Part shown: positions 1 to 64,000 of the stretch, piece after piece
Position numbering within the stretch: position 1 is the first letter of the stretch
How the letters are laid out: the number at the start of each line of letters is the position of its first letter
Assembly (NCBI RefSeq): GCF_014645555.1
Contig: NZ_BMLY01000001.1
Coordinates: 701,939 to 765,938, forward strand
Source of the DNA: Silvimonas amylolytica
GTDB taxonomy: Bacteria > Pseudomonadota > Gammaproteobacteria > Burkholderiales > Chitinibacteraceae
Direction: 5' to 3'
DNA length: 64,000 bases
Position numbers and translations under genes: made by a program
Notes under the pieces: model-generated
The model's database searches: none
The model's input: the letters and a program-made list of their open reading frames with translations, nothing else
Told to the model about the DNA's origin: nothing

Positions 1-131
1 ACAAGATGTTGTGTTGCGACATGGTGCAATGCACCAGCGATTTGCCCCATTTTGTACCAGGTGATGGGTTTACTCTTTGATCGACTGCGTCAGCGTAAAA
101 CCGAAGAAATAGCAGCGAAAATTACGCAGAC
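1..131. other. Left edge, no recognisable gene
   Basis: I see no convincing coding sequence here. The frame that stays open runs straight through the hairpin at 132-162, so it is probably not a gene. A perfect 15-nt palindrome, TGGTGCAATGCACCA, lies at 22-36 and could be a protein-binding site for a gene outside the window. Confidence 0.4.
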
Positions 132-162
132 AAAAAAAGCGGACCGAAGTCCGCTTTTTTTC
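132..162. terminator. Bidirectional intrinsic terminator
   Basis: A GC stem (AGCGGAC / GTCCGCT, loop CGAA) is flanked by an A-tract on the left and a T-tract on the right. It can therefore stop transcription from either side. On the minus strand it lies about 70 nt after the slyD stop codon. Confidence 0.85.
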
Positions 163-232
163 AATTGTGAATACCCCCGCCCTGCCACCACCGTGGGAGC
201 CAGACCCGGGGAAGATCACATCTGATTAATGC

Positions 233-712
233 TTAGTGATGATGGCCGTGTTCGCCATGCACATGGCCGTGGGCAACTTCTTCATCGCTGGCTTCGCGCA
301 CGTCGGTCACCTTGCCCACAAAGCGGATGGTCACGCCAGCGAACGGGTGGTTAGCGTCAACGGTAACTTCGTTGCCGTTGATTTCGGTCACGCGGAACAA
401 CATGACATCACCAGTGGCAGGATCATCGGCTTCAAACATCATGCCGGCTTCCACTTCCATCGGGAATACGTCTTTGGTTTCTTTGCGCACCAGTTCCGGC
501 TCGTACTCACCAAAGGCGTCGTCCGGTGCCATGGTCACGTCAATGGAATCACCGGTGGTCTTGCCATGCAGCGCTTCTTCTACCAGCGGCAGAATGTTGT
601 CGTAACCGCCGTGCAGGTAAACGATGGGGTGTTCGGTTTTGTCGAGCAGCTTGCCTTCGGTATCGAACATCTCATAGTTCAGCGTTACAACCGTATCTTT
701 GGCGATTTGCAT
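233..712 (-). CDS. slyD: FKBP-type peptidyl-prolyl cis-trans isomerase SlyD
   Basis: Cytoplasmic prolyl isomerase and metallochaperone of 159 aa. The N-terminal FKBP segment has the opening typical of SlyD (start MQIAKDTVVTLNYEMFD), the middle carries the insert-in-flap chaperone region, and the C-terminus is a short histidine-rich tail (HGHVHGEHGHHH). This tail is much shorter than the long Cys/His tail of E. coli SlyD, so nickel binding is probably weaker. The gene lies 5 nt after the upstream peroxiredoxin-like gene on the same strand. Its Shine-Dalgarno (AGGA) overlaps that gene's stop codon, so the two are co-transcribed and probably translationally coupled. The start ATG is well supported by this RBS. 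Confidence 0.93.
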   Translation of the reverse strand: MQIAKDTVVTLNYEMFDTEGKLLDKTEHPIVYLHGGYDNILPLVEEALHGKTTGDSIDVTMAPDDAFGEYEPELVRKETKDVFPMEVEAGMMFEADDPATGDVMLFRVTEINGNEVTVDANHPFAGVTIRFVGKVTDVREASDEEVAHGHVHGEHGHHH

Positions 713-717
713 CGGGT

Positions 718-1185
718 TTATCCTAACTGTTTAACAAGTGAAAGTATTTCCGCCGCGTGCCCTTTGGGCAGCACGTGGTAGAACGCGTGACGGATTACGC
801 CCTGCCTGTCGATCACGAAGGTAGAGCGTTCAATGGCATATTTTATCATGCCCGCCGCCATGGTTTCTTTTAAAACATGGTAAAGACGGCTGACTTCACC
901 TTCGGCATCAGATAACAGTCCGAACTCAATGCCGTGTTCATCCTGAAATGCCTCGTGCGAGAGGCAATCATCCAGGCTTACGCCCAGCACAACGGTCCCC
1001 AGTGCCCTGAACGTTTCCGCCCGGTCTGAAAACTCCACTGCTTCTGTAATGCCGCCTGGCGAGTGGTCTCTGCTAAAGAAATAGAGCACCACATGATGCC
1101 GCCCGTGGTAATCCGATAACCGGATCTGCTGCATGCTGGCATCGTGTAAAGCAAAGTCAGGCGCAATTTCCCCGTTTTTGAGCAT
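718..1185 (-). CDS. bcp: Bcp/PrxQ-like peroxiredoxin lacking the peroxidatic cysteine
   Basis: 155 aa with the thioredoxin-like fold of the AhpC/TSA-Bcp family (GEIAPDFAL near the N-terminus, VVLYFF strand, VLGVS strand). In the family the active-site loop reads TPGCT. Here it reads SPGGI, with glycine at residue 45 (codon 1051-1053) where the peroxidatic cysteine should be. Residue 50, the resolving cysteine in E. coli Bcp, is valine. One cysteine remains at residue 74 (LDDC). Classical peroxidase activity is therefore unlikely; a structural, redox-sensing or lost function is inferred. It is the first gene of an operon with slyD and is divergent from roxA. The fold assignment is firm and the activity is doubtful. 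Confidence 0.85.
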   Translation of the reverse strand: MLKNGEIAPDFALHDASMQQIRLSDYHGRHHVVLYFFSRDHSPGGITEAVEFSDRAETFRALGTVVLGVSLDDCLSHEAFQDEHGIEFGLLSDAEGEVSRLYHVLKETMAAGMIKYAIERSTFVIDRQGVIRHAFYHVLPKGHAAEILSLVKQLG

Positions 1186-1247
1186 GCCGGCTCCTTCGCA
1201 TGGTGGGATAATAAAGGCCGTGTTTTTCTACTGTTATAGCCAAGTCA

Positions 1248-2369
1248 ATGAACAAACAACTCCTCGGTGGACTGACCGCTGCGCAATTTCTGGCCGAATA
1301 CTGGCAAAAACAGCCATTGCTGATCCGTAATGCCTGGCAAGATTTTCCGGAGCTGATCGATCTACCCAGGTTGATTGGTCTGGCGCAACAAGACGACGTG
1401 GAATCGCGCCTGATCGAATACCGCAACGATCGCTGGAAGCTTGAGCGTGGTCCTTTCCGCCCCAGCCGGTTCGAGCGCCTGCCCGAAACCGACTGGACCA
1501 TGCTGGTCCAGAACGTCAATCATCACGTCCCCCATATTGCTGATCTCTTGTATGAGTTCAACTTTCTGCCCTACACGCGCCTGGATGATCTGATGATCTC
1601 TTATGCGCCGCCAGGCGGTACGGTCGGTCCGCACTACGACTCTTATGACGTGTTTTTGTTGCAGGTTGGCGGAAAAAAACGCTGGCAGATTTCCAGCGAT
1701 GATGCCGGCAACTTTGTCGAAGACGCGCCCATCCGCGTACTGAAAGATTTCAACTCGGAACAAGAGTGGATTCTGGATCACGGCGACATGCTCTATCTAC
1801 CGCCCAAATACGCCCATTACGGCGTGGCGCTAGAGCCAGGCATGACTTATTCAATTGGTTTCAGGGCGCCGACAGAACAGGAAATCGTCGGTAAATTCCT
1901 GGAATACCTGCAGGACGAATTGCGCTTGTCAGGCATTTACGGTGACCCCGAACGCGCGCCGACGGATCGCCCTGGCGAAATTGATCTGGCATTTGTGGGC
2001 AAGATTGAAACCATGCTCAAGCAATTGACATGGACCGAGGGCGATGTGCGCAAATTCATCGGTCGTTATTTCACCGAACCCAAAGCGCATGTGTTTTATA
2101 CCCCGCCTGATGACCCCATGGACTTCGAAGACTTTGCCGAACAAGTGGCTGAGCACGGTGTCCACCTGGACCTGAAATCGCAAATGTTGTACGAGGGGAA
2201 TCAGGTTTTTATCAACGGCGAAGAGCTGGAAGTCACCCCTGCAGCGCTGGAAACCCTGCGCCAACTGGCCGATGTGCGCCGTTTGCCCGCAGCCAGCTAT
2301 GATGACGACATTCTCGAAGCCCTTTATACCTGCTACGACTACGGGTACCTGCATGCCGGCAAAATTTGA
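1248..2369 (+). CDS. roxA: JmjC-type ribosomal protein uL16 arginine hydroxylase RoxA (YcfD family)
   Basis: Fe(II)/2-oxoglutarate-dependent cupin oxygenase of 373 aa, matching the length of E. coli YcfD/RoxA, which hydroxylates an arginine of ribosomal protein L16. The iron ligands are visible as H129-x-D131 (GPHYDSYDVF) and H190 (PPKYAHYG). The N-terminal motif of the family (FLAEYWQKQPLLIRNA) is present, and the C-terminal half is the winged-helix dimerisation region. The next gene starts inside its last codons (17-nt overlap), so the two are coupled. The substrate is taken from family knowledge. Confidence 0.9.
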   Translation: MNKQLLGGLTAAQFLAEYWQKQPLLIRNAWQDFPELIDLPRLIGLAQQDDVESRLIEYRNDRWKLERGPFRPSRFERLPETDWTMLVQNVNHHVPHIADLLYEFNFLPYTRLDDLMISYAPPGGTVGPHYDSYDVFLLQVGGKKRWQISSDDAGNFVEDAPIRVLKDFNSEQEWILDHGDMLYLPPKYAHYGVALEPGMTYSIGFRAPTEQEIVGKFLEYLQDELRLSGIYGDPERAPTDRPGEIDLAFVGKIETMLKQLTWTEGDVRKFIGRYFTEPKAHVFYTPPDDPMDFEDFAEQVAEHGVHLDLKSQMLYEGNQVFINGEELEVTPAALETLRQLADVRRLPAASYDDDILEALYTCYDYGYLHAGKI

Positions 2370-2823
2370 TACGTACAAAGATTATCGGGAGCAAACACTC
2401 ATGCTGCTGCAAAGTGCGCGTGAGGGCCTGATCATGTACGAACACGACTTCAGTGCCTGCGGTTTTTCAGACCGCGCGGTAGCTCAGGCACTGAATGACT
2501 TGCTGGTCCGCAACCCTGCCGCGCAGGTGCGCCTGCTGGCGCGTTCAGCGGATTACATCGCCGCACAATGCCCACTGCTACTGCAATTAGCTAATGTGCA
2601 GAGCCAAAGATTCACCCTTCATTTAGCCAATACGGATATGCCAACGTTGTTAACGCCATTTATTCTGGCTGATATGCAACGATTTGTAAGACGTTGTCAC
2701 TTTGATTGGGCGAAAGGCGAGACGGATGATGACGCACAGGAGGTAACACGCCTGCGTCAAGCCTTTGATCTTGCATGGGAATGTTCTATACCGTCATCAG
2801 ACTGGCGCAGGCTTGATTTATAA
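2353..2823 (+). CDS. Hypothetical protein, DUF7931-like, coupled to roxA
   Basis: 156 aa from the ATG at 2353, which lies inside the 3' end of roxA. The sequence is soluble, with no membrane segment. It begins FDTYKDYREQTLMLLQSA and contains a stretch (AVAQALNDLLVRN...VRLLARSADYI) that resembles small proteins often annotated DUF7931 in betaproteobacteria, where they may bind substrate by a phospholipase-D-like half-fold. I recall that family only loosely. The overlap with roxA suggests a linked role, but no function can be assigned. Confidence 0.75.
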   Translation: MPAKFDTYKDYREQTLMLLQSAREGLIMYEHDFSACGFSDRAVAQALNDLLVRNPAAQVRLLARSADYIAAQCPLLLQLANVQSQRFTLHLANTDMPTLLTPFILADMQRFVRRCHFDWAKGETDDDAQEVTRLRQAFDLAWECSIPSSDWRRLDL

Positions 2824-3031
2824 GGATTTGACGATTGTTGTAAAAATCTCTACGTGCCGCAGTTTGGTGCGCCAGGGACGCTACCCTTTTATTCAAATCG
2901 TGCTAGAATTCCGCCCGTCGGTCGTCAGTGATGTAACTGGTTTCCAAATAGCCATCGATCAACGGTCGATAGCCAAACAACTGCTGTATTGAAATTTACT
3001 TGTCCAACCCATTCTGCTAAAGGTAAGAAGA

Positions 3032-3262
3032 ATGAAACAGTCTCTGCTCGTTGCTGCCCTGCTGGCCCTGGCCCTCACCGCTTGCGGCAAGAAAGATGAA
3101 GCCCCTGCTGCTGACGCTTCCGCTCCGGCTGCTGAAGCTTCCGCTCCGGCCGCTTCCGACGCTGCTGCTGCTCCGGCTTCCGACGCTGCTGCCGCTTCTG
3201 ACGCTGCTGCTGCTCCGGCTGCTTCCGATGCTGCTGCTTCGGACGCTTCCGCTGCCAAGTAA
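3032..3262 (+). CDS. Small Ala/Ser/Asp-rich repetitive lipoprotein
   Basis: 76 aa. A type II signal peptide ends in a lipobox LTAC (cysteine at residue 18), followed by GKKDE and about 50 residues built almost only from Ala, Ser, Asp and Pro in imperfect units such as ASDAAAAP and ASAPA. This is the architecture of short Neisseriales lipoproteins with a flexible spacer anchored in a membrane, but no catalytic domain is present. The start has a clear RBS (AAGGTAAGAAG). The repeats are encoded by gctgctgct/tccgac-type DNA that could vary in copy number. It is monocistronic, with its own terminator downstream. Confidence 0.8.
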   Translation: MKQSLLVAALLALALTACGKKDEAPAADASAPAAEASAPAASDAAAAPASDAAAASDAAAAPAASDAAASDASAAK

Positions 3263-3278
3263 TTCTCGGCGCGCAAGC

Positions 3279-3310
3279 AAAAAAGCCGACCGCAAGGTCG
3301 GCTTTTTGTT
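3279..3310 (+). terminator. Intrinsic terminator of the lipoprotein gene
   Basis: The stem AAAAGCCGACC / GGTCGGCTTTTT with a GCAA loop is followed by T-rich sequence, 17 nt after the lipoprotein stop codon. Confidence 0.85.
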
Positions 3311-3419
3311 TTTCTGCCGTCCACAATCGTCAGCCTCAGCCTGACGTGAGCGTCCTGTCATCCACCTGGTTGCTTTGGCAAAAACCGGCAACCCGGATAT
3401 TGTTCCCGCCAGATATTGC

Positions 3420-4736
3420 ATGACCACACAAATCATCATTCCCCGCTGGATTATCCCGGTTGAACCGCAAGCCACGGTGCTGACTGACCACGCGCTGGTA
3501 CTCCAGAATCAAAAGATCAAAGCCGTCCTGCCCGTATCCCAAGCCTTGCAACAGCACCCGGATGCCGAGCGCCGCCACTTGCCACAACATGCGTTGCTGC
3601 CTGGCCTGATCAATCTGCACGCGCATTCCGCCATGACCTTGCTGCGCGGCTACGCGGATGATCTGGCCCTGATGACCTGGCTGAACGACCACATCTGGCC
3701 CGCTGAAGGCAAGTTCGTCTCTGACGAATTTGTCTTTGATGGCACGCAATTGGCGATTGCTGAAATGATCGCTGGTGGTACCACCTGCGCCAACGATATG
3801 TATTTCCACCATGGCGCAGTAGCTCGTGCTGCTCTGGGCAGCGAATTTCGCATGATGGTGGGCTGCTCCATTCTGGAGTTTCCTACACCGTATGCCAGCG
3901 ATGCCGACGACTACACCCGCAAAGCCATTGCCTGCATGGACGAATTTACGGGCGAGCAACTCGTCGGCTTTACCCTTGCGCCGCACGCCCCGTACACCGT
4001 CAGCGACGAGACGTTCAGCAAGATCATCGTGCTGGCCAACCAACTCGATGTGGGCATTCATTGCCACATCCACGAGACCCAGGACGAGATCGCCAGCAGC
4101 CTCAAAGAACATGGCGTACGTCCGCTGGAACGCCTGGCGCGACTGGGTTTACTGAGTAACCAGTTGATTGCGGCACATATGGTGCATACCACTACGGAAG
4201 AGATCGCCCTGCTGGCCAGGCATGGTGTCAACGTCTCGCACAACCCCGCCTCCAATCTGAAACTGGCATCAGGCCTGGCGCGGATTGCCGATCAGGTGGC
4301 CGGCGGCATCAACGTCGGCATTGGCACCGATGGCGCCGCCAGCAATAACAAACTCGATATGTTTGCCGAGATGCGTCTTGCCGCCCTGCTGGCCAAGGGC
4401 CAGAGCGGCAATCCGGAGGCGCTGCCCGCTTGGCAGGCCCTGGAAATGGCTACACTCAATGGTGCAAAGGCACTGGGCTGGCAGGATCGAATCGGGAGCC
4501 TGGTGGCGGGTAAAGAGGCGGACATGATCGCGGTGGATCTCTCTCTCGCCGGCACACAGCCGTGCTACGATCCGGTATCCCATCTGGTTTACGCAGCGGA
4601 TCGCAATCAAGTCAGCCATGTCTGGATTGCCGGCCGCGAAGTCTATACCCAAGGCCACCACGCCAGTCTTGATCATCAGGAAGTGCTGACCCGCGCCCGC
4701 CGCTGGCAAGCACGCATGCAAGGACAAACAGCATGA
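3420..4736 (+). CDS. TRZ/ATZ-family amidohydrolase (MtaD-like adenosine-derivative deaminase)
   Basis: 438 aa zinc-dependent amidohydrolase. Visible motifs are [12 protein letters not shown] (HxH metal site), [16 protein letters not shown] and the late GTDGAASNN aspartate loop, in the order of the S-adenosylhomocysteine/methylthioadenosine deaminase group. The probable role is deamination of MTA or SAH to the inosyl form in SAM salvage. It overlaps ubiG by 4 nt (ATGA), with gph after it; this three-gene block is common in betaproteobacteria and suits salvage of the SAH made by the UbiG methyltransferase. The ATG at 3420 is chosen over an upstream in-frame TTG at 3375; neither has a strong RBS. 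Confidence 0.87.
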
Positions 4737-5479
4737 CCGAACACCAGGCCCAACCGGATCACGCCCCCGAGCACGAACATGTGCTGAATGCGGATGCTGC
4801 CGAGATCGCCAAATTTTCCGCCCTGGCCCACAAATGGTGGGACAAAACCAGCGAGTTCAAACCGCTGCACGATATCAATCCGTTGCGCCTGGGTTTCATA
4901 GAAGAAAACGCGGGACTGACTGGCAAGCGCGTCCTGGATGTCGGGTGCGGTGGCGGTATTCTGGCCGAAGGCATGGCCGCCAGCGGTGCGCAAGTGACCG
5001 GCATTGACCTGGCGGACAAATCACTCAAGATCGCCAAGCTGCATTTACACGAATCCGGCCTGTCTGTTGAATACCGCAAGGTGCCCGTCGAAGATCTGGC
5101 CGCTGAAGCACCGGCTTCGTTCGATGTCGTGACGTGCATGGAAATGCTGGAGCACGTGCCCTCGCCTGCCAGCGTCATTGAAGCCTGCGCACGCCTCGTC
5201 AAACCGGGCGGTTGGGTGTTTTTCTCTACGCTGAACCGTAATGCCAAGAGCTACGCGCTGGCCGTACTGGGTGCGGAGTACATCATGGGCATGCTGCCGC
5301 GCGGTACCCATGACTACGCCAAGTTCATCAAACCCTCAGAACTCGGCCGCATGACCCGCACCAGCGGGCTGGATACCGTGAGCCTGACCGGTATGACGTA
5401 TAACCCGCTCAGCAAGGTGTACAAGCTAGGCCAGGATACCGATGTGAACTACATGGTGGCCTGCCGCAAACCGCTGTAA
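4733..5479 (+). CDS. ubiG: Ubiquinone biosynthesis O-methyltransferase UbiG
   Basis: SAM-dependent methyltransferase (EC 2.1.1.222/64) performing both O-methylations of ubiquinone synthesis. It has 248 aa, close to the usual ~240. The SAM-binding motif I (VLDVGCGGG) is at residues 67-75. The family signature [11 protein letters not shown]...[10 protein letters not shown] precedes it, and [12 protein letters not shown] and the PGG motif follow. The slightly long acidic/His-rich N-terminus is the only variation. It is translationally coupled to the upstream deaminase by ATGA, and gph follows after 33 nt. Confidence 0.95.
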
Positions 5480-5512
5480 CCAGCGATACCTCTCAATCCG
5501 AACCTTGACGAC

Positions 5513-6178
5513 ATGACCGAACCTGCACGCGCCGTTTTGTTTGATCTGGATGGCACCCTTGCCGATACCGCACTGGACCTGGGCGCAGCACTCAACCTGC
5601 TGCTGGCTGAAGAGGGCATGCCGCCACAGCCCTATCAGGCCATCCGGCCAATTGCATCACATGGTGCCCGCGGCTTGATTGGTCTTGGTTTTGGTATCAC
5701 CCCACAGCAGCCGGATCAGTTCACCGCCCTGCGCGATCGTTTTCTGGCCCACTACGCACTCCATCTGGCCGATAGCACCGTCTTGTTTGATGGGGTTAGT
5801 CCACTGATTGAGGCGATCGTCCAGCGCGGCTGGCGCTGGGGCATTGTTACCAACAAACCTGCGCGGTTTACCGACCCACTGGTCGCCCGCTTGCCATTAC
5901 CGTTTACACCTGGCGTGGTGGTCTCGGGGGACACGGTGGGCGTCCCCAAGCCAGACCCCAAGCCGATGTACCACGCTGCGGAAGCCTTGGGCGTTGACCC
6001 CGCTCACTGCATTTACGTGGGCGATGCAGAGCGCGATATTGAGGCTGGCCGCCGCGTAGGCATGACGACGGTATTGGCCAGCTATGGCTATATCGCCGAT
6101 TCGGATCAGCCTGACACATGGGGCGCCGATCTAACCATCAGCCACCCACTCGACTTGCTGGCACATCTGCCTGCATAA
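5513..6178 (+). CDS. gph: HAD-family phosphoglycolate phosphatase
   Basis: 221 aa HAD hydrolase. Motif I is FDLDGTLADT with the nucleophile Asp11 and Asp13, motif II is VTNKPA, motif III is the lysine in GVPKPDP and motif IV is VGDAERD. Cap and core match the Gph group that hydrolyses 2-phosphoglycolate. It is the last gene of the deaminase-ubiG-gph unit, with a terminator 25 nt downstream. Some members of this group (MupP) act on MurNAc-6-phosphate, so the substrate is less certain than the fold. Confidence 0.88.
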   Translation: MTEPARAVLFDLDGTLADTALDLGAALNLLLAEEGMPPQPYQAIRPIASHGARGLIGLGFGITPQQPDQFTALRDRFLAHYALHLADSTVLFDGVSPLIEAIVQRGWRWGIVTNKPARFTDPLVARLPLPFTPGVVVSGDTVGVPKPDPKPMYHAAEALGVDPAHCIYVGDAERDIEAGRRVGMTTVLASYGYIADSDQPDTWGADLTISHPLDLLAHLPA

Positions 6179-6202
6179 AATGCCTGGGTATCCAGAAACA
6201 AG

Positions 6203-6234
6203 CAAAAAGCCCGGACACTATGCCGGGCTTTTTG
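6203..6234. terminator. Terminator between convergent gph and acuI-like genes
   Basis: Stem AAAAAGCCCGG / CCGGGCTTTTT with loop ACACTATG. The A- and T-tracts on the two sides suit both converging transcripts. Confidence 0.85.
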
Positions 6235-6260
6235 ATGTCCTTTCATTCGTGCCTGCCCGG

Positions 6261-7244
6261 TCAGACATTCACATCAACCACATAACGCCCTTGATGCTTG
6301 CCGGCCAGAATAGTCGCCGCCGCATGCTGGCAGTCTGTCAGACCAATCTTTGTCGTCACAAGGTCCAGCGTAGAGACATCCACGTCTGCCGCCAGCCTCG
6401 CCCACGCGGCGAGGCGCTTCGCCTTCGGCGCCATGACGCTATCGACCCCATACAACGCCACACCGCGCAAAATAAATGGCGCAACGGTGGATGGAAAATC
6501 CATGCCTTGCGCCAACCCACATGCAGCAACCGCCCCACCATAACGGACTTGTGCGCAGGCGTTAGCCAGCGTATGGCTACCCGCTGAATCAATCACGCCT
6601 GCCCAGATTTCTTTTTGCAGTGGCTTACCAGTTGCGGCAAATGCCTGACGGTCCAGCACATCGCTCGCGCCTAAATGTTTTAGATAATCCGCAGCTTCCG
6701 GCTTGCCGGTCAGCGCAGTCACCTGATACCCGGCCCGCGCCAGCAAGGACACCGCAAACGAACCCACGCCGCCCGTTGCACCCGTCACCAGAACCGGGCC
6801 ATCAGCCGGCCGGAGACCATGCTGCTCCAGCGCCAGCACACACAGCGCTGCGGTATACCCCGCCGTCCCAATCGACATCGCCTGTTCCGAACTAAAAACA
6901 GCGGGCAATGGAATCAACCAGTCACCATTCAGTCGCGCCTTTTGCGACAGGCACCCCCAGTGTTTTTCACCAACGCCCCAACCATTGAGCACAACCCGAT
7001 CACCCAGCTTGAAATCCGGATGAGCCGACGCCGTCACCACACCTGCACCATCCACACCGGGCACCATAGGCCACTGCCTGACAATCGGACTGGCATTGGC
7101 AATCGCCAGCGCGTCCTTGTAATTAAGCGTAGAAAATTCGACATCAAGCTCGACATCCCCTGCCGGCAACGTCAAAGGATCCAGTTCTGTCACCTTTGCG
7201 GAAAAAACCTCAGCCTCTTTACTCAACAACAGCGCTTTAAACAT
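6261..7244 (-). CDS. acuI: Acrylyl-CoA reductase AcuI/YhdH-type medium-chain oxidoreductase
   Basis: 327 aa NADPH-dependent MDR enzyme without structural zinc. The N-terminus (MFKALLLSKE) and the phrase LNYKDALAI are typical of the YhdH/AcuI family, which reduces acryloyl-CoA to propionyl-CoA. The nucleotide-binding motif VTGATGGVGSFAV is near the middle. The start is set by GGAGGA 5 nt upstream of the ATG at 7244. It stands alone, divergent from the thioesterase gene. The detoxification role is inferred from the family. Confidence 0.9.
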   Translation of the reverse strand: MFKALLLSKEAEVFSAKVTELDPLTLPAGDVELDVEFSTLNYKDALAIANASPIVRQWPMVPGVDGAGVVTASAHPDFKLGDRVVLNGWGVGEKHWGCLSQKARLNGDWLIPLPAVFSSEQAMSIGTAGYTAALCVLALEQHGLRPADGPVLVTGATGGVGSFAVSLLARAGYQVTALTGKPEAADYLKHLGASDVLDRQAFAATGKPLQKEIWAGVIDSAGSHTLANACAQVRYGGAVAACGLAQGMDFPSTVAPFILRGVALYGVDSVMAPKAKRLAAWARLAADVDVSTLDLVTTKIGLTDCQHAAATILAGKHQGRYVVDVNV

Positions 7245-7430
7245 GCATCCTCCGGTTTTGCCGTATTGGCCCATATCAACGGTTGCACCACAGTAAGCGC
7301 CGTCGAATACCAGCCGCGTGGCAAGCAGTTTGCGCGCCCGCCCTGTTTAGCTCAATGTCATTTATGCGTGACCCGGCCACACGCTTGACCCGCATCAACA
7401 TCACAAACCCGGCCCGCAACGGATCACATC

Positions 7431-7949
7431 ATGAATCTTTACCTGCGTCTGCTCTGGCTGATGCTGTTCGGCCGCCACCGCAGCCCCTGCAACACCCTTG
7501 GCCCCTGCCGCACTCCATTTCGGGTCTACCCCAACGATCTGGACGTATTCCGCCATGTGAACAACGGTCGGTATTTCACCATGCTGGATCTGGCGCGTGT
7601 CGACCTGATGCAACGTTCCGGCCTTGCCGACAAAGTCGCGGCCGCTGGCTGGTTCCCCGTCGTCGCCATGGAAACCATGCACTTCAGAAAGGCCCTCAAA
7701 CTGTGGCAACGCTTTGAAGTGCAAACTACCGTCGTTGGCTGGGATGAAAAATCCATTTATCTGGAACACCGCATTGAGCGCAACGGCGAAACCATGGGCA
7801 TCGCCTACATCCGCGCCCGCTTTTTACGCAAAACAGGTGGTTCGGTCACCACGCAAGAACTGATGGCGCTGGGCGGCATCCCTCACGACAGCCCACCCCT
7901 GCCCGACTGGCTGTCCAACTGGGGCAATGCACTCACTGAAGTGGCGTAA
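7431..7949 (+). CDS. Hot-dog fold acyl-CoA thioesterase (4HBT family)
   Basis: 172 aa. The hot-dog signature is clear: DLDVFRHVNNGRYFTMLDLARVDL, with the catalytic-type Asp and the HVNNGRY helix, then VVAMETMHFRKAL and LEHRI strands. The family hydrolyses acyl-CoA thioesters; the substrate is unknown. A short hydrophobic N-terminus (LYLRLLWLMLFG) may give loose membrane association, as in THEM6-like proteins. The gene is single, directly upstream of ssrA. Confidence 0.85.
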   Translation: MNLYLRLLWLMLFGRHRSPCNTLGPCRTPFRVYPNDLDVFRHVNNGRYFTMLDLARVDLMQRSGLADKVAAAGWFPVVAMETMHFRKALKLWQRFEVQTTVVGWDEKSIYLEHRIERNGETMGIAYIRARFLRKTGGSVTTQELMALGGIPHDSPPLPDWLSNWGNALTEVA

Positions 7950-7962
7950 CCCAAAAACAGGG

Positions 7963-7992
7963 CTGACCTGAACGGACGTTCCAGGTTATACT
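7963..7992 (+). promoter_or_regulatory. Probable sigma-70 promoter of ssrA
   Basis: The -10 box TATACT at 7987-7992 lies 16 nt before the mature tmRNA 5' end. A weak -35 (CTGACC, 7963-7968) sits at 18-nt spacing. Confidence 0.55.
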
Positions 7993-8007
7993 GACCCTTC
8001 TTCATCT

Positions 8008-8367
8008 GGGGCCGCCATGGTTTCGACGGGGGTTACAAAGCGGATGGGGGCATGCCGGGATCTCAGTTCCCCGTAAAACACTGAACCAAGATAGTCGCAA
8101 ACGACGAAACTTACGCTCTGGCTGCTTAATTGCGCCGGACTCTGCACTGCTTCTCCCCTCGGGTAGACCGGGCAACCGGTAGCAGAGTCATTTAGAGGGG
8201 ATCGCGCTGCATCGGGTCACTTGATGTAGTGTCAAACTAAGGTGACTCGCCCGAGACAAGCCCGCCCGCCGGCTCGTTGAAGGTTAAATCCAGTTGGCAC
8301 GGCTAAGCATGTAGAACTCTTCGTAGAGGACTTCCGGACGCGGGTTCGACTCCCGCCGGCTCCACCA
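8008..8367 (+). ncRNA. ssrA: Transfer-messenger RNA (tmRNA)
   Basis: One-piece tmRNA of 360 nt that rescues stalled ribosomes with SmpB. The 5' GGGGCCG pairs with the 3' CGGCTCC before ACCA, giving the 7-bp acceptor stem. The 3' end carries the T-arm (GGGTTCGACTCCC) and the encoded CCA. The tag reading frame at 8097-8129 reads ANDETYALAA followed by TAA. As I recall, this tag is the Neisseria/Chromobacterium form, which supports a Neisseriales host. The 3' end serves as the integration site of the downstream element and remains intact. Confidence 0.97.
8345..8360 (+). repeat. attL core in the ssrA 3' end
   Basis: The 16-nt sequence TTCGACTCCCGCCGGC is identical to 15772-15787 and covers the T-loop and the start of the acceptor strand. 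The integrase gene begins 179 nt downstream, the usual arrangement for ssrA-targeting elements. Confidence 0.8.
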
Positions 8368-8399
8368 AATAGTCGTTTCATGACACTTCATGAAATATC

Positions 8400-8437
8400 A
8401 AAACCCCTGTAAAGCCCTGCTTTCAGGGGTTTTTTCT
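8400..8437 (+). terminator. Terminator after ssrA (element side)
   Basis: Stem AAACCCCTG / CAGGGGTTT followed by a T-tract, 33 nt after the tmRNA CCA. Confidence 0.8.
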
Positions 8438-8480
8438 TGTCTTGTCACTTCAGACCGTCTCTTGACGACTCAAAGTTATC

Positions 8481-8500
8481 GGTACACGCTTAAGTACATC
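8481..8500 (+). promoter_or_regulatory. Putative integrase arm-type site (left)
   Basis: GGTACACGCTTAAGTACATC closely matches the sequence at 15699 (GGTACACG then AGTACA with the same spacing). An inverted GATGTACC follows at 8508-8515. The two sites sit within about 140 nt of their att cores, as expected for arm-type sites bound by the integrase N-terminal domain. Confidence 0.5.
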
Positions 8501-8538
8501 AATCACCGATGTACCCTTTTTCTCAAGGCTGTGTACTT

Positions 8539-9774
8539 ATGGCTCGTCCCGTCAAACCACTTACCGATACAGACTGCAAGAACGCCAAGCCCATGGACAA
8601 GGAATATCCAAAGTTCGACGGCGGCGGTCTGTATCTGCTGGTGAAGCCGAACGGAAGCAAGCTCTGGCGCTTCAAGTACACCCGCCCCAATGGCAAACCT
8701 GGTCATATGTCGTTCGGAGCATACCCAGAAGTAAAGCTGGCGGCAGCCCGCTTGCAACGCGACAACGCACGCAGCCTTCTAGCCCAGGGAACAGACCCGC
8801 AGATAGACCGCAATCAAGCCAAAGCGGCGCAGGCAACCACCTTGAGCAACACCTTCGAGGTAGTTGCCCGCCAATGGTTTGATAAGAACATGGGCGGCAA
8901 GTCAGAAAGCCACCGGGAACGGACGATTAACCGGCTTGAAACGGATATTTTCCCTTGGCTGGGTAAACGGCCCATTTCCGACATCACGGCTAAGGAACTA
9001 CTGGCTTGCCTGAGTCGTATCGAAGAGCGCGGCGCGATTGAAACAGCCCACCGCGTTCGCTGGTCATGCAGCAAAGTGTTTCGTTATGCCATTGCTTCTG
9101 GCCTGGCAGACAACGACCCCGCCGACATTGTCAAAGAAGCGCTGGCACGCCCCAACCCCCAAGCATTTCCGACCATCACGGACCCCGTGAAAATCGCGGC
9201 CCTATTACGTGCCATTGATGGGCTAGAAGCATCGTTAATTGTTCGCTGTGCTACTCGCCTGGCACCACTTGTATTTGTTAGACCTGGCGAACTGCGGCAA
9301 GCCGAGTGGAAAGAAATCGACCTGGAAAAAGCAGAGTGGCGCATTCCAGCGGAAAAGATGAAAAGCCGCGCAATCCATGTCGTGCCCCTATCGCACCAGT
9401 CTATGGCAATTTTGCAGGAGCTCCACCCGCTGACGGGTAGCGGCAAATATGTGTTTCCAGGCGAACGTAGCCGCGAACGCCCAATGAGCGAAAACACCGT
9501 TAATGCTGCGTTGCGCCGGTTGGGGTACAGCAAAGAGGAATTTACCGGGCATAGTTTCCGCAAAATCGCGTCCACACTGCTTAACGAATCGCATGAATTT
9601 CACCCCGATGCAATTGAACGCCAGCTTGCCCACGGGGAGCGCGACGAAGTACGTGCTGCGTACAACTATGCAGAGTACCTGCCGGAGCGCATCAGGATGA
9701 TGCAGTGGTGGGCCAACCATCTCGACGAATTGAAAACCGGGGCAAGAGTTGTTCAGTTTCGTGAAACCGGGTAA
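8539..9774 (+). CDS. Tyrosine integrase (P4/CP4-57 type)
   Basis: 411 aa. The N-terminal DUF4102 arm-binding domain (MARPVKPLTDTDCKNAKP, then FDGGGLYLLVKPNGSKLWRF) is followed by the SAM-like core-binding domain and a C-terminal catalytic domain. The catalytic arginine is in FVRPGELRQAEW, the HxxR box is GHSFRKIA, and the terminal tyrosine is in the YNYAEYL region. This type inserts into tRNA/tmRNA 3' ends, agreeing with the ssrA location. The ATG at 8539 is chosen because MARPVKPLTD is the canonical start; an in-frame ATG at 8509 adds 10 residues. Confidence 0.93.
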   Translation: MARPVKPLTDTDCKNAKPMDKEYPKFDGGGLYLLVKPNGSKLWRFKYTRPNGKPGHMSFGAYPEVKLAAARLQRDNARSLLAQGTDPQIDRNQAKAAQATTLSNTFEVVARQWFDKNMGGKSESHRERTINRLETDIFPWLGKRPISDITAKELLACLSRIEERGAIETAHRVRWSCSKVFRYAIASGLADNDPADIVKEALARPNPQAFPTITDPVKIAALLRAIDGLEASLIVRCATRLAPLVFVRPGELRQAEWKEIDLEKAEWRIPAEKMKSRAIHVVPLSHQSMAILQELHPLTGSGKYVFPGERSRERPMSENTVNAALRRLGYSKEEFTGHSFRKIASTLLNESHEFHPDAIERQLAHGERDEVRAAYNYAEYLPERIRMMQWWANHLDELKTGARVVQFRETG

Positions 9775-9857
9775 TTGGACCAGCTTCTGTGGCTGGCCCA
9801 GTCTCTCCACGACTTGAGACCGAACGTCTAGTTAACAGTCAACGAGAAAGGGCGCAC

Positions 9858-10487
9858 ATGCTATTTGAAAACCCCGATTGGGAAAAATGGGCACTGATAC
9901 CGAAAGCCAAGCTGGGTGCTGCGGTATGGCTTTCCTTGAATGTGGAACCCTACCCGTACGTTGAGGACATCCTTTTTCCTGGTGCCCTACGGCGGCAATA
10001 CAAAGAGCGGCTGGCTATCGCAAACGGTAACCTGGCTGCCACTGGCCCTCTTATTCCGATAACGGCCTCAATCACAGAGGGTGAAAGCGAAGTCTCGCTT
10101 GCCGCATTCTTTGTCTGGACTCATTCAATGGGCTGGCGACTGCCTGAAGAAGCGCTTGCATTGCAGGCAGGGGTCAGTGCATCTAGCACACCAAATGCGG
10201 CCGAGCGTGAAGATTCGCTGGCAAAACAGTATGCACTGCTGTTGAAAAAACTCGCATCGTTGGAAAAAAAGCATGACCTCCTATACAAACAGCTGGGTTT
10301 GTTAGCACTTACGCTCTACGAATGTAAAAGCAGTTTTCAGCATGGGGGCAAGGTGAACTGCAAGCAGGTAGGCATCGCCGCACATGAGCTAGCAGTAAAA
10401 GTAAAAGACAATCGCAATATTAAGGGCTTAGGGGTTTCAAGCCTCCGGGCGAGCATTCAGGAAGGTATCGACCGCTTGGATTTGTAA
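9858..10487 (+). CDS. Hypothetical protein of the integrative element
   Basis: 209 aa from the ATG at 9858, preceded by AAAGGG; an in-frame upstream start at 9789 is possible. The N-terminus has the phrase WEKWALIPKAKLGAAVWLS, a pattern I associate with unknown proteins of integrative elements. Residues of the middle part (DSLAKQYALLLKKLASLEKK) look like a short coiled coil. No membrane segments, catalytic motif or HTH are seen. It lies between integrase and alpA, so a role in element maintenance or regulation is possible but unproven. Confidence 0.65.
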   Translation: MLFENPDWEKWALIPKAKLGAAVWLSLNVEPYPYVEDILFPGALRRQYKERLAIANGNLAATGPLIPITASITEGESEVSLAAFFVWTHSMGWRLPEEALALQAGVSASSTPNAAEREDSLAKQYALLLKKLASLEKKHDLLYKQLGLLALTLYECKSSFQHGGKVNCKQVGIAAHELAVKVKDNRNIKGLGVSSLRASIQEGIDRLDL

Positions 10488-10523
10488 AATAAAAGCCAGC
10501 TGGAGAAAGTAAAAGCCAGCTGG
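10484..10523 (+). repeat. Two tandem 20-bp iteron-like repeats upstream of the alpA-like gene
   Basis: Two adjacent 20-bp units end in the identical 13-mer AAAAGCCAGCTGG (10491-10503 and 10511-10523). The units match at 17 of 20 positions, and the second continues into the palindrome GCCAGCTGGC. A 20-bp period places them on the same helix face. They could be AlpA/regulator binding sites or a minimal replication iteron. Confidence 0.5.
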
Positions 10524-10589
10524 CTCTTCCCCGAAAAAAAAGCTGCCAAGCTGCATGACATCACACTCCATCTCTCAGGAGCTCATGTC

Positions 10590-10853
10590 ATGACAAGCAC
10601 CGTTCCCGACCTTGCGGACCTTCCAGCCAATGGATATGTCCGCCAGTCTTACCTTGTCGGTCCTGCTGGCCGTAAAGCCGTCCTTGCGGGCACGCAACAA
10701 CACATCGCTTCCGGCATCCTGCCTTTCTCATCGGCAACACTCTGGCGCTTAATCAAGGCTCAGAAATTCCCTGCCCCGGTAAAACTGTCTGCGCGCGTAA
10801 CTGCTTGGCGTGTTGAAGATATTCGCGCCTGGCTGATGGCACAGTCCAAGTAA
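10590..10853 (+). CDS. AlpA-family phage/element transcriptional regulator
   Basis: 87 aa with an excisionase/AlpA-type winged HTH: GYVRQSYLVG, then PFSSATLWRLIKAQKFPAPVKLSARVTAWRVEDIRAWL, split here around the helices and wing. Proteins of this type activate integrase or excision genes of P4-like elements. It is followed after 11 nt by the DUF3631 gene, so the two form one unit. The iteron-like repeats 67 nt upstream may be its target. Confidence 0.85.
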   Translation: MTSTVPDLADLPANGYVRQSYLVGPAGRKAVLAGTQQHIASGILPFSSATLWRLIKAQKFPAPVKLSARVTAWRVEDIRAWLMAQSK

Positions 10854-10864
10854 GGCGCAACGAC

Positions 10865-12346
10865 ATGGACAAACTGGAACATCTGCTTGCCGCTTTACCT
10901 GATGTCGCAGACGAAGAACCATTTCTTCAGCATCTGGCAACGCTATCCAAGCTGGACTACAGCCGCATTAGAGGCTCGGCAGCAAAGATGCTCGGTGTAA
11001 AGTTGTCCATGCTAGATGAAACAGTAGCGGACTACAGAAAACAGTCTGCGACCCCGACCAAGGATGCGCAGGGCCAGACCTATGTCCCGAAAGACGTAGC
11101 ACCCTGGTCGGACACGGTGGATGGCACTGTCTTACTGGATTCAGTTTTGGCAACACTGCACCGCTATGTCGTCGCAGATGTGGAAACCTTATGGGCCGCA
11201 ACCCTATGGCTGGTACTGACTTGGCTGGCCGACTACGCAACGGTATTGCCGCTGGCGCTGATTACCGCACCTGAAAAAGGCTGTGGCAAAACGACGCTAC
11301 TTTCCGTCTTCTTAAAGCTGGCCCGCCGCGCCGTTCCAGCAGCCAACATCACACCTGCCGCACTTTTCTGGGTAGTCGATACCTGCCAGCCGACGTTACT
11401 CATAGACGAAGCGGATACCTTCATGAAGGGCCTTCCTGACCTCGTCGGCATTATCAATAGCGGCCACACGCGAGATACGTCATTCATCCTCCGGGTCCTT
11501 CGAGTAGACGGCGACAATTTTGGTCTTCGCCACTTTTGTACTTTCGGACCCAAGGCCATCAGCGGAATTGGCGCACATCGTGTCGCAGACAGTTTGACCA
11601 GCCGGTCAATTCTGCTTCCATTGCGCCGCAAACTGCCCGATGAACAATGCGAGAACATACGTCATGCCGACACGGCGGGCTTCAACGAACTCAAACGCAA
11701 GCTCGCACGCTGGGCGCAGGATAACGGCCCAACATTTGGCACCCTGCATCCCAGCTTTGGACATAATCGTACCAATGACAACTGGGAGCCATTACTTGCA
11801 ATTGCAGAACTGGCTGGTCCAGCATGGAAGCGGCGGGCTCATCAGGCCGCAATCAAACTCACCGATTCCGCCGAGAACACCGCCAGCATCAATCAACAAC
11901 TTCTGGCCGACATCCAGTCGATTTTTGTGCATACGAAAGCTGACCGCATCCACACCGTCACGCTGCGCAAGGCGCTGTGCGAAGTGGATGGCCCATGGTC
12001 AATCTATAACAGCGGCCAACCTATAACCGCGCACCAATTGGGCACGCACCTTCGTGAATTTGGGATTACATCGAATACGGTGCGGGTTGGGGACTTGACC
12101 TTGAAGGGCTATAAGCGCGAACAGTTTGACGACGCGTTCAAGCGGTATTTGCCGGTGGTCCCGCCCTCGCCCGTCACACCGTCACAAACGGCAGCAAACA
12201 AGGCTTCCAACACCTTAGTCAACCGTCACACCGAAACCAATGTGACGGAGGAAAAACCGCTGAATACCAGTGACCACGCGGGTTGTGACGTTGTGACGTC
12301 AGCACATCCCGGGGACGAAAATAATGACTGGAGCGTCGTCATATGA
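10865..12346 (+). CDS. DUF3631 P-loop ATPase, probable element replication protein
   Basis: 493 aa. Walker A is APEKGCGKTT (residues 135-144) and Walker B is PTLLIDEAD (about 176-184). The continuation (FMKGLPDLVGIINSGH, then FGPKAISGIG) is the DUF3631 pattern of helicase-like proteins found in phages and integrative elements, often fused to or beside primases. No primase active site is visible, so it may be the helicase half only. The C-terminal ~80 residues are Thr/Val/Asn-rich and probably disordered. It overlaps the next gene by 4 nt (ATGA). Confidence 0.85.
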   Translation: MDKLEHLLAALPDVADEEPFLQHLATLSKLDYSRIRGSAAKMLGVKLSMLDETVADYRKQSATPTKDAQGQTYVPKDVAPWSDTVDGTVLLDSVLATLHRYVVADVETLWAATLWLVLTWLADYATVLPLALITAPEKGCGKTTLLSVFLKLARRAVPAANITPAALFWVVDTCQPTLLIDEADTFMKGLPDLVGIINSGHTRDTSFILRVLRVDGDNFGLRHFCTFGPKAISGIGAHRVADSLTSRSILLPLRRKLPDEQCENIRHADTAGFNELKRKLARWAQDNGPTFGTLHPSFGHNRTNDNWEPLLAIAELAGPAWKRRAHQAAIKLTDSAENTASINQQLLADIQSIFVHTKADRIHTVTLRKALCEVDGPWSIYNSGQPITAHQLGTHLREFGITSNTVRVGDLTLKGYKREQFDDAFKRYLPVVPPSPVTPSQTAANKASNTLVNRHTETNVTEEKPLNTSDHAGCDVVTSAHPGDENNDWSVVI

Positions 12347-12768
12347 ATGCTGCCCAGTTGATTGACTATGCGTCATCACATGGCCTGATTTTGTCGGTAT
12401 GGAACGGCAATATCAGAATGACGGGCAATCGCCAGGCCGCCAATGACAAGCTGATTAATGACCTGCGCCAGCATAAATCAGAGGTAATTGACCTTCTGAC
12501 TTATTCCGCACCCTCGGTCATGGTCCCGTTTGCGTTGTTAAAAGGTGGTGGGGGCCAGATGTTCGACCGCCAAGGCATCGTGTCCGCGATTACCAAACTG
12601 ATTGAACACTACGGTTCGCGCCTAGACCTGCTTGCGCTGCTTCTGTGGTTGGAGCAGCGAAAAACAACAGTGTGGCCGGCAAGTAGGCCATTGGACCTGA
12701 AACAGGACGTGCTGGCGCTGGACGTTGCACTCCAAGCGATTGCAAAAGCCCAGATAAAAATGCGCTAA
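12343..12768 (+). CDS. Small protein with TubC N-terminal docking-like domain
   Basis: 141 aa. Residues 1-50 (MNAAQLIDYASSHGLILSVW ... NDKLINDLRQHKSEVIDLL) match the TubC-N pattern, a small fold first known as a docking domain of NRPS/PKS enzymes but also common in element proteins that follow DUF3631/primase genes. The C-terminal part is helical with no known motif. Translational coupling (ATGA) with the ATPase suggests a subunit or loader. The function is inferred from position. Confidence 0.75.
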   Translation: MNAAQLIDYASSHGLILSVWNGNIRMTGNRQAANDKLINDLRQHKSEVIDLLTYSAPSVMVPFALLKGGGGQMFDRQGIVSAITKLIEHYGSRLDLLALLLWLEQRKTTVWPASRPLDLKQDVLALDVALQAIAKAQIKMR

Positions 12769-12987
12769 ATGCAGGCCAGTAGCATGACCGCTTTGCTCAG
12801 AAAATAGCCTACGAAATAAATACTTTATGGTTGCAACAGTAAGTTAGCTGTACGCGTAGGTCGGTTCTTCAACCAACCCCATGTTACTTGCAAAATTCCA
12901 ACATCAGATGTCAATGGTCAAGTAGCGCCAACCCGAAGTTGGTAACATTGAGCAGCATAGTCAACCAAACCAACAACGAGAAGAACG

Positions 12988-14607
12988 ATGGCGGATAGCG
13001 GCATTCCCTTTCGATTTACCAGGCACGCTCGTATCGGAGAAGCTGGTGCCGAGCAAGACGACGAATTTCTATTCAACAATTTTGAGGATGTAGGTGACTA
13101 CGAAGAACTTCAAAGCCTCAGAAGCGTAAAGCGCATTGTTTTAGGACGAACAGGCAGCGGCAAAACTGCGCTGCTTCGGTACTTATTACACCGTGAAGAC
13201 CATGTCATTCCTCTTGAGCCCGAACAACTGTCGCTCGATTATATTGCCAATAATCATGTCATCAGATTTTTTGAAGATTTAGGCGTAAAGCTGGACCTTT
13301 TCTATGGACTACTCTGGAAGCATGTTCTTGTTGTTGAATTGCTAAAGCATAAATTCAGCTTAAATACTGAAGAAAAAACCCAAAGCTGGGTCAGTAGTAT
13401 CAGCGAAAACCTCAGAAAGAAGGACCAAGGCAAACTTCGAGCCTTTCAATACATTAAGGATTGGGGTGATAAGTTCTGGATAGAAACAGAATCCCGCGTC
13501 AAAGAACTAACCACGAAGCTTTCGGGAGAACTGGAAGCAAAAGGTGGCGTACCTGTCTTTAGTGCCGGTGCATCAGCTCAGATGAGCGAGGAAAAGAAAA
13601 TAGAATACGTTGAAAGGGGTCAACGTATTGTTAGTGAAATACAAATCAAAGAATTGGATGATGTTATCAAATTCTTGGATGAAGACGTATTTACAGACCC
13701 ACAAAAGCCGTACTACATCACAATCGACAAGCTTGATGAAGACTGGGTCGATGAAAGCATTCGCTATAAATTAATCCGTTCTCTAATTGAAACAGTAAAG
13801 AAATTTCAGCGCATAAAGAATGTAAAAATAATTATGGCGTTGCGTTTTGACCTGTACGAAAAAGTAATCAAGGAAACGACCGACGCAGGTTTTCAATCGG
13901 AAAAATACGATGCTTTGCTGCTTTCACTGCGATGGAACTCCAAGCAAATCGTGTCTTTGCTGGACAAGCGAGTTGGTTCGCTCGTGAAGGAACAGTACAC
14001 GGCTAGACCTGTATCCTTGATTGACCTTTTCCCAGAGCGTGTAGGGAACGTCAAATTCGTCGAATATTTGATGGCGCGCACGGCACTCCGACCAAGAGAT
14101 GCAATTGTATTCGTTAATGATTGCATTCAATTATCTGAGGACACCAATCGCGTAACAGCGGGAACGGTAACAGAAGCTGAGAAGAAATATTCTACGGGAC
14201 GCCGCCGTGCTCTCCTGGATGAATGGAAAAACTTATACCCGTCCCTCGCCACCTGTCTTCCTTTAATTGAAGGCCGAGATATTGAATTTAAATTATCGAG
14301 CATCGATAAAGAAAAAATTGAGCTTTTCGCATTAGAAATAACGGAAAATGATGACAATTCTGGCAAGGCCGCAAGCGATTACTACGCAGGCAAGGTTACG
14401 GACTACCACATCATCACTGCAAATATCTTCCGAATGTTCTTTGACATAGGGTTAGTAGGATTCAAACTTGAAGGAAGAGGCCAGACAATTTGGCCTTCCA
14501 GTGATGTGACGCCTGATGTTAGTTTTATTAAAACAAACACCAAGGCAGTCGTTCACCCCATGTTTTATCAGGCTTTTAACATAAAATTCAAGGATGAAGT
14601 GGAATAA
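12988..14607 (+). CDS. Large P-loop ATPase, Sll1717-like; candidate defence cargo
   Basis: 539 aa. The N-terminus has a phosphorylation-independent-looking leader and then Walker A GRTGSGKT (residues 53-60). Walker B is YYITIDKLDEDW (about 242-253), followed by VKIIMALRFDLYEKV, a sensor-like strand. The long helical region between them and the overall order fit the family annotated 'P-loop ATPase, Sll1717 family'. No nuclease or TIR domain is recognised. It has its own RBS (GAGAAG) and a 219-nt AT-rich upstream region, so it is a separate transcription unit. Its base composition is more AT-rich than its neighbours. A role as an anti-phage effector is inferred from the location on a satellite-like element. 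Confidence 0.8.
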   Translation: MADSGIPFRFTRHARIGEAGAEQDDEFLFNNFEDVGDYEELQSLRSVKRIVLGRTGSGKTALLRYLLHREDHVIPLEPEQLSLDYIANNHVIRFFEDLGVKLDLFYGLLWKHVLVVELLKHKFSLNTEEKTQSWVSSISENLRKKDQGKLRAFQYIKDWGDKFWIETESRVKELTTKLSGELEAKGGVPVFSAGASAQMSEEKKIEYVERGQRIVSEIQIKELDDVIKFLDEDVFTDPQKPYYITIDKLDEDWVDESIRYKLIRSLIETVKKFQRIKNVKIIMALRFDLYEKVIKETTDAGFQSEKYDALLLSLRWNSKQIVSLLDKRVGSLVKEQYTARPVSLIDLFPERVGNVKFVEYLMARTALRPRDAIVFVNDCIQLSEDTNRVTAGTVTEAEKKYSTGRRRALLDEWKNLYPSLATCLPLIEGRDIEFKLSSIDKEKIELFALEITENDDNSGKAASDYYAGKVTDYHIITANIFRMFFDIGLVGFKLEGRGQTIWPSSDVTPDVSFIKTNTKAVVHPMFYQAFNIKFKDEVE

Positions 14608-14756
14608 ACCCGCCTTCTAAATAGCTGAACATTAGCCAAATGGGTGGGGCTTAAGTAGCATTGAAGTGAATGCGGGCTGGCGCTGGTTTACGGGTGTCGA
14701 ACAAATAAACCACGCACCGAATCTCGAATTAGTGGCGTTACTGAAGGAAATGCGAT

Positions 14757-15320
14757 ATGCGCTCGCACATGCCATCCGCCAGCTCGCAACAAGAAATAAC
14801 CTGCGCAACTCTGCAAGTACCATTGAGCCCCGGGCAAACTGACGAACAAGCACTGGCCGCGCAAGCCCTTTCTGCAATCCTCCCCAGCGCCATAACGGCC
14901 CGCTTCTTTGCGGCTCCATCATTTGGCGCGTTGGACATCAACTCATCTGTCCAGACCCTACGTGACGCTTGTCATCGCGCTATGTCGGGCAACCTTTCCG
15001 ACATGGAAACGATGCTCGCAGCACAAGCTTATGCGCTGAATAACATTTTCGGTGAACTGGCGCGAATGGCACTTGTGAACATCGGGCAGAACTCAAGCGT
15101 ATTCGACGGGCTGATGCGGCTGGCTTTCAAAGCTCAAGCCCAGTGCCGATGCACTACACTGGCGCTGGCAGAAATCCAGCATCCACGGTCTACGTCTTTC
15201 GTGAAACAGACGAACATCGCCCAAGGTCACCAGCAAGTGAACAACTGCCCATACGAATCTGTATCAGGCGAGCCCCCCTCAGAAAATCCAGAAAACCCGA
15301 CCAAACGAACTATTGGATGA
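14757..15320 (+). CDS. Hypothetical element protein
   Basis: 187 aa, helical in the middle (AHAYALNNIF-like region, then MRLAFKAQAQCRCTTLALAEI). The string FVKQTNIAQGHQQVNN near the C-terminus is one I recognise from unknown proteins scattered in proteobacterial accessory regions. These are commonly followed by a short gene with a TGPRSPEGKA motif, exactly as here. No function is known. The start ATG is taken from the first plausible codon; the N-terminus is less certain than the C-terminal part. Confidence 0.65.
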   Translation: MRSHMPSASSQQEITCATLQVPLSPGQTDEQALAAQALSAILPSAITARFFAAPSFGALDINSSVQTLRDACHRAMSGNLSDMETMLAAQAYALNNIFGELARMALVNIGQNSSVFDGLMRLAFKAQAQCRCTTLALAEIQHPRSTSFVKQTNIAQGHQQVNNCPYESVSGEPPSENPENPTKRTIG

Positions 15321-15329
15321 TGCACAACG

Positions 15330-15554
15330 ATGCGTAACGGCTGGACATCGGAAAGGCGCGCGAAACAGGCTGTGATGATTTATTCCTGGCAGCCTTGGGC
15401 ACATGCAACAGGCCCTCGGAGCCCTGAAGGAAAAGCAACGTCTAGCCAGAACGCGCGGCGGGGCAACGTTCGTGGAATGATGCGAGAAGTATCCCGTTTG
15501 CTGCACGAACAGCACACTGAGATGAAAAAGATAGTCAGTTCCATGACGACCTAA
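15330..15554 (+). CDS. Small hypothetical protein with TGPRSPEGKA motif
   Basis: 74 aa, very basic N-terminal half. The motif HATGPRSPEGKATSSQNARR is recurrent in short accessory-element proteins and here follows its usual partner by 9 nt. Its role is unknown. The C-terminal helix (MMREVSRLLHEQHTEMKKIV) may mediate dimerisation. Confidence 0.65.
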   Translation: MRNGWTSERRAKQAVMIYSWQPWAHATGPRSPEGKATSSQNARRGNVRGMMREVSRLLHEQHTEMKKIVSSMTT

Positions 15555-15698
15555 GCCCCCCAATAACTAACGATTGCCCACTATCCGAAAAGCTATCAGC
15601 CGATAAAGCGGCGGATTTAAACTTCGTTGCAAAACGATATGGGTAATTTTTCGCAGACGACAGGTACTCATCCCCCGCCCATGCAGCCCGAAAAAATA

Positions 15699-15716
15699 GG
15701 TACACGAATTAGTACA
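15699..15716 (+). promoter_or_regulatory. Putative integrase arm-type site (right)
   Basis: GGTACACGAATTAGTACA matches the left site at 8481 in 15 of 18 positions and the same orientation, 56 nt before the attR core. See the left site for the interpretation. Confidence 0.5.
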
Positions 15717-15771
15717 CGAGTGCGCACCAACATCCTAAAAACATAACAAAAAAGCGGGATACAGACGTATT

Positions 15772-15787
15772 TTCGACTCCCGCCGGC
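15772..15787 (+). repeat. attR core, degenerate copy of the ssrA 3' end
   Basis: TTCGACTCCCGCCGGC is identical to 8345-8360. It is followed by CCACCA, whereas ssrA has TCCACCA. This one-base deletion would shorten the acceptor stem by one pair if this copy were joined to ssrA. No tRNA or tmRNA body precedes it, so it is an attachment remnant and not a gene. Confidence 0.8.
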
Positions 15788-15805
15788 CCACCAGTCACAA
15801 AGATT

Positions 15806-15836
15806 AAAGCCCTGATTTTTCAGGGCTTTTTCTTTT
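15806..15836 (+). terminator. Terminator in the right flank, probably the ancestral ssrA terminator
   Basis: Stem AAAGCCCTG / CAGGGCTTT followed by TTTCTTTTT, 12 nt after the attR CCACCA. Its distance from that CCACCA and its form suit the original terminator of ssrA before insertion. Confidence 0.75.
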
Positions 15837-16042
15837 TCTGATCGCGAAAACTCCACACACCCTACGTTTGCGCTTTGCTCCCCGTGGGAGCCGGTGAGAC
15901 ATGGAGGGGGATTTGCAACCCTCATGTACATGAGGTGCTCTCTCGGCCTGGCGCGTCACCCTCTTTGAGCAAATGGTGCAATGCTGGCTCACTGATTCTC
16001 AGACGGCGGGCAAAAGCAGCGCTTTCACCCCCATCAAGTCGG

Positions 16043-16693
16043 CTAAACGACTCCCGCAGCCCTATCCCTAATGCTTGCTCGGCGATTGTGCGATTTCTTC
16101 CGATAAGTCGGGTATAGAGCAACCAAACCCATCATCGTCAGCACATAGGTTTCTGGCTCAGGAACCGGGGACACCTCTGTCACCTTCCAGGACGATGGCT
16201 CAGCTATTTGGTCCGACACATGAAAGCCACCAGCGCCAAAAAGTGAAAACACATCTACGCCTTGTCCATAGGCGTCATCAGTCGCTTCGTTACCGTAGCT
16301 AGTGAAGGCGTAGCCGTGCACCGGCGCAGGGCCGCCCAAGGAATCATCCCAGTCAAATATGAATTGATTGTGATGCCCACTGAAAGAAAGTACGTCGGGG
16401 ATTAATCCGAAAGAAGGGCCCGCATATGGAAAAATTGGCTCTTTATCTATGAGAACATTGCCGTTATTGTCCTTCACGGAAAGAAATACGTCCGACAGGT
16501 TTGTAATCAAATCCCCGTTGGCAGTGCCCAAAAAAGTACCATATACGGTGTAAGCGGTTCCGACAACGCTGCGCGGGCTATCTGCGTTTGGTGCTGGGTC
16601 GGCGAATGTATATGAATACTCGTATTTAGCGCTTGCATTAGCTGTTGAAAAAATAAAACCCAAAACAATCCCTAATGCTGCAAGTAGCCTCAT
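16043..16693 (-). CDS. PEP-CTERM-like secreted protein 1
   Basis: 216 aa. A signal peptide (MRLLAALGIVLGFIFSTANA) starts the protein and the C-terminal sorting signal is VPEPETYVLTMMGLVALY followed by the basic YRKK. This is the exosortase (EpsH) substrate signature VPEP plus TM plus basic tail. Unusually, 13 further residues follow the basic cluster. The mature part shares GTANGDLIT and the DAYGQGVDV phrase with the neighbouring protein, so they are paralogues. The second ATG (16693) is chosen because GGAG lies 7 nt upstream of it, whereas it abuts the first ATG. Surface or exopolysaccharide association is inferred. Confidence 0.85.
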   Translation of the reverse strand: MRLLAALGIVLGFIFSTANASAKYEYSYTFADPAPNADSPRSVVGTAYTVYGTFLGTANGDLITNLSDVFLSVKDNNGNVLIDKEPIFPYAGPSFGLIPDVLSFSGHHNQFIFDWDDSLGGPAPVHGYAFTSYGNEATDDAYGQGVDVFSLFGAGGFHVSDQIAEPSSWKVTEVSPVPEPETYVLTMMGLVALYPTYRKKSHNRRASIRDRAAGVV

Positions 16694-16918
16694 GATCATC
16701 TCCGGTAATGAATTTAATGATAATAGTGCGCCATGCCAATTTCACTATCGCCGTAAATTACGGCGCAATAGTTTTTGGTTGAAACTACAGGCAATCTGGG
16801 CTTCAACAAATCCTATTTTTGTCCGGGTTGTCACCTTTGCACCTCATCTAGATGGAGGACCTACCCATTCCATTCATCGGACGAAAGTATCCGGGTGTTG
16901 ATTTCACCTGATTAAAAT

Positions 16919-16946
16919 AGTGCCCCATCCCTTCGGGGCACTGATT
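16919..16946 (-). terminator. Terminator of PEP-CTERM-like gene 2
   Basis: Inverted repeat AGTGCCCC / GGGGCACT. Read on the minus strand it is followed by ATTTTAAT and lies about 45 nt after the stop of the 16988-17635 gene. Confidence 0.65.
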
Positions 16947-16987
16947 AACCATGAGCCTAAAGAATTTAAAAACGTACGTCGGTGGGA

Positions 16988-17635
16988 CTAGCCCGCCATG
17001 GCCGGCATAGTCGATCCTGAAAGGAACGCCCTGATTTTCTTGCGTCTGGTAATGCACAGAACCAGTAGCCCCAAGCTCATGAATGCATAGGTCTCCGGTT
17101 CTGGCACCGGGGATACAGCAGACACGGCGCGCACAGACCATGAGTTGGGTTCAGTGACTTCGTCCACGTAATAATAGGGGGTACCGGAAGTCGAGCCGAA
17201 AAGGTTAGCTTGATAAACGTCAACACCGGGACCGTAGGCGTCGCCGGTTACAGAAGCGCCATAAGAACCAAAGTAAAAATATCCGAAAGACAGGTTGGAT
17301 GTAATATAAAAATTATTGTTGGCTCCGCTGAATGACATGACTGGTTCGGGCCCTGAGAACCACTGTGTTAACGAGGGCGCCATATTGCTTAGTACTAAAA
17401 CTCCATTTTCTGTTTCGGAGACTGATATGTCAGAAATACCTGTAATCAGGTCCCCATTGGCCGTGCCGAAGAAAGTTCCAAATACTGTGTAGTAATCCGG
17501 CGAGTTGCCGTGCCAACTATTTTCATTGGGAGCATTCGGGCCATATGTGTAGGAATACTCAAATTGGGTGCTTGCAAATGTAGGGACGCTTATCAGGCCC
17601 GCCATGAGCAAAGCCGCAGTCATAAATGTTTTCAT
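16988..17635 (-). CDS. PEP-CTERM-like secreted protein 2
   Basis: 215 aa. Signal peptide MKTFMTAALLMAGLISVPTFA, then a Tyr/Gly/Ser-rich beta domain, and the sorting signal VPEPETYAFMSLGLLVLC with RRKK and a 14-residue tail. It is a diverged tandem paralogue of the gene at 16043-16693 on the same strand, sharing GTANGDLIT and DAYGPGVDV. A strong RBS (GAGGTG) precedes the ATG at 17635. The terminator between the two genes means each has its own promoter. The processing exosortase is not in this window. Confidence 0.85.
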   Translation of the reverse strand: MKTFMTAALLMAGLISVPTFASTQFEYSYTYGPNAPNENSWHGNSPDYYTVFGTFFGTANGDLITGISDISVSETENGVLVLSNMAPSLTQWFSGPEPVMSFSGANNNFYITSNLSFGYFYFGSYGASVTGDAYGPGVDVYQANLFGSTSGTPYYYVDEVTEPNSWSVRAVSAVSPVPEPETYAFMSLGLLVLCITRRKKIRAFLSGSTMPAMAG

Positions 17636-18225
17636 ATTCACCTCGCAATATTGGTAAATGGACGACATATATAGAGAGCAAGTATTCAATAACCACAAAT
17701 GCACGCCAACAGCTCGCTAAACCCCAAAGCAGTACCTGTCATGGTCTCAACACCGGTTTGTCACGAAGCAATGCAGCCGAATCAATTTCGGTGGACTTCC
17801 TGGCACCGCGCTATCCCGCAAAAAACTGATGAGAACCCATCGGGCTTAAGCAGCCAAAGACGGAACAAAACCGGATTAGAGCGCCTTGTATTCTGGTCGT
17901 TGGCTGCTGTCGCCACCTCATCCATATAAATGACCACTACTAGCCGTTGGTCGGGGTGGGCGCAGTACTAGCAAGACCTGATTTTGAGGGTGGAGATGTG
18001 ACCACCGGGTGAGACACACGGCGTTTTCACGCCAACGCTGATACGGAAGGTCAAATGAGCCGCCTTTTTCCGATAGCCTGCGACCCAACCAAACATAAAT
18101 AATGCTTGCTTTGGTCAAATACATTGATAGTCTTCGAAACATGCACGATTGCTGCAGTGCACGCTTCAGTCTTGCAGCTTTCTGTGGCGGAACACATTCC
18201 TGCGGCGATTTTGAGGGGATTGCGT
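17636..18225. other. 590-nt intergenic region
   Basis: This is a divergent region between the PEP-CTERM-like gene 2 and the LuxR-type gene. No coding sequence or structured RNA is recognised. An AT-rich stretch near 18090-18125 may hold the promoter of the regulator. Confidence 0.5.
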
Positions 18226-19365
18226 ATGACTCAAGGTGTAAGTGAAGTCATCGACTCGATTTACGCGTCAGTTGAGGACCCCTCTCGAATCCCTGATTCC
18301 GTAGGCAAGATTGCGCTGCTGGGTGGAGGGTATGTTGGGCAGTACATCAAGATGGATGTGCCAAGCCGCCAGGTCATCAGTTCTTCTGTTAGCGACTCGT
18401 CGTTCATAGAATCACAGTGGGCCTATTCAAATTACTTTGCAGCGATTGACCCTCGTATCGCCTGGTTTGTGTCAGGCCAAATTGGAGATTGGCGCCCCGA
18501 CCAATTCCAGTTTGATGAGCAGTTCGTAAAAAGAAGCGAACTGTATAACGAGTTCCTCAAACCTTATGGGGCTAAACGCGTTGCGGTGAATTGCATCCGC
18601 CGAAGCGGCAATATTTATGAAGCCATTACAATAGCTCGACTGCATGACGCCGGTGACTATGAAGAAAGCAACCTTCAAGTCTTGGCCAGCCTCTCAAACC
18701 ATCTAGTCCGTGCAGCTACCCTGCGCGCACGCCTTGCCGAGCTGGAAGAGCAACACCAGGCCGCCGAGGAAACCCTGAAATGTTTACCGTATGGCGCGGT
18801 ATGGCTAGACGCCAGGCAACGCATTGTCTGGATGAGCCCACCCGTTGCAACCTACCTCGCTCTGTCTGACGGTATTAAAGTGGCAGGGCAACGCCTGCTG
18901 GGCACCGATGCTAAATCCTCCGGCCGTTTAGACATCGCGTTAAAAAGAGCAACTAACCCCTACGGGCGTGAGGGGAGCTGGTTTACCATTTCACGGTCAA
19001 AACAAAATACGCCGTGGCTTGTTTCGGTCATTCCTTCCACCGAGCCCCCTGAATGCTGCCACGGTCATCGAGGCCCCTACGCCCTTGTCATCCTTCAGGA
19101 TGGGGCCGGGCCCGATTTACCTCATGCCAGACAATTACAGTTGATGTACGGACTCACCGCCGCTGAATCTCGACTCGCATTGGGTTTATTGCAGAACGCC
19201 ACCGTGGAAAGCTATGCGGAGCAGCATCAGATAAGTAGTTCGACAGTACGAACGCATCTCAGGCAACTCTTTGCTAAAACCTGGACGCATCGGCAAGCGG
19301 AGTTATTGCGCGTGCTCGGCTTACCGCTTGCCATGAGGGCTCCAGAAAGCACTCCCCGCCATTGA
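18226..19365 (+). CDS. LuxR-type HTH transcriptional regulator
   Basis: 379 aa. The C-terminal LuxR/GerE HTH is seen in YGLTAAESRLALGLL and ISSSTVRTHLRQLFAK. The N-terminal ~200 residues form a sensory domain of unknown ligand, and a central part (CLPYGAVWLDARQRIVWMSP) looks PAS-like. No receiver aspartate or autoinducer-binding tryptophan pattern is seen, so it is a one-component regulator. The ATG at 18226 is chosen because GAGGGG lies 7 nt upstream; an earlier in-frame ATG at 18106 adds 40 non-typical residues. Confidence 0.82.
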   Translation: MTQGVSEVIDSIYASVEDPSRIPDSVGKIALLGGGYVGQYIKMDVPSRQVISSSVSDSSFIESQWAYSNYFAAIDPRIAWFVSGQIGDWRPDQFQFDEQFVKRSELYNEFLKPYGAKRVAVNCIRRSGNIYEAITIARLHDAGDYEESNLQVLASLSNHLVRAATLRARLAELEEQHQAAEETLKCLPYGAVWLDARQRIVWMSPPVATYLALSDGIKVAGQRLLGTDAKSSGRLDIALKRATNPYGREGSWFTISRSKQNTPWLVSVIPSTEPPECCHGHRGPYALVILQDGAGPDLPHARQLQLMYGLTAAESRLALGLLQNATVESYAEQHQISSSTVRTHLRQLFAKTWTHRQAELLRVLGLPLAMRAPESTPRH

Positions 19366-19518
19366 TTCAGGTCTGTGCCTCCATTTTCCAGGCCTCTCCC
19401 GGCTGACAAACGCTAGAGGTTCCTCCTTCAAACAGATGAGGCGCAACCGACCTTGCCGGTAGACAGTTCTTCCTCAGAAAGCTCGTGTTTTGTCGAGCAA
19501 TTCAAAGGGGGAACCGGG

Positions 19519-20115
19519 ATGTGTTTGATAACACGCTTTGGTCGCCGTTGTGCGGGCGCCATCTCGTTGGTTCTCACGGTCTGGAACATGCCAGCCTTGG
19601 CAGTGACGCCCGCAGACAATACCAACATCGTTTTCATTGATCCTTTAGACCGGTATCAGCCAGATAAATGGCTTCATGGCAAGCCAGGCGGACGTCAAGG
19701 AGAATATGGATTAGCTCTAACAGGAAAAAGCCCTGGTCCGGGCTTTCATGCGACAGACCACGGCAAGAATTTCTATAGCTCCAGGATATTCCCTCCTGGG
19801 CATTACCGTCTTTATTATCGTTATCTTGCCAAAGGCTGCCCCGGCAATAACGTATGCAACGGTGGAATTAATCTGGTAAGTAGCGATTTCGAAAAAATCG
19901 ACTCAATGAAATGGCCTTATGATTTTCCCGCGAGCAGTGGTTACACGAAGACTCATTTTGATAACCGCATTGAAGGCACCGGGCACTGGCAAAAGGTCAG
20001 AGCTAATTTTATGGTCTATGAGCCATTCCGGATTGCAATTGAATATGACCTGCACCCTCAGAACAAAGCTGGCCGCGTGTATTTCAATCACCTTGTAATG
20101 CAAACCATTCCATAG
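19519..20115 (+). CDS. Exported protein of unknown function
   Basis: 198 aa. The signal peptide ends at ALA before VTPADN. The mature part is a small beta-rich domain (GHYRLYYRYLAKGC, GHWQKVRANFMVYEPFRIAIEY) resembling a carbohydrate-binding jelly-roll, with two cysteines (CPGNNVC) likely to form a disulfide. The start at 19519 is chosen for the signal peptide and for the G-rich RBS. It follows the LuxR gene on the same strand after 153 nt. The binding fold is inferred from strand pattern only. Confidence 0.65.
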   Translation: MCLITRFGRRCAGAISLVLTVWNMPALAVTPADNTNIVFIDPLDRYQPDKWLHGKPGGRQGEYGLALTGKSPGPGFHATDHGKNFYSSRIFPPGHYRLYYRYLAKGCPGNNVCNGGINLVSSDFEKIDSMKWPYDFPASSGYTKTHFDNRIEGTGHWQKVRANFMVYEPFRIAIEYDLHPQNKAGRVYFNHLVMQTIP

Positions 20116-20261
20116 CAAATCAGGGCACCGTGAGGAAAGCCCCCCAGCCAACATACTATGGCCTGATTTGCAATCGCCGCGGAATGGCCAGGCCCGCTAT
20201 TTAGGCCAGGCAAACATTGGCGTAGCGGCAACACCACGAAGGGAGTCAGTCAAGTTGTGGG

Positions 20262-21179
20262 CTAACTCTGAAGAGACTCCGCGACAAAATCCCCGAAAGC
20301 TCTCACTCGAGCCGCGTGCCGTCGTTCAGGCGGGCTGACCAGGTGAATGGGGGACGTGGGTGGGTGCCAGTCGGTCATCAGGCGGACCACCTCACCACTT
20401 TGCAACTCTGCACTGATAAGCCAGTCTGGTACGTAGCCAATGCCCATGCCGGAAAGGATGGCAAAGCGCATGACCTCGCTGCTGTTGGTTTGCAAGCTGC
20501 CTTGCACGGTGACGGATTGGTTGGTGCCCTGGGGTACCGTTGCGCCCGCTGCAGCGGTAAAACGCCAGAGGTTGCGGGTGGCCAGGCCCGTGTAAATCAG
20601 GCAGTTGTGCTCACCCAGATCTGCCGGGCGGGTTGGCATGGCAAGGCCCTGTGGCAATTGCCTGATGTACTCCCGATGCGCGACCAGCAAGCGATGCGAC
20701 GTGCCAATGCGTCGGGCCACAAGGCCGCTATCTGCCAGTTCACCGATACGGATGGAGACATCAATCCCCTGCTCGACGAGATCGATAAACCCGTCATGCA
20801 GTTGCAGGTCGACCTTCACGCCAGGGTTTTTCGCCATAAACGTTTGCACCAATGGCATCAATTTGAGGCGGCCAAAACCTACCGGCGCGGCAATGCGAAT
20901 CAACCCTTGTATCTGGCCTGTGCCCTGACGCAGCGTTTGTTCAGCCCCTTCAATTTCTAGTACCAGCCGTCGTACTTGCTCGAAATAACGCAGCCCTTCT
21001 TCTGTCAGTGAGAGCGAGCGTGTGGTGCGGCTGAAAAGGCGCGCACCGAGGTCACGTTCCAGCGCGGCCACTTGTTTGCTCACCGCACTCTGGGTCATGC
21101 CGGCCTCACTGGCTACGGCCGAGAAACTGCCCGCCTCCGCCACGCGCACAAAGGTGTTCATCGCAGCTAGCTTGTCCAA
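20262..21179 (-). CDS. LysR-family transcriptional regulator
   Basis: 305 aa. N-terminal winged HTH (AAMNTFVRVAEAGSFSAVAS...MTQSAVSKQVAALE), followed by the two-lobed effector domain. The start is TTG at 21179: GGAG lies 7 nt upstream and MDKLAAMNTF is the typical opening of the family. It is divergent from an SDR gene, the usual arrangement in which the LysR protein controls the neighbour in response to its substrate. Confidence 0.9.
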   Translation of the reverse strand: MDKLAAMNTFVRVAEAGSFSAVASEAGMTQSAVSKQVAALERDLGARLFSRTTRSLSLTEEGLRYFEQVRRLVLEIEGAEQTLRQGTGQIQGLIRIAAPVGFGRLKLMPLVQTFMAKNPGVKVDLQLHDGFIDLVEQGIDVSIRIGELADSGLVARRIGTSHRLLVAHREYIRQLPQGLAMPTRPADLGEHNCLIYTGLATRNLWRFTAAAGATVPQGTNQSVTVQGSLQTNSSEVMRFAILSGMGIGYVPDWLISAELQSGEVVRLMTDWHPPTSPIHLVSPPERRHAARVRAFGDFVAESLQS

Positions 21180-21298
21180 TCTGGCACTCCATTTATTCCT
21201 TATTGGAATGATTTATACAACCATGGCGTATCTAGTTCAAATCTTTGGAATCAATCAAAGTAGGTCCCGTTGCAAGACCTCACCCAAAGGAGAACAAC

Positions 21299-22048
21299 AT
21301 GACGACGCAAACCGTTCTGATTACTGGCGCACTGACCGGCATTGGCCGCGCTACCGCCCTGGCATTTGGCAAGCTGGGCCTGAACATTGTTGTGAGTGGC
21401 CGGCGGCCGGAAGCCGGCCAGGCGCTGGCGGCAGAATTGCGCGCCCTGGGCGCACAAGCAGAATTCATCAAGGCGGATGTAACGCAAGAAGCAGAAGTGC
21501 GTGCGCTGGTTGAAGGCACCGTCGCCCGTTTCGGCCGCCTTGATGTGGCGGTCAACAACGCTGGTGTGGAAGGCCAGAATGGGCCGGTGACTGAGCAGAC
21601 CGAACAGAACTACCGCGATACGTTTGAAACCAACGTGTTGGGCGCGCTGTTGTCCATCAAACATGAAATGCGCGTGATGCAGCTGCAAGGCGCTGGCGCG
21701 ATCGTCAATCTGTCGTCGATTGCTGGCCAGGTGGGCATGGCGGGAGCCTCGGTTTATGTAGCCAGCAAGCACGCTGTCGAAGGCCTTACCCGTAGTGCCG
21801 CGCTGGAAGGCGCACCGGTTGGTGTACGCGTGAACGCCGTAGCGCCCGGGCCCGTGCAGACAGATATGCTGGACCGTTTTTTGGGGCGCGATGAAGCACT
21901 CAAGAATGGCTTTCTGGCCGGCATCCCTGCCCGGCGCGCAGCGACCCCGGAGGAAATCGCCGAAACCATCGTGTGGCTGGCGTCTGACAAAGCACGTTAT
22001 CTGACGGGCCAGTCTGTGGCTGTAGATGGCGCCTATACCGCCCAGTAG
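21299..22048 (+). CDS. SDR-family oxidoreductase
   Basis: 249 aa classical short-chain dehydrogenase. NAD(P) motif TGALTGIGRATAL near the N-terminus, NNAG at about residue 90, catalytic Ser in NLSSIAG and YVASK (Y-x3-K), and a C-terminal GQSVAVDGAYTAQ. The ATG at 21299 is preceded by AAAGGAGA. It is divergent from the LysR gene and probably controlled by it. The substrate cannot be read from the sequence. Confidence 0.92.
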   Translation: MTTQTVLITGALTGIGRATALAFGKLGLNIVVSGRRPEAGQALAAELRALGAQAEFIKADVTQEAEVRALVEGTVARFGRLDVAVNNAGVEGQNGPVTEQTEQNYRDTFETNVLGALLSIKHEMRVMQLQGAGAIVNLSSIAGQVGMAGASVYVASKHAVEGLTRSAALEGAPVGVRVNAVAPGPVQTDMLDRFLGRDEALKNGFLAGIPARRAATPEEIAETIVWLASDKARYLTGQSVAVDGAYTAQ

Positions 22049-22071
22049 AACTTGCCAGCGCCAAGGCAGTG

Positions 22072-22111
22072 AAACCCGCCACGGCCGGCAACTCGGCCGG
22101 TGGCGGGTTCA
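22072..22111. terminator. Strong hairpin between convergent SDR and GH3 genes
   Basis: AACCCGCCAC-GGCCG pairs with CGGCC-GGTGGCGGGTT, about 15 bp with one bulge. No T-tract follows, so its efficiency as a terminator is uncertain, but its placement between converging genes suits that role. Confidence 0.6.
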
Positions 22112-22118
22112 AACTGGT

Positions 22119-24392
22119 TTAGTGCGTCAGAGGCAACACCTTGTCAGCCAGTGCCTGCGTGCTGGTCAGCATGTTGGTATCCCGTGAGGAAGCACCGGCA
22201 TACAGCGTGAAAGTACCCGCCGGAACATGCCATTGATGCAGCGTGGTATCCCAGATCGCCATGCGTTCTGGAGGAACCGCCATGGTGATCTGCTTGCTGC
22301 CACCCGCCGGGAGCTGAACTTTCTGCCAGCTAACCAGCCTGCGCGGTGGTTCGCCTGCTGCGGCAGGCAATGCCACGTAAAGCTGCGCGACCTCTGCACC
22401 CGCCACCTTGCCGGTATTTTTAAGCGTGAATGTCACGCTCACATTGCCGGAGGCATCGGCCTTGGAACTCATCGCCGAGTACTGGAAGGTCGTGTACGAC
22501 AAGCCATGACCAAACGGGAACAGCGGCTGGATATTCTGGGCGTCGTACCAGCGGTAGCCCATCTGCAATCCTTCGCTGTACACCACATTCAGATCGGTAC
22601 TTGAGATGGCCTTTTGCGGCTGGTCGGTATCGTTCACCGGGAAGGTAATCGGCAGTTTGCCAGATGGATTCACCGTGCCAAACAGGATGTCCGCAATGGC
22701 CGGCCCACCTTGCAAGCCTGGGTACCAGGCTTCCAGCACGGCATGAACGTTGTTCACCCAGGGCATGGTCACGGCAGTACCGCTTTCCAGCACTACAATG
22801 CTGCGTTTGGCGCTGGCAGCCACTGCACTGATCAGTGCGTTCTGGTCGTAAGCCTGGTTGGCCGGATCTGCCGCATTGTCGGGCAGGCTGAGCGAAGCCA
22901 GATCGCCGCCTTCCGTTTCGAACTGCGTACCAAACACGATCGCCACGTCCGCTGCTGCCGCCGCGTTGGCAGCAGCGGCTGCATCTGAGCCATCGAAGTA
23001 GGTCACCGTCGCGTTCGGGGCCTTGGCCTTGATCGCATCCAGTGGAGACGACTTGTAATACGTCGCGCAACTGGTCACGCCAGCCACGGCGGCATTCGGT
23101 TGCAGGCAGGTCACCGCGTTGCCATCTCTTGGCGGCGTCAACGCCGAACCGCCACCGGCCATGACGCCCACATCGGCGTGGCCGCCAATGACCACAATCG
23201 AGTGGATGGCCGAGCTATCCAGAGGCAGTGCTGCGGTGGTACTGCCAGCAGGCGTGGCATTCTTCAGCAAGACCATCGATTGCACGGCCGCGTCATGGGA
23301 TGCCTTGTCGCCCGCAGCCTGGTCAATGGTCCCGCCCAGCGTGGCAGGCGAATCCATGATGCCAAGGCGGTAGAGAGTACGCAGCCTGCGGAACACCATG
23401 TCATCCAGCCGGGATTGCGGAACCGAGCCAGCTGCCACCGCAGTGGCCAACTTCTGGTTGAAGTACGTTTTGATGCCATAAAAGCCGAGGCTATCATCCG
23501 TCGAGCCGGCTTCTTCTTCGTCCAGGCCGGCGTTGGCAGCCAGCACCGTATCGGTGACGGCCATGAACCAGTCCGACTGGACCTTGCCTTTGTAGCCCCA
23601 CTCATTCTTCAGCACGTCGGTCAGCAAATAGCTGTTCTGGCACGACTTGGCACCGTTCACCATGTTGTAGGCACACATGACGTTGCCAGGCTTACCTGCT
23701 TTGACGCCGATTTCAAACGAAAGCAGGTGGAGTTCGCGCAAAGTGCGTTCATCAATCACCGAGTTGGAAACGAACCGGTTCGTCTCCTGGTCATTGGCGG
23801 CAAAGTGCTTGATGGTCGCGATCACCTTTTGTTCCTGGGTGCCCTGGGTCCGCGCGGCAATCATGTAACCGGCCAGCACCGGGTCTTCGCCCATGTACTC
23901 AAAAGTCCGGCCGTTACGCAGCTCACGCGCCAGGTCGATACCGCCGCCGAGGCCTTCGGTGTAGCCAATCGTGCGCAACTCTTTGGCGATTTGTGCTCCG
24001 TAGTCATGTGCCAGCGTGATATCCCAACTCGCGGCCAGCGCCAGTGGCGACGGCATGGCGGTGGCGCCATTGGCCACGACCGTGCCGTTGATGGCCTGAT
24101 ACACGCCCGTGGCCGAGTCTGCTGTGTAGAAGTCAGGAATGCCCAGGCGCGGGATACCGGGAATATACCCGGCGCCCCCCAGTGGGCCGGTTTGCGTACC
24201 CACGCCATGTACCAACTGGATTTTTTCGGCCTGGGTCATTTGTGCCAGCATGGCTGTTGCCCGCTGGTCTGCCACCGTATCGGCGTCTGCCGTGGTAGCC
24301 GGGGTGGTATCACCCCCTCCGCCACCACAACCGGCGAGGATTGCAGCGCATAGCGTAGTTAATACCCATTGTGTGCGAGTCGTCTTCTTCAT
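22119..24392 (-). CDS. GH3 beta-glucosidase-type lipoprotein
   Basis: 757 aa. A lipoprotein signal peptide ends at LAGC, followed by five glycines. The GH3 N-terminal barrel contains the nucleophile Asp in VQSDWFMAV. The GH3 C-terminal domain (VVIGGHADVGVMAGGGSA...PW.N.V.AVLEAWYPGLQGG) and a C-terminal fibronectin-III-like domain (KNTGKVAGAEVAQLYV) follow. It would cleave beta-glucosides or xylosides at the cell surface or in the periplasm. The start at 24392 is set by GGAGGT and by the signal peptide; an inverted repeat upstream (24511) may be its operator. Confidence 0.92.
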   Translation of the reverse strand: MKKTTRTQWVLTTLCAAILAGCGGGGGDTTPATTADADTVADQRATAMLAQMTQAEKIQLVHGVGTQTGPLGGAGYIPGIPRLGIPDFYTADSATGVYQAINGTVVANGATAMPSPLALAASWDITLAHDYGAQIAKELRTIGYTEGLGGGIDLARELRNGRTFEYMGEDPVLAGYMIAARTQGTQEQKVIATIKHFAANDQETNRFVSNSVIDERTLRELHLLSFEIGVKAGKPGNVMCAYNMVNGAKSCQNSYLLTDVLKNEWGYKGKVQSDWFMAVTDTVLAANAGLDEEEAGSTDDSLGFYGIKTYFNQKLATAVAAGSVPQSRLDDMVFRRLRTLYRLGIMDSPATLGGTIDQAAGDKASHDAAVQSMVLLKNATPAGSTTAALPLDSSAIHSIVVIGGHADVGVMAGGGSALTPPRDGNAVTCLQPNAAVAGVTSCATYYKSSPLDAIKAKAPNATVTYFDGSDAAAAANAAAAADVAIVFGTQFETEGGDLASLSLPDNAADPANQAYDQNALISAVAASAKRSIVVLESGTAVTMPWVNNVHAVLEAWYPGLQGGPAIADILFGTVNPSGKLPITFPVNDTDQPQKAISSTDLNVVYSEGLQMGYRWYDAQNIQPLFPFGHGLSYTTFQYSAMSSKADASGNVSVTFTLKNTGKVAGAEVAQLYVALPAAAGEPPRRLVSWQKVQLPAGGSKQITMAVPPERMAIWDTTLHQWHVPAGTFTLYAGASSRDTNMLTSTQALADKVLPLTH

Positions 24393-24510
24393 TGCTACCT
24401 CCAGCTCCATGTTGCCGCTCTGCCGACTTTGTATCGGCTTGTCGGGATTTCTTTTCTGGAGCTGATGGTAGACGCGTCGAAAAAAAACCGTTTTGCATAG
24501 GGTTTCCTCA

Positions 24511-24530
24511 TTTGGCATCAGGTTGCCAAA
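24511..24530. promoter_or_regulatory. Inverted repeat upstream of the GH3 gene
   Basis: TTTGGCATCAGGTTGCCAAA has 7-bp perfect arms (TTTGGCA/TGCCAAA) separated by 6 nt, 119 nt before the GH3 start. Its size and symmetry suit a repressor operator, though none of the regulators here can be assigned to it. Confidence 0.45.
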
Positions 24531-24669
24531 TGTTGGACGAGGGGTAAGGCAATAACCCTAAATGTAATGGTGTATGTGTATCGGGATTGTGGCTGGATAA
24601 GGCTTTGCGGGCAGGTCCGTGATTATGGACCGGCGCGTGTTGAAGGCGCTGCCCGCAGGCAGGAGACAC

Positions 24670-25242
24670 TCAGAGATCTTTGGCAGGATGCCAGGCAGCG
24701 GTGTCGTTCAACCGGTCAAAAAGCGCCTTCCCGTCTTCCTCCGACAGTGGAACCCAGCCGAGTAAATCCATAAACAGCAAGCCTGAAGCGGCCAGCCAGC
24801 GTAACGAGGCCAGGTCCGCATCTACGGCTTCATCGCGGATTTGTGCCAAAGATTCAACGTGATCAGCACTGACTTGATGAAGCAATTCCGGCGCCTGCAC
24901 CAGCGCCGCCAACAACGCCAGATTCACCGCCTTGTGCTCACCGCCAGACAAACCTTGCAACGCTGCGAGATGGCCATGCAGGAGAGGTTCGGGCACTGCC
25001 GTTTGGGCATCGGCGTTATATCCGGATACCGTTTCCGTGATGAACTGCTGGCGGTGTTCCAGCAGGGCGTTGAGGAGTTCTTCTTTGGTGGCAAATTGAT
25101 GCAGCAGCCCGCCCTTGCTCAGACCACTTTCGGCGGCCAACGCATCAAAGGTGAGTGCACCGACACCGTCGCGCGTCAAAATGGCATGTGCCGCTTTGAT
25201 GGCTTTCAGTCGTGACTGTTCAGAACGGGTGACGTTATCCAT
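24670..25242 (-). CDS. TetR-family regulator 1
   Basis: 190 aa. N-terminal HTH (AIKAAHAILTRDGVGALTFDALAAESGLSKGGLLHQFATKEELL, read in parts) followed by a helical ligand domain ending in LRWLAASGLLFMDLLGW and PLSEEDGKALFDRL. The same layout, including the SEEDGKALF/SEDERNQLF end, is found in the neighbour TetR 2, so they are paralogues. The gene lies 59 nt after TetR 2 on the same strand. Confidence 0.9.
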   Translation of the reverse strand: MDNVTRSEQSRLKAIKAAHAILTRDGVGALTFDALAAESGLSKGGLLHQFATKEELLNALLEHRQQFITETVSGYNADAQTAVPEPLLHGHLAALQGLSGGEHKAVNLALLAALVQAPELLHQVSADHVESLAQIRDEAVDADLASLRWLAASGLLFMDLLGWVPLSEEDGKALFDRLNDTAAWHPAKDL

Positions 25243-25301
25243 TTGCTTGCTTGATTGGCTTGATTGCGTTCGCTGTGATGACTTGTTGGCCGGCTAACGA
25301 A

Positions 25302-25886
25302 CTATTTCGTTTCAGCCGGTTTTTCCAGTGGGCGCCAAAGGTCACTGTTACCCAACTTGTTGAACAGTTGATTGCGTTCGTCCTCAGAGAACGGTGACAA
25401 CCCAAAAACACTCAGTAGTCCTAGCCCCCACCCCGCTGCCCAACGCAGGTGAGCAAGATCCGGGTCGACGGTCTCGGCCTGCGCTTTGACGAGGCTTGAT
25501 GCAATGCGTTGGCCCATTTCCTGCATGGCTTCCGGCGCATCCAGCAACGCAGAGAAGATGGCGCGGGCAGGCGACTGGGCATTTTCGACCATGGCTCTCA
25601 TCATGGCAATTTGCCCGACAATGAATTGTGGCGCAGCGTCAGACGGCTGTGTCGCAACGAAGTCGTTGCGAAGCGCCCGGAATGTCTCGGCACGAAACGC
25701 CAGGATGCCCTGCAATAAATCTTTTTTTGAAGGGAAATGACGCGTGACCGCCCCCTTGCTGAGACCGGCTTCGCGGGCCACCGCGCCGAACGTCAGCCTC
25801 GCCGCACCGTCACGGCCCAGAACGACAAGCGCCGCTTTGACAATTGCACGTCGGGTTTGCTCTGAGCGCGCTTGCCTCGTCGCCAA
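25302..25886 (-). CDS. TetR-family regulator 2
   Basis: 194 aa TetR regulator with HTH helix GAVAREAGLSKGAVTRHFPSK (in part) and C-terminal FSEDERNQLFNKLG. It is a tandem paralogue of TetR 1. The palindrome at 26026-26043 between it and the outer-membrane protein gene is of the AAACCG...CGGTTT type bound by many TetR proteins, suggesting control of itself and of the MipA-type gene. Confidence 0.9.
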   Translation of the reverse strand: MATRQARSEQTRRAIVKAALVVLGRDGAARLTFGAVAREAGLSKGAVTRHFPSKKDLLQGILAFRAETFRALRNDFVATQPSDAAPQFIVGQIAMMRAMVENAQSPARAIFSALLDAPEAMQEMGQRIASSLVKAQAETVDPDLAHLRWAAGWGLGLLSVFGLSPFSEDERNQLFNKLGNSDLWRPLEKPAETK

Positions 25887-26025
25887 AATCAGTCCTTGAG
25901 TGACTTCACTGAAAAGAATGCAAGCATAACTGATGCGGCCTGCCGCGGCCTAATTGGGGTCGTTCGAGGGCAGCTTTTATCACCGACTCCTTCATGTCTC
26001 CCGTCAGGTTCCTGATACATTATAA

Positions 26026-26043
26026 AAACCGTCCAGTCGGTTT
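26026..26043. promoter_or_regulatory. Probable TetR operator
   Basis: AAACCGTCCAGTCGGTTT is an 18-bp palindrome with 6-bp perfect arms and a 6-nt centre. It lies between TetR 2 (minus) and the MipA-type gene (plus), 98 nt before the latter's start, and overlaps an AT-rich promoter-like stretch (TTATAAA). Confidence 0.65.
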
Positions 26044-26140
26044 CTAATTTGCATATTTTTGGTAGACTGCGTCGCATAATCACTTCTGTCGGTCTCTGGC
26101 CTTACGGGCGCGGGGCTATCAAAACGCTTGTGGAGAAAAA

Positions 26141-26986
26141 ATGGCTATTCGGAAAACGGGTGTTCGCGGCACGTGTTTCGCATCTATTGCGATGCTTTTG
26201 TCAGCCGCAGCAGTGCACGCAGCCACCGGCAGTGCGCCTGCTGCTGCCGCAACAACAACTCCGCAGGACTTGCCTGACGACGGGCTGCACTACTCGCTGG
26301 GTTTTGGCGCCTTCGTGGCTCCGAAGTATTCCGGTTCCAGCGATAACCACGTCGTACCAGCGCCATTGTTTGGTGTGCGCTACGACCGCTATTTCATCGG
26401 CACGGTTCCGGATGCCAATGTGCCATTTGGTGTCGGCGCTTATCTGTATCGCGACAATACCGTGCGCGTCGGCGTGGCCGTTTCGGCTGACCTGGTCAAA
26501 CCCCGCAAATCGTCTGATGACGCACGCCTGACCGGCATGCCGGATATTGAGCGCACTGCGCGTGCGACCCTGTTTGCCAGCTACAACCTGGATTGGGTGT
26601 CTGTGGTGGGCGCAGCCACGCAAGACATCGGCGGCAAGGATCAGGGCGCTACCGCTACGCTGGACTTGCTTGGCAAATATCGGCCCACCGAACAACTCAC
26701 CCTCACTGCAGGCCCTGGTGTCACCTGGGGCAGTAGCCAGAACAATCAGACCTTTTACGGCGTGACTGCAGAAGACAGCGCCCACTCCGGGCTTGCAGAG
26801 TACACACCGGGCTCGGGCCTGGCCGCAATCCGCTTCTCGGTCGGGGCGATGTATCAACTGGACAAACGCTGGACCTTGGGCGCGCGCATTGGGGCGACCC
26901 ATCTGCCTGGCGATGTCGGTGACAGCCCGATTGTCGAGAAGAAAAACCAGATGACCTACGGCGTCTTCACCAACTACAGCTTCTGA
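26141..26986 (+). CDS. MipA/OmpV-family outer-membrane protein
   Basis: 281 aa. Signal peptide ending at VHA-ATG, then a 12-strand-type barrel with alternating hydrophobic residues and the C-terminal aromatic residue (NYSF). GFGAFVAPKYSGS and RVGVAVSADL are typical phrases of the MipA/OmpV family, which scaffolds murein synthases or acts as a porin-like envelope protein. It is the first gene after the TetR palindrome, so it is probably induced when one of the TetR proteins is released. Confidence 0.87.
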   Translation: MAIRKTGVRGTCFASIAMLLSAAAVHAATGSAPAAAATTTPQDLPDDGLHYSLGFGAFVAPKYSGSSDNHVVPAPLFGVRYDRYFIGTVPDANVPFGVGAYLYRDNTVRVGVAVSADLVKPRKSSDDARLTGMPDIERTARATLFASYNLDWVSVVGAATQDIGGKDQGATATLDLLGKYRPTEQLTLTAGPGVTWGSSQNNQTFYGVTAEDSAHSGLAEYTPGSGLAAIRFSVGAMYQLDKRWTLGARIGATHLPGDVGDSPIVEKKNQMTYGVFTNYSF

Positions 26987-27060
26987 TACCTGGGCGCGGC
27001 CAGATTGTTTGCCCAATCTGGCCGCCGCATTGCGCTGTCGAACTGATCACAGGCCACGCC

Positions 27061-27693
27061 ATGCCAGATATGTGTCGCCATCTACTTCGCCACAAGTTGA
27101 ACACTGTCTTGCGCTATCTGACCATGCTGGTCATGTCATGCACGGTCACTGCGTGCGGCGGGCTCCTCAGTCCGGACGGGTTGGCACACGTGTATCACTC
27201 AGCTACCGAAAGCCTTGCATCGCTGACCACTTCGGCCTCCGGGAGGCAGACCTCCGCTCAACCAGTAGTGCCCTACCTGCCACTCAAAGAGGTCTGCATT
27301 ACCTCGAATGAGCAAGTCGCCATTCCGGATTTTGTGCCTGCCTTGCGGCAATTACTGGATGACTATGGGCTGGTCAGCCGTGTTTATGCACGCGGCACCA
27401 CGCCCCATGGCTGCGCCGAACTGACGTACACGGCGATGCTTCGACCTGTACAGCAAATCCAGAGCACACGCATTCCGCCCACACTGGCCAGCGCGTCTTT
27501 GACACTGAGACGCGACGGTACATTGCTGAGCGCAGCCAGTTTTGAAGAACACAGCCCAACGGATGACTGGCGCGATACCGTCACCAGGCTCGCCCAACTC
27601 GTAGACACGTTGTTGTCTGGCAAGCAGTCGCCACTGGTGACATGTGTATACGGGGACCACTGCGCTGCCCTGGCCTATGAACAAACCCCGTGA
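27061..27693 (+). CDS. Putative lipoprotein (Sbal_3080-like)
   Basis: 210 aa. An N-terminal hydrophobic segment ends in a lipobox VTAC. The mature part (VCITSNEQVAIPDFVPALRQ, then HGCAELTYTA) resembles lipoproteins annotated Sbal_3080, with two conserved cysteines. The leader before the lipobox is longer than usual, so a later start is possible. The stop codon overlaps the next gene (GTGA), so they are translationally coupled. Confidence 0.7.
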   Translation: MPDMCRHLLRHKLNTVLRYLTMLVMSCTVTACGGLLSPDGLAHVYHSATESLASLTTSASGRQTSAQPVVPYLPLKEVCITSNEQVAIPDFVPALRQLLDDYGLVSRVYARGTTPHGCAELTYTAMLRPVQQIQSTRIPPTLASASLTLRRDGTLLSAASFEEHSPTDDWRDTVTRLAQLVDTLLSGKQSPLVTCVYGDHCAALAYEQTP

Positions 27694-28142
27694 GTAAACA
27701 GTTCTGTGTCGAAGTCCCGGATGCCTGGTGTTTGCTCGGCCTGCCAAGGAGCATTGCAATGGTCTGGATTGTGCTGGTCGCCCTGATGGGTTTGCTGTTT
27801 TTAAAGCGTTACTGGTCAAACCACGACCCACGCCGACAGGAAAGGCAGCGCAACGAAAGGCTCTGGCGCAATCTTGATGGTGCGCTGGCGGATATTGAGG
27901 CTGTGTTGAAGGATACGAAAAATCCTCTCCAGCGCTCCACCGAGCGTGTGCTAAGGCAAGCGGACCAATCACTGAAAAGAGCCCGGCTCATCATGGATGA
28001 CACCCGCGAAGCCAGACAAACCCTGGAGCAGACCTTGCTGGAAATAGGCCATGCCGTCCATGCAATCCGGAACCTGAACGACGCTCTGGAACGCCCCACG
28101 CCGCCCGCCCATAAGGAAAAACCTGTGCGTACAACGCCTTAG
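27690..28142 (+). CDS. Single-pass membrane protein with coiled coil
   Basis: 150 aa from a GTG that overlaps the previous stop by 4 nt. A membrane segment lies at about residues 24-40 (MVWIVLVALMGLLFLKRYW), followed by a charged helix (LADIEAVLKD..., RSTERVLRQADQSLKRA) likely to form a coiled coil. No family is recognised. Coupling to the lipoprotein suggests an envelope complex with it. Confidence 0.7.
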   Translation: MSKQFCVEVPDAWCLLGLPRSIAMVWIVLVALMGLLFLKRYWSNHDPRRQERQRNERLWRNLDGALADIEAVLKDTKNPLQRSTERVLRQADQSLKRARLIMDDTREARQTLEQTLLEIGHAVHAIRNLNDALERPTPPAHKEKPVRTTP

Positions 28143-28257
28143 TGGGCCGTCGGCATTCCCTTGCTAAATTATGACGTCTATATGAAGGCCGCTGCGTTCA
28201 CTACCTTGACCCGCATTGGGTAGGTGTTTTCAGCTGTGCATGCGGGAGAAAACAGTC

Positions 28258-29295
28258 ATGTCCAATCGCATCAAAACGGTCACCAGCAAACTGGCCCAAC
28301 TGGGCCTTGAATGCGCGCGCGACGCGGGTATTGGCCCGCTGGAATTCCAGCGGCGGACGGGTATTTCGGAACTTGAGGCACGCACGGCCGGCGGCCGGAT
28401 TTCCGCAGAGAAACATATCGCCATGCTCAACCTGATTGAGCGTTTGCCCGGTCAAGAGTTTAGCAACGACCAGATGCGCGCCATCGCGGCCATGGCCCCT
28501 TTCAGCACCACATTTGGCGTCATTTTCAATTCGCGCACCCTGCACGAGGCATTTGAAAATTTCCTGCGGATCAGGCCGTTGATTGGCGAAGTCGATGCCT
28601 TGCAAATGCGCGAGGACTTGGGGCAGTACGAATTTACCTACGCGCTGGATAGCCCTGCGGACCGGACCTCACGTGCGGCCTATGGCAACCTGGCCGTCAT
28701 GGTCATGCTCGCACGGCAGTACACCGGTAACGACAAGATCTTTGCCACCTTCGAGTTGACCGGCAAACCGTTCCCTGGCTGGCAACGCCTGCAGGACAAC
28801 GATGGCAGCAAGATGCTGTTTGAACGTCCGCAGAACCGGCTCGTCCTGAGCATACCCAGCGCCAGGGTGTCCTACGAACTGCATAACAAGTTTGCGTTCG
28901 ACGCCATTTGTGGCCAGGCCCTTACAGAGGTCAAAGCGCTACAGGCGCAGTTTTCGTTTGCGGCGCGGGTACTGGCGTTGACGGACGACATCGTCTGCAA
29001 CATGTCGGTGTTCGCCCCGGAAAGCACGCTTCTAGCGCTGGTCTGTGACCGGCTAGCGATTACGCGCTCCGGGCTGCACAAGCGTTTGCAGAAGGAAGAG
29101 ACCAACTTCCAGAGCATCATGACGCAGGTTCGCATGGCCAGAGCGAAACAACTGCTCATGCAGGACGACACGCCTGTCTCTGTGGTGAGCGACTTGCTGG
29201 GTTTTTCGTCTGTATCCGTGTTTTCGCGGTTTTTCTCAGGACAAAGTGGCGTATCCCCCTCGCGATTCCGGCTGAATGAAAAACCGGATGCGTAA
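28258..29295 (+). CDS. AraC-family transcriptional regulator with N-terminal AraC-type ligand domain
   Basis: 345 aa. The C-terminal AraC HTH is visible (LALVCDRLAITRSGLHKRLQKE, VSVVSDLLGFSSVSVFSRFF in parts). The N-terminal ~230 residues have the ORUF/arabinose-binding-like region (RTAFE-like FENFLRIRPLIGEV), common in regulators of lipid or aromatic metabolism. The start at 28258 has a GGGAGA RBS. Its neighbour on the other strand, an MFS pump, may be its target. Confidence 0.87.
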   Translation: MSNRIKTVTSKLAQLGLECARDAGIGPLEFQRRTGISELEARTAGGRISAEKHIAMLNLIERLPGQEFSNDQMRAIAAMAPFSTTFGVIFNSRTLHEAFENFLRIRPLIGEVDALQMREDLGQYEFTYALDSPADRTSRAAYGNLAVMVMLARQYTGNDKIFATFELTGKPFPGWQRLQDNDGSKMLFERPQNRLVLSIPSARVSYELHNKFAFDAICGQALTEVKALQAQFSFAARVLALTDDIVCNMSVFAPESTLLALVCDRLAITRSGLHKRLQKEETNFQSIMTQVRMARAKQLLMQDDTPVSVVSDLLGFSSVSVFSRFFSGQSGVSPSRFRLNEKPDA

Positions 29296-29399
29296 CCCTG
29301 CGATCGCATCAAGGCCACGGCACGCAATCAAGTTCAAGCCACGTCATTTTGCACACCGCGCTTGATCCGGTGATCTTGGCATCACCCACCCTGGCGGCG

Positions 29400-30659
29400 C
29401 TACTGGGCGGGTAGCCCGGCAGAGGATTGCGCCATGCCGGCGTGTCCTGCCGCAGCACTCATGGACTCTGAACGTGCCATCAAACTCAGACCGATGACGG
29501 CAAGCCCGGCGAAGAACGCGGGGAGAAAAAACACTTTCGGCATGTCCAGCACCTCAATGCCCAGCCCACCGGCCATACCGCCAAGTGCGGAAGCCAGCGC
29601 GGTGGAGCTCATGAAAATGGCCGAAGCAGTGGCCACCGCGTTGGGCAGCAGGCGTTGCGCCACAATGATGCCGAGGACCATATAAATTCCCCACACACCG
29701 CCCATGAGAATCTGGCCGGCAAACATGCCAATCACGGAGGGCCATAGCGCAAAACAGAGATTAGCCAACACGGCCAGAACGGCGGCAAGGCTCATTAGCC
29801 ATAGATTGCCCAGTTTGCGGCCCAGCACGATGCTGAACGGCATGATGAACAACTCGATGAAAGGCTGAATCCCGATAACGGCGCCCCGAATGACCGGGCT
29901 CAGTTTCAGATGCTCCTCCATATAGATCAGAAGGAAGCCGTATTTGATGGGTTCTCCCGCGTACACCAGGACAAAAAGCCCCGTGAACGCCAGCAAGGGC
30001 ATCATGGCGCGATGACTGCCATGTCCGGCTGCCTCATCAGATGAAGTAACTTTTATCGGGGCTGTCGGGTTCAGTTTTCCCAGCGGCAGTACTTGCAACA
30101 AAGTGCAGACAGCCGTCATCCAGAGCATGGGGCGCAGCCCGAAGCTCGCCGCGACCCAGGCACCCACCACCGGCCCCACGATCCAGCCAGCGGTCAGCGC
30201 CATGCGGACGACGGCAACAACGCGATCATTCTCGCTGCCGGGGCTTTTGCTGAGTTCATCATGAACCGCTGCGAAAATCTGCGAGGCCGTTGCGCCGGAA
30301 ACTGCCAGCAAGGCGACACCAATAAAAAATGGCATCCAGATTGCGCTGGACAGCGCCATTGCGGCCCAACCAGTAAACCCTGCTACCGCGCATATCCGGA
30401 ACAACCCTAAGCGGTTGCCTGTCCGGTCTGAGTAACGCCCCACCCAATATCCGGCAAGGGGTGCCGCCAGACTGGTCAGGTAGTAAAACCCGGCCAACGG
30501 CAATGAGGCGCCAAGCTCCTTCACCAGAAAAAGTACAATCTGCGGGGCTGCCGCTGAGGTACCCAGCCCGGAGAGAAACATGGCAATCGTGGCGCCGAGA
30601 AAAAGCTTCGAAGCGGCGACCTGATATAACGCAGAGCTACGGCCTGTTGGACTAAACAT
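29400..30659 (-). CDS. MFS transporter, sugar-efflux (SetA)-like
   Basis: 419 aa with about 12 membrane segments in two halves. The loop GYWVGRYSDRTGNRLGLFR between TM2 and TM3 is the MFS signature. The overall layout and phrases such as VLGRKLGNLWLM resemble the SetA/SotB sugar or drug efflux group. The substrate is unknown. It is convergent with the AraC-family gene 28258-29295. Confidence 0.85.
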   Translation of the reverse strand: MFSPTGRSSALYQVAASKLFLGATIAMFLSGLGTSAAAPQIVLFLVKELGASLPLAGFYYLTSLAAPLAGYWVGRYSDRTGNRLGLFRICAVAGFTGWAAMALSSAIWMPFFIGVALLAVSGATASQIFAAVHDELSKSPGSENDRVVAVVRMALTAGWIVGPVVGAWVAASFGLRPMLWMTAVCTLLQVLPLGKLNPTAPIKVTSSDEAAGHGSHRAMMPLLAFTGLFVLVYAGEPIKYGFLLIYMEEHLKLSPVIRGAVIGIQPFIELFIMPFSIVLGRKLGNLWLMSLAAVLAVLANLCFALWPSVIGMFAGQILMGGVWGIYMVLGIIVAQRLLPNAVATASAIFMSSTALASALGGMAGGLGIEVLDMPKVFFLPAFFAGLAVIGLSLMARSESMSAAAGHAGMAQSSAGLPAQ

Positions 30660-30825
30660 GGTTTACGAACGTCTCGAACTGGAAATGAAACCCAAGACAA
30701 AATCGCTCAAGTCGTGTTTGCCTAACGGTGCACTCGGGGCTTTCTTTTTCAAACTTCAAAACCCCGCTTATTGACGCTTCAGCGCTCGTCGAAACGTGCG
30801 GGGTCTGATGGGAAACAAACGATAA

Positions 30826-31050
30826 CTACACGTTATCAGGTGGCGGCATTTTTTCAGCCTGGTACTTGGCAATGAATATCCCTTCGTTCATGGAGTCCAT
30901 TTTCTCCTTGAAAGGTCGGGTAGTAATTTCAGCTTTATGCAGACCATCAATGACATAAGACCATTTCCAGAAAAAACCGGATTTCCACACAGTTACCCGC
31001 AAATGGTGCCCGGCGTGAATAAAGTCTTCCACCAACGTGTCATCAGTCAT
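30826..31050 (-). CDS. Small hypothetical protein
   Basis: 74 aa (start TDDTLVEDFIHAGHHLRVTV). It reads like a small cytoplasmic beta-protein (HHLRVTVWKSGFFWKWSYVIDG), with no motif recognised. Upstream and downstream genes are unrelated. Confidence 0.55.
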   Translation of the reverse strand: MTDDTLVEDFIHAGHHLRVTVWKSGFFWKWSYVIDGLHKAEITTRPFKEKMDSMNEGIFIAKYQAEKMPPPDNV

Positions 31051-31318
31051 TTAGCCATCCAGTTATGAGCATGCCTGATCATAAACACAAGCCCGGCATA
31101 CGGGGCATTTTCTTTTTGGAAATCATAAAACCGTACCCTGCCCTCGCGGGAAATCAAATCATCCGCGACCGTGCCGTTCGCAATACAGATGCCGCGGTAA
31201 CACGGCGACGCAACCCCATGGGCGCACGGGATACACGATATCGATCGCTGCCCCGTGACTGGTCTTGCATCGCGGTCAATGCCTCAGCATAGCGTTCAAA
31301 AGGTGGGGATTCATCATC

Positions 31319-32269
31319 TTATGTTGGTTTGCGCGTAAACCGTTGTTCAGTAACCGGGTATCCCCATTGAGAGCCTGTGTCTTCCCAAGTCAGTTCAAAG
31401 CCGAAAGATTCATACAAACGGCGGGCAGCATCCAGCCCTTTGAATGTCCATAATTGTGTTGCGCTGAAGTTGTGCTCATCGCAAAACGCAATGGCATTGG
31501 CAAGCAATTGCCGACCCACGCCGGTTCCACGGCACCCATCATCCAGGATAAACCAGCGCAGGTGCGCTTCGTTACTCCCTAAATCCTGGCCATCAATCGC
31601 AATTGATCCAACGATTCGGCCATTTTGTATTGCCGACCAGATTTGATTCACCGGCTGGTGCAGTCGCCCCATGAATTCCGCTGCCCCGGCGGCCACTTTG
31701 CTCTCGAAAAACTGGCCAAAGTCCCAATGACGGGAATAAAAATCGGCGTGCATCTGCGCAATCCGTCCGACCAATCCGGGTCGATAACCGGTGTGAATCT
31801 CAATGGTGTTGCCCGAGGTCTCATCTGATTGCAGGTGGCGTTGTTTCAATGCTCCCGCATAAAACCCCATGCCTTGCGCAACGAGGCTTTGTTGCTCGGG
31901 GTTGAGCCGCTTCAGGGCAGAGATAACCTGTTGTTGGCCATGCGCATGGATCTCTGCGATGGTTCGCTTCCCCTGGGCGGTAAGCGCGAGTTGTTTGAAG
32001 CGCCCATCGTCCAGTGCTGCTGTTTCTTCAATCTCTCCGGCTTCTATCAGTTTTCCTGCCATCCTGCTGACGCTGGATTTCTCTAACCCGAGCGCCTGGA
32101 CCAGTTGAGCGGCAGGCATCGCGCCATGCATATCAATTTCGAGCAATGCATGGACCGCGGAGGGGGAATAGCGAGTGCCCGCCAGAGTGGGTTTCATGAA
32201 ACCCAACTCGCGCACCATCGTTCGTGATGCAGCGCGGATTTCTTCGATCAGAGAAGGATTGATGCTCAT
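31319..32269 (-). CDS. MarR-GNAT fusion regulator/acetyltransferase
   Basis: 316 aa. Residues 1-150 form a MarR winged HTH (ALGLEKSSVSRMAGKLIEAG, DDGRFKQLALTAQGKR). The C-terminal half is a GNAT N-acetyltransferase with the acetyl-CoA motif GCRGTGVGRQLLANAI. Such fusions combine a ligand or enzyme activity with transcription control. Two nearly identical inverted motifs (32293 and 32335) precede it. The ATG at 32269 is preferred by homologue openings; longer forms starting upstream are possible. Confidence 0.87.
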   Translation of the reverse strand: MSINPSLIEEIRAASRTMVRELGFMKPTLAGTRYSPSAVHALLEIDMHGAMPAAQLVQALGLEKSSVSRMAGKLIEAGEIEETAALDDGRFKQLALTAQGKRTIAEIHAHGQQQVISALKRLNPEQQSLVAQGMGFYAGALKQRHLQSDETSGNTIEIHTGYRPGLVGRIAQMHADFYSRHWDFGQFFESKVAAGAAEFMGRLHQPVNQIWSAIQNGRIVGSIAIDGQDLGSNEAHLRWFILDDGCRGTGVGRQLLANAIAFCDEHNFSATQLWTFKGLDAARRLYESFGFELTWEDTGSQWGYPVTEQRFTRKPT

Positions 32270-32292
32270 TTTTGACAAAACCTGCATAACAA

Positions 32293-32307
32293 GTTGCAAC
32301 ATACAAC
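32293..32307. promoter_or_regulatory. Probable MarR operator, site 1
   Basis: GTTGCAACATACAAC is an imperfect palindrome 24 nt upstream of the MarR-GNAT start. It differs from site 2 at one base when both are read in the same sense. Confidence 0.6.
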
Positions 32308-32334
32308 TACATGACCAAAGCATACGACACCATG

Positions 32335-32349
32335 GTTGTATATTGCAAC
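32335..32349. promoter_or_regulatory. Probable MarR operator, site 2
   Basis: GTTGTATATTGCAAC, whose complement GTTGCAATATACAAC matches site 1 in 14 of 15 positions. Centres of the two sites are 42 bp apart, four helix turns, favouring cooperative binding. Confidence 0.6.
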
Positions 32350-32559
32350 CATCTCAAAAAACCCGTGCCACGGCAGGCAGCAGACGGTAGCCCACCGTTT
32401 GGCCGGTAAGCTAGACTCGTGGCCGCAATCGAAAAGAGGCGCTGTGTGGACCTTGCTGCCGTAGCTTGCCCAGCCAAACCAGGCGACATCCCCGCGCGCT
32501 GATTTTCCCGCACATACCCACAAAAAGCGGCAGACAACTCTCGCTGCAGGAAAACAGAT

Positions 32560-33309
32560 ATGGCTAACAAGATTACATTGGTCACCGGTGGTGACCGCGG
32601 CATCGGTCGTGCAACTGCATTACTTCTCGCCAGCAAAGGCCATAAAGTGTGTATTGGCTACCGTACGCGAGAAGACCGTGCACACGAAGTGGTTGAGCAA
32701 ATCCGGCAGGCCGGGGGCGAGGCGATTACCGTGCAGGCCGATATTTCGCAGGAAGAACAAGTTGTTGCGCTCTTTTTGCAAATAGACAAACACTTTGGCG
32801 CACTCACCGGGCTGGTCAACAACGCCGGTATGCTGATGCAGCAAGCCTCGATTGAACAACTGAACGCAGGGCGACTGGCAACGCTGTTTGCAACCAATGT
32901 CGGTGGTAGCTTCCTCTGTGCCCGGGAAGCAGTAAAGCGCATGGCATGGCGTCATGGCGGCCAGGGCGGCGCGATTGTGAATGTCTCTTCGGCAGCCTCA
33001 CGCCTGGGTTCGCCGCATGAATATGTCGACTACGCCGCCTCAAAGGGTGCCATTGATACCATGACCATCGGTTTGTCTCTGGAGGTGGCAGGCCAGGGTA
33101 TCCGGGTCAACGCGGTCCGTCCAGGGTTCATCTACACGGAAATGCATGCTGACGGTGGCGAGGCCGGTCGGGTCGACCGGGTAAAAGACAATTTGCCCAT
33201 GAAGCGCGGCGGCCAGCCTGAAGAGGTGGCACAAGCAATTGCCTGGTTGCTCTCCGATGAGGCTTCGTACGTGACCGGGAGCTTTATTGATTTAGCAGGC
33301 GGGAAATAG
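32560..33309 (+). CDS. SDR-family oxidoreductase (glucose 1-dehydrogenase/FabG-like)
   Basis: 249 aa. NAD(P) site VTGGDRGIGRATAL, NNAG at about residue 88, catalytic NVSSAAS and YVDYAASK (Y-x3-K), and C-terminal GSFIDLAGGK. It lies divergent from the MarR-GNAT gene, with two MarR-type operators between them, so it is a likely target of that regulator. The substrate is unknown. Confidence 0.92.
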   Translation: MANKITLVTGGDRGIGRATALLLASKGHKVCIGYRTREDRAHEVVEQIRQAGGEAITVQADISQEEQVVALFLQIDKHFGALTGLVNNAGMLMQQASIEQLNAGRLATLFATNVGGSFLCAREAVKRMAWRHGGQGGAIVNVSSAASRLGSPHEYVDYAASKGAIDTMTIGLSLEVAGQGIRVNAVRPGFIYTEMHADGGEAGRVDRVKDNLPMKRGGQPEEVAQAIAWLLSDEASYVTGSFIDLAGGK

Positions 33310-33403
33310 CCTGCCGCATTGCCTGAGATCGCCGCACTGGCCCATGCCAACCAGCAATCAGCAATCACAGCCGTTTATTCTGCTGATCTCCACCCGTTAT
33401 CCA

Positions 33404-33443
33404 CCCATAAAAACGCCTCAATACGTTGAGGCGTTTTTATGGG
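33404..33443. terminator. Perfect bidirectional terminator
   Basis: An 18-bp perfect stem (left arm starting CCCATAAAAACGCCTCAA, loop TACG) lies between the convergent SDR and dihydrofolate-reductase-like genes. A- and T-runs inside the stem suit termination in both directions. Confidence 0.9.
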
Positions 33444-33452
33444 TATCTGTGA

Positions 33453-34115
33453 TCAGCCTTCAATGGGTACCCGACGCTGGAGCACCACATGCGTGGCTTT
33501 CTCAGTGCCCACGGATTGAACGCACTCATACCCCAGCGCGCGCATGTCGAGCCCTTCGAATAGCCGCTCTCCCACGCCCAGCAAAACCGGTGCGATTGCG
33601 ATATGTAGTTCATCAATAAGCCCTGCGCGCAGATATTGCTGGATGGTGGCGGTGCCGCCGCCAATGCGCACATCCTTGTCCCCGGCCGCTTCACGGGCAC
33701 GATCCAGCGCTTCATGAATACCGCCGGTGACAAAATAGAACGTCGTCCCGCCCTCCATCACAATCGGCGCGCGCGGGTGATGAGTGAGGATGAACGTTGG
33801 AACGTGATAAGGCGGATTGTCGCCCCACCAGCCCTTCCAGTTCATGTCCGGCCAGTCACCACGAACCGGCCCGAACATGTTTCTGCCCAGAATCCAGGCA
33901 CCCACATTTTCAAAGCTCTGCGCAGCGAAGTCGTTATCGATGCCTGTGGTCCCGCCGTCAGCACCAAACAGGGTTTTCTGGAATGTGTGTGTTGAGACCA
34001 GCCATTGATGCAAATCCGTGCCGCCCTGACCAAGCGGGTTCTCCAGACTCTGGTGTGGACCGGCGCCATAGCCATCAAGCGAGATGGTGAAACCTGCAAC
34101 GCGAACGCGTGCCAT
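33453..34115 (-). CDS. Dihydrofolate reductase/RibD C-terminal family protein
   Basis: 220 aa. RibD-C-type reductase with FTISLDGYGAGPH at the N-terminus, ILGRNMFGP, and the central VRIGGGTATIQQYLRAG followed by ELHIAIAPVLLG. The family uses NADPH to reduce pterin- or flavin-like substrates; the true substrate is not known. The ATG at 34115 is well defined by GGAGGT. It is monocistronic. Confidence 0.87.
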   Translation of the reverse strand: MARVRVAGFTISLDGYGAGPHQSLENPLGQGGTDLHQWLVSTHTFQKTLFGADGGTTGIDNDFAAQSFENVGAWILGRNMFGPVRGDWPDMNWKGWWGDNPPYHVPTFILTHHPRAPIVMEGGTTFYFVTGGIHEALDRAREAAGDKDVRIGGGTATIQQYLRAGLIDELHIAIAPVLLGVGERLFEGLDMRALGYECVQSVGTEKATHVVLQRRVPIEG

Positions 34116-34403
34116 TTGCGTACCTCCAAGTGATTGATGTCTGACACTGTAGTGAACACAGCAAGATGACTGCGTAATCACCGCCCACGCTGTGCAACAA
34201 GCTACAGAGAATAGCGGCGACCTGGTGTCGCATCTGCCTGCTGCAGTTTTGCCCTGGCCGGCCAGCGTAGAACACATTCGGCTTCAGAATATGGCATAAG
34301 CATACTTGAGAAGGGACTGGATCGCTGTGGGCCATCCAGACTGGGCAATCAGGGCATCTTCGACAAGCCAGCGAAAATAGCCAGCCATTGCGGGGGCAAG
34401 CGT
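34116..34403. other. Intergenic region, ambiguous coding
   Basis: Short frames on both strands are open here (one minus-strand frame covers 34284-34529), but none has convincing coding character or an RBS. Confidence 0.4.
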
Positions 34404-34745
34404 ATGCGGCCAGACATTGTTAATCGGCTTCAGACCGGGAAAGCCTGTTTTCTGCTGAGCGATCATGACCGGGATCTGGCGGTTCCTTTCATTGAAACCT
34501 GGTTCTTTCATGGGAAAGATCTGTTTCATGAGACGGGATTTGAGGTCTGGTTTTTTCCAGAACCATCACATTTCCTGGATGGATATGTCGCACAAAACCT
34601 GGAAGGTTGTGAGCCCGCCAGCGTCATGTCCGTTCCCGCTGACGGGCTGCCAGACTTTGTTGACTGGCAAGGCTTGATTGATGAATTGGCCAAGAACACG
34701 TCACTGCAAGATCAAGGGAAATTCCTCTCGCAGCGCGATCTGTAA
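34404..34745 (+). CDS. Hypothetical protein, uncertain
   Basis: 113 aa. It contains aromatic and acidic stretches (FIETWFFHGKDLFHETGF) and ends with an acidic helix (GLIDELAKNTSLQDQGKF). No RBS is clear and the frame remains open upstream (alternative TTG near 34309), so the true start is unsure. The coding status is plausible only. Confidence 0.4.
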   Translation: MRPDIVNRLQTGKACFLLSDHDRDLAVPFIETWFFHGKDLFHETGFEVWFFPEPSHFLDGYVAQNLEGCEPASVMSVPADGLPDFVDWQGLIDELAKNTSLQDQGKFLSQRDL

Positions 34746-34812
34746 TACTCAATTTTGTTGCCGCACAGGCCTGAACCAGGCAACGCTAGCGCTGCAGGCC
34801 GTTTAACCTGGT

Positions 34813-35634
34813 TTACCTCACTCGCTCCGCCACCCACGCCAGCACATCAGTCATCACCTCCTCCTTACCCACATCATTTAATGGGTCGTGAAATCTGCCG
34901 TCATACAGTTTGAGCGTTTTGTCGGTGGACCCGGCTTGTTCAAACAGGCGTTCGCTACCGCTTGGCCTGGTCGCGTTGTCGGCGGTGCCATGGATGATAA
35001 GCAGCGGTGATATCAGCGAAGAAAATGACACTCTGAGCCGTTCGTTCGCGCGGATCAGGGCCGCGGCGGTGGCAAAAGGCTGGGCTTCGCCGGCGATCAA
35101 CGGGTCATCGTTCATGGCTTGCACGACGTGCAAATCGCGGGAGAAGTCAGCGTTTTTCAGGGTTAGCGCACGCGCACGGGGCGCGATGTGGCTGATACCC
35201 TTGAGTATGGTAAGGGCGAAGTCCGGTGCGGGGACTTCAAAAGCGAAGTCTTCGCAAATCAGCCCGGCCAGTTCAGCACCATGATCCAGCCCGTACAGGC
35301 ACGCAACAACGCCGCCAGCACTATGGCCAAGGATGAAGAGCGGCGCGTTGGGCTGAAGGGTTCTGGCATGGATCACCAGCGTGGCCAGGTCTGCGACGTA
35401 GTCGTCGAAACTCTCCACGTAATAGCGGACACCACCGGATTTGCCGCGTCCGCGCAAATCGACCGCAAAGGTCGCATAACCGGCATCGGCAAACTGCTCG
35501 CCCACCCATTGATAGTACCCGCTATGGGCGTTGAACCCATGGCAGATGGCGATCAGCGCGCGCGCCGGGGTGAGCGGCAGCCAGGCGCGCGCGTACAACG
35601 CCCCTGCACTGCCGCGCAGTGTCTCCTCGTGCAT
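34813..35634 (-). CDS. Monoacylglycerol lipase-like alpha/beta hydrolase
   Basis: 273 aa. Nucleophile elbow GHSAGG with serine, early HGFNAHSGYY oxyanion segment, late HGTADNATRPSGSE aspartate loop and FHDPLNDV with the catalytic His. The pattern is that of lysophospholipase/monoacylglycerol lipases (PldB-like). It starts 10 nt after the isochorismatase-like gene's stop on the same strand, so the two form an operon. The ATG at 35634 was chosen by this spacing; the upstream in-frame segment overlaps the previous gene. Confidence 0.87.
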   Translation of the reverse strand: MHEETLRGSAGALYARAWLPLTPARALIAICHGFNAHSGYYQWVGEQFADAGYATFAVDLRGRGKSGGVRYYVESFDDYVADLATLVIHARTLQPNAPLFILGHSAGGVVACLYGLDHGAELAGLICEDFAFEVPAPDFALTILKGISHIAPRARALTLKNADFSRDLHVVQAMNDDPLIAGEAQPFATAAALIRANERLRVSFSSLISPLLIIHGTADNATRPSGSERLFEQAGSTDKTLKLYDGRFHDPLNDVGKEEVMTDVLAWVAERVR

Positions 35635-35644
35635 TGCTGCCACG

Positions 35645-36256
35645 TTAGTGGCCTTCAATGGCAAAGAGGATATCGGCAAAGCCCGGGACAGTTTTCTCGC
35701 GGTTCCAGTCGCGTTGTAGTTCACAGATCAGCTGCACCCAGGAAGTGGGCCTGGCTCCGGCCTGGACCAGTCTTTCAAGGCCGGCCTGGTGTGCTTCCAG
35801 AGATGTCCCGCCGACACAATCGACCACCGGATAAACCTCAAACCCTTCGTGCAACGCGTCCAGCGCAGGGTGGACCAGGCAGACCTCGGTCCACAGCGCA
35901 GCCATGATCAGCTTCTTGCGTTGCGTCGCCTTGACCGCGCGGTTGAAATCCTCGTCTTCCCAGGCGTTGATCGAGGTGCGATCAATCACGTCGACCTCAG
36001 GCAACACCTCAGTGATCTGGTGGATTGTCGGTTGATTGCGACCGGTTTTTACATTCACCGAGGTCAGCACGACGGGCATTTCGTACAACTTGGCAATCCG
36101 GGCCAGGGCAGTGATGTTGGCGACCAGCTCACGCTTGGAGCGCGAGGCGATGGATGAAACCTGAACCGGCTGAAAATCAATGATCAGAATAGCGGCGTTG
36201 TGCGGCGTAATCAGGTGGTCATCAACGGCACTACGGGGTTTTGCATAAGAGGTCAT
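35645..36256 (-). CDS. Isochorismatase-family (YcaC-like) hydrolase
   Basis: 203 aa cysteine hydrolase. The nucleophile-associated Asp is in AILIIDFQ, the catalytic Cys is in WTEVCLVHPALDAL, and the phrases INAWEDEDFNRAVKAT and GTSLEAHQ match YcaC-like enzymes of unknown substrate. AGGAGA precedes the ATG at 36256. It is the first gene of an operon with the lipase-like gene and probably follows the exported hydrolase gene by 60 nt in the same direction. Confidence 0.9.
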   Translation of the reverse strand: MTSYAKPRSAVDDHLITPHNAAILIIDFQPVQVSSIASRSKRELVANITALARIAKLYEMPVVLTSVNVKTGRNQPTIHQITEVLPEVDVIDRTSINAWEDEDFNRAVKATQRKKLIMAALWTEVCLVHPALDALHEGFEVYPVVDCVGGTSLEAHQAGLERLVQAGARPTSWVQLICELQRDWNREKTVPGFADILFAIEGH

Positions 36257-36315
36257 CTTGCTCTCCTTGGGGAGTGAAAGCACATCTTCAACATCAACCG
36301 GAACAGGTCAGATGA

Positions 36316-37245
36316 TTACGGACATTGCCCTGCGGGCCGGTCGATAAAGGTACGAATGGCCTTCACAGTGGGGCCAGTTTGTTCTTCCATCAGCCAGTGA
36401 CCCGAATTGGCGATCACCACTTGCTGCACGTTGTCGGCGGCAAAGCGCATGATGTACGCCATGGTCGCGCCCAGCGAATGATCTCCACCAATGGCCAGCA
36501 CCGGCATTTGCAGGCGCCCGCGAGAGACCGATTGCCGGTTGTCTATAACGTCCTGGTCAAATGCGGCAAACTGCAGGAAACCCGCGTGCATGCGGCCAGG
36601 CTGGGCATAAAGCGCGGCGTAATGCTGGCGCGATGCCTCAGGGAAATGGGCCGGATCGGCTGAGAAATCATTCCAGAAACGGTCCAGATAAATGCGTTCG
36701 CGCCCCGCGACCAGGCGCTCCATATCCGGGCCGCCAAAACGGAAATGCCACAGCAACGGGCTTTTGAGGATGTCATCCCACGGGCCAACACCCGGGACAG
36801 GGGCATCCATCATGATGAGGCGCGTAGTGCGGTCGGGGTGAGCCTCTGCAAATGCAAAAGCCACCATATTGCCAATGTCATGCCCGACCACCACCGCTTG
36901 CTGCACCTTGAGCGCATCCATCACGCCCGCCACATCTTCCGCTTCGTTTTTCTTGGTAAAACCTTCTTTGGCGACAGCCGACAAGCCCATGCCACGCAAA
37001 TCCGGCGCGATGACGGTGTGATCACGCATCAACTCTGCGGCCAGCGGCGCCCACATGTCCCCGGTATCGCCATAGCCATGCAGCAGTACCACTGCCGGGC
37101 CACTACCACCCACACGAACGTGGATAGTGGTGCCATTTGAAGCGATGTCCTGAGTGCGAAACCCACTGGGGAAAGTGGTCTGGTCTGCAAATGCCACCTG
37201 GCTCAATGCCATTACGGCGGCAAGTATCACGAATGCCCGTTTCAT
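36316..37245 (-). CDS. Exported epoxide-hydrolase/haloacid-dehalogenase-like alpha/beta hydrolase
   Basis: 309 aa. Signal peptide MKRAFVILAAVMALSQVAFA, then HGYGDTGDMW and nucleophile elbow VVGHDIGNMVAFA, where the nucleophile is Asp, as in epoxide hydrolases and haloalkane dehalogenases, not Ser. A late His lies in ANSGHWLMEEQ. The presence of a signal peptide on this group is less common. GAGGAGA precedes the ATG at 37245. It is divergent from an AraC-family regulator. Confidence 0.9.
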   Translation of the reverse strand: MKRAFVILAAVMALSQVAFADQTTFPSGFRTQDIASNGTTIHVRVGGSGPAVVLLHGYGDTGDMWAPLAAELMRDHTVIAPDLRGMGLSAVAKEGFTKKNEAEDVAGVMDALKVQQAVVVGHDIGNMVAFAFAEAHPDRTTRLIMMDAPVPGVGPWDDILKSPLLWHFRFGGPDMERLVAGRERIYLDRFWNDFSADPAHFPEASRQHYAALYAQPGRMHAGFLQFAAFDQDVIDNRQSVSRGRLQMPVLAIGGDHSLGATMAYIMRFAADNVQQVVIANSGHWLMEEQTGPTVKAIRTFIDRPAGQCP

Positions 37246-37551
37246 TGCGATCTCCTCGTCTGAGTGGTCGCATCTAAGCATCGTGAAAGCCGTGCATCTT
37301 GATCAATTCCTCCGTCCCCTGGCGAAAATGCGCCCTTTTTTGGTTGTTTTCCGACATATACAAAACACGTACATCCGGAACGGGGACATTTCAGACAAAA
37401 AAAGATAACAACATTCAAGACCAGGAAAGCAGCGATTGATTTATGCTTCCGTCAATTATTTGTTTGCTAATGGACAGACCAAGGTAAGTTGATATACCCG
37501 GTGACAACACCTACAAACCGGGTTGGGGGAGTTCTCTTTGAGGCGCAATCT
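37246..37551. other. Divergent promoter region
   Basis: 306 nt between the exported hydrolase and the AraC-family gene, AT-rich in its middle (37300-37480). It probably holds both promoters and the AraC site, but I cannot pick out a clear operator. An in-frame TTG at 37489 could extend the AraC-family protein into this region. Confidence 0.5.
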
Positions 37552-38457
37552 ATGCAATCCGATCTTGGTTACAGCCGGAACTTTGTAGAGAAGTTCAGGG
37601 CAGACTCGGTCTCGCAACTCATTACCCGAGGCCCCAAAACCTCTCGTTTGCTCGTATCGCGTTTGCGCCGGGACACCGCCGGTCACGGGCTGGTCACGCC
37701 CCCTCAGGGCGACGCGGTGTTTTCGGTACTGCTGCAATTACGCGAGCAAAAACAAAGAGAACTCTTCCTGGATGGCCGCTGCATTCATCGTGGGGCGTAT
37801 CTGGCGCGAACGACGAGTGTGGTGAATCATCTTGAATTGCCCTGTGCCAACCTGATCAGTCCATTCGATAACCTGATGTTCACGATTCCGCAAAGCGCGC
37901 TGAACGAAATCGCAGACGAGTCCGGCGTGGGGCGGGTTGATCATCTGTATTGCGAGCCAGGCGGGGTGCTGGATGAAACGGTGTGGCATCTGGGCAATGC
38001 CCTCTTGCCCGCGCTGGAACGACCGCATGAAGTGAATTCGATGTACGCCGAACATGTCATGCTGGGCGCCTATACCTATTTTGCGCAAACGTTTGGGGGC
38101 ATGCGGCCATCCAGAGAACGTCCGGGCACACTGGCGCCGTGGCAGCTGAAACGCGCCATGGATGCCATGGGCTCCCAGATTGATGCGGATGTCTCGCTAA
38201 AAATGCTGGCTGCCGCCAGTGGCTTGTCGGTCAGCTATTTTATCCGGGCCTTCAAAGCGAGCACCGGCGAACCGCCGCACCGCTGGATGCTCCGTCACCG
38301 TGTTGAGCGTGCAAAAGATCTGTTGAGTGGCACGGAGGCAACGCTGGCTGAAATTGCCATCAGTTGCGGTTTTGCCGATCAAAGCCATTTCACCCGCGTT
38401 TTCAAAACGTTTGTCGGGGTCAGCCCGGCGGCATGGAAGCGTAGTATCCGTCACTAA
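37552..38457 (+). CDS. AraC-family transcriptional regulator
   Basis: 301 aa from the ATG at 37552 (GAGG 8 nt upstream). The C-terminal AraC double HTH is clear (LKMLAAASGLSVSYFIRAFK, LAEIAISCGFADQSHFTRVF, GVSPAAW). The N-terminal domain is the type found in GlxA/FtrA-unlike, cupin-free regulators. It is divergent from the exported hydrolase and may control it. Confidence 0.88.
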   Translation: MQSDLGYSRNFVEKFRADSVSQLITRGPKTSRLLVSRLRRDTAGHGLVTPPQGDAVFSVLLQLREQKQRELFLDGRCIHRGAYLARTTSVVNHLELPCANLISPFDNLMFTIPQSALNEIADESGVGRVDHLYCEPGGVLDETVWHLGNALLPALERPHEVNSMYAEHVMLGAYTYFAQTFGGMRPSRERPGTLAPWQLKRAMDAMGSQIDADVSLKMLAAASGLSVSYFIRAFKASTGEPPHRWMLRHRVERAKDLLSGTEATLAEIAISCGFADQSHFTRVFKTFVGVSPAAWKRSIRH

Positions 38458-38899
38458 TCCCTCCCCAAAAATCCGCATGGCAAGGCCAGGAAGGCCGGCT
38501 TGCATGCGGTCAGGCGCTTGCTGGTTTACTACTGCGCACCCACCGAGCCTGCCATGGCAAGGCGCAAGGTGATCCTTACAGGCAGCATGCCGTTTGTGAC
38601 CGTTACCCGCACAACGTGTTGTTACGCTTGCCAAACCTGCCTGCGCACCGAAAAATAGCCCTGAATAACACTCTGGATCACCAGGGTGATCGCCCGCAGC
38701 ACATCTGGCAGCGCACATCGCATGCGCCATGCCAGACACAAAACAGACTGATATGACCACCCCGCTCGCATCACCGTGCCGACACGTGATTGAACACGTG
38801 CCCATTTTTCAGTCGTACTGCGCACTTGCATTGCAGGCGGCGAAGATTGGGTGTGCCTGTGCTGCGGATGGCCGGTGCAACGGGTAAGCGGTCGTCCAG
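38458..38899. other. 442-nt region without a supported gene
   Basis: No coding frame here has an RBS and family resemblance. The open frame on the minus strand is the shadow of the AraC-family gene. Confidence 0.5.
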
Positions 38900-39163
38900 A
38901 TGCGCGCCAAACTGCCCCTTGCCGAAGACTGTAAACCGGGCTTTGCGTATATCGAATACGTGGGCAGGCGCACGGTGTTTATTTCCAAGAGCGTGGAGTT
39001 GCACTGTCGTCGCTGCGGCAATACGGAACATGCTGGCCCGCTGGAGCTATTCCGCACTTTCAAAACCTGGTTTTTCGTTAACGAATACGGGCTCGAATGC
39101 CTCGAGTGCAATTGGCAGGAGTTCACTGCCCATCCTCGCTTGCCGGCCAGCAACTCACGCTAA
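38900..39163 (+). CDS. Small zinc-ribbon-like protein
   Basis: 87 aa. Two CxxC pairs (CRRCGN and CLECNW) are separated by about 30 residues, the layout of a zinc ribbon, with an aromatic-rich middle (TFKTWFFVNEYG). The ATG is the first start after a stop codon; an RBS is weak. No family is recognised. It is convergent with the xylanase gene. Confidence 0.5.
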   Translation: MRAKLPLAEDCKPGFAYIEYVGRRTVFISKSVELHCRRCGNTEHAGPLELFRTFKTWFFVNEYGLECLECNWQEFTAHPRLPASNSR

Positions 39164-39174
39164 ATCCCGCGGGG

Positions 39175-40269
39175 TTAGCGCCGTGCCGCGGCAAATACCG
39201 CCCAAAATGCACCTTTAGGCTGGCCTTGCGCATCAAACAGCAGCGGTTGGTCACGATGATCTGACGGTGCATCCTGATTGAGCCAGGTGCCCGCGTCGGT
39301 CACTCCCCACCACGTCACGGCGGTAACATCCGGATGATTGTGAATCATGCGCATGATCTCGCCATAACGCCGGGCCTGCAGTGCCAACAGGTTTTCACGC
39401 GTATCGTACAGATGGTTATCTTTCCATCGGTACAGGCTCATATCCAGCTCGGTAATCTGGTTTTCCAGACCCAACCGGGCGAAAGCGGTCAAGGTTTCAT
39501 CTATGGCCGCAACGGTCGGGTAAAACACGGAAATGTGCATTTGATGGCCAATGCCATTGACCGGCACGCCCCGTTGCAACAAGCCTTGTACCACCCGGAT
39601 CAGGCAGCGCTGTTTGGCAGGCGCTTCCGTTGAGTATTCATTGATGAACAGGCGCGCAGCCGGATCTGCAGCGTGGGCGTAACGAAAGGCGTAATCCACA
39701 TAGTCTGGTCCGACCACTTGATGCCATTTGTCATCACGCAGGCAGTCGGGTTGTTTCTCATCAATGATTTCGTTGACGACATCCCAGACGTAAACCTGCC
39801 CTTTGTAGCGCCCTACTTCGGTCTCGATATGCCGCTTTAGCCGCGCCAGCACCAGATTGCGGTCCGCCGGCTGGCCGTTGGTGCCCTGCCACATCCAGTC
39901 CGGTGTATGCAGGTGCCAAAGCAAGGTGTGGCCACGGATGGCCATGTCATGGCTTTGTGCAAAATGGACGATTGCATCGGCCGCTTCGAAATGGAACTCA
40001 CCCTCGCGTGGTTCGGTTGCCATTGGTTTCATGGCGTTCTCTGCCACCACGCTGTTGAATTGTTCAGCGATCAGGGTGCCTTGGGTTTTGATGTTTTTCT
40101 CATCTACCGCCGCACCGATCAACAATTGCCCTTGCCAGGCTTTGGCCAGCGACGGCTTAGGCACAATTCCGGTAGTTTGGGCTGGTGCGGGCGTGTTGCT
40201 GCTGCAGGCCAGCAGCGCACTGGTAACCAGCGTGCATGCCAAAACACGTGCGATACAGCCGGCGATCAT
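39175..40269 (-). CDS. GH10 endo-1,4-beta-xylanase lipoprotein
   Basis: 364 aa. A lipoprotein leader ends at LLAC. The GH10 barrel has HTLLWH, the acid/base Glu in WDVVNEIID, HQMHI, the nucleophile Glu in ITELDMSL and WWGVTDAGTWLN. It would cleave xylan backbones at the envelope. The ATG overlaps the previous gene's stop (ATGA) and has GGAGGC upstream, so it is translated together with the TPR protein. Together with the GH3 enzyme elsewhere in the window it suggests use of plant polysaccharide. Confidence 0.93.
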   Translation of the reverse strand: MIAGCIARVLACTLVTSALLACSSNTPAPAQTTGIVPKPSLAKAWQGQLLIGAAVDEKNIKTQGTLIAEQFNSVVAENAMKPMATEPREGEFHFEAADAIVHFAQSHDMAIRGHTLLWHLHTPDWMWQGTNGQPADRNLVLARLKRHIETEVGRYKGQVYVWDVVNEIIDEKQPDCLRDDKWHQVVGPDYVDYAFRYAHAADPAARLFINEYSTEAPAKQRCLIRVVQGLLQRGVPVNGIGHQMHISVFYPTVAAIDETLTAFARLGLENQITELDMSLYRWKDNHLYDTRENLLALQARRYGEIMRMIHNHPDVTAVTWWGVTDAGTWLNQDAPSDHRDQPLLFDAQGQPKGAFWAVFAAARR

Positions 40270-41657
40270 CGTTTTGCCTCCACCCGTTGCATCTCTACCC
40301 AATGTTGTAAATCCTGCACGACTGCATTGATCAAGGTCTGCCAGTCTCCCGCTGAGGTCTGCCAATACAGCTTGAATGTCGGGTACCACGGTGAATCTGT
40401 GCGGTGAGTCAGCCAGCGCCAGTCCGGTCGGAAATCCGGTAGCAGCACCCAGCAAGGTTTGCCCATCGCACCCGCCAGATGCGCTACGGCGGTATCGACC
40501 GTGATGATGAGATCAAGATTGCTGATCAGCGCGGCAGTGTCATCAAAACTCTGCAGTTCTGGTCCCGCCGCGAACAAAGAGGTCGGCACGGGCTCGACCA
40601 GCCGGGCTGATTCAGCCGGCCCTTTTTGCAGGCTCACAAACTGGATGCCAGGCACCATCAGCACCGGCGACAGCAAATCCAGCGCCGGGATAGAACGGTC
40701 TTTGTCATTTTCAAATGCCGCATTACCCTGCCATACCAACCCGACCCGAGGACCTGTTCCCTCTAGCCGGTCTTGCCACTGCGCGGCTTTGAGCGCATCT
40801 GCAAACAGATACGGGACGTGATGGGGAATATTGTCTAGCCGCGTGCCAAGGTACAACGGCAGGCTCATTGGCGGGCACCAATAGTCCCACCCGGTTTGCG
40901 GCACGGCCTCGTCGTAGCCGTAGACGTCGTCGAGCGTCGGCATACGCTGCAACAAGGTCTTGAGCGGTGGATGGCAGACCAGGCTCACCCGGTTGGCGCC
41001 CTGTGCCTTGAGCAACGTGGCATAGCGACAGAAATGCAGCATGTCACCAAAGCCAGCCTCGAAACCGATGAGAAAGGATTTGCCGGAGATCTCTTCGCCC
41101 TGCCAGCGCGGGAACTGAAAATAACGCCCGAGCGGATCGTCCGAGCGCGCCTCGCGCGCCGCCCAGCCTTCCTCAAAGCGCCCCTGACGCATCAGGATAT
41201 AACTGAGATTGAAACGCGCACGGTGGTAGTGCGGATCAATATCCAGCGCATGGCGATAACAGGCTTCTGCTTCGTCCTCACGCTTCAGGCAAGCCCACAA
41301 GACGCCCAGGCTGGACCATGCCTGCGCGGAGTTCGGTGTGAGTTCCAGCGCCTGCCGGAACGCCAGTTCTGCATCATCAAAGCGTTTGTGATTGAGCAAC
41401 AACACGCCCAGGTTGAGGTAAATCTGCGTGCTGGTTGGCTGTAACGCCAGCGCGCGGCTGTAACTGCCTACCGCGTCCGCGATCTCGCCTTTGCGCTCCT
41501 GCAATAGCGCCAGATTGGCCCAGATCGCCGCTTGATCCGGCGCGATCGCCAATGCCATTTTGTAGTGCGCTTCTGCAGCGGGCAGATTCCCCAACTCCAG
41601 CAAGCGATTGGCTTCATCAAACTGGTGCTGAACCTCAGGCGAATACGTAACAGACAT
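40266..41657 (-). CDS. TPR protein with glycosyltransferase-9-like C-terminal domain
   Basis: 463 aa. Residues ~10-185 hold about five TPR repeats (AAEAHYKMALAIAPDQAAIW..., DDAELAFRQALELTPNSAQAW). The C-terminal ~260 residues have the layout of heptosyltransferase-like GT9 domains (GDMLHFCRYATLLK, GLVWQGNAAFENDKDRS, DTAVAHLAGAMGKP). This combination is found in bacterial O-GlcNAc-transferase-like or envelope-glycan proteins. It overlaps the xylanase gene by 4 nt. The start MSVTYSPEV is preferred over an upstream ATG at 41732. Confidence 0.87.
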   Translation of the reverse strand: MSVTYSPEVQHQFDEANRLLELGNLPAAEAHYKMALAIAPDQAAIWANLALLQERKGEIADAVGSYSRALALQPTSTQIYLNLGVLLLNHKRFDDAELAFRQALELTPNSAQAWSSLGVLWACLKREDEAEACYRHALDIDPHYHRARFNLSYILMRQGRFEEGWAAREARSDDPLGRYFQFPRWQGEEISGKSFLIGFEAGFGDMLHFCRYATLLKAQGANRVSLVCHPPLKTLLQRMPTLDDVYGYDEAVPQTGWDYWCPPMSLPLYLGTRLDNIPHHVPYLFADALKAAQWQDRLEGTGPRVGLVWQGNAAFENDKDRSIPALDLLSPVLMVPGIQFVSLQKGPAESARLVEPVPTSLFAAGPELQSFDDTAALISNLDLIITVDTAVAHLAGAMGKPCWVLLPDFRPDWRWLTHRTDSPWYPTFKLYWQTSAGDWQTLINAVVQDLQHWVEMQRVEAKR

Positions 41658-41833
41658 GGATGGGTTCTGATAAAAGGCGTGAGTTGAGGTCAGTGTAGCG
41701 CCAGCAGTGCTGGCCCCGAAACCTGTCATCAAACGGCCATGCTAACTCTGACAGGGTTACAGAGCAGAACGAAAGATTATATTAAGCCCGTGCGCACGCA
41801 ATCCCCCCAGCGCATTCTGGAGCATTTGACAGG

Positions 41834-41870
41834 CCCCGGTGTTCTCCCTGCATCGGGGTATTTTTTTGTC
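41834..41870 (+). terminator. Orphan plus-strand intrinsic terminator
   Basis: CCCCGGTG pairs with CATCGGGG, followed by TATTTTTTT. Both flanking genes are on the minus strand and nothing recognisable precedes it on the plus strand, so it may mark the 3' end of a small RNA. Confidence 0.65.
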
Positions 41871-41907
41871 AGCACCAGGCTTTCAGTGCCAACTTCAATT
41901 AACGCAA

Positions 41908-42291
41908 TTAACGTCGCGTTGGCGTGTCTTGGGGAATCTCGACCGCCATCAACCCGGCCAGCCAGAAACAGAACACTGCGATCAACAGCGCCAGTATGCC
42001 CAGCGTGATGCCCAGTTGTTTGCCATGCCACAGGTGGCCCAGCCAATCGTTGAACTGGGCGACCAGCACGCCGGATGTACCGCCAATACGCTCCATCTGC
42101 GCGGTGTACTGGCGGCCCTGCATGGCTGAACTCGCCGAATCGACGACGTCATCGGCCAGCCAGTAGATCAGCCCGCCGCCGATCAATCCGGCAAACAGGA
42201 TAAGCACACCGGCAAGGCGCACGGTGGCGTGCGCGGTCCACGTCTTGCGCGCAGGTTGCGGCACGGGCGGAGGGAAATCAGGCATCGACAT
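41908..42291 (-). CDS. Small two-TM membrane protein
   Basis: 127 aa. Two membrane segments (about residues 24-46, VRLAGVLILFAGLIGGGLIYWL, and 90-114, LGITLGILALLIAVFCFWLAG) are separated by a ~45-residue loop. A proline-rich N-terminus precedes them. No family is recognised. Upstream there is no coupled gene. Confidence 0.65.
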   Translation of the reverse strand: MSMPDFPPPVPQPARKTWTAHATVRLAGVLILFAGLIGGGLIYWLADDVVDSASSAMQGRQYTAQMERIGGTSGVLVAQFNDWLGHLWHGKQLGITLGILALLIAVFCFWLAGLMAVEIPQDTPTRR

Positions 42292-42658
42292 GGCGGGTGG
42301 TCGGGATTTATACGGTTGTAATGACTAGCATAACGCTTCATGGGCAAGGTTGGCAGACGAGCTATCAGATCATTTGGGTCGGGCCCGTTCAGCGCAGACT
42401 GAGGCTCGAAATCACACACACCCTGGAACTGTCCATGAACAGTCTTGAACTTGAGCGCATCGCCAACGACTTGGCAACGGGTGCAGGTTGTCCGGGATCG
42501 CCAAGGTTGGGATGGCATTCCCGAGAATTGATTGGCTCCGAAATCCGATCAGACCCTGATGCAGCCCAGAGAAGGCAGGGTCTGCGCGTACAGACCTCGC
42601 TCGCCATAAAAAACGGCAGCCAAAGCTGCCGTTTTTTTCAACCCGTCAAACCAGGCGC
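42292..42658. other. 367-nt region with one terminator, no gene
   Basis: A plus-strand open frame from 42297 has no coding resemblance and runs into the chemoreceptor gene antisense. The only clear element is the terminator at 42607-42638. Confidence 0.5.
42607..42638. terminator. Terminator of the chemoreceptor fusion gene
   Basis: Stem AAAAACGGCAGC / GCTGCCGTTTTT, loop CAAA, with A- and T-tracts, 21 nt after the chemoreceptor-SBP stop on the minus strand. Confidence 0.88.
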
Positions 42659-44992
42659 TCAGCGATTCACCGCCGCAGCCAGACGTCGTGCGCCTTCGGC
42701 TGGTGTCATGGCTTCATTGGTCCAGAACTCCGCCACTGCTTCGATCAGTGCCTTTTTCTGGTCATCCTGCACCGCCATGTTGTGCGCCCAGGACGGCACC
42801 AGCGTGTTGCGGCTGGCAGCAGCCTGGAAGTCACGCGTAGATGCGCGGCCGTAGGCGTCCAGCTTGTTGGTATCCACATCCGTGCGGGCCGGGATACTGC
42901 CTTTGTGCTTGTTGTAGGCCAACTGACCTTCGTGACTGACCAGCAAGCGAACAAAGTCCAGCTGGGCTTTGCGGCGCACCGGGTCATCCTGCCGGAAGAA
43001 GGTCAGTGTGTCGGCGGCAAAGCTGTACTCGCCGCCCACGGAGGGCGCCGCCCAGAACAGGTAGTCTTCACCCGGCTTGCGGTTGGCTTCGTCCAGCTCA
43101 CCCTTCACCCAGTCACCCATCAATTGCATGGCAGCGCGGCCGTTGATCACGTCCGCCGTGGCCAGGTTCCATTCACGCCCAACCGAATCAGGTGTGCAGT
43201 ATTTCTTCAGCCGGCGGAAGGTTTCCAGCGCACGCGCCATCTGCGGGCCGTTGAGCGCACTGGCATCCAGCTTGCTGAAGGCCTGCATGTAAAACTGCGC
43301 ACCGCACAGGCCCAGCACCACGGATTCAAACAGCGTGGCGACCTGCCATTTCACTTCACTATGTGCCAGCGGCGTAATACCGGCCGAGACCAGCTTGTCG
43401 CACACCGTGAAAAACTCGTCCCAGCTGGACGGCGGCTGTGTGACGCCCACGCGCTTGACCAGGGTGGCATTCACCCACAGCACGTTCACGCGTGCCACAC
43501 CCAAAGGCGCTGCCACGTACTTGCCATCGGCCTGCATCATTTTGTCCAGCGCAGACGGCAGAATACGGCTCCAGCCTTGTTCATTGGCCACTTCGCCCAG
43601 GTCAGCCAATACACCCTTGCCAGCCCAGTTCTGGATCTTCACGCCACCAAATGCGGCGGCCGTCGGCAGTTTGCCTTTTTCGACTGCGGCCTTGAGCATG
43701 CCAGGCACGTCTTTACCACTATGCATATCAGCCCAGTGGTGGCCCATCTGGTTCAGACGCAGTTTGATTTCGGCCACGGCGCGCGCACCGCTGGATGCAA
43801 ACCAGCCATGCAGCACCTCAATATCTTCAAGACGGAAACGCCCTACCACGGCCATCAAGTCACGGGCGCGCTTGTCCAGAGACTCCAGCGCACGGCGGGC
43901 CTGTTGCAGGGCCGAATCAGACGCCTGACTCATCACGTTGATCTGCTCAGAGGACTGAGCCATCGTGGTGGCCGCAGAGGTTTGCTCTTGCGTGGCGTCG
44001 GCAATGCCCTGGATCACGTCGGCCATTTGGTCCATGCGCGCGCCAATTTGCAGCATGTGCTCACGCGCAACATCGGCCTTCTCGACACTGGCGGACACCT
44101 GGCTTGTGGTGCCTTCCATGCTGTCGACGGCTTTGCGGGTTTCTTTGTTGACCGATTCAATCAGACTGGCGATCTCTACCGTGGCGTTGGCAGTGCGCTC
44201 AGCCAGCTTGCGTACTTCATCGGCCACCACGGCAAAACCGCGGCCTTGCTCGCCTGCGCGTGCGGCCTCAATGGCGGCATTGAGTGCCAGCAGGTTGGTT
44301 TGCTCTGCAATATCCTTGATCACCACCACGATGCTGCCGATCTTCTGGGAATTCTTGCCCAGATCGGTCATCGTGCTGCCCAGTTGCTGCATGGATTGCG
44401 CCATGCTGGACACTTCATCTGACACGCGCAGCACGGCCTCAGCACTTTGGCGCGAAAGATGCGTGGTTTCTTTGACATTGCCATCAACGTCTGAGGCGTT
44501 GTCGGCAATGTGGGTGATGCTGACGGTGATTTCTTCCACCGCCGCAGCAGAAGCCGCCGCAAAGTCACTCTGGACATGGGCGTCTTTCACCAACTGAGCC
44601 GTCACGCCAGTCAGTTCTTTCAGTCCCAGCGAGAGGCTTTCCATATCACGCTGAACTTCACGGAACGTGACTTGCAGGTCAGACACAAAATGGTTGAACG
44701 CGTTGGCGATGTCGGCCAGTTCTGGCGCGCCGGTCGCCTCAACGCGGGTGTTGAGATCGCCCCCCTTTTCCACCAGCGTGGTCAAGGTATTGCGCAGACG
44801 GTTGAGCGGTTTCAGGGTCAGGCCGACGGCAACCCAGATACCGGCCAATACGGCCAGCAAGATAACAACGGCCACAGCAGCAATGGCACCACCGCTGGTG
44901 ATGCCCAAAGCGCCAATCAGGCAAGAGGCAAGGATAAAGCCGACAACGACAAGGGCCGCGACCCACAGAAGAATGCGGTTCTGGATGGACAT
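42659..44992 (-). CDS. Chemoreceptor fused at its C-terminus to a GtsA-like sugar-binding protein
   Basis: 777 aa. Two membrane segments (about 7-27 and 36-58) flank a periplasmic loop of only about 8 residues, followed by a HAMP-like segment (59-112) and the MCP signalling hairpin ([20 protein letters not shown] at ~228-247). The MCP module ends at VGRFRL (residue 388), as the neighbouring chemoreceptor does, and continues directly into a family-1 extracellular solute-binding protein ([19 protein letters not shown] ... [20 protein letters not shown] ... [12 protein letters not shown]), like the glucose/mannose SBP GtsA. It lacks a signal peptide. By the positive-inside rule both ends are cytoplasmic, placing the sugar-binding module inside the cell. 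A cytoplasmic sugar or glycan-state sensor feeding chemotaxis is inferred. Confidence 0.92.
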
Positions 44993-45356
44993 ATCAGGAT
45001 TCCAGGCTGTTTGTTTCCACTCATGACATACATAGCTGATATTTCTTTTTTTATGTGCAAACCATATCCGGAACTATCACAAAACACCACCGGATTTTTG
45101 ATATACGCAACATTAGCTTACGGAATAGTAGATTTTTTGTAGCGTTTTCGTCTTCGGACAAAAAATTGCTTTCATCAAATGAAATGTATACGCAAATCAG
45201 CTGGTGATACCTCTCTATGATTGTGAGAATACGCCCACATCATTTCTCCGTTGCCGGTCTGGCCACAAGACCAGGGCGCAAAGTCATTTGATTCAAATCA
45301 ATGCCAATCGTCGCTCATGCAATCAGCATGCTGTTATGCCATTTGAGAATCACACG
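44993..45356. other. AT-rich divergent region
   Basis: 364 nt between the chemoreceptor fusion and the bacteriohemerythrin, AT-rich around 45030-45200. It probably holds both promoters. I cannot identify individual -35/-10 boxes with confidence. Confidence 0.5.
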
Positions 45357-45818
45357 ATGCAAACGCTGGTGCAATGGGATGACAGTCTGTCGGTGGGTAT
45401 TCAGGAAATCGACGAACAACACAAAGTGCTGGTGGCGCTGCTCAACGAGTTATATGAAGCCATCCACCGCCATCAAGGTCGCGCCGCTTCAGTCGACATC
45501 CTGGGCCGACTGGCGGATTACACGCGCATCCATTTCACCGTGGAAGAAAGTCTGATGCGTATTCTGGGTTACCCGGAATACGAAGAACACAAACAGCATC
45601 ATGAGATTTTGATCGCTGATCTACGGGTGTTCCAGGCACGGGTTCAGGCGGGCGACGCGGTCACCTTTGAGCTACTGCATTTTTTGCGTAACTGGCTCAC
45701 TCATCACATTCAGGAGGGTGACACCCGCTATGCCGCGTTCTTTCTGGAACGCGGCGCGCAGGCTACCTGGCAAAAAAAGAGTTGGCTGGACCGTTTCTGG
45801 TCTGGCATGACGGGCTAG
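45357..45818 (+). CDS. Bacteriohemerythrin
   Basis: 153 aa. All di-iron ligands are visible: the His of DEQHK, HFTVEE with His and Glu, the HKQHHE pair, and HHIQEGD with His and Asp. It would bind O2 reversibly for storage, delivery or sensing. The ATG at 45357 is chosen because MQTLVQWDDSLSVGI is the canonical start. It is divergent from the chemoreceptor fusion and convergent with, and overlapping by 4 nt, the next gene. In other bacteria hemerythrins help aerotaxis; that link is inferential. Confidence 0.93.
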   Translation: MQTLVQWDDSLSVGIQEIDEQHKVLVALLNELYEAIHRHQGRAASVDILGRLADYTRIHFTVEESLMRILGYPEYEEHKQHHEILIADLRVFQARVQAGDAVTFELLHFLRNWLTHHIQEGDTRYAAFFLERGAQATWQKKSWLDRFWSGMTG

Positions 45819-46126
45819 CCGCAACTGGCTTTTTTGATGACTCCGGCCTCATCAACTTCCAGGTTCAAACGCGTGATGTTGTAGTCCATGGTGACGGCAT
45901 CACCGGGTTTGATCACCCGTAGCAGTTTGGCACTGGCCTGCTGGCGAATGCTGTCGAGTTGATCCGGCTCTGCCATCTGCCCTACCCGCGCCTGCACCGC
46001 GTCTGCGTTGCAGTGTTCTTGTGCTTCTGGCGAGGCAGGTGCCGTGGCCGGCCCTTTGTTGCTGGCGCAGCCTGTCAGGCTTGACGCCGCCAGCAACGTC
46101 ATACTCATGATCAAAGCAATACGCAT
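45815..46126 (-). CDS. I78-like peptidase-inhibitor lipoprotein
   Basis: 103 aa. Lipobox LTGC at the end of the signal peptide. The mature part has C-x-A-DAVQARVGQ and a C-terminal pattern (RVIKPGDAVTMDYNITRLNLEVDEAGVIKKASCG, in pieces) characteristic of the I78 inhibitor family, known for elastase inhibition. It would protect the envelope from secreted proteases. CAGGAG precedes the ATG at 46126. Confidence 0.85.
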   Translation of the reverse strand: MRIALIMSMTLLAASSLTGCASNKGPATAPASPEAQEHCNADAVQARVGQMAEPDQLDSIRQQASAKLLRVIKPGDAVTMDYNITRLNLEVDEAGVIKKASCG

Positions 46127-46429
46127 GACGGCTCCTGGCTTGGTTCCGGGGATTTCAACATAGCAGAGCGTCAAGCGCCCCGAGGTCTGACAGTACAGAT
46201 ACGACGACCAATGCGCTGCGCATGCGGGGATGCATTATTTGCCCGCAAAGGCCAGGCACTCCGGTCCACCATGGCCTCCGTCCAGCGACAGACCCGTCGC
46301 TACCCGCATACTTTCAACTACAACAACCGCGTACTACATTAGTCAGACGTGCGCTTGCCGTGCCTGTGACTGGTGCGCAGCGCCCACGACCACACAGCGC
46401 GCAGGTTTGAGCCTGGCGGGAGACATCAC
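46127..46429. other. Divergent intergenic region
   Basis: 303 nt between the I78-like gene and gap. No further gene is seen. It should contain the gap promoter. Confidence 0.5.
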
Positions 46430-47428
46430 ATGAACAAGATCGGGATTAACGGGTTTGGCCGCATTGGCCGTCTGGTGTTGCGGCGCCTGCTGGAGGTCAA
46501 CGCTGGCCTGGAGGTCGTGGCCATCAACGATTTGACCTCGCCCAAAGTGCTGGCCTATCTGCTGCGCCACGACTCTAACTACGGTGCGTTCCCCTGGTCA
46601 GTCGATCACACAGACGACGCACTCATCGTGAATGGTAAACGTATTGCTGTTTACGCTGAAAAAGACGCGGCCAATATCCCGTGGGGCAAGCTGGATGTGA
46701 ATGTTGTCGTCGAATGCACCGGCTTTTATACGTCCGAGGAAAAATCCCAGGCGCACTTGACCGCCGGCGCCCGCAAGGTGCTGGTCTCTGCCCCGGCCGG
46801 CAACATGAAAACCATCGTGTTTGCCGTGAACGATGACACCATGACGGCGTCGGACAAGTTCATTTCCGTGGCTTCTTGCACCACCAATTGCCTCGCCCCC
46901 ATGGCCAAAGTGCTGGATGACCAGTTTGGCATTCAAGTTGGCACCATGACCACGGTACACGCCTACACGGGCACCCAGGCGCTGGTGGATGGCCCTCGCG
47001 GCAAAGATTTGCGGGCCAGCCGCGCCGCCGCTGAAAACGTCATTCCGCACACAACCGGCGCGGCCAAAGCCATTGGTCTGGTGATCCCGTCACTCACCGG
47101 CAAGCTCAAAGGCCATGCACAACGCGTGCCAGTCAAAACCGGCTCGGTGACTGAACTGGTGACCATTCTGGGCAAGAAGGTCAGTGCAGAAGAAATCAAC
47201 GCGGCCATGAAAACGGCGGCGAGCGAATCATTTGGCTACACCGAAGAAGAGATTGTCTCCTCCGACGTCATCGGCTCTACGTTTGGCTCGGTGTTTGACG
47301 CCACCCAAACAGAGATTTCTGAACATGGCGATCTGCAACTGGTGAAAACCGTGGCCTGGTATGACAACGAACATGGTTTTGTGACACAACTGATTCGGGT
47401 GCTGGACAAGTTTGTGAAACTGCAATGA
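46430..47428 (+). CDS. gap: Type I glyceraldehyde-3-phosphate dehydrogenase
   Basis: 332 aa NAD(P)-dependent enzyme of glycolysis/gluconeogenesis. N-terminal Rossmann motif [13 protein letters not shown] and the catalytic Cys150 in [10 protein letters not shown], with the NEHG end ([16 protein letters not shown]). Length is typical of the family. The ATG at 46430 is preceded by GGGAGA. It is monocistronic with a terminator 25 nt downstream. Betaproteobacteria often carry two gap paralogues, so this need not be the only one. Confidence 0.95.
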
Positions 47429-47452
47429 CCTGTATGTGTATTGGCGGTCATC

Positions 47453-47481
47453 AAAAAGCCCCGGGAAACCGGGGCTTTTTA
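47453..47481 (+). terminator. gap terminator
   Basis: Stem AAAGCCCCGG / CCGGGGCTTT with loop GAAA, followed by a T-tract. Confidence 0.88.
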
Positions 47482-47606
47482 TTAGATACGGGCAATCACA
47501 ACCCGGCATTCCCTCAGAAAAGCAATCAGGTGAACTGGAGTCTGCAAAACCTGCAAGTCATGCCAATAATCCATGGATAGTTGCCAATAACAAATGGAGA
47601 GCAATC

Positions 47607-49502
47607 ATGGCTCTGGGTATGCGGACTTTGCAAAGTAAACTGGTCGCGGCAGTCAGCGCGATGGTCATTGTGACGGGTGTAGTCATCGCGGGGGCGAGCT
47701 ACTTTTTATCAAGTGCGCAGCAAGAGAGTGAATCCAAGGCACAGATCAGTGCAGTCAGCAGCGTGCTGGGGATTCACATCGGCAACTGGATTTCCGCCAA
47801 GGCCCAGGTACTCAACGCATTCAAACCGGTACCGCATGATGCCGGCCTTGTCGCCGGTATGGGTTATGCGCGGGACGCCGGTGGCTTTGCCAATGTGTTC
47901 CTGGCTTACCCGGATGGCACCCAGCAAAACGCCAACAATGTGACCTTGCCGCCGGATAACAATGATCCGCGCAAATGGCACTGGTGGGGTCGCGCTCAGG
48001 CTGAACAGAATGGAACGTTTGTCGAGATGCCGTCGGTGGCAGCGGCAACAGGCTCTGCGGTTTCAAGCTTTGCGCACGCCGTCGTCAATGGGGGTCAGGT
48101 AGTCGGCGTCATCGGCGCAGACGTCGAAATCTCATCCATCATGCAAGAACTCAAGCGCACGCAATTGCCCGGTGAAGGTTATGCATTCATCGTCAATCAT
48201 GATGGCCTGATCTTTGCGCATAGCGACCCATCGCGCCTGAATCAGCCTGCATCCGTATTGGGTGCCGCGCTGACACCGGCGGTTCTGGAATCCACCTTCA
48301 ACGACAAGGGTTTTTCTGAGGTCGCCATTGATGGGCGCACCAAGTTGATCACGGTATTGCCCGTGCCGGGTACCGAGTTCCGCCTGGTCGCCGTCAGCGA
48401 CAAAGCCGCACTGCAAGCCGCCACGCGCTCCCTGTTGTTCAAGAGCGTGATTATTCTGATTGTGTTGCTGGTGGTGATCATCAGCCTGAGCGCGCTGTTC
48501 CTGCGCAAACAACTGCAACCGCTGTTGGGTATCCGTAAAGCCATGCGCGATATCTCGCAAGGCGATGCAGATCTCTCTCGCCGTCTGCCGGTGCTCACGC
48601 AAGATGAAGTCGGCCAGACCAGTGAGGCGTTCAACCAGTTCATCGGCCAGTTGGGCAAGACCTTTGCCGACGTCCGCAGCCGCAGCCAGCAATTGGCGCA
48701 AGGCGTAGAAAACGCACGCAATGAAATCCAGCGTATCGCGCGGGAGACCAACTCGATTACCGATTTTGCCGGCCACAATGCCGCGGCCATTGAAGAAGTG
48801 ACGGTCAGCGTGTCAGAGGTGGCGGCATCCGCCCAACAGGCTGATGAACTGGCCAGCCAGACCGCTGAACAAAGTACGAATAGCGCACGGGACCTGGAGA
48901 AAATCTCCCGTGAGAGCGGTCAAACGCGTGAAACGGTCCAGTCGATCTCCGGCATGCTCGATACCCTGGCGCAACGCGCCAGCGATATTCGCTCCATTAC
49001 GACGGTCATCGGCGAGATTGCTGGCCAGACCAACCTGCTGGCATTGAACGCAGCGATTGAAGCCGCCCGTGCCGGCGAACAAGGCCGTGGTTTTGCGGTG
49101 GTGGCTGATGAAGTGCGCAAACTGGCAGAACGCACTAGCGCGGCCACCGGCGAGATCACCGGCATGCTCGAATCCATCAGCAAAGAAACCGAGAGCGCCG
49201 CCGGCAGCATGCAAGGTGCACTCGATAGCGTCACCGCCAGCGTGACCCTCACCGAACAGGCCAGCGGGCGCATGCGTGAAGTGGCCAGCAGCATTCAGGA
49301 TATGGCCGGTCGCGTAGGCCATATTGCCGATGCCACGCTGGAACAACGTAACGCAACCAATGCCATGAGCGAGAGTACTGAGCAGATCAACCAGCGGATT
49401 GGTCAGTCTGACTCTTCGCTGCAAAACACCTCACGCAATCTGGAAGAACTGGAAAAACTGGCGCAGGCCATCAATGCAGACTTTGGGCGGTTCCGCCTCT
49501 AG
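47607..49502 (+). CDS. Methyl-accepting chemotaxis protein with dCache ligand domain
   Basis: 631 aa. Membrane segment about 12-34, a periplasmic ligand domain of about 240 residues with dCache character ([14 protein letters not shown]-like start, [20 protein letters not shown] end), second membrane segment about 279-301, HAMP, and the MCP hairpin ([20 protein letters not shown]). It ends at FGRFRL. It probably detects amino acids or organic acids. GGAGAG precedes the ATG at 47607. It stands alone, so signalling goes through chromosomal Che proteins outside the window. Confidence 0.93.
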
Positions 49503-49510
49503 CCCTCAGC

Positions 49511-49537
49511 AAAGGCCCGCCATGTGCGGGCCTTTTC
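49511..49537 (+). terminator. Terminator of the dCache chemoreceptor gene
   Basis: Stem AAAGGCCCGC / GCGGGCCTTTT, loop CATGT, 9 nt after the stop codon. Confidence 0.85.
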
Positions 49538-49687
49538 AATGATGTGCAGTAAACGCAGTTAGACCAGCAAGTTCTTGTTTGGGCCGTGGTAAAACCTGGT
49601 CGTCTTTTCAGGTATTTGTTCGCAGCAAGTATTCCTTGGGGCGTCTCAAAATCTGCTCATCACATTTCGCAATTGAGGAGCGAAATC

Positions 49688-50002
49688 ATGGCAAAAGCTG
49701 TCCTTATGCTTGCGGCTTCCACGCTGTTGATCGCAAACCTGGCGTTCGCTGAAGACGTCGTTGTCGTCCAGCAGCCTGCGCCTGTTTATGCACCAGCACC
49801 CGCACCGGTGTTACCCGCCGGGGGCGCTTTCATGGGGATGGCAGTGGGCGCTGCCATCGCAAACAACAATGACGATGTAGACATCAACGTCAACCGCTCC
49901 ACCAACATCCAGCGCGATCAGGTCCAGCACTTCAACCGCGACACCACCATCAACAACACCCGCGAGACCAACCGTCCCCGACGCCAGAGCCGTAATCGCT
50001 AA
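49688..50002 (+). CDS. Small secreted protein, polar C-terminus
   Basis: 104 aa. Signal peptide ending at LAFA, then a Pro/Ala stretch (QPAPVYAPAPAPVLP), a glycine-rich hydrophobic stretch (GGAFMGMAVGAAIA) and an Asn/Asp/Arg-rich C-terminus (NNNDDVDINVNRSTN, then RPRRQSRNR). GAGGAG precedes the ATG at 49688. No family known. The composition suggests an envelope-associated, perhaps acid- or stress-related protein, but this is inference. Confidence 0.7.
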   Translation: MAKAVLMLAASTLLIANLAFAEDVVVVQQPAPVYAPAPAPVLPAGGAFMGMAVGAAIANNNDDVDINVNRSTNIQRDQVQHFNRDTTINNTRETNRPRRQSRNR

Positions 50003-50054
50003 TCGGTAAGCTCGGTGCATCGGGCTGGTCAAGACTGTTGCTGGAGTTGTTGAA

Positions 50055-50531
50055 ATGAATCGCCGTCCATTCCGGGCTGAACCCGTTATTGCTCTCACCG
50101 TACTTTGTGCCACGCTGTCCATCGGCCTGCGTGTTGGTTCAACCGGACCCCACTCCGACTGGCTCCCGGCACGCCCGGATCAACAAGAAGACAACCAGCC
50201 GCGTAGTCGACATCACATTCAGCAATGGTCACTGGCAATCCCCGGTCCGGATCAGGCCCTTGTCTTGCAAGCAGAGACACCACAGCGACCTGCGCAATGG
50301 CCAGAATTTAACAGTGTCTCTATCGTCGGGATGACCCACTACCCGCAATACGTATTTACGCCGTGGCTGCACTACCTGGGCAATTCACTGTTCTCTCTCG
50401 TTGCGGCCACCACCCTTGCACAAGCCATCTGCGCACATTACCTCGCCGACGGTTTTGCCCTTCCCCGTGTTCTTGCCGGAGCAGATCTCCACGATCGCGG
50501 ACGCCTGGTGATTACAGTGCTGGAGCGCTAA
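50055..50531 (+). CDS. Hypothetical protein
   Basis: 158 aa. An N-terminal hydrophobic stretch (EPVIALTVLCATLSIGLRVG) may be a membrane anchor or uncleaved signal; a second hydrophobic stretch lies at about 108-130 (YLGNSLFSLVAATTLAQAICAH). No motif recognised. It starts 52 nt after the previous gene on the same strand. Confidence 0.55.
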   Translation: MNRRPFRAEPVIALTVLCATLSIGLRVGSTGPHSDWLPARPDQQEDNQPRSRHHIQQWSLAIPGPDQALVLQAETPQRPAQWPEFNSVSIVGMTHYPQYVFTPWLHYLGNSLFSLVAATTLAQAICAHYLADGFALPRVLAGADLHDRGRLVITVLER

Positions 50532-50709
50532 TCAACCCTTGATGGTGCTCTGCATCAAACCTGGTTTGGGAATCAGCACAATCTGATTTACGTCTATCAG
50601 ATGGCGTGTTCGATATCACCGCTTTGTCAGAAGTCGCTGACTATCTTTCGGGCGAACGCGCTGCGGATATTGCATCGCACCACGATTTCGCCCTGCCAGA
50701 GGTATGTGT

Positions 50710-53076
50710 ATGTCGTTTGTTGAACAAAACGCGAGCCATATCGTGACTGCCAATGATCGCGTTACCAAGGTCTTTCAGCATCGCAGTGAAACTGCCCGTG
50801 CGCAGTTGACTGATCGCATTGGCAAATCAGCCGAGCGCCTTGCTGCGCTGCAAGCGCGCTCCTGGCTCAATCCATGGCAGGTGTTTGAAGACTGGTGGTC
50901 CTACGGCCTGGACGCCACGCAGCGCGGCGTGCTCTTCATGGATACCCTGCGTGAACGAGGCAACAACTATCTGCGCCATGTCGAAGCCGGCCAACCGCCT
51001 GTGCTGCACTTCGAGTACGAAATGGTGCTGGATGCCCGAACCTTTGAGCACCCGGTCAATTACGCGTTGATCCGAATCACTCCCCCTGCCGGCGTCAAGG
51101 TCGACGCGAAAAAACGTCCCTACGTCATCATTGATCCCCGCGCAGGACATGGTCCGGGCATTGGTGGTTTCAAAGATGACTCTCAGGTGGGGGTTGCGTT
51201 GCGCGGCGGTCATCCGGTGTATTTCGTGATCTTTTTCCGCGATCCTGAACCCGGTCAGACACTGCTGGATGTCTGCGCAGTAGAAGCCGTGTTTGTACGC
51301 AAAGTCCGTGAGTTGCACCCGGACAGCCCCAAGCCCGCCATCGTTGGCAATTGCCAGGGCGGCTGGGCCGCCATGATGCTGGCGGCATCCGGCCCGCAAG
51401 ACACCGGCCCGATCGTCATCAATGGTGCGCCGATGTCGTACTGGGGCGGTGCCTGGGGTGATGGCATGGCAGATAACCCCATGCGCTATTCCGGCGGACT
51501 GTTGGGTGGCAGCTGGCTGGCGTCGCTCACGGCGGATCTGGGCAACGGCATTTTTGATGGCGCCTGGCTGGTCGACAATTTTGAGGCCCTGAACCCGGCC
51601 AATACGTTCTGGGACAAGTACTACCACGTATTTGCCAATGCGGACACGGAACCGCCACGTTTTCTGGAGTTCGAGCGCTGGTGGGGCGGGTTCTATCTGA
51701 TGAACCGCGAAGAGATCGAATGGATAACCCGGAATCTGTTCGTAGGCAACCAACTCTGGCAAGGCGGCACCCGTGATGGCAAGGGTGCCACGTTTGATCT
51801 GCGCGAAATCAAAACGCCCATCGTGTTGTTTGCCTCTATGGGAGACAACATCACCCCGCCACAGCAAGCCTTCAACTGGGTGGCAGATGTGTATGGCAGT
51901 ACCGAAGAAATCAAAAAGCGTGGCCAGACCATTGTTGGCTTGCTGCATCACGATATCGGTCATCTGGGTATTTTCGTCTCTGGCAAAGTCGCCAAAAAAG
52001 AACATGCGCAGATTGTCGAAGTTCTTGAATCAATTGAACTCTTGCCGCCGGGACTGTACGGCATGGAGCTGACCGAGGTCCGTCATGATGATGGACAAGT
52101 GACCTGGCAAGTGGAATTCCGTGAGCGTGAACTGGCAGACGTAGCCGGGCGTTTGAACCGCTTTGCACGCAAGGATGAAAAACCGTTTGCTGCAGTGGCT
52201 CAGGTCTCTGAGTTGAACCAGCGTGCGTATGAACTATTTGCCCGGCCACTGGTACAGTCAATCAGCAACGAACAAAACGCCAAACTGCTGCGTTACTTGC
52301 ACCCTTTACGCATGCAGCGTTGGGGCGTGTCAGAACTCAACCCCTGGTTGTCATGGCTGCCTGGTGCCACTGAACAGGTCAAAGCGCATCGCGCTGCAGT
52401 ACCCAAAGACCAGTACTTCCGCCAACTGGAAGAAACGGGTTCGGCGTTGATCAGCGCCGGCCTGGATTACTACCGGGCCATGCGTGACGCACTCAGCGAA
52501 GCCATGTTCTTCCAGATCTACGGCAACATTTTTGGCCAGGTAGCGGCCTCTGATGCCGAGCCACTCATGGCTAAATTCGCCCCGACAGGCGAGCAGTTCG
52601 TCCAGGAAGCATTGGCTGCGATCGAGGATGGCGGGTTTGACGACGCCTTTGCTCGCATTTCCGCGCTATTGACCCGGCCGGGTGATATCTCTTTATCCCG
52701 CCTCGCCCTCACCCGGGAGATCGCTAACGACTATGCCGCGCTGTTGCCCGATCTGCCACTGGATCAATGGCGGCGTATCCGCGGTGAACAGGAAATCATC
52801 GTCCGTCATGCGCGTGATGAAGCCCTGCGTACCCTGCCGGCCCTGGTGTTCGACCCCACCGCCCGCGCGCGTCTGCTCGCATTACTGGACGCGCTTGTGG
52901 CCGACCCACGCATACAGGATCGCATGGCGTTACCGGAACAATCGGCCACGCTGGCTCGGATCAGAGCGGTGCTGGCCCTGCCGGCAGAGATCTCGCCGCC
53001 CGTGCCGCCTGCAAAGCCCGCCGCACCGCGCCGCAAACGCAGCCCGGCCAAACCGGCCCTCGCCGCAGACAAGTGA
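50710..53076 (+). CDS. DUF3141 PhaC-like alpha/beta hydrolase
   Basis: 788 aa. The N-terminal part contains LNPWQVFEDWWSYGLDATQR, resembling the segment before the catalytic domain in PHA synthases. The nucleophile elbow GNCQGGW carries Cys215, where PHA synthases also have Cys. DNITPPQQ (Asp) and HHDIGHLGIF (His) complete the triad order. The C-terminal ~250 residues are helical and end in a Pro/Ala/Lys-rich tail. The ATG at 50710 is chosen because GAGG lies 7 nt upstream. It is first of a tight operon with a phosphotransacylase, acetate kinase and FabI-like reductase. The substrate (polyhydroxyalkanoate or acyl-CoA) is inferred. Confidence 0.87.
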   Translation: MSFVEQNASHIVTANDRVTKVFQHRSETARAQLTDRIGKSAERLAALQARSWLNPWQVFEDWWSYGLDATQRGVLFMDTLRERGNNYLRHVEAGQPPVLHFEYEMVLDARTFEHPVNYALIRITPPAGVKVDAKKRPYVIIDPRAGHGPGIGGFKDDSQVGVALRGGHPVYFVIFFRDPEPGQTLLDVCAVEAVFVRKVRELHPDSPKPAIVGNCQGGWAAMMLAASGPQDTGPIVINGAPMSYWGGAWGDGMADNPMRYSGGLLGGSWLASLTADLGNGIFDGAWLVDNFEALNPANTFWDKYYHVFANADTEPPRFLEFERWWGGFYLMNREEIEWITRNLFVGNQLWQGGTRDGKGATFDLREIKTPIVLFASMGDNITPPQQAFNWVADVYGSTEEIKKRGQTIVGLLHHDIGHLGIFVSGKVAKKEHAQIVEVLESIELLPPGLYGMELTEVRHDDGQVTWQVEFRERELADVAGRLNRFARKDEKPFAAVAQVSELNQRAYELFARPLVQSISNEQNAKLLRYLHPLRMQRWGVSELNPWLSWLPGATEQVKAHRAAVPKDQYFRQLEETGSALISAGLDYYRAMRDALSEAMFFQIYGNIFGQVAASDAEPLMAKFAPTGEQFVQEALAAIEDGGFDDAFARISALLTRPGDISLSRLALTREIANDYAALLPDLPLDQWRRIRGEQEIIVRHARDEALRTLPALVFDPTARARLLALLDALVADPRIQDRMALPEQSATLARIRAVLALPAEISPPVPPAKPAAPRRKRSPAKPALAADK

Positions 53077-53083
53077 GCCCGCC

Positions 53084-54034
53084 ATGACGCAACTTGAACA
53101 TTCCAGATTCCAGAATCTGATTGATCGTTGCCGTGCTCTGCCGCCGACTTCTGTCGCTGTGGCACACCCTTGCGACGAAACCTCTCTCGCCGGTGCGGTC
53201 AACGCGGCGCGCATGGGGCTGATTGCGCCCATTCTGGTCGGGCCGATCAGCCGTATTACCGCCGTAGCCCATGAGCACGATATTGATATTGCCGGGCTGC
53301 AGATTGAAGACGCGCAGTTCAGCCATGCCTCGGCCGAACGCGCTGTCGCGCTCGTACGGGAAGGCAAGGCCGAGGCCTTGATGAAAGGCAGTCTGCATAC
53401 CGATGAACTCATGGCAGCGGTTGTCCGCCGCGAAGCCGGTTTGCGCACCGGCCGGCGCATCAGCCATTGCTTTGTGATGGATGTTCCCGGCCATGATCAG
53501 CCGCTGATCATTACCGATGCCGCCATCAATATCGCCCCTGGTCTGGCAGAAAAAGCGGACATCGTGCAGAACGCCATTGATCTGGCCCACGCCCTGGTCC
53601 CTGAGCCTCACCGTGAAATACGCGTAGCGATTCTCTCCGCCACAGAGACCATCAACCCCGCCGTGCCTTCCACCATTGAAGCCGCCGCGCTGTGCAAGAT
53701 GTCTGAACGGGGCCAGATTACCGGCGCGGTGCTGGATGGTCCCCTCGCGCTGGATAACGCCATCAACCTGGAAGCCGCGCGCATCAAAGGCATCAAGTCG
53801 GTAGTGGCCGGTCAGGCGGATATCCTGGTCGCGCCCGATCTGGAAGCCGGCAACATGCTGGCCAAGAGCCTGACGTTTCTGGCGGGCGCTGCGGCGGCGG
53901 GTATTGTGCTGGGTGCGCGCGTGCCAATCATCCTGACTAGCCGGGCAGACTCGGTCACCACGCGGCTGGCGTCCTGCGCGGTGGCGGTGATGGTGGCCAA
54001 CGCCCGCAAGCGACAGGCTACGGGGCTGACATAA
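53084..54034 (+). CDS. Phosphate acetyl/butyryltransferase family enzyme
   Basis: 316 aa. The PTA/PTB domain spans the whole protein (SLAGAVNAARMGLIAPILVGP, ILSATETINPAVPSTIEAAAL, TGAVLDGPLALDNAIN, NMLAKSLTFLAGAAAAGIVLGA). Its length and phrasing resemble bifunctional enoyl-CoA hydratase/phosphate acetyltransferases and PTB more than the long Pta. It begins 7 nt after the DUF3141 stop and overlaps ackA by 1 nt (TAATG). It would convert acyl-CoA to acyl-phosphate for the kinase. Confidence 0.9.
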   Translation: MTQLEHSRFQNLIDRCRALPPTSVAVAHPCDETSLAGAVNAARMGLIAPILVGPISRITAVAHEHDIDIAGLQIEDAQFSHASAERAVALVREGKAEALMKGSLHTDELMAAVVRREAGLRTGRRISHCFVMDVPGHDQPLIITDAAINIAPGLAEKADIVQNAIDLAHALVPEPHREIRVAILSATETINPAVPSTIEAAALCKMSERGQITGAVLDGPLALDNAINLEAARIKGIKSVVAGQADILVAPDLEAGNMLAKSLTFLAGAAAAGIVLGARVPIILTSRADSVTTRLASCAVAVMVANARKRQATGLT

Positions 54035-55221
54035 TGGCCGACAACGTGATTCTGGTTCTCAATGCCGGTTCATCCAGCATCAAGTTCTCCGCCTTCACCG
54101 TCAAAACACAAGGGCTCACTCAGGTTATGCGCGGCCAGATTGAAAGCCTGGCGACCAACCCGCGGTTTCTGGTGGGGCATGGCGACAAACCTGTTCAAGC
54201 CCTTGAAGACTGGGCCGCACCCGGCACCCTGACCCACGATGAAGCCGTGGCACAACTGGTCGCGTTCTTGCAGCAATACCGCGATCAATTTCACCTGGTC
54301 GGTGTGGGGCATCGGGTGGTTCATGGTGGCGCGCGCCACGCCGGGCCGGCATTGGTGGATGACGCGCTGTTAGAGGAGCTGGCGGCACTGACACCGTTGG
54401 CGCCCTTGCATCAACCCCACAACCTTGCGCCGATGCGGGCGCTCCGGTCGCGGTTACCCGATCTGCCGCAAGTGGCTTGCTTTGATACCGCGTTCCACCG
54501 GGATCAGCCTGAACTGGCCCAACGCTTTGCCCTGCCGGAAGCCATCACCCGGCGCGGGGTTCGTCGTTACGGGTTTCACGGGCTCTCTTATGAGTTCATT
54601 GCGCAGGCACTGGCCGAGCGCGACCCGGCCAGTGCAACCGGCCGCGTAATCGTGGCGCATCTGGGTAATGGTGCCAGTTTATGCGCCATTCACAACGGCA
54701 AAAGCGTGGCGGGCACGACCGGCTTTACAGCAGTGGATGGGCTGCCGATGGGCACGCGGACCGGCGTGCTTGACCCGGGTGTGATCCTGTACTTGCTGGA
54801 CGACCTCCACATGAACGCCCGCCAGATCGAAAACCTGCTCTACAAAGAATCAGGTTTGCTGGGCGTCTCCGGGATATCCAGCGATATGCGCGTCTTGCTG
54901 GAGAGTGATGCGCCGCAAGCCAGGCTGGCGGTCGATCTGTTTGTATACCGCATTGGCCGGGAAATCGGCTCTCTGGCTGCGGCGCTGGGCGGGCTGGACG
55001 CGCTGGTGTTCACCGCCGGCATTGGCGAACACGCAGCGTTTATCCGGGCAGCAGTTTGCCAGCAAGCGGCCTGGCTGGGTGTGCGGCTGGATGAACCCGC
55101 CAATGCAACCGGCAAAGCACGCATCAACGCCCAGGAGAGTCGGGTGGCGGTGTGGGTGATCCCGACCAACGAAGAGGCGATGATCGCTCGCCATACCGCA
55201 CACATCACCGGTTTGAATTGA
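54034..55221 (+). CDS. ackA: Acetate kinase
   Basis: 395 aa. The ASKHA signature VLNAGSSSIKFS opens the protein, followed by GHRVVHGG, FDTAFH and HLGNGASLCAI, GRTGFTAV-like MGTRTGVLDPG, and the C-terminal TAGIGEHAAFIR. It forms ATP from acyl-phosphate. The start codon overlaps the previous stop (TAATG), and fabI follows after 13 nt. With the PTA-type gene it makes a substrate-level phosphorylation pair. Confidence 0.95.
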   Translation: MADNVILVLNAGSSSIKFSAFTVKTQGLTQVMRGQIESLATNPRFLVGHGDKPVQALEDWAAPGTLTHDEAVAQLVAFLQQYRDQFHLVGVGHRVVHGGARHAGPALVDDALLEELAALTPLAPLHQPHNLAPMRALRSRLPDLPQVACFDTAFHRDQPELAQRFALPEAITRRGVRRYGFHGLSYEFIAQALAERDPASATGRVIVAHLGNGASLCAIHNGKSVAGTTGFTAVDGLPMGTRTGVLDPGVILYLLDDLHMNARQIENLLYKESGLLGVSGISSDMRVLLESDAPQARLAVDLFVYRIGREIGSLAAALGGLDALVFTAGIGEHAAFIRAAVCQQAAWLGVRLDEPANATGKARINAQESRVAVWVIPTNEEAMIARHTAHITGLN

Positions 55222-55234
55222 GGAAACCAAGCTC

Positions 55235-56017
55235 ATGCAAAACGAACAAATCCGTCCCATCCTGGCTGGCAAGAAAGCGCTGGTGGTGGGTATTGCCAAC
55301 GACAGTTCCATTGCCTGGGGCTGCGCTCAGGCCTTTGCCCAAACGGGTGCAGAACTGGCCATCACCTACGCCAACGAAAAAACCCGCACCTACACCGAGC
55401 CGCTGGCGCAAAGCGTGGATGCACGGTTATTCCTGCCTCTGGATGTCACCCGGGATGAGGAGTTGAACGCAGTCTTCGAGCAAATCAAACAGACCTGGGG
55501 TGAGCTGGATATCCTGGTGCATTCCGTGGCCTGGGCACCCAAAGAAGATCTGCAGGGCGGTTTGATCAATACCTCGGCCAGCGGTTTTAGCCAGGCCATG
55601 GATATCTCCTGCCACTCTTTTATACGCATGGCAAAACTGGCTGCACCCCTCATGAAAAACGGCGGAGCCATGATGGCGATGAGCTACTACGGTGCCAACA
55701 AGGTCGTGCCAAACTACAACCTGATGGGACCCGTGAAAGCCGCACTGGAAGCCAGTTGCCGTTATCTGGCTTATGAACTGGGCAACCAGGGAATTCGTGT
55801 GCATGCGATTTCTCCAGGACCGCTCAAGACGCGTGCGGCATCTGGCCTGAAGGACTTTGATTTGCTACTGAACGAAGCGGCCGAACGCGCCCCGCTGGGC
55901 GAACTCGTGGACATCATGGATGTTGGCTACACCTGCGCTTACCTCGCCTCCCCGTTCGCGCGACGGCTATCCGGGGAGACGCTGTACATTGATGGCGGCG
56001 TGAACATCATGGCGTGA
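55235..56017 (+). CDS. fabI: FabI-type enoyl-ACP reductase
   Basis: 260 aa SDR-type reductase. The cofactor motif GIANDSSIAWGCAQAF lacks the classical TGxxxGxG, as in FabI. The catalytic Y-x6-K motif is in SYYGANKVVPNYNLMGPVKAALEA (read in parts), and the end is LSGETLYIDGGVNIMA. FabI reduces the enoyl-ACP double bond in the last step of fatty-acid elongation. Location in the DUF3141-PTA-AckA operon is typical of a betaproteobacterial cluster, so it may be a second FabI dedicated to that pathway; the main copy may lie elsewhere. Confidence 0.9.
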   Translation: MQNEQIRPILAGKKALVVGIANDSSIAWGCAQAFAQTGAELAITYANEKTRTYTEPLAQSVDARLFLPLDVTRDEELNAVFEQIKQTWGELDILVHSVAWAPKEDLQGGLINTSASGFSQAMDISCHSFIRMAKLAAPLMKNGGAMMAMSYYGANKVVPNYNLMGPVKAALEASCRYLAYELGNQGIRVHAISPGPLKTRAASGLKDFDLLLNEAAERAPLGELVDIMDVGYTCAYLASPFARRLSGETLYIDGGVNIMA

Positions 56018-56033
56018 GTTTTGACCCCGCCTT

Positions 56034-56074
56034 GACACACCCCGGTCCTGCAAATGCAGCCGGGGTGTTTGTTT
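56034..56074 (+). terminator. Operon terminator after fabI
   Basis: ACACCCCGG pairs with CCGGGGTGT around a 14-nt loop, followed by TTGTTTTT, 17 nt after the fabI stop. Confidence 0.8.
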
Positions 56075-56199
56075 TTGGCGTAACGCATTAGCTCGTAAAC
56101 CTTCCGGCAGGGAGTTCGGGCTGCCGCATATGAGAAATATTCTCAGGCAAATGTCATTCAGATGGTCTAGCGTGGTCAGGTAATGTCTGACAGAAAAAT

Positions 56200-57903
56200 A
56201 TGATCATGCTTGATTCTTTCGTCAAACTCATTCAAGAAAACCCTTCCATTGCGCTATTTCTGGCGTTAGCAATCGGCCACGCCATTGGCGCCGTGCGTTT
56301 TATGTCGATCCAGCTGGGTGGGGTTTGCGGCACTTTGCTGGCGGCATTACTGATTGGCCAGGTCGGCGTGCAACCTGACCCAGGCATCAAAAACCTGTTC
56401 TTTGCCCTGTTCATTTTTGCACTGGGCTTTGCGGGTGGCCCCCAGTTCTTTGCCAACCTCAATGCCAAGGGGCTGCGCCTTGGCTTGTTTTCCGCCATTG
56501 AAATCGTAGTGGTCCTGAGTCTTGTGCTGGCGGCTACGCACATTCTGAAACTGGATCAAGGCACCGCAGCGGGCTTGATGGCTGGTGCGGCCACCGAATC
56601 TGCGGTGGTCGGAACGGCTTCAGATGCAGTGGGCAAACTGGCATTGCCAGCAGCGCAAATCACCCAGATGCAGGCCAATGTGGTGACCGCTTACTCAATT
56701 ACCTATGTCTTTGGTCTGATTACGATTGTGGTCATGACCAGCCAGATTTTTCCGTTGCTGCTCCGTGTCAATGTAGAAGCCGAAGCACAACGCTTGTGGG
56801 CCAGCATGGGCGGATCGGTGAGCGACGCTGACGGTCGCAAGGCCGCGCCGGAAATGGTTGGCCGGGCATTCAAGATCACCACGGCAGCGGGTTCCAGCGT
56901 GGATGACGTTGAAAATCGCTATCAGGGTGTCGAGGTGGGTCAGGTCGTCCGCGACGGGCAAAAGCTGCCGCTGACGCAATCCCTGGTCCTGCAAGAAGGT
57001 GACCTTGTCCTGCTGACGGGACGGCGCAGCGCGATGCTGGCTGCGGCCGAGATCGGCCCGGAACAGGCCGATACGCTGTCGCTCGATTTTGCAGTCGAGA
57101 CCATGGAAGTGATTTTCAATCGCCGCGATCTGGCCGACCGCACGCTGGCTGAACTGACTGCCATGGGCCGCCAGTCAGGCGTTTCGGAAGGTGTTCATCT
57201 GGTTGCCATTACCCGTGGCGGCCAATCCATTCCGCCGTTGTTTGATGTACCGCTGCAAACGGGTGATGTACTGCGTTTGTATGGCACCCGGGAAAACCTC
57301 AATCGCCTGGCGCCTCATCTGGGCGCCCGCGTTGATCAATCCGACCGGACCGATTTCACCTTTGCCGGCCTTGGCATTGTGCTGGGTATTCTGATTGGCA
57401 TGCTCAGCCTTCGGGTCTCAGGCGTGGCATTTTCTCTGGGCACGGGCGGTGGCGCGCTGCTGACGGGCCTTGTATTTGGCTGGTATCAGGCTCGCAAACC
57501 ACAGCTGGGCCATATTCCGGCCTCTGCCATCGCATTGCTCAAAGACCTTGGGCTCGCCGTTTTCATTGCCTGCGTCGGCTTGTCATCCGGGCCACAGGCG
57601 ATGACGCTCATTCACAAATATGGCGTGGCGCTCCCCCTCACCGGTGTGCTGATTGCCTTGCTGCCAGCACTGGTTTCGCTGTTTGTTGGCCGTTATGTGC
57701 TCAAGCTGGAGGCGCCGGTATTGCTGGGTGCCATCGCTGGCCAGCAATGCAGCACGCCCGCCCTGAGCGCCGTAGTCAACGTGGCGGGTAATACCACCCC
57801 ATTGTTGGGCTACACCATCACCTATGCCATTTCCAATGCGCTTTTGCCGCTGATGGGACCACTGATCGTGTTCCTGTCAGGCGTGGTCGGCGGCGCACAC
57901 TAG
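56200..57903 (+). CDS. aspT: AspT-type aspartate/alanine exchanger, copy 1
   Basis: 567 aa membrane antiporter of the AAEx family. Two membrane halves (about 15-190 and 385-565) flank a cytoplasmic region with two RCK_C/TrkA-C domains (about 205-375; ENRYQGVEVGQVVRDGQKLP, QTGDVLRLYGTREN). AspT exchanges aspartate for alanine and, with aspartate decarboxylation, produces a proton gradient. No clear RBS is seen, so 56200 or the next ATG at 56206 may be used. It is followed by a second AspT after 42 nt. Confidence 0.9.
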   Translation: MIMLDSFVKLIQENPSIALFLALAIGHAIGAVRFMSIQLGGVCGTLLAALLIGQVGVQPDPGIKNLFFALFIFALGFAGGPQFFANLNAKGLRLGLFSAIEIVVVLSLVLAATHILKLDQGTAAGLMAGAATESAVVGTASDAVGKLALPAAQITQMQANVVTAYSITYVFGLITIVVMTSQIFPLLLRVNVEAEAQRLWASMGGSVSDADGRKAAPEMVGRAFKITTAAGSSVDDVENRYQGVEVGQVVRDGQKLPLTQSLVLQEGDLVLLTGRRSAMLAAAEIGPEQADTLSLDFAVETMEVIFNRRDLADRTLAELTAMGRQSGVSEGVHLVAITRGGQSIPPLFDVPLQTGDVLRLYGTRENLNRLAPHLGARVDQSDRTDFTFAGLGIVLGILIGMLSLRVSGVAFSLGTGGGALLTGLVFGWYQARKPQLGHIPASAIALLKDLGLAVFIACVGLSSGPQAMTLIHKYGVALPLTGVLIALLPALVSLFVGRYVLKLEAPVLLGAIAGQQCSTPALSAVVNVAGNTTPLLGYTITYAISNALLPLMGPLIVFLSGVVGGAH

Positions 57904-57945
57904 CTTTTCCGGGTTGTTCTGATTGGTTTAGACGAGGGGGTTGAT

Positions 57946-59631
57946 GTGGATTGGTTACACGACATTTTCAAACATGCGCCAGAAATTGCATTGTTCTTTT
58001 CATTGGCAGTCGGCTACCGCATCGGGCAGATTCATTTTGGCAAATTCCAGCTTGGCGGTGTGGCCGGCTCCCTGCTGGTTGCTGTCGTCGTGAGCCAGGT
58101 CGGTGTCTCTGTTGACCCTGGCGTCAAGGCCGTCCTGTTTGCGTTGTTCATCTATGCCGTCGGTTACGAAAGCGGCCCGAGTTTTTTCTCTTCGTTGGGC
58201 AGGCAGTCGATCCGGGAAATCATTCTGGCGGCGGTGTTGTCCATCACCGGCCTGCTCACGGTGGTGATCTGCGCCAAAATCTTCGCGCTCGACAAGGGCC
58301 TGGCTGCGGGTATTGCCGCAGGGGGACTGACACAGTCCGCCATTATTGGTACGGCGGGTGACGCCATTACCAAGCTGGGTCTGGGGGCTGATGAGGTCAA
58401 ACGCCTGCAGGCCAACGTGGCGATCGGCTACGCGGTGACCTACGTGTTTGGTTCGTTCGGCGCCATTATTGTTTGCGTCAACATGCTTCCCAAACTGATG
58501 GGCCGCAGCATCCGTGAAGACGCCATCGCCGCAGAAGCGTCGCAACAGGCTGGCGTACATGTACTCGGGCCCGGACAAGTGGCCGCTGCGCCGGCATTGG
58601 TCGGGCGCTTGTACCAGGTGGGCCCGGCGGCTGGCCGGCAAGTGAGCGAGATCGAACAGTCTTCAGAACCGCCCATTACCCTGGAAAAACTCAAGCGTGA
58701 CGGCAAGGTGATCGACATCGCCGCCGATACACAATTGCAGCAAGGCGACATCGTGCTGGTGGTGGGCCGCCGTACCGCGGTGCTGGAACAAGCACCGCGC
58801 CTGGGGACGGAAATCCACGGCGAAGAAGGCATGGATCTGGTGGTGCAAGCGCGCGAACTGGTGGTCACCAGTCAGCAATTGATCGGCAAGAGCCTCAAGG
58901 AAATCGCCGAGCAGACTTCACCGGTGGTGCGCCATGGTGTGTACCTGACTGCCGTATCCCGCATGGGCAAACCCTTGCCGATGGGGCCAGACACCCGTAT
59001 TGAGCGGGGCGATACCGTGCAGATTTATGGTGCAGAGCGTGATATCAACCGCGTCGCTGGCCTGATTGGTTACATGGTGGTGCAGAGCGACAAGACCGAC
59101 TTCGTCTACATGGGTGCCGGTCTGGTGGTGGGGCTGTTGATTGGTCTGATCGTCGTCAAGCTTGGATCCATTCCGCTGACGCTGGGCAGCGGTGGCGGCG
59201 CATTGCTGTCCGGCTTGCTGTTTGGCTGGTATCGCGCCAAGAAGCAGAACTTCGGGCTGATTCCTACCGGAGCGGTGCAGTTACTCAAGGACCTGGGGCT
59301 GGCCGGCTTTGTGGTCGTCGTGGGGTTGTCATCCGGTTTGCAAGCTGTAGAGACCATCAAGGCGCAAGGCATGTCGATTTTCTTGATTGGCGTGGTGGTC
59401 ACCATGTTGCCCATGATTCTGACCATGCTCTTTGGCCGCTACGTGCTGCGCTATGACAACGTCGCTGTGTTTGCCGGCGCCCTCTCCGGCTCACGCAGTG
59501 CTAACCCGGCGTTTGGGGAAATCCTCACCAAGGCAGAAAACGCCGTCCCGACGGTGCCTTTTGCCATCACCTATGCACTGGCTAACGTTTTTCTCACGCT
59601 GCTGGGCCCGTTGATTGTGGCCCTGGTCTGA
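57946..59631 (+). CDS. aspT: AspT-type aspartate/alanine exchanger, copy 2
   Basis: 561 aa, GTG start. The same architecture as copy 1: an N-terminal membrane half (ALFFSLAVGYRIGQIHFGKF), two RCK_C domains, and a C-terminal membrane half containing GSGGGALLSGLLFGWYRAKK and LVGLSSGLQAVE-like segments. The two are clear paralogues but diverged. One could transport a different amino acid or they could form a heteromer. A small hairpin follows before aspD. Confidence 0.92.
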   Translation: MDWLHDIFKHAPEIALFFSLAVGYRIGQIHFGKFQLGGVAGSLLVAVVVSQVGVSVDPGVKAVLFALFIYAVGYESGPSFFSSLGRQSIREIILAAVLSITGLLTVVICAKIFALDKGLAAGIAAGGLTQSAIIGTAGDAITKLGLGADEVKRLQANVAIGYAVTYVFGSFGAIIVCVNMLPKLMGRSIREDAIAAEASQQAGVHVLGPGQVAAAPALVGRLYQVGPAAGRQVSEIEQSSEPPITLEKLKRDGKVIDIAADTQLQQGDIVLVVGRRTAVLEQAPRLGTEIHGEEGMDLVVQARELVVTSQQLIGKSLKEIAEQTSPVVRHGVYLTAVSRMGKPLPMGPDTRIERGDTVQIYGAERDINRVAGLIGYMVVQSDKTDFVYMGAGLVVGLLIGLIVVKLGSIPLTLGSGGGALLSGLLFGWYRAKKQNFGLIPTGAVQLLKDLGLAGFVVVVGLSSGLQAVETIKAQGMSIFLIGVVVTMLPMILTMLFGRYVLRYDNVAVFAGALSGSRSANPAFGEILTKAENAVPTVPFAITYALANVFLTLLGPLIVALV

Positions 59632-59633
59632 TT

Positions 59634-59664
59634 GCGGGCCGGGGTTTCCGGCCTGCCCTTTTTG
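59634..59664 (+). terminator. Weak hairpin between aspT copy 2 and aspD
   Basis: GGGCCGG / CCGGCCT with loop GGTTT, followed by GCCCTTTTTG. It could reduce read-through into aspD or act as an RNA-processing site. Confidence 0.5.
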
Positions 59665-59697
59665 TAAACGATGCAACCGGCAACAGGAGCAGTTTCA

Positions 59698-61365
59698 ATG
59701 AGCAATCTGAATTTCGAAGAACTGGCCACTTTGAGTCCTTTTGAACTCAAAGACGTGTTGATGAAGTCAGCCTCCAGCAATCGCGAACGTTCCATGCTGA
59801 ATGCTGGCCGGGGCAACCCGAACTTCCTGGCCACTGTGCCGCGCCATGGCTTTTTCCAGTTTGGCCTGTTTGCCATGACCGAGGCCGAGCGCTCGTTCAT
59901 TTATATGCCCGAAGGCGTGGGTGGTTTTCCGCAACGTGAAGGCATCGAAGCCCGTTTTGAAATCTTCACCAACACCCATACCGAAACCAAAGGCATCGAT
60001 TTTCTGAAATCGGCCGTGTCCTACGTGCGTGATCAGCTGGGTCTGAATGCCGGTGACTTCATTTATGAGATGTGCGAAGCCATCCTGGGTTGTAACTACC
60101 CGGTGCCGGACCGCATGCTCAATCTGAGCGAAAAAGTGGTGGCGCAATATATCCACCGCGAAATGATCGGCACCCATCCGTTCGTGGGTAGCTTTGACAT
60201 GTACGCAGTCGAAGGCGGTACTGCGGCCATGACTTATCTCTTTAACAGCCTGCGCGAAAACAATCTGCTCAACTCTGGCGACACCATCGCCCTGGGCATG
60301 CCGATCTTCACGCCGTATATCGAGATTCCGGAACTCAACGACTACAAACTGAAAGTCGTGACCATTGATGCACCGCCGGAAAACAAATGGCAATTCACCA
60401 AGAAGGAACTGGACAAGCTGCTGGACCCCAAGGTCAAGGCTTTCTTCCTTGTGAACCCGAGCAACCCGCCTTCCGTACGGATCAGCCAGGAAACACTGGA
60501 ATACATTGCCGATATCGTCAAACGCCGGCCCGATCTGATCCTGCTGACCGATGACGTTTACGGCACCTTTGCCGATGATTTCGTCTCGTTGTTTGCCCTG
60601 TGCCCATACAACACCATTCTGGTGTATTCGTTCTCCAAATACTTTGGCGCGACCGGCTGGCGCATGGGTGTGGTTGCCACGCACGAGACCAATCTGTTCG
60701 ATGAACTGATTGCCAAACTGCCCGAGGCCAAACTCAAGGAACTGGACGAGCGCTATGGTTCAATTACCACCGAGCCGCGCAAGCTCAAGTTTATTGATCG
60801 ACTGGTCGCGGATAGCCGTACTGTGGCGTTGAATCACACGGCGGGCTTGTCCACGCCGGTGCAGGCGCAAATGGCGTTGTTCTCTTTGTTTGCGCTGATG
60901 GATGAACCAGAAGCCTACAAGAAAGCGATGAAGCGCATTGTCCGCCGCCGCAAGATCGCGCTGTACAAAGAACTGGGGCTGGAAGTGCCGCACGATCCGG
61001 ATTCGATCGACTACTACCACTTGCTGGACTGGGAAACGATCGCCACCCAATTGCACGGCCGCGACTTTGTCGACGCGATGCTCAAGCAGTTCAAGCCCAA
61101 TGAGTACTTGCTCAAGCTGGCAGAAGAAACCGGCGTAGTGCTGCTGCCAGGCCGGGGTTTCGGCACCACGCACCCTTCGGGCCGTGTATCGCTGGCCAAC
61201 TTGAACGAAGTGGATTACGCCCGTATCGGTGCCGCAGTACGCAAACTGGGAGACAGCTACTACCAGAAGTGGTTGGCCAGCAAAGGTGGCAAGAAACCTG
61301 CTGCTGCCGCAGCCGCCGCTGCACCGGCAGCCAAAAAGGCAAAGCCTGCGACCAAACGCAAGTAA
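59698..61365 (+). CDS. aspD: Aspartate 4-decarboxylase (PLP-dependent)
   Basis: 555 aa, EC 4.1.1.12: L-aspartate to L-alanine plus CO2. PLP lysine is Lys314 in SFSKYFGATGWRMG. NPSNPPSVR and LLTDDVYGTFADDF are further aminotransferase fold I marks. The length is close to that of AspD from Comamonas/Alcaligenes plus a C-terminal Ala/Lys-rich tail of about 25 residues (PAAAAAAAAPAAKK...) that is unusual. CAGGAG precedes the ATG at 59698. Together with the AspT genes it makes the complete aspartate-alanine proton-motive cycle. Confidence 0.93.
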   Translation: MSNLNFEELATLSPFELKDVLMKSASSNRERSMLNAGRGNPNFLATVPRHGFFQFGLFAMTEAERSFIYMPEGVGGFPQREGIEARFEIFTNTHTETKGIDFLKSAVSYVRDQLGLNAGDFIYEMCEAILGCNYPVPDRMLNLSEKVVAQYIHREMIGTHPFVGSFDMYAVEGGTAAMTYLFNSLRENNLLNSGDTIALGMPIFTPYIEIPELNDYKLKVVTIDAPPENKWQFTKKELDKLLDPKVKAFFLVNPSNPPSVRISQETLEYIADIVKRRPDLILLTDDVYGTFADDFVSLFALCPYNTILVYSFSKYFGATGWRMGVVATHETNLFDELIAKLPEAKLKELDERYGSITTEPRKLKFIDRLVADSRTVALNHTAGLSTPVQAQMALFSLFALMDEPEAYKKAMKRIVRRRKIALYKELGLEVPHDPDSIDYYHLLDWETIATQLHGRDFVDAMLKQFKPNEYLLKLAEETGVVLLPGRGFGTTHPSGRVSLANLNEVDYARIGAAVRKLGDSYYQKWLASKGGKKPAAAAAAAAPAAKKAKPATKRK

Positions 61366-61429
61366 AACGGCTCCGGGCTGGCGGCATGAAGCCAGCCCGC
61401 AGTGCAGGTTAGCCACAACAAACCGCAAT

Positions 61430-61464
61430 AAAAAAAGCCCTTGTTCTCAAGGGCTTTTTTGTTT
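61430..61464. terminator. Terminator between convergent aspD and MscS-type genes
   Basis: Stem AAAAAGCCCTTG / CAAGGGCTTTTT, loop TTCT, with A- and T-tracts. Confidence 0.88.
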
Positions 61465-61521
61465 TCTGCGGGATATCACAGCCGGCTGAAGATAACCCGG
61501 CCGCCTACCGGACGAATACGC

Positions 61522-63168
61522 TCAGGGATTGTTTTCCGGTGGGCGATTGACAGGCTCCGGATACCACCCTGTCTCCGGCACGAGTACCGCGCCTTCGGGC
61601 TGCATTCTGAAATGCGGGGACATGATCTGGACGCCCCAACGGTTAAATTCATCCTGGATTTCAGCATGCAGGATGGACAGGATCCCGACGGCCCGCATCG
61701 GTTCTGCACAATGCGCAAACAGTTCGTACTCGACATAAAAATCTGACAGGCCGCGCTGTACAACGTAGGGCTCCGGCTGCAGGGCCAGTCCTGGGGTTCG
61801 CTTGGCTGCATTGACCAGCATGGCATGCACCTGGCGCCACGGTGTGTCATAGCCAATGGTGACCACCGTCGAGAGCAGCGAACCGGCCTCGCCCGCAGCA
61901 CGGGTGAAATTGCGGATGTTATTGCCCACCACTACTGCGTTGGGGATGGTGATTTCTTCCTTTTGCAGCGTTGTGAGCTTGACCGACAGCGTCGACAGTT
62001 CCGTCACCACGCCACGGGTATCGCCAATGGCCACGAGGTCTCCCCGGCGCAATGCGCGCGAGTAAACCAGCACCATCCCACTCATAAGCTGGTTCACGAT
62101 ACCGGCTGAACCAAGGGTGATCATAAAACCAAAAAGAACCGACAATCCCTTGAAAACATCGCTTTGCGAGCCCGGGATATAGGGGTAGGCAAACGTTAAA
62201 CCGAGAGCCCAGACGACGACGGACACCATGCGCCGCGTGGCACCAGCGGTGTCCGGATGCATGCCAGGCACTTCCAGCCGGCCCTCCTGCACGGCGATAA
62301 ACACGCGGGCGATCACATCCTGAATGGCACGCGTGATCATCAGGATCACGATCACCGTGATAATGCCTGGCAAAGCGTCGACGAAACCACGCGCAATGCG
62401 TGCCAGCAGGTCCAGCAAGAAGCCACCCAGGCGTTCTCCCACCGGTTGCGTCAATGCAAACTGGTCAAGCGTATAAATCAGCCACAAGTAAATAAGCGCG
62501 AGAGCGGCAAATGTCCCGACGATCTGCGTCACCCTGTTGGCAAGCGCCATACTGGCATCGAGCCAGTCGAACCCGCTGACCTCGATATTGGCCTGTTTGC
62601 GACGCGTTCTGCTGATCGCAGCCAGCAATGCCTTTCTGGCCTTGCCCATGATCCAGAGCGCGACAAACAACAGTAACAAGGCAATCAGTGCAGCAATGAC
62701 GCCATGAATGAGGTTAGGCCAGTGCACGCCCTCCAGTCTGGCCTGCAGGGCGCTTTGCAATTGTTTTTGCACATCCGCGACAAATACATCGAAGGAGCGA
62801 TGATCATCTGCGGCCATATCTTCTTTCACGACATAAAACAGTAAGCGGTCCCCGAGTTGATACACCGTCACCGGGGTGGTGTCGTAGGTGACGGTGAAGT
62901 GACGCAACGGCTCATCAAGCTCTGCTTCTTTTAGTTCCTGCAGACGTTTGAGACCGCGCTCTGCACGATCCTGCGGGCTGATTCCGGCCACGGTGGCGCG
63001 AAAAGAGACGATATCCCGGTTCACAAAACTGAGCGCAGATGGCGCTGACGCAATCGTTGTACCCGCAGAAGACGGCGACGACGCCGCCGATTCCGCCATG
63101 GTCAATCCTGAAAAAAGGATCAGCAGCAGACAGAAAAACCGGATACCCCAAGTGTTGAAGTACTTCAT
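61522..63168 (-). CDS. MscS-family mechanosensitive channel
   Basis: 548 aa. Signal peptide to about residue 25 (LLLILFSGLTMAESA), a periplasmic domain, several membrane segments, then the conserved pore-beta region (GSAGIVNQLMSGMVLVYSRALRRGDLVAIGDTRGVV, in pieces; SVKLTTLQKEEITIPNAVVVGNNIRNF). It would open on hypo-osmotic shock. The ATG at 63168 is preferred because it gives a proper signal peptide; longer forms starting at 63195 or 63285 are possible. The choline transporter gene upstream on the same strand also relates to osmoprotection. Confidence 0.9.
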   Translation of the reverse strand: MKYFNTWGIRFFCLLLILFSGLTMAESAASSPSSAGTTIASAPSALSFVNRDIVSFRATVAGISPQDRAERGLKRLQELKEAELDEPLRHFTVTYDTTPVTVYQLGDRLLFYVVKEDMAADDHRSFDVFVADVQKQLQSALQARLEGVHWPNLIHGVIAALIALLLLFVALWIMGKARKALLAAISRTRRKQANIEVSGFDWLDASMALANRVTQIVGTFAALALIYLWLIYTLDQFALTQPVGERLGGFLLDLLARIARGFVDALPGIITVIVILMITRAIQDVIARVFIAVQEGRLEVPGMHPDTAGATRRMVSVVVWALGLTFAYPYIPGSQSDVFKGLSVLFGFMITLGSAGIVNQLMSGMVLVYSRALRRGDLVAIGDTRGVVTELSTLSVKLTTLQKEEITIPNAVVVGNNIRNFTRAAGEAGSLLSTVVTIGYDTPWRQVHAMLVNAAKRTPGLALQPEPYVVQRGLSDFYVEYELFAHCAEPMRAVGILSILHAEIQDEFNRWGVQIMSPHFRMQPEGAVLVPETGWYPEPVNRPPENNP

Positions 63169-63294
63169 GGTGGAGACGTCCCTGCAAAAAGACATGGTTG
63201 GGCAGCCTGGCTTGCCCACGTACGCTAGCCATCTCATGGAGGTAGCCGTTCGCGACAGGCGTAATCGCAACGGATGCACCACCATGAATGGAGG

Positions 63295-64000
63295 TTAATG
63301 GCTGATATGCCCCGGCGCGGTATGCAGCAAATGCGTGCGGCGATCGCTACTCAATGAAAGATAGCGCTCGTACTGACGCAAGATGTCCGCAATGATTTCC
63401 TCTTCGCGCAGATGCTGGATGTCGTATCCCTCGCGCCCGTCTTCAAAGAAAGTCACCGGTTCGTACACCAGACCATCGTCATCATCTTCGGCCTGCGCTT
63501 GCGCCAGCATGAACGCCGGCAAGACGCGACTGGTTACGCGTACGCCGTAGATAAAGTCCCGCACACCTTCAATCGGGATCACAAGGTGGACTCCATCTTC
63601 GGTATTGTCACCGACCACCTGGGCCTGCACATCGCGGCGCTGCAGCTCTGCACTGACCTGACGCATGGCAGAGAGCACCTTGCTCTGCAGGAACAAGCGC
63701 ACTTCTTCCTCTGTAGAACGGTGCACCAGTTGCGCCAGGCGTTTACGCCAGTGCGCGCCACTCCAGAAACTGGTGGCATGAGCCAGATCTTGCGAATAAT
63801 GCGCGAGATCAGCTTTCAAGCCTCGCCATAAGCCAAAACACAGCAGCAACATGATGATGGTCAGCGGCAGCGCCGCCACCAGTGTCATGGCCTGCAGGGC
63901 CTTCAGGCCACCTGCCAGCATCAGGATCGCGGCCGTCAGCCCCAGCACCACTGTCCAGAACAGCCGCTGCCAGACCGGGGAATGCGGCGCACCACGCGTG
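63295..64000 (-). CDS. betT: BCCT-family choline/betaine transporter BetT, C-terminal part
   Basis: Partial gene running off the right edge; the 5' end lies beyond the window. The frame is open from 64000 with PVWQRLFWTVVLGLTAAI, so the apparent start inside (63951) is only an internal codon. The visible part holds the last membrane segments (TMTLVAALPLTIIMLLLCFGLWRG) and a long cytoplasmic C-terminal tail (about 170 residues, acidic, AQAEDDDDGLVYEPVTFFEDGREGYD) that in BetT regulates osmotic activation. It imports choline for glycine betaine synthesis. Confidence 0.88.
   Translation of the reverse strand, partial: TRGAPHSPVWQRLFWTVVLGLTAAILMLAGGLKALQAMTLVAALPLTIIMLLLCFGLWRGLKADLAHYSQDLAHATSFWSGAHWRKRLAQLVHRSTEEEVRLFLQSKVLSAMRQVSAELQRRDVQAQVVGDNTEDGVHLVIPIEGVRDFIYGVRVTSRVLPAFMLAQAQAEDDDDGLVYEPVTFFEDGREGYDIQHLREEEIIADILRQYERYLSLSSDRRTHLLHTAPGHISH

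Follow-up and report, generated by a model that had tools for sequence, protein, structure and literature searches.

One gene of Silvimonas amylolytica encodes a chemoreceptor that carries a complete sugar-type solute-binding protein (SBP) behind its signalling domain. The gene lies in a stretch of 64,000 nucleotides that was analysed as a whole (the window), and the same fusion is present as 51 uninterrupted copies in 35 of the 43 genomes of the window's family, with one or two copies per genome. Our preferred reading, to which we assign a probability of roughly 0.6, is that the product is a chemoreceptor anchored in the membrane that takes its sensory input from a C-terminal Venus-flytrap (SBP) domain located in the cytoplasm. 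The architecture, the common descent of the SBP half, purifying selection, conserved cleft residues and the loss of a cysteine pair are all apparent at the level of sequence.

A complete solute-binding module follows the signalling domain

The fusion gene has an ATG start, encodes 777 amino acids and contains no internal stops. Its features are as follows:

42659..44992, minus strand: fusion gene, in the order hairpin, HAMP, MCP coiled coil, SBP (777 codons and stop)
44909..44986, minus strand: predicted first membrane helix of the hairpin, residues 3-28 (AF2 helix and hydropathy)
44825..44893, minus strand: predicted second membrane helix, residues 34-56 (hydropathy and AF2; the model helix continues to residue 75, into HAMP)
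44672..44824, minus strand: HAMP domain, residues 57-107 (Pfam PF00672, E 2.1e-9)
43934..44410, minus strand: MCP signalling domain, including the conserved hairpin tip, residues 195-353 (Pfam PF00015, E 1.4e-46)
43823..43840, minus strand: junction from the last MCP helix to the first SBP strand, residues 385-390 (AF2 secondary structure and alignment of the 51 fusions)
42662..43828, minus strand: complete GtsA-like solute-binding module, residues 389-777 (Pfam, 5dvf alignment, AF2)

Residues 1-388 match MCPs. The Pfam search suggested in the first-pass annotation recovered all three domains in the window protein, HAMP with 38.0 bits against a cut-off of 25, MCPsignal with 158.9 bits against 34.6, and SBP_bac_1 over residues 432-690 (E 5.5e-21). 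Nearly the whole of the SBP half (residues 389-777) can be aligned with the mature Pseudomonas putida glucose-binding protein 5dvf (E 1.9e-83), in agreement with the earlier description of a nearly full-length GtsA-like protein. Across the family, MCPsignal and SBP_bac_1 were detected at E 0.001 in 51/51 fusions and HAMP in 39/51, many invariant columns fall at residues 229-266 in the hairpin tip, and domain order and junction are identical in every copy, with the sensor-type domain behind the MCP signalling domain throughout. The twelve fusions in which HAMP fails at this threshold may indicate that the domain is decaying in part of the family.

The position of the junction was explored with an AF2 model of the full-length protein built on the 51-fusion alignment. 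The model predicts helices at residues 3-28 and 34-75, a long hairpin at 90-384, a break at 385-390 and a first SBP strand at 391-395, so that the SBP starts about six residues after the end of the MCP coiled coil. A neighbouring MCP (47436-49502) terminates in FGRFRL followed directly by a stop, and together with the modelled break this places the junction at the normal MCP end, as had been claimed. That neighbour is an ordinary dCache_1 chemoreceptor. Confidence in the full-length model is fair (pLDDT 77.7, pTM 0.56, about 59-65 around the tip), and because it is also a monomer model the geometry of the SBP relative to the bundle is not established. The SBP half modelled alone from 34 sequences reaches a pLDDT of 91.8 and has the glucose-binding proteins 5xpj, 5dvj and 5dvf as its best solved matches (TM 0.90-0.93; 0.93 to 5xpj and 0.92 to 5dvf), with the two-lobe fold intact in the prediction.

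At the other end of the protein, a periplasmic ligand-binding domain between the membrane helices is absent. Only residues 29-33 lie there in the AF2 model, which fits the earlier remark that the receptor has almost no periplasmic part, and a crude estimate over the 51 fusions puts the gap between the N-terminal hydrophobic windows at 7-21 residues; the hairpin call itself rests on hydropathy and the AF2 model. Mean identity among the 51 fusions is 25% in the hairpin and 36% in HAMP, compared with 77% in the tip and 64% in the SBP, a distribution that would be expected if the SBP supplies the input. By this measure the membrane part looks like a plain anchor, with the signalling bundle and the SBP as the most conserved regions. 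In eight ortholog pairs within the window's genus, dN/dS was 0.025-0.069 for the SBP part, 0.009-0.103 for the MCP part and 0.047-0.331 for hairpin and HAMP; the widest pairs are highly diverged at synonymous sites, and the lowest ratios are therefore rough. Judged from these ratios, the SBP half is under purifying selection. The first-pass annotation had allowed for an SBP that serves no purpose, and purifying selection and the intact predicted fold argue against such a useless passenger.

In the genomes searched the fusion is restricted to one family, and its SBP half is of common descent

All fusions found belong, as far as the searches reach, to a single family, Chitinibacteraceae. These searches covered relatives of this protein in genome samples, among the candidates listed per genome. 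Eight of the 43 family genomes are free of the fusion, namely all three of genus g9 and five of the nine of the Iodobacter-like genus g7, and none of 16 genomes from other families among the relatives carries one. Among the candidates listed per genome, all eight matching genomes (E 1e-113) in an order sample of 250 belong to the window's family, and the one match in a class sample of 369 genomes is the window's own. A phylum sample of 398 genomes, searched at a laxer 1e-85, gave 24 matched genomes in which no frame exceeded 539 aa apart from the window genome's own two fusions. Among 66 matching plasmid records, none had one place covering more than 80% of the query. The survey across Neisseriales proposed in the first-pass annotation thus limits the fusion to Chitinibacteraceae in the genomes searched, rather than extending it to Neisseriales at large.

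The best 80 of 102 named relatives comprise 21 fusions and 59 SBPs in frames without an MCP tip; four of these 59 unfused loci (L125, L139, L141 and L169) have long open frames of 604-930 aa, in which the MCP tip motif is absent. Named fusion hosts are Silvimonas, Amantichitinum, Chitinilyticum, Deefgea, Iodobacter, Chitinibacter, Chitinolyticbacter, Chitiniphilus, Andreprevotia and Jeongeupia, all ten of them listed under Chitinibacteraceae, besides two MAGs labelled Proteobacteria and Janthinobacterium. By identity of their SBP halves to the window protein, the fusions form two groups, FA with 20 members including the window's and FB with 31. The two MAGs ("Proteobacteria bacterium" and "Janthinobacterium sp.", L103 and L114) hold FA fusions that group with the Iodobacter one, and their labels look wrong. 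The window's genome carries a second full-length fusion elsewhere (L002, 51% identical) and also unfused relatives, including L003 and L004, whose starts resemble signal sequences by eye; L004, an unfused SBP, adjoins a permease-like frame, again by eye.

The two halves of the fusion remain associated. When the MCP coiled coil (residues 92-388) was used as query, the top 51 matches listed in the 43 family genomes were exactly the fusions, the lowest scoring 291.7 bits compared with 240.6 bits for the best unfused MCP listed, and no close relative of the MCP half without an SBP was found among these matches. In the SBP tree the 51 fusions form one group with support of 100/100. A quick MCP tree recovers FA again as a group, its root being unsure owing to the long branches of the four unfused MCPs used as outgroup. 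Among unfused SBPs the closest is L031, found in a genome of the Iodobacter-like genus g7; it groups with the fusions at a support of 100/99, a placement to be treated with care given its long branch. L031 keeps both cysteines discussed below and an apparent signal sequence (by eye), and its pocket, WWEATGWWADKH, holds two replacements common in the fusions, Gly at 92 and Ala at 301. Since this pocket is already partly altered, the change may have begun before the move into the cytoplasm. The ancestor of the SBP would be a periplasmic protein of GtsA type, with pocket changes that probably set in before fusion. A complementary distribution of the fusion and the unfused sister SBP was looked for in the Iodobacter-like genus, but no pattern emerged: a close copy of the sister occurs in G009 only, and 52% is the highest identity among the remaining matches listed for the family.

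Loss of a cysteine pair supports a cytoplasmic location of the SBP

Two membrane helices ahead of HAMP and the MCP domain imply that the C-terminus is inside the cell. Hydropathy finds no export signal or signal peptide before the SBP in the 51 fusions, and their junctions are free of strongly hydrophobic stretches (19-residue Kyte-Doolittle maximum 1.27), which bears out the first-pass statement that the SBP lacks a signal peptide. By the crude Kyte-Doolittle measure, the weakest N-terminal hairpin (1.61) and the most hydrophobic SBP helix (1.66) are not told apart, so that the topology rests on domain order, the model and cysteine loss taken together.

The cysteines at positions 286 and 354 of the 5dvf chain, which form a putative disulfide, are both present in 42/42 unfused SBPs compared and both present in 0/51 fusions. 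The comparators comprise 26 GtsA-like proteins, including 5dvf, and 16 more distant ones, 41 of the 42 being a selection of family and order hits. A further 59 unfused named SBPs hold both cysteines in 58 cases, the remaining one having a gap at the second position. In the fusions the second position is Tyr in 51/51, and the first is Phe in 20, Gly in five and a lone retained Cys in 26; the window residues are F646 and Y714. Absence of the pair is not proof of a cytoplasmic location, because the Thermus glucose-binding protein 2b3b also lacks it in the alignment. Nevertheless, the loss supports a cytoplasmic SBP half, of which it is the strongest independent sign in the sequences, and it gives backing in 51/51 fusions to the placement that had first been proposed from membrane topology. 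All 20 FA fusions have new cysteines at 5dvf chain positions 171 and 239 that do not occur in the unfused comparators and are possibly free thiols.

The binding cleft is conserved but altered

Twelve glucose contacts have been described for the P. putida CSV86 protein (PMC7927077). Six of these, W36, W250, W270, D303, K339 and H379, are kept in 51/51 fusions (W397, W608, W628, D661, K697 and H737 in the window protein). The window protein has changed the others, to G396, G402, A447, G449 and A659 and at the position equal to G68, and so retains 6/12 of the set compared with 12/12 in 5dvf; position 68, in a gapped part of the alignment, is uninformative. Positions 90 and 301 are Ala in 51/51 fusions, and position 92 is Gly in 46 and Arg in five. 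The two fusion groups differ at the remaining sites. FA has lost E41 and the aromatic residue at 35 in 20/20, and FB keeps E41 in 31/31 and W35 in 21/31; in the unfused comparators, position 35 is Trp, Tyr or Phe and position 41 is Glu in 42/42.

Not all of these replacements are peculiar to the fusions. The 16 distant unfused relatives never have Lys at 92 or Asn at 301, and the 59 named unfused SBPs have Lys at 92 in 37 and Asn at 301 in 54, so by sequence comparison the changes of K92 and N301 are not special to the fusions. Ala at 90 does set them apart (51/51 compared with 0/101 unfused SBPs; the five closest solved relatives have Gln aligned there in the printed alignments), and the losses of E41 and of the aromatic residue at 35 are specific to FA, each residue being kept in 0/20 compared with 101/101.

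In P. aeruginosa GltB, the glucose-induced response was lost when W33, W34 or D301 was replaced by Ala, and it fell to about half in K90A and W268A (PMC7927077). The window's group has no equivalents of two of these five residues, W33 and K90, which makes glucose doubtful for FA and leaves it open for FB. With the aromatic residue at 35 and E41 both lost, binding in FA could be weak, different or absent. Judged by its residues, the cleft combines conservation with change, and glucose cannot safely be assumed as the ligand. Glucose, mannose and xylose, the ligands suggested in the first-pass annotation, have accordingly become weaker candidates, as the window pocket keeps six of the twelve glucose contacts and replaces six. 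NCBIfam sugar-SBP models scored far below their cut-offs.

Alternative explanations

That the fusion is an assembly error, a frameshift or a one-off accident has a practically negligible probability, and nothing was found in its favour. The frame is intact and its Pfam domains are all detected, the 51 copies are uninterrupted and spread over 35 of 43 family genomes, several of which are single contigs, and the protein is under purifying selection; the frameshift or assembly error that the first-pass annotation had named among its refuting conditions is answered by these copies, and the artefact was rejected on the ground that the fusion is conserved in the family. The fusion itself is thus real. 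Export of the C-terminal half, with the SBP working in the periplasm as usual, would agree with the normal location of SBPs outside the cytosol (PMC9602780), but this reading is very improbable given that the domain order, with two membrane helices before HAMP and the MCP coiled coil, implies a C-terminus inside the cell, that no signal-like hydrophobic segment occurs at the junction and that the cysteine pair is gone.

The other two alternatives accept the cytoplasmic address and concern what the SBP half does there. The window's genome encodes two PTS permeases, of the glucose and N-acetylglucosamine type, as well as GtsA-type SBPs, so that free and phosphorylated sugars could both occur inside the cell. 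We regard it as unlikely that the SBP half is a docking or structural domain that binds no small molecule, for instance a platform for a sugar kinase or a PTS component. The soluble parts of the PTS permeases would be conceivable partners, and FA lacks the aromatic residue at 35 and E41 while all 51 fusions have Ala at 90 and 301; however, none of the 51 departs from the six kept contacts, the two-lobe fold is predicted to be intact, and Ala at 90 in every fusion and in none of 101 unfused SBPs looks more like a retuned than an abandoned pocket. A cytosolic ligand other than a free sugar, such as a phosphorylated or amino sugar or a product of chitin breakdown, would make the receptor a reporter of metabolism rather than of uptake. 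PTS uptake would supply phosphorylated sugars, the pocket would be made larger by Ala at 90 and 301 and, in most fusions, by Gly at 92, 46/51 fusions have a Lys near the former K92 (K452 in the window protein), and the named hosts are Chitinibacteraceae, several of whose genus names refer to chitin. Yet the link to chitin is by taxon only, the ligand is not predictable from sequence alone, and TIGR03851, the model for a GlcNAc/chitobiose SBP, gave 55.9 bits against a cut-off of 399.65; we hold a ligand of this kind to be quite unlikely.

A model for sensing inside the cell

We return to the preferred reading, a chemoreceptor with a cytoplasmic Venus-flytrap domain as input, for which we infer the cytoplasmic address, ligand binding, the class of ligand and coupling to CheA. 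The N-terminal hairpin would act only as an anchor. A cytosolic small molecule, most likely an imported sugar or sugar derivative, would close the two lobes of the SBP. About six residues link the SBP to the point where the last MCP helix ends, near HAMP and the adaptation region, so that lobe closure would move the helix bundle and thereby change CheA activity at the far tip. The window's genome has three CheA dimerisation-domain matches above the cut-off. After fusion the SBP would have lost its cysteine pair, and FA and FB would have diverged in the pocket and probably in ligand. More tentatively, at somewhat less than even odds, a periplasmic transport protein may have moved whole into the cytoplasm once, early in Chitinibacteraceae, to become the input of a pair of chemoreceptors that steer by imported compounds, with FA and FB tuned to different sugars or chitin-derived compounds.

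Chemoreceptors with a C-terminal ligand-binding domain are a known class, with at least 17 domain types in that place (PMC7390727), and Helicobacter pylori TlpD, which has a C-terminal CZB sensor domain on an MCP, is a solved precedent (PMC12871147). As in TlpD, the sensor domain of the fusion sits behind the signalling part of the MCP, where the ascending helix ends, and putatively in the cytoplasm; TlpD is a soluble protein with a zinc-binding helical domain, whereas the fusion is membrane-anchored and bears a 389-residue two-lobe sugar-type SBP. Our preferred model would therefore follow a TlpD-like logic in which a Venus-flytrap domain replaces CZB. The GtsA/GltB glucose-binding proteins (5dvf, 5xpj and P. 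aeruginosa GltB) share the fold over the full length at 37-38% identity. Unlike them, the fusion SBP has no signal peptide and no cysteine pair, is fused to an MCP, has several contacts replaced and has no adjacent ABC permease that could be recognised.

The chemoreceptor of maltose-binding protein is Tar, and LacI-type and LysR-type regulators are cytosolic or signalling proteins with SBP-type domains. Maltose-binding protein docks on a chemoreceptor (reference in PMC9602780), as GltB does on PctA and PA2788 domains (PMC7927077). In both cases an SBP feeds a chemoreceptor, as proposed here, but the docking SBPs are separate periplasmic proteins that contact a periplasmic domain, whereas the fusion SBP is covalently attached and would lie at the opposite face of the membrane. 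Among the members of SBP Pfam families, many are cytosolic or serve as sensor domains in signalling systems (PMC9602780), and the accessible part of that source names no C-terminal SBP_bac_1 on a chemoreceptor. 'SBPbac' and 'MCPsignal' both occur in PMC2536512. We found no description of an SBP_bac_1 module at the C-terminus of a chemoreceptor in the open-access literature searched, although the 17 types of PMC7390727 may include it. The first-pass remark that no well-described example was known would stand for the SBP_bac_1 module and falls for C-terminal sensor domains in general; as far as the open-access literature searched goes, what is new is the SBP_bac_1 module in that place.

If the preferred reading is correct, a high-affinity domain placed on a receptor inside the cell may be a simple means of steering by the internal level of a sugar or metabolite. 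The family would also provide a natural example of a Venus-flytrap domain that has switched compartment, with one fusion clade, the unfused sister L031, a lost cysteine pair and a traceable change of pocket. Structures have been solved for soluble close relatives of the isolated module, which should itself be easily assayed.

Genomic context of the fusion genes

The neighbourhoods of 35 loci (21 named, 13 further family loci and the window) were compared, with 33 clustered and L054 and L056, whose fusion frame went unrecognised, left out. Clusters of flanking frames common to at least 4/33 loci are lineage-specific; by eye they include no sugar transport that would serve as a clue to the ligand, and no permease was recognised among them. 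No permease was seen by eye among the frames surrounding the window's fusion gene. Upstream of the 51 fusions, a search for a flagellar sigma-28 type promoter gave 10/12 matches in 1/51, as in base-shuffled controls (3.1%), and a sigma-70 scan of 42200-45300 returned none (mean of 1.0 in shuffles). By eye, no ABC permease was recognised beside the unfused sister SBP (L178:9229-10539, G009) either, and its surroundings name no ligand. This sister is an orphan SBP of periplasmic type, with a pocket resembling that of the fusions, and lies, by eye, directly downstream of an ftsK-like gene. In the window itself, a Glycosyl hydrolase family 10 protein (39175-40455; PF00331, E 4.5e-98) is encoded near the fusion gene, a Hemerythrin-domain protein (45204-45818; PF01814) is its divergent neighbour, and a large DUF3141 protein (PF11339, E 1e-250) is found at 50704-53076.
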